DNA from: a virus
Length of the DNA: 22,308 nucleotides
Reading direction: 5' to 3' (one strand)
Virus record (IMG/VR): IMGVR_UViG_3300009008_002650
Coordinates: 1 to 22,308 of that record
Shown here one piece after another: positions 1 through 22,308 of this stretch. Under the pieces are notes generated by a model that searched no databases, was not told where the DNA came from, and saw only the letters and a program-made list of their open reading frames with translations. Each line of letters begins with the position of its first letter. Positions within the stretch are counted from its first letter, which is position 1. A program made the position numbers and the translations under genes.

Positions 1-2
1 CC

Positions 3-1430
3 GTCGCGGACGCGAAAAATACTATTGCTGCTGCTGTCGCTGATAAATTGAACAAGGCAAAAACTTTGCGCGCTAATCAGGATGACATATCAGAAACCAG
101 AAGAGATCCATTTGCTAGAACTTTTACCGGTGCGGGTGGGTCTACGGAATTTGTTGATATCCAGTTTGATGATACCAAATATATAAGTCTTGGCGCACTT
201 ATGCTATATTTTGTTGGAAAACCGCTAGCTGCGACACACCGATTTGACGAGGTACAATTTGTTTTTTACGCTTTTAACGATAAATCGACATACCTAAGCG
301 ATTCAAATATTTCCGAATTCCCCATTAAATTTAGCGAATTTGAGAAGAAATTTAAAGAGCTCACTGAGACTAGCGCGAATATTCCATTGTCTCGTTTTAT
401 CAGTATGTTAAACACTGAATACGTCCATAACCAAGCTGCTCCAGTTTATGGTCTGACTTCGTTATATGAAACTGATGACGAGGGTAATAGCAAAATGAAA
501 GAGTCGTTCTCGGAAGATGCGACTGAGCTATACAACGAGAAGGTGAAGCGTCTAGAAGATGCATACGGTGTCAGCGAGGATCAAGAATTTAAAATGCCCA
601 GAGTGGCGATGCATATCGAAGCAGTTCCTACCAGACTTGGAAGTGAATTAGGAAAACGTGGCACAATTTTAAGAATACACTTGTATGATAGCCAGGCCTC
701 AAAGTATACGGCGCTTTCTAAAATGCTTATCGCAGCCCGAGGAAGCTCTTTAGGGATGCTATCATCTGCTGCATCGGAAGCGAATCGGGAACCGGGGGAA
801 GATGAAGAAACGTCCATCGCAGATCACCAAGCGGAGTATGTGGCTCTTTTGCAAGATGCAATAGACCAGGGATTAATCGAGGCTGTACCAGAGTTGGTAG
901 GAGTGACTGTCGATTCAGGTAGTGGGGATGTTACGATCGATCCTGAAGAATTTTCTAGAAATTACTTCAGGCTAAAAGGTGGGTTTCGTTCCCTAAAGGC
1001 CTTCATAACAAGAACAATGCCTTCCATAATCTATGGATCTCAAAACTCTGCGGTGATTAGCGCTGATCTTGCATCAATGAATAACTCCAAATTAGCTACT
1101 GTAAATATGCAGCGTGGTGGATTGGGCGGCGGTACGACAGCTCAGGGGTCTAGAGATTCTGGCCTCCCCCTCCAGACTGCTCCTACATCTTTAAGCCTCA
1201 CCACGCTTGGTTGCCCGGTGATTTCGTACGGCCAGTACTTCTTTGTTGATTTTGGGACGGGAACAACAGTCGACAATCAATATGTGGTTAGCGGAATTAG
1301 CCACACTATTTCTCAAGGGAAATTTGAAACAAAGCTGAAGTGTACACAGGTGGACGCATTTGGAAAGTATATAAGCACATTCCAGAGTATAGAGAAATCG
1401 TTAGCAGCAATGGCTGACACCGAAGACTAA
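3..1430 (+). CDS. Virion structural protein, probably baseplate/tail hub-like (5' end missing)
   Basis: The reading frame is open from the first bases of the window, so the gene starts upstream; a TTG at 48 is only an internal codon that could be mistaken for a start. About 475 residues are visible, ending at TAA 1428-1430. The N-terminal part visible here is Ala-rich. The middle is acidic and mostly alpha/beta with no enzyme motif. The last ~70 residues have the pattern seen at the C-terminus of phage hub proteins (T4 gp27 / late protein D type): LGCPVISYGQYFFVDFG, then YVVSGISHTISQGKFETKL, which suggests a beta-barrel. No signal peptide or membrane segment is seen. It precedes the replication block and may end a structural module lying upstream. 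The hub call rests on the C-terminal pattern only; another tail or baseplate protein is possible. Confidence 0.5.
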   Translation, partial: VADAKNTIAAAVADKLNKAKTLRANQDDISETRRDPFARTFTGAGGSTEFVDIQFDDTKYISLGALMLYFVGKPLAATHRFDEVQFVFYAFNDKSTYLSDSNISEFPIKFSEFEKKFKELTETSANIPLSRFISMLNTEYVHNQAAPVYGLTSLYETDDEGNSKMKESFSEDATELYNEKVKRLEDAYGVSEDQEFKMPRVAMHIEAVPTRLGSELGKRGTILRIHLYDSQASKYTALSKMLIAARGSSLGMLSSAASEANREPGEDEETSIADHQAEYVALLQDAIDQGLIEAVPELVGVTVDSGSGDVTIDPEEFSRNYFRLKGGFRSLKAFITRTMPSIIYGSQNSAVISADLASMNNSKLATVNMQRGGLGGGTTAQGSRDSGLPLQTAPTSLSLTTLGCPVISYGQYFFVDFGTGTTVDNQYVVSGISHTISQGKFETKLKCTQVDAFGKYISTFQSIEKSLAAMADTED

Positions 1431-1467
1431 CATGAACATTGTATGATCGGGCTCTATTGTTATTTGC

Positions 1468-2658
1468 ATGTCTCTCTTTATTCACAAAAAATCTATTGGA
1501 ACCAGCAGAAATCTTTTTTTGGATGATGGCGAGGTTTGCTGGACTCCCACTGAGGTTGATGCAACATTTACATACGGCTGTCTCACAAGACCTAATTCCA
1601 TTGAGCCGCTACTTAGTCTTTTTGGACTGACTCTTCCAGATTTGATACCACCTCGATTTGTCGAGGCCATGCGAATTTGTGGGATGACATCTGGCATACC
1701 GTGGGGAGACGTACTTCCAAAGAATCAATTTATGGAGAGGTTTAAGCACTTCATGAACAAGCTAGCAGAGGCACAAGCCGTACTTCATAGTAATGAATAT
1801 TCTCATTTTTTTATTAAGACAAATGAAATTTTAGGCAAACTGTCTCCATGTGAAATTGACAGTAAGTTCGCAGCTCAAGAATTGCAGATATCAGATTCAG
1901 CTGCATTGAGAAGTTTTTTGAAATCCAGCCGGAGTGTTCCGCTCTATTGCAGGGCTTCTACGAAAACTGGCCGATTGACAATCAAGGATGGCCCACAAAT
2001 TCTGACCCTTAAGAAAGAATATCGTAAAGTATTAAAAAGCACATTCTCAAGTGGGTCGCTTTATGAAATCGATTTTACATCTCTAGAGCCAAGAGTCGCT
2101 TTTAATATTACAGCTGGTGAGAAACTGCTTCCTGGAGAGAAGAGCCCCGCTGATTTGTACCAATTCTTTATAGAAAAATCCAATATTCAAATTCAGAGAG
2201 ACACAGCGAAGCTCGCAGTATTATGCTCACTTTACGGTGCGGGAACTTCTAAGTTGAGGTCAGTTTTGCAGAAAGATGGGAGTACATTTTCCGCTGATAT
2301 GCTAATCAAGAGGGTAGAGTCGTTTTTCGGCTTAAAAGAGATATTCAGGATGTTGAATGACCAAGCGCAATCAGGATATATCACTAATTTTTATGGCCGA
2401 CCCATTGAGGTCACGGATGCTCGCCGCAATGTGCTTGTGAATAATTTCCTGCAATCATCCGCGGTCGACGTTGCATTGGCAGGGTTTTGCCAGATCGCTG
2501 AAAATATTCCTTCATGCAAGCCGGTATTTATTATTCATGATGCTCTAATTATGGATGTGCCGAAAGGACAAGAAGACGCTTTGGAGAACATCGTTGCTCA
2601 AGGATTTTCTGATGAGAAGATGGGACACTTTCCTCTCAAGCTCACGAGGCTAAAATGA
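1468..2658 (+). CDS. DNA polymerase, family A, polymerase domain only
   Basis: Template-directed DNA synthesis. The 396-residue protein carries the family A motifs in order: RASTKTGRL (162-170, equivalent to the TGRLSS motif), motif A DFTSLEPR (202-209, catalytic Asp202), motif B R244-x3-K248-x7-YG (256-257) in the fingers, NFYGRPI (307-313), and motif C IHDAL (356-360, catalytic Asp358). It is far shorter than Pol I (over 900 residues): no 5' nuclease domain, and the ~150 residues before the TGRL motif are too few and lack DEDD motifs for a 3'-5' exonuclease. Both activities are encoded as separate genes nearby (6555 and 3227). ATG 1468 is the first usual start after an in-frame TGA at 1444; no clear Shine-Dalgarno sequence precedes it. 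The stop overlaps the next start (ATGA at 2655). The family call is firm; whether it is the main replicase is not, since a Pol III alpha gene begins at 21675. Confidence 0.88.
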   Translation: MSLFIHKKSIGTSRNLFLDDGEVCWTPTEVDATFTYGCLTRPNSIEPLLSLFGLTLPDLIPPRFVEAMRICGMTSGIPWGDVLPKNQFMERFKHFMNKLAEAQAVLHSNEYSHFFIKTNEILGKLSPCEIDSKFAAQELQISDSAALRSFLKSSRSVPLYCRASTKTGRLTIKDGPQILTLKKEYRKVLKSTFSSGSLYEIDFTSLEPRVAFNITAGEKLLPGEKSPADLYQFFIEKSNIQIQRDTAKLAVLCSLYGAGTSKLRSVLQKDGSTFSADMLIKRVESFFGLKEIFRMLNDQAQSGYITNFYGRPIEVTDARRNVLVNNFLQSSAVDVALAGFCQIAENIPSCKPVFIIHDALIMDVPKGQEDALENIVAQGFSDEKMGHFPLKLTRLK

Positions 2659-3173
2659 ACGAAGAAAAATTACGAAAATATATCCGGCGAATGCTTACAG
2701 AAGAGGCTGAGGAGCCACAACCTCCTACACGACCAAAACGTAGAGGTGTTAAAACGAAACCAGGATCAATAACTGCGTCTATCGGTCGGGGGAACACCAG
2801 CACCGGCGTAAAAGAAGCAGGTGCATTAGCAAAAGACAACCCCAAGCAATTAATGAAAAATCTCAAGATTTCATCTGGAGGCCCAGGCGATTTAAAGGGT
2901 ATTGGGTATATTCTTAAACAAGCGTTTAAGGGGGCTGAAGCAATGCAACAAGCATACTCTGGTCATAGTACTGTGAGTAAAGGTGATAAAAAAGGTATTA
3001 AGGTTTCTATGTCTAAGCTTGATCCTCGAAATGGTGTGAAATATCTTCAACATACTCTTTTTGCTGCGAAAGAAGCTGGGATGTTCAAGTTAAAAGATGC
3101 GCTACAAATAGACGTCGATGGTAAAGATATCGTCATTTATTTTTCTGAACATAAGGGTAGCTGGAACAAATAA
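2655..3173 (+). CDS. Small basic protein with conserved-looking N-terminal helix, possible internal head protein
   Basis: A 172-residue protein I do not recognise. It starts with a charged amphipathic helix (EEKLRKYIRRMLTEEAEE, about residues 3-20), then a Pro/Arg/Lys-rich, Gly/Ser-rich low-complexity stretch (about 21-80), then a more globular C-terminal half ending in a short beta-like segment (IDVDGKDIVIYFSEH). The N-terminal helix resembles the one on the protein at 4081 and carries a Leu-x-Glu/Glu site of the kind cut by T4-type prohead proteases. I infer, without proof, that it may be packaged into the head and trimmed there. Its start is coupled to the polymerase stop through an ATGA overlap. 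It could equally be an early DNA-binding protein, given the basic region and replication neighbours. Confidence 0.7.
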   Translation: MNEEKLRKYIRRMLTEEAEEPQPPTRPKRRGVKTKPGSITASIGRGNTSTGVKEAGALAKDNPKQLMKNLKISSGGPGDLKGIGYILKQAFKGAEAMQQAYSGHSTVSKGDKKGIKVSMSKLDPRNGVKYLQHTLFAAKEAGMFKLKDALQIDVDGKDIVIYFSEHKGSWNK

Positions 3174-3177
3174 AGCC

Positions 3178-3205
3178 TTGTACATCCCACCAGGAATGTT
3201 AAAAT
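3178..3205 (+). promoter_or_regulatory. Possible sigma-70-type promoter before the exonuclease gene
   Basis: TTGTAC (3178-3183) and TAAAAT (3200-3205) are separated by 16 bases, in the 53-base gap between the stop at 3173 and the ATG at 3227. A Shine-Dalgarno AGGAG (3217-3221) lies between the -10 box and the ATG. The boxes are imperfect, so this is a candidate only. Confidence 0.4.
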
Positions 3206-3226
3206 ATATCTTGGTAGGAGAAATGT

Positions 3227-4066
3227 ATGAAGCATTTAGAAAATAAGGACGGTCTTGTAGTTCTCACTAAGTTCTCTGGACTGTCGGCCCCTGATCGAGA
3301 GCCCATTTCTGGAGATGTTCCAGCAGTTGTGCTGGATGTGGAAACAACCGGCCTTCGAGCAGACAAAGACGAAGTTATTCAAATCGCTATACGCCCGTTT
3401 TTTGTGAGCCCCTCGACCGGTGAAATTTCTGGTATTAAGAAAACGATCGAGTTCAAGCAGCAACCGACATACCCTCTCTCGCCTGAAATTCAAGACATTA
3501 CAGGCTTCTCTGATGAAGACTTGAAGGGTCATGAGATTAATTGGGCTCGAGTTGCAAAGATTTTAAATTCATGTCAATTTATAATTGCTCACAATGCAAG
3601 CTTTGATAGGGAATGGGTAGACACGAACCTTAAAAGGAACGGCCATTCGCCTCCCCCTGATGCCATCTGGTGTTGCTCAATGTCTCAAGTTATGTGGAAG
3701 GACATTTGCCGCCCATCAAAGGCTCTAGAGGTCCTCTGCGCCTGGCATGGTTTTTTCTATAATTCCCATAACGCTATTGCTGACATTGATGCGACTCTCC
3801 ACCTTCTGAGGATGAGTGATAAGATGGAAGAACTGCTTCAGACGGCAGTAAAATCTGATTATCATGTTTTTGCTGTTGGGTCTCAAAGGGATGAGAATCC
3901 GCTTTTGAAATCTCGTCGTTATCGCTGGAATCCCGAGCTAACATGTTGGTGGAAATCTACGCCGAATCAAAATGCGGCGGAAGATGAGTGCGAATGGCTA
4001 GCACAGAACTTAAGAAAAGTAGAGCCGCAATTTTTTGAAGTAGAGCCGCAGAATCGTTTTTCTTGA
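3227..4066 (+). CDS. DnaQ-like DEDDh 3'-5' exonuclease
   Basis: Proofreading-type 3'-5' exonuclease acting on DNA ends. All DEDDh motifs are visible: Exo I LDVETTGL (Asp37, Glu39), Exo II AHNASFDREW (Asp127), Exo III HNAIADIDA (His181, Asp186). The fold covers about residues 33-195. After it comes a ~60-residue tail with SRRYRWNPELTCWWKS (229-244), a Trp-rich module that I recall from other phage DnaQ-like proteins, and a short repeated KVEPQ/EVEPQ end. ATG 3227 follows AGGAG with 5 bases between. As the family A polymerase at 1468 lacks an exonuclease domain, this protein is a natural proofreading partner for it or for the Pol III alpha at 21675; that pairing is inference. An RNA-degrading role (RNase T-like) is less likely in this context. 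Confidence 0.88.
   Translation: MKHLENKDGLVVLTKFSGLSAPDREPISGDVPAVVLDVETTGLRADKDEVIQIAIRPFFVSPSTGEISGIKKTIEFKQQPTYPLSPEIQDITGFSDEDLKGHEINWARVAKILNSCQFIIAHNASFDREWVDTNLKRNGHSPPPDAIWCCSMSQVMWKDICRPSKALEVLCAWHGFFYNSHNAIADIDATLHLLRMSDKMEELLQTAVKSDYHVFAVGSQRDENPLLKSRRYRWNPELTCWWKSTPNQNAAEDECEWLAQNLRKVEPQFFEVEPQNRFS
4017..4050 (+). repeat. 21-bp spaced direct repeat in the exonuclease tail
   Basis: AAGTAGAGCCGCA occurs at 4017-4029 and again at 4038-4050, exactly 21 bases apart, so it repeats a 7-residue unit in frame (KVEPQFF then EVEPQNR). It looks like a small tandem duplication near the 3' end of the exonuclease gene. Confidence 0.8.
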
Positions 4067-4080
4067 GATAATTAAAATAG

Positions 4081-4350
4081 ATGAGTATCGATCACGAAAA
4101 AAAGCTTAGAGAGTTTATTAGGTTTCTTGTTGAGGAAGCCGAAGTTCTTGGCGAACCCGATTTTATACCGGGTCGTGATGAGGATGATGATGAGGGTCAT
4201 CATGATGAAGCTTCGACGGGCGGTGTCCCGGGTCCGATGCTTCCATTGGGTATGGGTTCCCCATCTGCTCGCCGAAAAAGACGGAAAGATGCCACGACCG
4301 CAAATGCGTCTGGTTTCGGCGGCGCAAAGGCCCATAAAAAAAGAAAATAA
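4081..4350 (+). CDS. Small charged protein with the same N-terminal helix type, possible internal head protein
   Basis: An 89-residue protein with no recognised family. Residues 5-20 (HEKKLREFIRFLVEEA) form an amphipathic helix like that of the protein at 2655, with a Leu-Val-Glu/Glu site. The middle is very acidic (DEDDDEGHHDE, about 33-43), followed by a Pro/Gly-rich linker and a strongly basic end (ARRKRRK about 63-69 and HKKRK at the C-terminus). This split of acid and basic blocks around a flexible centre suggests an unfolded nucleic-acid-binding or scaffolding protein rather than an enzyme. It sits 14 bases after the exonuclease stop; no strong Shine-Dalgarno sequence is seen before ATG 4081. 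Overlapping frames on both strands are open because of the biased composition, but this frame has the motif shared with another gene. Confidence 0.6.
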   Translation: MSIDHEKKLREFIRFLVEEAEVLGEPDFIPGRDEDDDEGHHDEASTGGVPGPMLPLGMGSPSARRKRRKDATTANASGFGGAKAHKKRK

Positions 4351-4359
4351 ATTTGAACA

Positions 4360-4450
4360 TTGACAGCTTAACTATTAAATTTTACTTGTCCTTAGGGATA
4401 CCCATACTGGGAAATTAAACATTGCATATTAAAAATTTGGAGATTACAAA
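4360..4450 (+). promoter_or_regulatory. Leader of the SSB gene: possible promoter and translational operator
   Basis: A TTGACA box lies at 4360-4365, but no good -10 box follows at the usual distance (TACTTG at 4383 is poor). Further down, CCCA (4401-4404) and TGGG (4408-4411) can form a small hairpin, with GGG at 4395-4397 available for a competing pairing. The 39 bases between hairpin and ATG are almost all A/T apart from the GGAG Shine-Dalgarno (4439-4442). T4 gene 32 is known to repress its own translation through an upstream pseudoknot followed by an unstructured A/U-rich leader; the layout here is similar. The operator role is inference. Confidence 0.35.
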
Positions 4451-5257
4451 ATGGCAATTGATTTTGAAGCACTTCGTAAGAAGCTAGGCCAGCTTTCTGG
4501 CACCAACTCTCGCCGCGATAAGATGTGGCGACCTCAAGAAGGGGAAGAAGCTATTGTTCGGATGCTAGCATTCGATACTGAGGATGGGCTTCCCTTTTCA
4601 GAACGATGGTTCTATTATAACATCGGAAATAATCCAGGTCTCTTGGCCCCCTATCAATTTGGCAATCCTGACCCGATTCAGGAGCTGATTACCACTCTTC
4701 GTGATGAAGGAACAAAGGAGTCCTATGAGCTCTGCAAGAAGCTTTACCCAAAGCCTCGCTACTATGCTCCTGTTATTGTTCGTGGTGAGGAAGACAAGGG
4801 TGTTCGTCTTTGGGCTTTCGGGAAGACAGTGTATCAGTCACTTCTCAACATTATGCTTGATGAAGACTATGGCGACATCACTGATCCCTCAAACGGTCGA
4901 GATGTAAAGGTTATCTGCACCAAGCAGCCCGGACGTCTTTACGCCTCAACAGAAGTTCGACCTCGAGGTAAGCAGTCTAAGCTGGCTTCTTCGACCAAGC
5001 AAGCCAAGGAATGGCTAGACTCTTTGCCCAACCTTGACGATCTTTACGAAGCGAAGTCTTACGACCAGCTTTCAAAGATTGTTAATGACTGGTTGAGTGG
5101 GGATGATGCTGAAACCCAAAACTCAGAAGGTACCTCGCGTGGGTTTTCCAACGCTCAGGGCTCCAATACTACCACAGCCGGTGATAGCAACGAGCTCACG
5201 TCGAAGTTCAAGAGTTTGGATGATGCATTCGCTGATTTGGAAGATGACGGTTTTTAG
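4451..5257 (+). CDS. Single-stranded DNA-binding protein, T4 gp32-like
   Basis: Coats single-stranded DNA during replication and recombination. The 268-residue protein has the gp32-type layout: basic N-terminal segment (LRKKLGQLSGTNSRRDK, 8-24) for cooperative binding, WRPQEGEEAIVRML opening the OB-like core, an aromatic-rich core (RWFYYNIGN 52-60, RYYAPVIVRG 103-112, VRLWAFGKTVYQSLL 118-132), then a Ser/Thr/Asn/Gly linker and an acidic C-terminal tail (DDAFADLEDDGF) of the kind that recruits replication partners. Only two cysteines (95 and 156) are present, so the zinc site of T4 gp32 is missing; I recall zinc-less versions from marine phages. ATG 4451 follows GGAG with 8 bases between. A strong terminator follows, so this gene probably ends its transcript. 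Codons look more C/G-ending than neighbours, consistent with high expression. Confidence 0.9.
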   Translation: MAIDFEALRKKLGQLSGTNSRRDKMWRPQEGEEAIVRMLAFDTEDGLPFSERWFYYNIGNNPGLLAPYQFGNPDPIQELITTLRDEGTKESYELCKKLYPKPRYYAPVIVRGEEDKGVRLWAFGKTVYQSLLNIMLDEDYGDITDPSNGRDVKVICTKQPGRLYASTEVRPRGKQSKLASSTKQAKEWLDSLPNLDDLYEAKSYDQLSKIVNDWLSGDDAETQNSEGTSRGFSNAQGSNTTTAGDSNELTSKFKSLDDAFADLEDDGF

Positions 5258-5283
5258 TCTCTAAAAAATAAGCGAATATCTCC

Positions 5284-5319
5284 GAGGGACCGAATCTCTG
5301 ATTCGGTCCCTCTTTTTTT
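5284..5319 (+). terminator. Rho-independent terminator after SSB
   Basis: A perfect 13-bp stem, GAGGGACCGAATC (5284-5296) pairing with GATTCGGTCCCTC (5300-5312), closes a 3-base loop and is followed directly by seven T residues (5313-5319). It lies 26 bases after the SSB stop. It is the clearest transcription boundary in the window. Confidence 0.95.
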
Positions 5320-5346
5320 GAAAACATGCTGAGAAGATGTTATAAT
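5318..5346 (+). promoter_or_regulatory. Sigma-70 consensus promoter for recA/uvsX
   Basis: TTGAAA (5318-5323) and a perfect TATAAT (5341-5346) are spaced by 17 bases. The -35 box begins in the T-run of the preceding terminator. Transcription would start at about 5353, shortly before the CGGGGA ribosome site and ATG 5366. The same box pair and spacing recurs at 21628. Confidence 0.85.
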
Positions 5347-5365
5347 CTTTCAACGGGGAAATTTA

Positions 5366-6562
5366 ATGGCAAAGAAGAAAGACAAGAAAGAAACAGAAGA
5401 TTTTACCAGCGACTTAATCAAATCGCTGAATAAAGAGCACGGCACCAGGGTCGCATATAATTTGTCTCAAGATGAATCTCCTACTCACGTCAAACGGTGG
5501 GTGAGCACTGGCTCTGCACAATTAGATTATATTATTTCAAATAGATCGAATGGTGGTTTACCAGAGGGACGTATCGTAGAGATTTTTGGTCCTCCGTCCA
5601 TTGGAAAATCCCATATTGCTATTCAAATTGCTCGATCCACCCAAGAAATGGGGGGTATCGTAGTTTATATTGACACCGAGAATGCTACATCAGTAGAAAA
5701 TCTAGCTTTGCTTGGGGTCAACATTAGTAAGAGGTTTGTTTACGTCGATACACATTGTACTGAAGAAGTACTTTCCATTGCTGAGTCGACGATTATGAAG
5801 GCTAGAGCAATGGAAAAAGATGTACCAATCACTATCATTTGGGATTCTGTTGCTGCATCATCTCCCAAGGCAGAGTTGACCGGAACGTATGAGCAGAATT
5901 CGATCGGACTACAGGCTCGAGCCATTTCAAAGGGAATGCGAAAAATTACAGGGGTTATAGGTCAAACTAATACACTCTTTGTAATTCTTAATCAGACTCG
6001 AACAAAAATTGGTGTTATGTACGGTGACCCCACAACCACACCTGGCGGTAAAGCTATTCCATTCCATTCGTCGGTTCGCATTAAGCTCGGAGCTGGCCAG
6101 AAAATTGAAAATAAGGAAAAAGAAGTTATCGGTATCCACGTATCTGCAAAGACAATCAAGAATAAAGTGGCTGCCCCTTTTCGGACATGCAAATTTGAAA
6201 TTCATTTTGGAAAAGGCATCCGCGAACATGAACAAGTTTTTGATGAATTACGTAAATTCGGAGCGGGAATTATTGATGGCAAAGAGGTGTGTATTAAGGG
6301 TTCGTCAGCTTGGAAAAATTTGACTGTTACTGACACTAGCACAGGCGAAATTTTATTAGAGAAGAAATTCTATAAGGCTGACTTTAGAGATGTCTGGCAA
6401 GACCCTCAATATAAAGAATACATTGATGCTTTGCTAGAGCTCTGTATGATTCGAAAGTTAGAAGATCCCAATGAAGCACATCTAGATACCGAGGCTTACG
6501 AAGAGGTAAGAGCGGCTGCAATGGAGATTAATCTTGATGACATTCCTGATTTAGATGCATAA
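5366..6562 (+). CDS. RecA/UvsX-like recombinase
   Basis: ATP-dependent strand-exchange protein for phage recombination and recombination-primed replication. The 398-residue protein shows the RecA core: Walker A GPPSIGKSH (75-83), acidic strand YIDTENA (101-107), Walker B ITIIWDSVAA (155-164), and the DNA-binding L2 region from NQTRTKIGVMYG (209-220) through TTPGGKA (224-230) to SVRIK. The L2 region follows bacterial RecA (NQ-x-R-x-KIGVM-x-G...TPGG) more closely than T4 UvsX as I remember them. A Lys-rich N-terminus and a ~100-residue C-terminal region ending acidic (LDDIPDLDA) follow family practice. ATG 5366 is preceded by a consensus promoter and GGGGA. Its last 8 bases overlap the next gene, so the 5' nuclease is translated in coupling with it. 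Confidence 0.92.
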   Translation: MAKKKDKKETEDFTSDLIKSLNKEHGTRVAYNLSQDESPTHVKRWVSTGSAQLDYIISNRSNGGLPEGRIVEIFGPPSIGKSHIAIQIARSTQEMGGIVVYIDTENATSVENLALLGVNISKRFVYVDTHCTEEVLSIAESTIMKARAMEKDVPITIIWDSVAASSPKAELTGTYEQNSIGLQARAISKGMRKITGVIGQTNTLFVILNQTRTKIGVMYGDPTTTPGGKAIPFHSSVRIKLGAGQKIENKEKEVIGIHVSAKTIKNKVAAPFRTCKFEIHFGKGIREHEQVFDELRKFGAGIIDGKEVCIKGSSAWKNLTVTDTSTGEILLEKKFYKADFRDVWQDPQYKEYIDALLELCMIRKLEDPNEAHLDTEAYEEVRAAAMEINLDDIPDLDA

Positions 6563-7505
6563 ACGACCGATACTCATTATTGATGGTCTAAATTGTTTTT
6601 TTAGACATTTCGTTGCGAACCCATCATTAAGCGATAACGGCGATCCGGTTGGGGGTGTTGTTGGTTTCTTGAAAGGTCTACAGCTTTTGCTGGAGAGGTA
6701 CAACCCTGATCGGGTTATTGTTGTTTGGGAGGGTGGTGGTTCACCTCGCCGTCGGTCGATCGACCCTAATTATAAGATGGGCCGCCGGCCTGAAAGATTA
6801 AATCGTTTCTATTCAGATGACATTCCAGATACCGTCTCTAATCGAAATGAGCAGTTAGCAAAGCTTGTAAAAACGTTACGGTACACTCCTGTTTTGCAAT
6901 TTTATGTTTCTGATTGCGAGGCAGATGATATAATCGCAAGATTAGTGAACGTAAATTTTAAGGATGAAGACTGTATAATCGTCTCCACCGATAAGGACTT
7001 GTATCAATTGGTCTCTGAAAAAATAAAGCAATGGTCCCCAGGGCAAAAAGCTGAGCTCAGCACTAGCGTTATTTTAGAGAAATTTGGTATTCATCCAATT
7101 AATTTTTGTGTAGCTCGTTGCTTCATTGGTGACGGATCTGACGGGTTAAAAGGCATCCCTGGAGCGGGGTTTAAAGCTATGGCAAAACGTTTTCCTGAAC
7201 TTAAATCTTCTTCATTTGTGAGTGTCGAAGATATACTTACATTATGTCGCGAACGGCAAGAACAAAAGAGGTTAAAGCTTTATGATAATATCATGTCAGG
7301 AGAAGAAGTTGTTAAGAAAAATTGGAAACTTATGTATCTTGGAGATGGTAACCTTTCAGCCTCGCACGTTCAAAAAGTAGATGGTATTGTTGAAGCAGCA
7401 ACACCCCGAAAAGACAAGCTAGGGTTTATGCGCTGCTTAATACAGCTTTGCATCAAAAACTTCGACACAGATAAGCTCTTTATGACTTTCAAAGCGTTAA
7501 ATTAA
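6555..7505 (+). CDS. FEN/Pol I-type 5'-3' exonuclease (flap endonuclease, RNase H-like)
   Basis: Removes RNA primers and 5' flaps during lagging-strand maturation, like T4 RNase H or the N-terminal domain of Pol I. The metal-binding acids of the PIN/FEN fold are visible: Asp10 (LIIDGLN), Glu122, Asp124 and Asp125 (CEADDII), Asp146 and Asp148 (STDKDL), Asp193 and Asp196 (GDGSDGLKG). The last runs into a helix-3-turn-helix DNA-binding motif (LKGIPGAGFK, 198-207). At 316 residues it is about the usual size for a stand-alone enzyme. The start lies inside the end of recA (ATG at 6555, stop of recA at 6560-6562). With the genes at 1468 and 3227 it completes the three activities of Pol I as separate proteins. 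Confidence 0.9.
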   Translation: MHKRPILIIDGLNCFFRHFVANPSLSDNGDPVGGVVGFLKGLQLLLERYNPDRVIVVWEGGGSPRRRSIDPNYKMGRRPERLNRFYSDDIPDTVSNRNEQLAKLVKTLRYTPVLQFYVSDCEADDIIARLVNVNFKDEDCIIVSTDKDLYQLVSEKIKQWSPGQKAELSTSVILEKFGIHPINFCVARCFIGDGSDGLKGIPGAGFKAMAKRFPELKSSSFVSVEDILTLCRERQEQKRLKLYDNIMSGEEVVKKNWKLMYLGDGNLSASHVQKVDGIVEAATPRKDKLGFMRCLIQLCIKNFDTDKLFMTFKALN

Positions 7506-7516
7506 AAAGGAACATC

Positions 7517-8920
7517 ATGGCATCCACTATTGCATTATTAGATTCGGTTCCATCCGGCCAATTTTCACAGTATAACAAAAATTTTCAAGAAAAGATTTTG
7601 CAGGGCTTGTTATCTGACAAAACTTGGGCAATGCAGATGGTAGAAGTTATGCGCTCAGATTTTTTTGAACTTCGATATCTTGAATATCTTTGTGAAAAAT
7701 ACTTTACGTACTTTGCTGAGTACCGCTGCTTCCCAACACAGGTTTTGCTCATTAGTATTATTAAGGATGCCCTAAGCGAAGACGGTGATATTTTGCTCAG
7801 AGATCAAATAGTATCATATTTGATAAGAATGAAAGAAAACCCGAGCCCAAATGATCTGGCGTACGTTAAGGCTAAGGCGCTAGATTTTTGTAAAAGACAG
7901 GCCTTTAAAGAAGCCCTTGAAGAATCAGTTAATTTGATCACCACCGGTGAATTTGAGCATGTTATTACTCTAATGAAGAACGCTGTTTCGATTGGGATGC
8001 CCAATACTGCTGGTCACGATTTTTTTGAAGATATGGAAGCGAGATTTTTGAAAATCCAGCGTTGCGTTTGCCCAACAGGCTTAGCAGAATTGGATTCGAG
8101 AGAAATTTTAAATGGTGGCCTGGGACGAGGTGAAATTGGCGTCGTTGTTGCCAACACTGGTGTCGGAAAATCTCATTGGCTTGTGGCAATGGGAGCGAAC
8201 GCAATGAGGAATGGAAAAAATGTTCTTCACTACACTTTTGAGTTGACAGAGCAGGCTGTTGGATTGAGATATGATGCCAATCTGTGTAATATATCAGCGT
8301 CTGATGTAATTGACCATAAGAAGACTGTTCAAGACTACTATGGGAAAAATGAAGGATTTGGCCGATTGATGATCAAAGAGTATCCAACAGGTTCCGCATC
8401 TGTGGTGTCTATTAGGAACCATATCGAGAAATTAGCTTTTCGTAATTTCAAGCCAAGCGTCATAATCGTAGATTACGCAGATATTATGCGCTCCACCAAG
8501 TCATATGACTCTTTACGACACGAATTAAAGCTAATTTATGAGGAGCTAAGAAATTTGGCCATGGAGCTTAATATTCCTATATGGACTGCATCACAAGCAA
8601 ATAGGGATTCTGCAAATTCTGATATTGTTGGGCTTGAGAACATGTCAGAAGCATATGGGAAAGCCATGGTTGCAGATTTTGTAGTGTCGATTTCCAGAAA
8701 GGCAACCGAAAAAGCCACCGGTGCCGGCCGGCTATTTATTGCAAAAAATCGTGCAGGGAAGGACGGGATCGTTTTTCCTATTCACATTGACACAGCTACA
8801 TCTAAGATTAGCGTATTGGACGAAGATGTTTCTACACTTTCAGAAACAATCGAAAATGATGAGAAAGAAATGAAGTCTGCGCTTAGAAAAAAATGGAAGT
8901 CAATTTCAGGTATCGCTTAG
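7517..8920 (+). CDS. Replicative DNA helicase, DnaB/gp41-like
   Basis: Hexameric 5'-3' helicase that unwinds the replication fork. The C-terminal RecA-like domain (about 185-430) has Walker A VANTGVGKSHW (211-221), Walker B VIIVDYADIM (315-324), and the H4-type motif PIWTASQANRDS (354-365, Gln360). The N-terminal ~170 residues are helical, as in DnaB and T4 gp41, and hold no primase motifs. 467 residues is normal for the family. ATG 7517 follows AAGGA (7507-7511). The gene is 11 bases after the 5' nuclease, in the replication operon. No primase gene is visible in this window. The T4 gp41 relationship is suggested by the neighbouring gp32-like and UvsX-like genes. Confidence 0.9.
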   Translation: MASTIALLDSVPSGQFSQYNKNFQEKILQGLLSDKTWAMQMVEVMRSDFFELRYLEYLCEKYFTYFAEYRCFPTQVLLISIIKDALSEDGDILLRDQIVSYLIRMKENPSPNDLAYVKAKALDFCKRQAFKEALEESVNLITTGEFEHVITLMKNAVSIGMPNTAGHDFFEDMEARFLKIQRCVCPTGLAELDSREILNGGLGRGEIGVVVANTGVGKSHWLVAMGANAMRNGKNVLHYTFELTEQAVGLRYDANLCNISASDVIDHKKTVQDYYGKNEGFGRLMIKEYPTGSASVVSIRNHIEKLAFRNFKPSVIIVDYADIMRSTKSYDSLRHELKLIYEELRNLAMELNIPIWTASQANRDSANSDIVGLENMSEAYGKAMVADFVVSISRKATEKATGAGRLFIAKNRAGKDGIVFPIHIDTATSKISVLDEDVSTLSETIENDEKEMKSALRKKWKSISGIA

Positions 8921-8924
8921 GGAG
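8919..8924 (+). promoter_or_regulatory. Ribosome binding site fixing the ribonucleotide reductase start
   Basis: AGGGAG overlaps the helicase stop (TAG 8918-8920) and sits 7 bases before ATG 8932. It favours 8932 over the in-frame ATG at 8893, which lies inside the helicase gene and has no such site. Confidence 0.7.
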
Positions 8925-8931
8925 TTCCGGT

Positions 8932-11439
8932 ATGACATATGACTATAAAACGGCGGTCGAAAAATCGCTGGCTTATTTTGGTGGTGATGAGTTAGCTGCT
9001 AATGTCGTTGTAACGAAATATCTTTTGATGAATAAAGATGGTGAGTATCTTGAAGCCACACCTAACGATATGCACCGTCGTCTCGCAAAAGAATTTCACC
9101 GGATTGAAGCGAAATATGAGAACCCACTAACTGAAGAAGAAATATTTGATTTGTTGAAGGGATTTAAGAAGATAATCCCCCAAGGCTCTCCCATGGCTGG
9201 AATTGGTAACAATACCAAATTACAGTCTATCTCGAATTGTTTTGTCATTCCAGCGCCCGAAGACAGTTATGGGGGAATTCTTTCAACAGACCAAAGACTC
9301 GTTCAGATTGCCAAGCGCCGCGGCGGTGTTGGTTTTGATATAAGCACAATTCGACCAAAGGGCCTTTCTACTGCTAACGCTGCAAAGACTACCGACGGAA
9401 TTGAGGTCTTCATGGATCGCTTTTCTAATTCGTGTCGAGAGGTTGCGCAAGGTGGCCGCCGCGGCGCATTGATGCTTACGATATCTGTTCATCATCCTCA
9501 AATTCGTGACTTTATAAAAATCAAGAAAGACCTTAAAAGAGTGACAGGTGCGAATATTTCTATTCGTGTAACTGATGAGTTTATGGAAGCAGTTCAATCA
9601 AGCTCAAATGTACATTTACGTTGGCCTGTAGAGAGCAAAGAGTGCACGATATCAGAGTACGTTGACGCAAAAACGCTTTGGCATGAAATTATAGAGTCAG
9701 CTCATGCCACCGCTGAACCCGGATTGTTGTTTTGGGATACGGCAAAAAAGATGACTCCTTCTGATATTTACGCTAACGAAGGTTTTTCATCGTGCTCCAC
9801 AAACCCTTGCGGCGAGATTATTTTGTCTCCTCATGACAGCTGCAGATTGATGCTTGTGAACTTGACAAGCTTCGTAAAGAAAAAGTGGAAGTCTAATGCA
9901 AAATTTGACTTCGCTTCATTCGGCAAAGTGGTTCAAAAAGCTCAACGCTTAATGGACGACATGATCGATATTGAGATTGAGCAAGTTGAAAAGATTCTTA
10001 AGAAGATTGAGGCCGATCCAGAGTCTGGCGAGGTAAAGCAAATCGAGAAAGACTTGTGGACAAATATCCAGACGATGGCTGTTCTAGGGCGTAGAACTGG
10101 CCTTGGAATCACGGGACTTGGTGATACTTTAGCAATGCTGGGTGTACAATATGGTAGCAAAAAAAGCATCAAGCTCACTGAAGAAATATATCGAGCGCTA
10201 GCGGTTAATGCGTACTATTCATCTGCTGTCTTGGCAAAAGAACGCGGTGCGTTTCCTGCGCACGATCACGCCAAAGAGGATGGTCATCCATTTTTAGAGA
10301 GAATTTGGAAAGAAAATCCAGAAATTAAGGAAATGAATAAGGAATTTGGTCGCCGAAATATTTCAATAACTACGACGGCCCCAGCCGGATCAGTTTCTGT
10401 ACTGACACAAACAACTTCCGGTATCGAGCCAGCTTATATGCTACACTATACACGTCGTAAAAAAATTACAGGTCAAGACGAGGCTGCTAGTGTGGATTTT
10501 GTTGATGATAGTGGCGATAAGTGGCAAGAATATACAGTTTATCATCATGGATTTAGAGAGTGGATAGAACATTCGGCATTTCGCAGCGATGATGATCCTG
10601 AAGAGATGGTCGAACTGAGTCCGTATAAGTGTTCAACAGCCTCAGAAATTGATTGGGTTGCAAAAGTGAGAATGCAGGCAGCTGCTCAAAAATGGGTATG
10701 TCATGCAATCTCTAATACGACAAATCTTCCCGCAGATATAGACATTGAGACCGTTAAAGATGTTTATATGACTGGTTGGGAGCTAGGGTGCAAGGGTATC
10801 ACTGTATATCGTGATGGTTCACGAACTGGTGTTTTGGTCGCGAAAACAGAGGAAGAAGTTGACCCCCGGGAAAGTGAAAAGATCATCATAAAATCAGCTC
10901 CCAGAAGGCCTGAAATATTAGACTGTGATATTCACCAGGCAAACATTAAGGGTGAGGCCTGGACGTTACTAGTGGGGTTAATGGACGGTGTTCCCTACGA
11001 AATTATTGGTGGTCTTGCGGAATATGTGGAAATTCCACGACGCTATATCACTGGTCAAATTCGGCGTCGCCCTCGTAAGTCAATGCCTTCGAAATATGAT
11101 TTAATTTTTGGGCAGAATGGTGACGAGATGACCATCAAGGACATTGTTAAGGTTTTTGATAACCCCAACCATTCGGCATTTACAAGGACAATTTCGTTAG
11201 CATTACGCCATGGCGTCCCGACCCAGTATTTGGTGGAGCAATTATTAAAAGATAAAGATGCGGATTTATTTTGTTTTTCAAAAGTCATTGCACGGTGCTT
11301 GAAGAAATATATCGCAGATGGTACAAGGGCTAGCAATGGCGTACTTGAGTGTGATTGTGAAACACCAGAAGACTGTAATGTTGTTTATCAAGAGGGCTGT
11401 GCGACATGCTTGACATGCGGCATGGCGAAGTGCGGATAG
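8932..11439 (+). CDS. nrdJ: Class II (adenosylcobalamin-dependent) ribonucleoside reductase
   Basis: Converts ribonucleotides to deoxyribonucleotides with a B12-derived radical, so needs neither oxygen nor a second radical subunit. Family marks in order: first active-site cysteine SNCFV (Cys103), glycine-rich RRGGVGFDIS (129-138), NPCGEI (Asn291, thiyl-radical Cys293, Glu295), TGLGDTLAMLG, and the TTTAPAGSVS loop. From about residue 660 a TSCPD-type module follows (LLVGLMDGVPYEIIGG, then EIPRRYI), and the protein ends in a cysteine cluster (CATCLTCGMAKC, 823-834) that likely binds zinc or passes electrons. These features separate it from class I NrdA and class III NrdD. The 835 residues fit the long NrdJ form. 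No nrdB-like gene is seen. It starts the nucleotide/Fe-S/protease group and is 4 bases from iscU. Confidence 0.9.
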   Translation: MTYDYKTAVEKSLAYFGGDELAANVVVTKYLLMNKDGEYLEATPNDMHRRLAKEFHRIEAKYENPLTEEEIFDLLKGFKKIIPQGSPMAGIGNNTKLQSISNCFVIPAPEDSYGGILSTDQRLVQIAKRRGGVGFDISTIRPKGLSTANAAKTTDGIEVFMDRFSNSCREVAQGGRRGALMLTISVHHPQIRDFIKIKKDLKRVTGANISIRVTDEFMEAVQSSSNVHLRWPVESKECTISEYVDAKTLWHEIIESAHATAEPGLLFWDTAKKMTPSDIYANEGFSSCSTNPCGEIILSPHDSCRLMLVNLTSFVKKKWKSNAKFDFASFGKVVQKAQRLMDDMIDIEIEQVEKILKKIEADPESGEVKQIEKDLWTNIQTMAVLGRRTGLGITGLGDTLAMLGVQYGSKKSIKLTEEIYRALAVNAYYSSAVLAKERGAFPAHDHAKEDGHPFLERIWKENPEIKEMNKEFGRRNISITTTAPAGSVSVLTQTTSGIEPAYMLHYTRRKKITGQDEAASVDFVDDSGDKWQEYTVYHHGFREWIEHSAFRSDDDPEEMVELSPYKCSTASEIDWVAKVRMQAAAQKWVCHAISNTTNLPADIDIETVKDVYMTGWELGCKGITVYRDGSRTGVLVAKTEEEVDPRESEKIIIKSAPRRPEILDCDIHQANIKGEAWTLLVGLMDGVPYEIIGGLAEYVEIPRRYITGQIRRRPRKSMPSKYDLIFGQNGDEMTIKDIVKVFDNPNHSAFTRTISLALRHGVPTQYLVEQLLKDKDADLFCFSKVIARCLKKYIADGTRASNGVLECDCETPEDCNVVYQEGCATCLTCGMAKCG

Positions 11440-11443
11440 TGAT

Positions 11444-11839
11444 ATGAGTTATTCAGGTAAAGTTATAGACCATTTTGAGAACCCAAAAAATGTAGGAAGC
11501 TTCGATCAGGATGACCCTAGTGTTGGTACTGGGATTGTAGGCGCTCCAGCTTGCGGTGATGTAATGAAGCTTCAACTTAAAATTAGCGACACCGGCATTA
11601 TCGAGGATGCCAAATTTAAAACTTTTGGTTGCGGTTCTGCAATTGCATCCACCTCGTTAATAACTGTATGGGTCAAAGGAAAAACGCTGGAAGAAGCCTC
11701 AGAGATAAAAAATACTGATGTTGCAAAAGAGCTTTGTTTACCACCAGTAAAGATCCACTGCTCTGTGTTGGCAGAAGACGCGATTAAAGCTGCAATAGAA
11801 GACTATAGGAGAAGAAGTGCACTGGACATCAAAAATTGA
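11444..11839 (+). CDS. iscU: IscU-type iron-sulfur cluster scaffold protein
   Basis: Scaffold on which Fe-S clusters are built before transfer to apoproteins. The 131-residue protein matches bacterial IscU almost along its whole length as I remember it (YSGKVIDHFENPKNVGSF; VGAPACGDVMKLQ; FGCGSAIAS; KIHCSVLAEDAIKAAI). All three cluster cysteines (37, 63, 106), Asp39 and His105 are present. The LPPVK motif (99-103), known as the docking site for the HscA chaperone, is intact, so the protein should work with the host HscA/HscB and cysteine desulfurase; none of those partners is encoded here. The last 23 bases overlap the ClpP-like gene. No frameshift or missing residue is seen, arguing for an active copy taken from a proteobacterium. 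Confidence 0.95.
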   Translation: MSYSGKVIDHFENPKNVGSFDQDDPSVGTGIVGAPACGDVMKLQLKISDTGIIEDAKFKTFGCGSAIASTSLITVWVKGKTLEEASEIKNTDVAKELCLPPVKIHCSVLAEDAIKAAIEDYRRRSALDIKN

Positions 11840-12419
11840 TAATAAAATTGAAAAAGTTGAGCTAAGAAAAAGCCCGGTCATTGTAAGAGTTAATAAATTT
11901 GACGAAGAATCAGCAAAAAAGTTTAACGATGAAATGGCTTTAGCACATAACACTGGACAAGATGTGATTCCAGTTGTTATTGATTCGTACGGAGGACAAG
12001 TTTACAGTTTGATGGCGATGATAAGCGCAATAAAGAATGCTGAAATACCCGTCGCTACGATCGTCGAAGGAAAAGCGATGTCCTGTGGTGCGATTCTTTT
12101 TTCATTCGGTGAAGAGGGTCGCCGTTTTATGGACCCCAATGCAACAGTGATGATTCATGATGTGTCGTCAATGGACATGGGGAAAGTAGAAGAATTAAAG
12201 GCTGGCGCAAAAGAAGCAGATCGTCTAAACGGTATTGTATACAAGATGATGGCTCAAAATTGTGGCAAGAAAGACGATTATTTTATGAAGATTGTCGACA
12301 AGAAGAAACACGCAGACTGGTTTCTGGATGCTAAAGAAGCAAAGAAGCATGGGCTTGCAAATCACCTCCGTGTTCCAAAGCTTTCTATAACGGTCGAAGT
12401 TAATATCGAGATGGAGTAA
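11817..12419 (+). CDS. ClpP-type serine protease (family S14)
   Basis: Peptidase of the ClpP/crotonase-like fold. The catalytic triad can be read by alignment to E. coli ClpP: Ser89 in GKAMSCGA, His114 in MIHDVS, Asp167 in HADWFLDAKEA. The substrate strand (VVIDSYGGQVY, 53-63) and the C-terminal FLDAKEAKKHGLANH pattern are typical. 200 residues is the usual ClpP length. The start is GTG 11817, set by AGGAG at 11807-11811, inside the 3' end of iscU. No ATPase partner (ClpA/ClpX) is visible, so it may use the host unfoldase, or act alone. In other phages S14 proteins serve as head maturation proteases; the neighbours here (iscU, endolysin) do not favour that, but do not exclude it. Confidence 0.88.
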   Translation: MHWTSKIDNKIEKVELRKSPVIVRVNKFDEESAKKFNDEMALAHNTGQDVIPVVIDSYGGQVYSLMAMISAIKNAEIPVATIVEGKAMSCGAILFSFGEEGRRFMDPNATVMIHDVSSMDMGKVEELKAGAKEADRLNGIVYKMMAQNCGKKDDYFMKIVDKKKHADWFLDAKEAKKHGLANHLRVPKLSITVEVNIEME

Positions 12420-12423
12420 GGAA

Positions 12424-13383
12424 GTGGATAAAGACTTTTATAATAAATCTAGCTCTGATAGTCTGGGGTGGGAACCGTCTTGGTTCGGGTGTGAAGAGTT
12501 TAATAACGATCTAGTAAAAGCCGTCAAGGAGTGGCAGAAATCATACGGTTTAACAGCGGATGGTCTTGTTGGCCCAATGACGTATAGAAGGCTCTGGACC
12601 GAAAGGGAGACGAACATTACTGATTGGATGGATGCGTTACCATTAAAACGAACCTATCGAGATGGAGACAAGCACATCGTCCACAACGGGCACTTTATTC
12701 CCATAGAGTGGGACAAAGTAATTTTGTGGGATGAGTCTGATGGGTTCAAATCAAAAGACGGGTGCTACACAAGCTATGCCGGAAAGCCCGATCGTAAACC
12801 AACGATGTTTGTCAACCATTGGGACGTATGTCTCAGCGCAGAATCGTGCGCAAAGGTTTTGAATAAGCGTGGAATATCAGTACACTTTCTTATTGATAAT
12901 GACGGTACCATTTTTCAGATGCTAGATACGCAGCATAAGGCATGGCATGCTGGAATTCCTCGCTACGAAGGTGGGAACTCAAAGGGAATTGGCGTCGAAA
13001 TTTCTAATGCATATTACTTGAAATATCAAGACTGGTATACTAAACAGGGTCTAGGGAAAAGACCGGTTCAAGAACATGGTTATGTGCATGGAAGAACATT
13101 ACCTCCGTTTACAGACTTTTATCCTGTCCAACTTGAGGCCCTTAAGGCTCTTTGGAAAGCGATACACACTGGAATTGGAATACCCTTAGATTATCCTAAG
13201 AATGTAGAAGGTCACATCGAAACAGGGGTGCACAAAGAGTGTGAGCGAGGAAAATTTCACGGTTTTTGTAACCATTATAATTTCACTCGCGGAAAGATAG
13301 ATTGTGCCGGATTAGATTTACCGAAACTGCTACAAGATGTTGCTGCTTCTCCTGCTTATTGTATCGATAAAGAACGAGGATAA
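12424..13383 (+). CDS. Endolysin: peptidoglycan-binding domain plus N-acetylmuramoyl-L-alanine amidase
   Basis: Cell-wall hydrolase for lysis. Residues about 20-60 form a PG_binding_1 repeat (VKEWQKSYGLTADGLVGPMT). The amidase_2 (T7 lysozyme/PGRP) domain runs from about 125 to 305: MFVNHWDV with the first zinc ligand His132, AWHAGIPRYEGGNSKGIGVE (173-192), and NHYNFTRGKIDCAGLDL with probable zinc ligands His284 and Cys294. There is no signal peptide or membrane anchor, so export would depend on a holin. GTG 12424 follows GGAG (12413-12416). 319 residues is long for a phage amidase because of the binding domain and a ~60-residue linker. A virion-bound lysin is an alternative. Confidence 0.9.
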   Translation: MDKDFYNKSSSDSLGWEPSWFGCEEFNNDLVKAVKEWQKSYGLTADGLVGPMTYRRLWTERETNITDWMDALPLKRTYRDGDKHIVHNGHFIPIEWDKVILWDESDGFKSKDGCYTSYAGKPDRKPTMFVNHWDVCLSAESCAKVLNKRGISVHFLIDNDGTIFQMLDTQHKAWHAGIPRYEGGNSKGIGVEISNAYYLKYQDWYTKQGLGKRPVQEHGYVHGRTLPPFTDFYPVQLEALKALWKAIHTGIGIPLDYPKNVEGHIETGVHKECERGKFHGFCNHYNFTRGKIDCAGLDLPKLLQDVAASPAYCIDKERG

Positions 13384-13387
13384 GATA

Positions 13388-13951
13388 ATGCCAGCATGTG
13401 ATGGAAAGCTTTTTAAAAAATTTAAGCGGGGCTCCGCTTTTGTTGAGACAGGGGCATATCTTGGCGAGGGCGTGCAAGCTGCACTAAGGGCTGGGTTTGA
13501 TAAAATCTGGACCGTTGAATTATCTGAGTCGCAGTACAAACATGTAGCCAAGAAATTTTGCGATAATGAAAAAGTTGTATGTTTATTTGGAGACTCGAGA
13601 GACCTTCTTGGGGAGATGCTGTTAAAGTGTAGAGACATGGACCCACTGATTTGGCTTGATGCACATGGCGGTCAATCAAACACGGGGGATATTACAATGC
13701 AAGATATGATTCCGCTTGAGTGTGGTATTATCAATAATGTGATGGAAAAACGAAGTTTTACGATTTTAATCGATGATTTCGGCTACAGTAACGACAAGAC
13801 TCTCCTAGAAGAAAATTGGATTGTTAAAGAAGTAAGAAGAATCTGGCCTGATGCTATTATTACTAGGGAAGACGGTTGCGGCGATCATCGCGGGGGATAC
13901 CGGACTATGCCCGGTTTTGTCTTAGCAGTGCGTGTGGAAAATAAAATCTAG
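13388..13951 (+). CDS. Rossmann-fold, SAM-methyltransferase-like protein
   Basis: A 187-residue protein with features of a class I methyltransferase fold: motif I FVETGAYLGEGV (18-29), an acidic residue at the end of the second strand (TVELSESQ, Glu44), GDSRDLL (68-74), then LIWLDAHGG (87-95) and ILIDDFG (126-132). The LDAH and IDD pair recalls small sugar- or peptide-modifying methyltransferases of the TylF type, where such acids bind a metal. The substrate cannot be told. ATG 13388 after GAGGA (13376-13380) is chosen over an upstream TTG at 13337, which lies inside the endolysin gene and would add a Leu run with no ribosome site. It closes the block before the metabolic operon. Confidence 0.65.
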   Translation: MPACDGKLFKKFKRGSAFVETGAYLGEGVQAALRAGFDKIWTVELSESQYKHVAKKFCDNEKVVCLFGDSRDLLGEMLLKCRDMDPLIWLDAHGGQSNTGDITMQDMIPLECGIINNVMEKRSFTILIDDFGYSNDKTLLEENWIVKEVRRIWPDAIITREDGCGDHRGGYRTMPGFVLAVRVENKI

Positions 13952-13963
13952 TGATTCAACGAT

Positions 13964-14003
13964 TTACTGAGTGATGGAGTAGCGTAGTATTATTGCGTAT
14001 ATT
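13964..14003 (+). promoter_or_regulatory. Candidate promoter of the glutamine synthetase-glyoxylate shunt operon
   Basis: The 69-base gap before the glutamine synthetase gene holds two -10-like boxes, TATTAT (13988-13993) and TATATT (13998-14003). The -35 partners are weak (TTACTG at 13964-13969, or TGGAGT at 13975-13980). A strong ribosome site AGGAG (14011-14015) follows. The longer gap and good ribosome site suggest a new transcript begins here, but no box pair is convincing. Confidence 0.35.
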
Positions 14004-14020
14004 CTGCTATAGGAGAAAAC

Positions 14021-15031
14021 ATGAAAGTAGCGCATATTGACTATATTTGGGTAGACGGGTTTGATATACCATCAATTAGGTCAAAGACGAAGGTAGGTCC
14101 CATCACAACTAACGATGAGGGCCAATCCGCGATAGAAATAACACAGTGGAATTTTGATGGCTCATCGACCGGCCAGGCTTCGACGAGCGAGTCTGAAAGA
14201 CTTCTAACACCTGTTCGTCTTTACCAGGTGTCACCAAGCCAGTACATGGTACTTTGTGAGGTGGAGGACGTTGATGGAACAGCACATTCTACAAACCATA
14301 GAGCTGTTCTGCGAGAGTATCTTACGGAAAATCCGACCAAAAATCTTTGGCTTGGTTTCGAACAAGAATATTTTTTAACTGATAATAGAAGTAAGAATAT
14401 GTTTTGGGCGGGTGAAGTAGAGCCGCCAAACACACCCATGTATTATTGTTCTTCTGGTGGGGACAGAGTGATGAAACGAGGCTTAGTAAGAGCCCACGCT
14501 GATATTTGCTGGTCAATGGGAATTCAGGTTGTTGGATATAACGCTGAAGTCGCTCCAAGTCAATGGGAATTTCAATGTTTCGGTGAAGACACGCTAAAGG
14601 CATGTGATGATTTATGGGTTTCAAGATATATGTTGTCACTTCTCGCCGAGAACGATGGCGTTGGTGTCGATTGGTCCCCCAAGCCACATACAGGATGGAA
14701 CGGCTCAGGTTGTCATACTAATTTTTCAACCGAGGAGATGCGGACAGGTACGGACAACGAGAAGTTGTATAATAGCATTTTAGAAAAGATGTCCATGAAC
14801 CATACCTCAACGATATCAGAATATGGCGAAGGGAATAATGATAGATTAGTGGGAGCGTATGAGACATCTAGTTTCGAGAAGTTTTCGTACGGCGTCGCCG
14901 ACCGTAGTGCTTCTGTTAGGATTCCCACATCGACAGTCGACAACGAGTGGAAAGGGTATTTAGAGGACCGACGACCTTCTTCAAATTGTGATCCGTACCG
15001 AGTCGCAAACCAATTAATAAGATTTGTGTGA
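14021..15031 (+). CDS. Glutamine synthetase, type II (eukaryotic-type)
   Basis: Makes glutamine from glutamate, ammonia and ATP. The 336-residue protein has the type II order of motifs: WVDG...RSKTK near the N-terminus, WNFDGSSTGQA (43-53), FEQEY metal site (Glu114, Glu116), YNAEVAPSQWEFQ (173-185, Glu176), WNGSGCHTNFS (226-236, His232), NDRLVGAYE, SASVRIP (Arg299) and YLEDRRPSSN (313-322, Glu315). Length and the short N-terminal part fit type II, not the ~470-residue bacterial type I, and there is no adenylylation-tyrosine loop. In bacteria type II enzymes are known from rhizobia and actinomycetes among others. Every catalytic residue I can check is present. ATG 14021 follows AGGAG at 5 bases. 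It heads a group with malate synthase (9-base gap), isocitrate lyase and ThyX. Confidence 0.93.
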   Translation: MKVAHIDYIWVDGFDIPSIRSKTKVGPITTNDEGQSAIEITQWNFDGSSTGQASTSESERLLTPVRLYQVSPSQYMVLCEVEDVDGTAHSTNHRAVLREYLTENPTKNLWLGFEQEYFLTDNRSKNMFWAGEVEPPNTPMYYCSSGGDRVMKRGLVRAHADICWSMGIQVVGYNAEVAPSQWEFQCFGEDTLKACDDLWVSRYMLSLLAENDGVGVDWSPKPHTGWNGSGCHTNFSTEEMRTGTDNEKLYNSILEKMSMNHTSTISEYGEGNNDRLVGAYETSSFEKFSYGVADRSASVRIPTSTVDNEWKGYLEDRRPSSNCDPYRVANQLIRFV

Positions 15032-15040
15032 GGGAATGCT

Positions 15041-16585
15041 GTGTCGTTAAAATTTACTGTTGATTTAACCGAAGAGCAGGCGTCTGTATTGTCTCTTGAT
15101 GTTATAACATTTTTAGACGCCTTATGTGAAGAGTTCAGTCTTACGATTGCTCATCTTCTGGATGAGCGTGGGGGATTTACACCTGGTTTTCTGGAAGAAA
15201 CGAAGTGGATACGAGAAAGCCAGTGGAAGATTGCGGATTTCTCAAAAGACCTCGAAGACAGACGTGTCGAAATTACTGGTCCTCCCGATCGAAAAATGAT
15301 AATCAACGCATTGAATTCCGGCGCGAATGTGTACATGGCAGACTTTGAGGACTCCAATTCTCCGACGTGGAGCAACTGTGTAAATGGCCAGATAAATTTG
15401 CGCGATGCGATTCATAACGAGATTGATTTTCATGATGAGAAAAGAGACAAAATGTACTCCCTCGGCTCCGAGCTAGCAGTGTTATTTGTTCGTCCCCGCG
15501 GACTTCATTTATCAGAGGGTCATGTGATTCATGATTTGTGGGATGCGCCAATTCCAGCAGCGCTCTTCGACTTTGGTGTTTACATTGCGAATAATATCAC
15601 CACCCTTGTGGAGACCGGCCGCAGTCCCTATTTTTATCTTCCCAAATTAGAGCACCACAATGAAGCTGCTCTTTGGAATAAGATTTTTTCATTTTCTGAA
15701 GAATATTTTGGCGTGAAGAATGGAGTTATTAAGGCAACTGTGTTGATTGAAACCCTTCCAGCGGCATTTCAAATGGACGAGATATTATACGAATTGCGAG
15801 AGCATTCAGTTGGGTTGAATTGCGGTCGGTGGGACTATATTTTTAGTTTCATAAAAACATTTCGAAATGACCCAAAGTATATTGTTCCTGATCGAGATGA
15901 AGTGGGTATGACGCAACATTTTATGCAGTCCTACTCGAGACTCTTAATACAAACATGTCACCGCCGGGGAGCGCATGCGATGGGCGGTATGGCTGCTCAG
16001 ATACCTATAAAGAACGACCCTGTAGCGAACTCAACCGCGATTAGAAAGGTAGAGCAAGACAAGATTCGGGAAGTAATGGATGGACATGACGGCACATGGG
16101 TAGCGCATCCAGGATTAGTGGCAATCGCAAAAAAAGTTTTCGATGAATATCTTATCACGCCCAACCAAATTAACAGACCTCTATCAAATATTGAGATATC
16201 AACTGAAGACTTGGTGGAAGTTCCTGTAGGATCTTTCACAGAGGAAATGTTAAGAAAAAATATAAAAATTGGATATGAATATATGAAGGCCTGGGTTGCG
16301 GGGTCTGGGTGCGTGCCTCTTAACAATTTAATGGAAGACGCCGCCACTGCTGAGATATCTCGTGCACAGACCTGGCAGTGGTTGCGGCATAACGTAATGC
16401 TTGATAACGGAGCTGTTGTGACGCAAGAGTATTTAGGCGCACTGTTTCAGGAAGAATTGATTGGTGAGTGCGGAGTAGCGTATGATCTATGGCACATATT
16501 GTGCTTTCAAAATAATATGGATGAGTTTTTAACACTACAAGCCTATAATAGCTTGGAATTAAATGGAAAATTGGAGATTCTCTGA
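15041..16585 (+). CDS. aceB: Malate synthase A
   Basis: Condenses glyoxylate with acetyl-CoA to malate, the second step of the glyoxylate shunt. Family marks run the full length: [20 protein letters not shown] (79-98), [18 protein letters not shown] (150-157, Arg153 for glyoxylate), [13 protein letters not shown] (236-248) with Mg ligand Glu237, [14 protein letters not shown] (260-273) with Mg ligand Asp265, [11 protein letters not shown], and [12 protein letters not shown] (430-441) with the catalytic base Asp433. 514 residues fits the A form (about 530), not the ~720-residue G form used by many marine bacteria. GTG 15041 follows GAGGG (15030-15034). The stop overlaps the isocitrate lyase start by one base, and the order aceB-aceA matches enteric aceBA. 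No aceK kinase is seen. No defect is seen, so it is probably active. Confidence 0.95.
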
Positions 16586-17823
16586 TGACAGCTAATAATC
16601 GATGGGACGGAATTACCCGCCCTTACTCCGCTGAGCAGGTAGATAAATTACGCGGCTCATTTCGTGAAAACTATGGTTTCGCAACACACGTTGCAACAAA
16701 GCTTTGGAACCAATTATGCTCTGAGCCCTACGTTCATGCAATGGGAGCTGTGACTGGAAATCAAGCGATGCAGATGGTCAAGGCCGGTACACCCTCGATT
16801 TATTGCTCTGGATGGCAAGTCGCCGCCGACGCGAATGATTCTCATTCCATGTACCCGGACCAAAGTTTATATGCGGTAAACAGTGTTCCAATGCTTATTG
16901 AAAAAATAAATAATGCTCTTCGTCGTGCCGACCAGGTCGAATGGATTGAAAATTGCGGGTCAATAAGAGACTGGTTCGCACCGATTGTTGCAGATGCAGA
17001 AGCAGGTTTCGGTGGAAACCTCAATGCGTTTGAATTGATGCAAGCAATGATTCGCGCCGGCGCAGCAGGGGTGCATTTTGAAGACCAGTTATCTTCGGCC
17101 AAGAAGTGTGGTCATTTAGGCGGAAAAGTTCTTGTACCGACCAGCGAGTTTGTTAAGAAATTGATAGCTGCTCGGCTAGCAGCGGATGTGATGGATGTAC
17201 CAACTATTTTAATTGCCCGTACCGATGCCGATTCAGCCCGTTTGATAACGTTAGATGTTGATCCTATAGACCAACAATTTATTACATCAAATGAACGAAC
17301 CGCAGAAGGATTTTATCATATCACTGGCGGGATAGATATGGCCATATCTCGAGGCTTGGCGTATGCGCCGTATGCCGACCTTCTTTGGTGCGAAACCAGC
17401 ACGCCTGATTTAGCAGAGGCGCAAAAATTCGCTGACGCTATACATGAAAAATTTCCCGGTAAGATGCTGGCGTATAATTGTTCACCTTCTTTTAACTGGC
17501 GCGCGAACCTCGATGATGAAACTATTGCAAAGTTTCAAAATTCTTTGGGGGAAATGGGTTACAAATTTCAGTTTATCACCTTGGCTGGTTTTCATTGCTT
17601 GAATTATTCAATGTTCAATTTAGCGCTGGATTACAATAAGCGAGATATGTCTGCATACGCCGAACTTCAAGCTGCTGAATTTGCCGCTGAAGATATTGGA
17701 TATACTGCTACAAAGCACCAACGTGAAGTAGGAACAGGATATTTCGACGCAGTTGCACAAACGATATCGTCAGATTCATCGACTTTAGCTTTAAAAGAGT
17801 CCACCGAAGCTGAGCAATTTTAG
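16585..17823 (+). CDS. aceA: Isocitrate lyase
   Basis: Splits isocitrate into succinate and glyoxylate, the first step of the glyoxylate shunt. Visible marks: [12 protein letters not shown] (74-85), [10 protein letters not shown] (135-144, Mg-binding acids), HFEDQ (164-168), the family signature KKCGHLGGK (173-181) with catalytic Cys175, LIARTDA (209-215), NCSPSFNW (298-305) and the C-terminal ST-x3-QF ending typical of the bacterial enzyme, which closes over the active site. 412 residues is slightly below the ~430 of E. coli, with no lost motif. ATG 16585 shares its A with the malate synthase stop (TGATG), and GGAG lies at 16572-16575, so the two enzymes should be made in step. The related methylisocitrate lyase is shorter and has a different signature, so I do not favour it. 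Confidence 0.95.
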
Positions 17824-18530
17824 TGAGTAGAATTGAATTATATGATGACAAGATAGGCGTTGTTGAATACGTTTCCCATATGGGAGAAGACATTACAGTT
17901 GTTAATAGCGCCAGGGTTTCTTTTGGGAAACATAAGGATGTAATGGATGACAAAGATAGAAAGCTTATTAAGTATCTTATCAAACATAAGCATACGTCAA
18001 CACTCGAACACTGTGTTATAACATATCGGTTCATAGTACCCCTTTTCGTTCGAAGCCAGCATCACCGTCATCGAACATGGAGCTATAACGAGATATCACG
18101 TCGTTATACTGACGAGAATCTCCGGTTTTATGAGCCAGCAAGTTTCAGAACGCAGCATAAATCCAATCGACAAGCTTCAAATATTAATGAGCTAAGGGAC
18201 CCTGTAGTGATACCAGACCTTTCGGATACGGATTATGGTATGACTGCATCTCAAGTTGTCAGTGATCATCACCGACGTTCTGTAATGTTATACAACGATC
18301 TTCTCAGGGTAGGTGTATGCCGCGAACAGGCTCGAGGTGTTCTCTCCCAAAACCTGTACACTGAGTATTACGGAACTGTCAATTTAAACAATCTTTTAAA
18401 GTTTGTTTCGCTTCGAACCCATGACGGTGCCCAATGGGAGATTCAACAAGTAGCAAAAGCTTGTTTAGAAATTGCTAAAAATTGCTGGCCAGAAACAATA
18501 GAAGCCTATCAAGAATTAACATCATCTTGA
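17823..18530 (+). CDS. thyX: Flavin-dependent thymidylate synthase
   Basis: Methylates dUMP to dTMP using methylene-tetrahydrofolate and FADH2. The ThyX motif RHRTWSYNEISRRY is at 82-95, followed by RFYEPASF (101-108); CREQARGVL (166-174) and LRTHDGAQWEIQ (197-208) are the other conserved dUMP/FAD-site segments. 235 residues is the normal length. GTG 17823 uses the last base of the isocitrate lyase stop (TAGTG), so it is translated with the metabolic genes before it. In the pathway it follows ribonucleotide reductase and the dUTPase-like enzyme at 19517. It is the last clear member of the 14021-18530 operon: a 66-base gap follows, with a weak 5-bp hairpin (GCTCT 18551-18555 with AGAGC 18563-18567) but no T-run. 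Confidence 0.95.
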   Translation: MSRIELYDDKIGVVEYVSHMGEDITVVNSARVSFGKHKDVMDDKDRKLIKYLIKHKHTSTLEHCVITYRFIVPLFVRSQHHRHRTWSYNEISRRYTDENLRFYEPASFRTQHKSNRQASNINELRDPVVIPDLSDTDYGMTASQVVSDHHRRSVMLYNDLLRVGVCREQARGVLSQNLYTEYYGTVNLNNLLKFVSLRTHDGAQWEIQQVAKACLEIAKNCWPETIEAYQELTSS

Positions 18531-18596
18531 TTCAAGAAAGCTTATCTTTTGCTCTATATTTAAGAGCTGGATAGTTTGTTTCGGCGGTAATATAAT

Positions 18597-18833
18597 ATGT
18601 CAAAATGTGATAGCGGTTCTAGTATTTTACGGTTAAGAGCTCTTAGGGAGCAATTATGTGGTAAAGAACAAGAATGGAAGTCGGCATTTGAGGTACGTGA
18701 TGAAGTTGTACAAAGGTTAGTGGATATACACACTTACTCTGGGTTGGATGACGCTGAAATGGAGGTTATTCATGAAAAGCTTGGTTGCATTTTAGAATAC
18801 CTTCAAATAACACCTGACGAAGACACGGAGTAA
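18597..18833 (+). CDS. Small helical protein of unknown function
   Basis: A 78-residue, Glu-rich protein I do not recognise. It looks all-helical: a basic stretch (ILRLRALREQL, 10-20), a charged helix (EWKSAFEVRDEVVQRLVDI) and a second helix (LDDAEMEVIHEKLGCILEYL), which might form a helical hairpin. Two cysteines (4 and 21) plus Cys63 show no metal motif. It lies 4 bases before the coiled-coil membrane protein, so the two are probably co-expressed. The start is uncertain: there is no good Shine-Dalgarno sequence and a TATAAT sequence directly abuts the ATG. Confidence 0.55.
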   Translation: MSKCDSGSSILRLRALREQLCGKEQEWKSAFEVRDEVVQRLVDIHTYSGLDDAEMEVIHEKLGCILEYLQITPDEDTE

Positions 18834-18837
18834 GATT

Positions 18838-19161
18838 ATGCCTGAAGAAACTAATGGATGGAGCGAATATTCTAGGCTTGTTTTAAAAGAACTTGAAACG
18901 CTAGCAACAAGTATCCAAGCACTAAATGCTGAGATTCAAGAGCTTAAGCAAGAAATTGCTAGAATGAGAGAGAGGGAAGACCGGGTAGACGAGCTTCGTG
19001 CCTGGAAAGAAAAGATTGATGAAGTTGCATCGCCCTCTCAGCTCGGAACGATGACAAAAGAAGTAGAAGACCTGAAGCTTTTTAAGACAAAGGCAATAAC
19101 TGCTTTTGTGGTGGTCCAATTCGTTATGGCTGCCTTTGCTTGGGCTATAAATTATCTGTAA
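18838..19161 (+). CDS. Coiled-coil protein with C-terminal membrane segment (possible holin or XhlA-like)
   Basis: A 107-residue protein with a long heptad-like helix (about 14-62, LVLKELETLATSIQALNAEI onward) and one C-terminal hydrophobic segment (about 86-106, AITAFVVVQFVMAAFAWAI). The cytosolic coiled coil plus a single C-terminal anchor resembles XhlA-type lysis accessory proteins, and I recall similar proteins in marine phages without a proven role. It could be a holin, a lysis-timing partner of the amidase at 12424 (though that gene is 5 kb away), or a membrane anchor for another complex. ATG 18838 follows GGAG (18828-18831). It is the only clear membrane protein in the window. Confidence 0.7.
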   Translation: MPEETNGWSEYSRLVLKELETLATSIQALNAEIQELKQEIARMREREDRVDELRAWKEKIDEVASPSQLGTMTKEVEDLKLFKTKAITAFVVVQFVMAAFAWAINYL

Positions 19162-19176
19162 ATCTCGATAATTTCT

Positions 19177-19197
19177 GTTATCATAACATATGATAAC
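19177..19197. repeat. Perfect 8-bp inverted repeat between genes
   Basis: GTTATCAT (19177-19184) and ATGATAAC (19190-19197) are perfect inverted copies around AACAT. It starts 15 bases after the stop at 19161 and has no T-run after it. It may be an operator-like site or a small RNA hairpin; it is too A/T-rich to be a good terminator. Confidence 0.6.
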
Positions 19198-19211
19198 TTG
19201 GATTCCGCTCA

Positions 19212-19247
19212 ACCCCAGCAATCATACCTTGAATGATTATCGGGGGT
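19212..19247 (+). other. Interrupted hairpin in the intergenic region
   Basis: CCCC (19213-19216) can pair with GGGG (19242-19245), and AATCAT (19220-19225) with ATGATT (19333 is not involved; partner at 19233-19238), around a 7-base loop and a 3x3 internal loop. It lies in the longest non-coding stretch of the window (138 bases, 19162-19299). No T-run follows, so it is more likely an RNA processing or regulatory structure than a terminator. No tRNA fold is seen. Confidence 0.4.
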
Positions 19248-19249
19248 GG

Positions 19250-19276
19250 TTACAAATGAATCATGACTCCTATAAT
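19250..19276 (+). promoter_or_regulatory. Possible promoter before the gene at 19300
   Basis: A perfect TATAAT lies at 19271-19276. The best -35 candidate is TTACAA (19250-19255) with a short 15-base spacer. GGAGG (19291-19295) and ATG 19300 follow. A new transcript here fits the 138-base gap, but the -35 is weak. Confidence 0.45.
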
Positions 19277-19299
19277 ATGATTAGTGAAATGGAGGAAAC

Positions 19300-19533
19300 A
19301 TGAACACTAATGAACTAAAAATGAATGATGATGCAATCAATCATCTCGCAAAGCTTCTGCAAATGGCTATTTTAACTGGTACTGATATTATGGACAATCT
19401 TCGTTCTGCTACATTTGTTGTACACAACGATGAGCTTCATATCCATCCAGATTATCATGAAGCGTTTGAGCAGAATATTCAAAATATGATGTCTGCCTTG
19501 GCAACTGAAGAAGAAGTTGAAGAAGTTGAGTGA
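19300..19533 (+). CDS. Small acidic phage protein of unknown function
   Basis: A 77-residue protein with a helical first half (DAINHLAKLLQMAILTGTDI, 11-30), a short central segment that may be a beta hairpin (ATFVVHNDELHIHPDYHEAF) and an acidic tail (EEEVEEVE) encoded by a tandem repeat. I recall look-alikes with the LLQ-x-AILTGTDI pattern in other marine phages but no function. The ribosome site is strong (GGAGG 19291-19295, 4 bases before ATG). The 3' end overlaps the likely start of the dUTPase-like gene by 17 bases, so it may be translationally coupled with it. Confidence 0.7.
   Translation: MNTNELKMNDDAINHLAKLLQMAILTGTDIMDNLRSATFVVHNDELHIHPDYHEAFEQNIQNMMSALATEEEVEEVE
19510..19527 (+). 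repeat. Tandem 9-bp repeat across a gene junction
   Basis: GAAGAAGTT is repeated back to back at 19510-19518 and 19519-19527. It codes for the acidic end of the upstream protein in one frame, and in another frame it supplies two TTG codons (19517 and 19526), both possible starts of the next gene. Confidence 0.85.
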
Positions 19534-19900
19534 CAAATTAGACCAAATGTTCGCCCGGCGGACAGCGTTTATGACACGCTTAAAGGGAAAGAAGCCAGCT
19601 GAGTATCCAGATTGGCCGATCGATTTGTCAGATAAACGAAACCAACAGCACGTAAGAGATATGGCTCTAAGGGGTGTTGAGGAAATGTTCGAGGCATTGC
19701 AGCATCTCAAAAACTGGAAACCGCATAGAGACACAGAGGTTCATGAATTTGATAGAAGCGAATTTTTGGAGGAGGTTGTTGATGCGTTTAACTACTTTAT
19801 GTCAGTACTTGTCTTGACTGGAGTCGATGCTGAAGAGCTTTTTAGCGCGTACTGTGAAAAAGACCAGATAATTCATGATCGGTTGGATGAGGGTTATTGA
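19517..19900 (+). CDS. All-alpha NTP pyrophosphatase, dUTPase/MazG-like
   Basis: Probably hydrolyses dUTP (or another (d)NTP) to the monophosphate and pyrophosphate. The superfamily's paired acid motifs are visible: E56-x2-E59 (EEMFEALQHLKNWKPHR, 55-71) and E86-x2-D89 (FLEEVVDAFNYF, 83-94). A helix-loop pattern LTGVDAEELFSAYCEKDQII and the Arg-x4-Gly-Tyr ending recall phage dimeric dUTPases. The start is unclear: TTG 19517 gives 127 residues, TTG 19526 or ATG 19547 (117 residues) are alternatives. I keep 19517 because the LDQMFARR helix it includes fits the family. With ThyX and the reductase it would complete a dUTP-to-dTMP route. A MazG-type (p)ppGpp or dNTP sanitising role is the alternative. 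Confidence 0.75.
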   Translation: MKKLSDKLDQMFARRTAFMTRLKGKKPAEYPDWPIDLSDKRNQQHVRDMALRGVEEMFEALQHLKNWKPHRDTEVHEFDRSEFLEEVVDAFNYFMSVLVLTGVDAEELFSAYCEKDQIIHDRLDEGY

Positions 19901-19921
19901 TCGACGATATTTAATGACGTT

Positions 19922-20602
19922 ATGCAGCAATTCAAGCGTCAACTTCAAAGAAAAATTCGAATATTAAAATCTGAGCTAAAAATGCTCCAAAATTATTATG
20001 ACGAATCGTATAACCTTTTTAAAGAGTATGAGCAGGAATGGCTTAGCGATTTAAATCACTTTCAAAAAAAATTTAAGGGCCCTCAACCAGTTGATGAAAC
20101 CCCCGATACGACAGCAACAGGCGTGGGGTATAAGCTGGGACAAGCTGAAGAACGAAAAAATCATGATACAGCCGAGCAACCAGAGAAATTTCATCCGGAA
20201 TGGGCAAAAAAATTATTTCGTAAGATTGCTATGTTGACGCATCCAGACCGCGCGATGCCAGAAGACAAAGCTAGGTTGGAAGCGTTATTTTTAAAAGCAT
20301 CCACAGCACTAGAAAGCGAAGATCATGAAGAATTATTATCACTCGCTTTAGATCTCGGAATTTCGATTGATATAGATGCACCCGAGCTTAGACCTCTTCT
20401 CGAAAAGCGTGTCGCTCAAGTGAAGGAAAAAATAGCTTCTTTAGAATGTGACATTCCATGGATCTGGGGCGAAGGATTCGGTCTCCTTGAAATACGAATT
20501 CCTCTTTTAAGAGCAGTATTAGCTAATGATGGAATCGATACAAACGATGAAGAATTAAGAACTGAGATTAGTAAAAGAGAGAGCGAAAATGATACCGGGT
20601 GA
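19922..20602 (+). CDS. J-domain (DnaJ-like) protein with N-terminal coiled coil
   Basis: A 226-residue protein. Residues 1-50 are a basic then acidic coiled-coil helix (QLQRKIRILKSELKMLQNYY). Residues about 92-140 look like helices II and III of a J domain: WAKKLFRKIAMLTHPDRAMP (94-113) with the HPD signature at 107-109, then ALFLKASTALESED. HPD is the element that stimulates the ATPase of Hsp70 proteins, so it may recruit host DnaK, for replication or assembly. The C-terminal ~80 residues include a second coiled segment and a Trp-rich patch (IPWIWGEGFG). No Gly/Phe or zinc region of full DnaJ is present. ATG 19922 lacks a strong ribosome site. It overlaps the next gene by 14 bases. Confidence 0.78.
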   Translation: MQQFKRQLQRKIRILKSELKMLQNYYDESYNLFKEYEQEWLSDLNHFQKKFKGPQPVDETPDTTATGVGYKLGQAEERKNHDTAEQPEKFHPEWAKKLFRKIAMLTHPDRAMPEDKARLEALFLKASTALESEDHEELLSLALDLGISIDIDAPELRPLLEKRVAQVKEKIASLECDIPWIWGEGFGLLEIRIPLLRAVLANDGIDTNDEELRTEISKRESENDTG

Positions 20603-20804
20603 TGTGGCGTGTATTACGGAGTACCACTTCGGTGTAGGCTCAGACGGAACATCTTACATTCTCACGCCAGGTGACGGCGGATTGATTGTCGAACGCTATC
20701 ATGAATTCGGGACAGTTATATTATTTATATTAGGTAACCTCATTGAGGTGGAAGAGCAAGCGCTAAGTCTACGTGAGTATAATAACCGGGAGATTATCAA
20801 ATGA
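20589..20804 (+). CDS. Small protein of unknown function, probable beta-barrel
   Basis: A 71-residue protein I do not recognise. It looks mostly beta: PGDVACITEYHFGVG, GTSYILTPGDGGLIVERY, GTVILFILGNLIEVEEQAL. The opening PGDVA resembles the first strand of SH3/KOW-like small barrels. The hydrophobic ILFILG piece is too short for a membrane span. ATG 20589 lies inside the end of the J-domain gene and the stop overlaps the metallopeptidase start (ATGA, 20801-20804), so the three are translated as a chain. Confidence 0.6.
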   Translation: MIPGDVACITEYHFGVGSDGTSYILTPGDGGLIVERYHEFGTVILFILGNLIEVEEQALSLREYNNREIIK

Positions 20805-21631
20805 CAAAGAAGATTAATCAAGATCGATTAAACGAAATTATAAAAGAAGAAGTTGTTAGTCATTTTTTGATGGAATCAAACTTACGAGTGGTGAGCACCT
20901 TAACGAACCGCGTTACGCGCGCGATTCTTTTCCTTGTAAAAGATGGTAAGACAACCACTGAGGAATATCAAGTCTTGGAAGCAGACGATTTAATCGATAC
21001 TGCCGGCCTACAAGATGAGACAGCTATCTACAGTCTTGATATAGATTTTCTCCCTGGAAAAATTAATCCAGACTTGGTCAGTGATGACTTCGGCGAAGAC
21101 GACACTTATTTAAGCGTTTCGTTATTTATTACTCCCTCTGATGCGATCCATATTTCTGGTGATAATATCAACCGTACGGGGAGCCCCGGAATTCATGTGG
21201 ATGTATTTGCTCCGAACCCGCTCCCTGATAAGAAGCGTGCTCTTCTTCGATCTGAGATTTCGAATACTGTCCGTCATGAGATTGAGCATATGCTTCAAGA
21301 GCTTCCAATGTATTATCGAGGGATGGAAGCTGCCGAGGGTGGAACATACGAATATGAAGACTTCGAAGTCATCGGTACGCCGGTGTCAGATCGCGCGAAA
21401 GATTACTATCTTGATGTAAAAGAGGTCTCTGCTCATATTATGGGATATGCGCATAATGCACAATCAACAAAGGCATTAGAAAGTGAAATACGTTCCATGC
21501 TTCAGAATTGGGCTAAGCAAGATTGGGAAAAAGATCGAGAGCGATATATCGCACCTGAAGATGTAGATATTATTGCAGGCGCCTGGATGGATTGGGCAAA
21601 AAAACACCTGAGAAAACAAAGATTTCGTTGA
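20801..21631 (+). CDS. Zincin metallopeptidase (HExxH) with N-terminal helix
   Basis: A 276-residue putative zinc protease. NTVRHEIEHMLQE (155-167) holds the HExxH site: His159, Glu160, His163. Downstream, YYLDVKEVSAH (202-212) has the Glu208-x2-Ala pattern that gives the third zinc ligand in gluzincin-type enzymes, so the active site looks complete. The N-terminal ~15 residues (QDRLNEIIKEEV) are a charged helix with an Ile-Lys-Glu/Glu site, partly like the helices at 2655 and 4081. Residues ~25-150 form an unassigned mixed domain and the C-terminus is helical, Trp- and Arg-rich. No signal peptide is seen. The substrate is unknown: head maturation, host protein cleavage or a packaged protease are all possible. 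It is coupled to the previous gene by ATGA. Confidence 0.75.
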   Translation: MTKKINQDRLNEIIKEEVVSHFLMESNLRVVSTLTNRVTRAILFLVKDGKTTTEEYQVLEADDLIDTAGLQDETAIYSLDIDFLPGKINPDLVSDDFGEDDTYLSVSLFITPSDAIHISGDNINRTGSPGIHVDVFAPNPLPDKKRALLRSEISNTVRHEIEHMLQELPMYYRGMEAAEGGTYEYEDFEVIGTPVSDRAKDYYLDVKEVSAHIMGYAHNAQSTKALESEIRSMLQNWAKQDWEKDRERYIAPEDVDIIAGAWMDWAKKHLRKQRFR

Positions 21632-21656
21632 AAAAGATTGCTAATTTCTCTATAAT
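21628..21656 (+). promoter_or_regulatory. Sigma-70 consensus promoter for the Pol III alpha gene
   Basis: TTGAAA (21628-21633) and a perfect TATAAT (21651-21656) are 17 bases apart. The -35 box overlaps the stop of the metallopeptidase gene. GGAG (21666-21669) and ATG 21675 follow. The boxes and spacing are identical to those at 5318-5346. Confidence 0.85.
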
Positions 21657-21674
21657 GATTGGTATGGAGACAAA

Positions 21675-22308
21675 ATGCGAAAGACGAAACTAATCCCACC
21701 CAGTAAATTTATCTCCCTTCATTCACATGACGGGTTTTCTACTTTTGACGGTTTGGGGTACCCACAAGAACACATCGATTTTGTTATTGAGAATGGCATG
21801 GATGGATGGTGTCTTACTAATCATGGTCATATGAATTCTTTTGGTCATGCATTTCTCCATGCAGAAAAAGTTCAAAAGCGCGGTGGTTCGTTTAAGTTCG
21901 TTCCAGGCTGTGAAATGTATGTGCATCCTGACCTTGAAGTATGGCAGCTCGATTACGAAATTAGGCAAGCAGCAAAGAAGGGTGACAAGGAGGCTATGTT
22001 CGCTCTTAGAGAGCGTCGTGAAGCAATAACAACTCCTCTTACTGCGATCATTGATGGCGATGATGAGATTGTTGATATAGGCAAAGAAGACGCTGGCCTC
22101 ACTGTAGAAAATGAAGAGGAAACCAAGTCTGGGAAATTTTATGATCCAGTAAAGCGTCGTCATCATCTTGTGGTTTTGCCAAAGACGAGTGAAGGTCTCC
22201 AGCGCTTGTTTCATCTCGTAAGTAGAGGTTACAGAGAGGGCTTCTATAGGTTCCCCCGTGTAGACTATAGGATGTTAAGGGAAGCCGCCCAGGGTGGCCA
22301 TCTGATGA
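21675..22308 (+). CDS. dnaE: DNA polymerase III alpha subunit, PHP domain (3' end missing)
   Basis: Family C replicative polymerase, of which only the first 211 residues are in the window; the frame is open to the last base. The PHP domain begins at FISLHSHDGFSTFDGLG (12-28), with His16, His18 and Asp25, then WCLTNHGHMNSFGHAF (45-60) and FVPGCEMYV (75-83, Glu80). After an acidic insert rich in Glu and Asp comes KRRHHLVVLPKTSEGLQRLF, the Pol III alpha pattern preceding the palm. The HxH pair, lost in E. coli DnaE, is kept, so the PHP may bind metals; the usual TDHG reads TNHG here. ATG 21675 follows GGAG and a consensus promoter. With the family A polymerase at 1468 the phage encodes two polymerase types. 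The main catalytic residues lie beyond the window, so whether the gene is full length cannot be judged. Confidence 0.88.
   Translation, partial: MRKTKLIPPSKFISLHSHDGFSTFDGLGYPQEHIDFVIENGMDGWCLTNHGHMNSFGHAFLHAEKVQKRGGSFKFVPGCEMYVHPDLEVWQLDYEIRQAAKKGDKEAMFALRERREAITTPLTAIIDGDDEIVDIGKEDAGLTVENEEETKSGKFYDPVKRRHHLVVLPKTSEGLQRLFHLVSRGYREGFYRFPRVDYRMLREAAQGGHLM

What the first reader, a model, noticed from the sequence alone, without database searches (positions are those of the whole stretch)
2655..4350. Shared N-terminal helix with (L/I)xE sites: possible capsid-targeting tag
Proteins at 2655 (KLRKYIRRMLTEEAE) and 4081 (KLREFIRFLVEEAE) start with nearly the same amphipathic helix although the rest of each is unrelated. 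The metallopeptidase at 20801 has a looser version (RLNEIIKEE). Each has Leu/Ile-x-Glu followed by Glu; T4 prohead protease is known to cut after (L/I)xE and T4 internal proteins carry a short N-terminal targeting peptide. Inference: a tag that brings several phage proteins, perhaps including a protease, into the head.
Basis: partly seen in the sequence, partly recalled or inferred. Interest (0 to 1): 0.6.

Follow-up and report, generated by a model that had tools for sequence, protein, structure and literature searches.

The report
Capsid-entry tags on phage cargo proteins
Two neighbouring phage proteins begin with the same short removable "address label" that probably sends them into the virus head, and the same kind of label sits on dozens of otherwise unrelated proteins in this phage and its uncultured, mostly marine relatives, so much of their unexplained gene content may be cargo injected into the host.

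Summary
The window is 99.996% identical to part of a 178-kb T4-like phage contig. That contig encodes a gp21-type prohead protease (PF03420) and a gp23 capsid protein whose propeptide ends in ILRE. At least a dozen of its proteins start with an amphipathic helix ending in (L/I)xE. In five genomes, 78 such N-termini sit on 52 unrelated cargo clusters. Glu at the predicted cut point is present in 70/78 although the search did not require it, and conservation stops there. The capsid protein has the same site in about 50 relatives. Orthologs of 2655 keep P3 (Leu/Ile) and P1 (Glu) in 25/25; orthologs of 4081 in 18/18. In some relatives both window proteins are fused and the second tag is gone. The best reading is a T4-type capsid-targeting propeptide, removed by the phage's own prohead protease and used on an unusually large scale. 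Packaging, cutting and injection are inferred, not shown. The 20801 metallopeptidase probably belongs too, but has no orthologs to test. Function of the window cargo is unknown. New variant of a known kind; no paper in the library contains the tag sequence.

The parts
2655..2702 (+). N-terminal tag of protein 2655 (MNEEKLRKYIRRMLTE); predicted prohead-protease cut after E16 (LTE|E)
   Evidence: 25 distinct orthologs: P3 L/I and P1 E in 25/25, P4 hydrophobic 25/25, P7 hydrophobic 24/25; AlphaFold helix 3-15 then low-confidence linker
2703..3170 (+). Linker and cargo domain of protein 2655, unknown function (predicted globular part about residues 50-164)
   Evidence: AlphaFold mean pLDDT 80 with 24 sequences; no convincing fold match in PDB or viral models; no sequence match in the PDB
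4081..4134 (+). N-terminal tag of protein 4081 (MSIDHEKKLREFIRFLVE); predicted cut after E18 (LVE|E)
   Evidence: 18/18 distinct orthologs keep [LI]xE here
4135..4347 (+). Cargo of protein 4081, acidic then basic; near its start a conserved LGEPD motif (4144-4158) containing a second L-x-E
   Evidence: Ortholog alignment; in five of 25 relatives this part is fused behind protein 2655 without its own tag
20801..20848 (+). N-terminal tag of protein 20801 (MTKKINQDRLNEIIKE), cut predicted after E16 (IKE|E); second possible site LME|S at residue 25
   Evidence: Profile score in the top 0.14% of internal windows; no ortholog found in viral contigs
20849..21628 (+). Cargo of 20801, putative zinc metallopeptidase with HEIEH (window 21275-21289)
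   Evidence: Sequence; weak Pfam Peptidase_Mx1 hit E=0.026, below its cut-off

Best explanation
The N-terminal helices are capsid-targeting propeptides of the T4 type. The tag docks the protein onto the internal core (scaffold) of the prohead. After assembly the phage's gp21-like prohead protease cuts behind the (L/I)xE at the end of the helix, and in many proteins again at a second (L/I)xE about eight residues on. The tag is lost and the cargo stays in the head with the DNA, probably to be injected at the next infection. The tag is modular: in this uncultured T4-like group it has been added to many unrelated proteins, including enzymes. Shown here: the conserved tag, its site, its many cargoes, the protease and the matching site in the capsid protein. 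Inferred: docking on the core, cutting, packaging and injection.
For: Window lies in a 178-kb phage contig with gp21 (PF03420 1e-24, phrog_207 7e-48), gp20 and gp23. About 50 relatives' capsid propeptides end in an L-x-E, nearly always L-[RK]-E, followed by a variable linker. 78 tagged N-termini on 52 unrelated cargo clusters, E14 in 70/78 without selection for it; sharp loss of conservation after E14 and after the second site near residue 22; second [LI]xE in 45% versus 22-23% in controls. Ortholog columns P7, P4, P3, P1 conserved, matching T4 IPIII residues 4, 7, 8, 10 (IPIII sequence). Five of 25 relatives fuse 2655 and 4081 and keep one tag. Internal tags occur in proteins that also start with a tag. 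Tag codons differ synonymously, so the peptide is selected. All 14 contigs of 142 kb or more examined with the tag have gp21; 0 of 14 neutral contigs, T4 or immuto has the tag.
Against: No proteomics, no cleavage assay, no virion. The T4 targeting sequence (MKTYQEFIAE) and these tags share register and site, not clear sequence homology. 10 of 18 gp21-selected contigs, several of them fragments, lack the strict tag, so other tag types or fewer cargoes must be assumed there. L-x-E is a short motif. No ortholog supports 20801. One MAG carries tags and gp21 on different contigs.
Confidence: 0.84

Rival explanations
1. The helices are ordinary N-terminal oligomerisation or membrane-associating helices, not linked to the head; the L-x-E is incidental.
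For: The helices are basic and amphipathic; some tagged proteins are enzymes such as superoxide dismutase.
Against: Does not explain the near-invariant Glu and the stop of conservation right after it, the same site in the capsid propeptide, the second site, loss of the second tag in fusions, or internal tags found almost only in proteins that also start with a tag.
Confidence: 0.09
2. The shared 5' ends are a nucleic-acid element (translation enhancer, recombination site or recent duplication), and the peptide is a by-product.
For: Tagged genes lie in tandem arrays, where recombination at shared 5' ends is plausible.
Against: Tags with identical peptides differ at a median of 5 of 42 bases and third codon positions vary more than the others; orthologs separated by large divergence keep the peptide.
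Confidence: 0.03
3. The tagged proteins are themselves structural core proteins (like T4 gp67, gp68, gp22) that are chopped up during maturation and leave the head, rather than cargo to be injected.
For: Small charged proteins beside gp21 and the presumed scaffold have similar N-termini (genes at 84.2 and 84.7 kb); protein 4081 is small, charged and low-complexity.
Against: Most tagged proteins are single-genome or sporadic, and some are folded enzymes; conserved core proteins would be expected in every genome.
Confidence: 0.15

Closest known systems
Phage T4 capsid targeting sequence (CTS) of IPI, IPII, IPIII and Alt (Mullaney and Black 1996, described in PMC9026906)
   Same: Short N-terminal propeptide shared by unrelated proteins; hydrophobic residues at the equivalents of T4 positions 4 and 7; site residues at 8 and 10 (I-x-E); a gp21 protease in the same phage.
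   Different: Other sequence (MKITKRQLRRIIKEE or xLRxYIRxLLxE), often two cut sites, 8-28 tagged proteins in the better-covered contigs instead of a handful, cargo arranged in tandem arrays and tag-cargo-tag-cargo fusions.
N-terminal propeptides of phiKZ-like giant phage head proteins (SPN3US gp53/gp54, MANFVKSKLARESVE; PMC5694885)
   Same: Identical short N-termini on diverged paralogs, multiple cut sites after Glu, divergent gp21 homolog.
   Different: Motif is A/S-x-E there; propeptides are mostly long; cargo there are paralogs, here unrelated proteins.
Flavobacterium phage immuto (MW353176), nearest cultured relative by gp21 (47% identity)
   Same: gp21 and gp23; four proteins start with a shared FDLKKFLVENKLTxNSxLLxE-like N-terminus with two L-x-E sites.
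   Different: The tag sequence itself is different; fewer cases.

Membership tests
T4-type capsid targeting sequence | Short (10-20 residue) N-terminal peptide ending in a (L/I)xE site | tested here: met
   14-18 residues; P3 L/I and P1 E in 25/25 and 18/18 orthologs; E14 in 70/78 tags
T4-type capsid targeting sequence | Hydrophobic residues at the positions needed for targeting (T4 4 and 7, i.e. P7 and P4) | tested here: met
   2655 orthologs 96% and 100%, 4081 orthologs 89% and 83% hydrophobic (T4 data)
T4-type capsid targeting sequence | Same peptide on proteins with unrelated mature parts | tested here: met
   52 cargo clusters for 78 tags
T4-type capsid targeting sequence | Phage encodes a gp21-family (Peptidase_S77) prohead protease | tested here: met
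   PF03420 E=1.2e-24; phrog_207 E=6.9e-48
T4-type capsid targeting sequence | Sequence similarity to the T4 CTS MKTYQEFIAE | tested here: inconclusive
   Register and site agree, residues otherwise differ; too short to test homology
T4-type capsid targeting sequence | Peptide needed for entry into the head and removed in the virion | not testable with these tools
   Needs virion proteomics or packaging assays
gp21 / Peptidase S77 (protease of the host contig, G001 83043-83660) | Match above the curated Pfam cut-off and head-cluster position | tested here: met
   87.3 bits against cut-off 27, between gp20 and gp23
Zinc metallopeptidase (20801) | HExxH and family match | tested here: inconclusive
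   HEIEH present; Peptidase_Mx1 14.3 bits, cut-off 25.6

The most novel reading that the evidence does not exclude
A large uncultured group of T4-like phages carries a general protein-loading system: one family of removable address tags, used on 20 or more different cargo proteins per phage, kept in fast-changing tandem arrays and polyproteins, so that much of their 'orphan' gene content is virion cargo injected into hosts.
Probability: 0.55. Interest if true: 0.82.

Novelty: new variant of a known kind. Interest (0 to 1): 0.68.

Why it matters
Small proteins of unknown function make up a large part of uncultured phage genomes; about 76 of 82 tagged proteins examined match no Pfam family. A tag readable from sequence alone would predict which of them travel in the virion and enter the host first, which makes their roles testable (anti-defence, host take-over, ppGpp or oxygen stress). 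It would also extend the T4 internal-protein idea from a handful of proteins to a modular delivery system, and give new tags for loading proteins into phage heads.

Tried and rejected
DNA-element explanation rejected by synonymous variation. Fold searches with the 2655 model and PDB sequence searches with the 2655 profile and the 20801 sequence gave no credible relative; the best Foldseek hits are designed proteins with low TM-scores. The gene at 177.4 kb looked to me like an ADP-ribosyltransferase but no library supports it, so it is not claimed. A G016 protein in the 2655 position also looked like one but appears to be a divergent 2655 relative. A wide pattern (h..hLxE) is only 2-3-fold enriched, so bare L-x-E alone is weak evidence. 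My working note of '16/16 contigs of 140 kb or more' was miscounted: it is 14/14 at 142 kb or more and 16/17 at 100 kb or more. Three of the 78 tag-pattern hits are clearly not tags (two MKVNGFDIDG proteins and one spurious minus-strand ORF). Gene calls are a simple script of mine, so some starts are wrong (for example G010 49022 and 285222, G016 96303).

Full report
What was checked. The two N-termini are at the stated coordinates: 2655 begins MNEEKLRKYIRRMLTEEAE and 4081 begins MSIDHEKKLREFIRFLVEEAEVLGEPDF; 20801 begins MTKKINQDRLNEIIKEEVVSHFLMES. Neither 2655 nor 4081 hits a Pfam or PHROG family.

The genome. The window is 99.996% identical to bases 112,068-134,375 of a 178,344-base IMG/VR phage contig, G001. 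I called 171 genes there with a simple script. Between 80 and 90 kb lies a T4-like head cluster: gp20 portal (PF07230, 1.7e-74), a gp21 prohead protease (PF03420, 1.2e-24; phrog_207, 6.9e-48) and gp23 capsid protein (PF07068, 9.5e-77). The nearest named phages are Flavobacterium phage immuto, Microcystis phage Mel-JY01 and Rhodothermus RM378, all distant, so the group is essentially uncultured.

Many tagged proteins. Besides the window proteins, a run of genes at 167.6-177.4 kb starts MKITKRQLRRIIREE or close variants, and conserved genes at 146-157 kb start with other helices ending in (L/I)xE. A profile built only from eight of the former places 20801, 2655 and 4081 in the top 0.14%, 0.4% and 3% of internal windows. 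In the genomes G003, G010, G015 and G016 there are 8 to 28 hits of the tag pattern each, mostly in tandem arrays. The pattern is 21 to 48 times commoner at N-termini than inside proteins in four genomes, and not seen inside in the fifth. A second form, LREYIRELLxE, which is the form of the window proteins, also sits on several different proteins in tandem in G010.

The cut site. Selecting on residues 1-12 only, 78 tags have Glu at 14 in 70 cases; neighbouring positions are not conserved to that degree; residue 15 is mostly E, A or S. In 367 tags gathered from all fetched loci, partly recruited with a pattern containing this Glu, conservation falls away after residue 15, except for a second L-[LI]-x-E peaking at residue 22. 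A second (L/I)xE in residues 16-35 is present in 45% against 22% of later windows and 23% of shuffled sequences. About 50 capsid proteins from relatives end their conserved propeptide in an L-x-E, nearly always L-R-E or L-K-E, followed by a variable linker, the expected maturation site. T4 gp21 is reported to cut after (L/I)xE (PMC9026906).

Orthologs of the window proteins. 42 loci encode relatives of 2655. Of 25 distinct ones all have (L/I)xE at the end of the helix; hydrophobic residues occupy P4 in 25/25, P7 in 24/25 and P11 in 22/25, while P5, P6, P9 and P10 are mostly polar or charged. The 18 relatives of 4081 behave much alike. In T4 IPIII residues 4 and 7 matter for targeting and 8 and 10 for processing (PMC9026906); these are P7, P4, P3 and P1, the same register. 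AlphaFold with 24 sequences gives mean pLDDT 80: helix 3-15, a low-confidence linker, then a domain. In five of the 25 relatives 2655 and 4081 are one protein with one N-terminal tag and no second tag. Some 2655 orthologs carry a quite different helix (MKVSIKDIVFDILLEE) with the same site.

Modularity. The 78 tagged proteins fall into 52 unrelated cargo clusters, nearly all different within a genome. Cargo with assigned families includes superoxide dismutase, DUF192, a SpoT-like HD hydrolase, a zeta-like kinase and a pterin dehydratase; about 76 of 82 had no Pfam match. The SpoT-like protein is tagged in G015, differently tagged in G003 and G010 and untagged in G001. Full tags inside proteins were seen seven times in the genomes scanned, and six of these proteins also begin with a tag, giving tag-cargo-tag-cargo polyproteins. 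Tag codons differ synonymously.

Distribution. In one of these MAGs tags, gp21 and gp23 lie on the same contig, evidently a phage contig. All 14 contigs of 142 kb or more with the tag that I examined have gp21, and 16 of 17 of 100 kb or more; some of them may be related to each other. Of 14 contigs drawn with a neutral 14-mer none has the tag, though 4 have the protease; T4 and immuto have none. Of 18 relatives chosen by gp21, 8 have the strict tag. Immuto instead has its own shared N-terminus, FDLKKFLVENKLT, on four proteins. So the design is wider than one tag sequence.

Conclusion. The best explanation is a T4-type capsid-targeting propeptide system used on an unusually large scale. Sequence anatomy, protease and matching capsid site are shown; docking, cutting, packaging and injection are inferred. 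I found no paper containing the tag, and the related literature found describes T4, phiKZ-like and P1 cases.

Noticed in passing
window 14021-17823: Glutamine synthetase, malate synthase and isocitrate lyase genes side by side: both glyoxylate-shunt enzymes in a phage. Not tagged. A literature search returned papers mentioning these enzymes with marine viruses, which I did not read.
   Followed up: partly
window 8893-11839 and 17823-18530: Ribonucleotide reductase, NifU/IscU-like Fe-S scaffold and ThyX; a ClpP-like protease at 11817.
   Followed up: no
G001 146,670-147,377 (locus L015): Phage superoxide dismutase conserved in five genomes, each with (L/I)xE followed by [AS]YV directly before the enzyme domain.
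   Followed up: partly
G001 168,984-170,213 (L016): Weak tubulin/FtsZ match (Pfam Tubulin 1.2e-4, below cut-off).
   Followed up: no
NHDW01000006.1 (MAG Methylococcaceae TMED69, L434, L438, L439): A 305-kb contig binned as bacterial carries at least 20 tagged proteins, gp21 and gp23: very probably a phage contig.
   Followed up: partly
MW353176.1 (L172-L174): Flavobacterium phage immuto has a different shared N-terminus (FDLKKFLVENKLT...) on four proteins, one of them just upstream of the ssDNA-binding protein gene.
   Followed up: partly
G001 175,722-176,597 (L016): A protein with an N-terminal tag and an internal tag-like NDLRRLIRDVLLE before a second cargo that is a separate tagged protein in G010 and G015.
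   Followed up: partly
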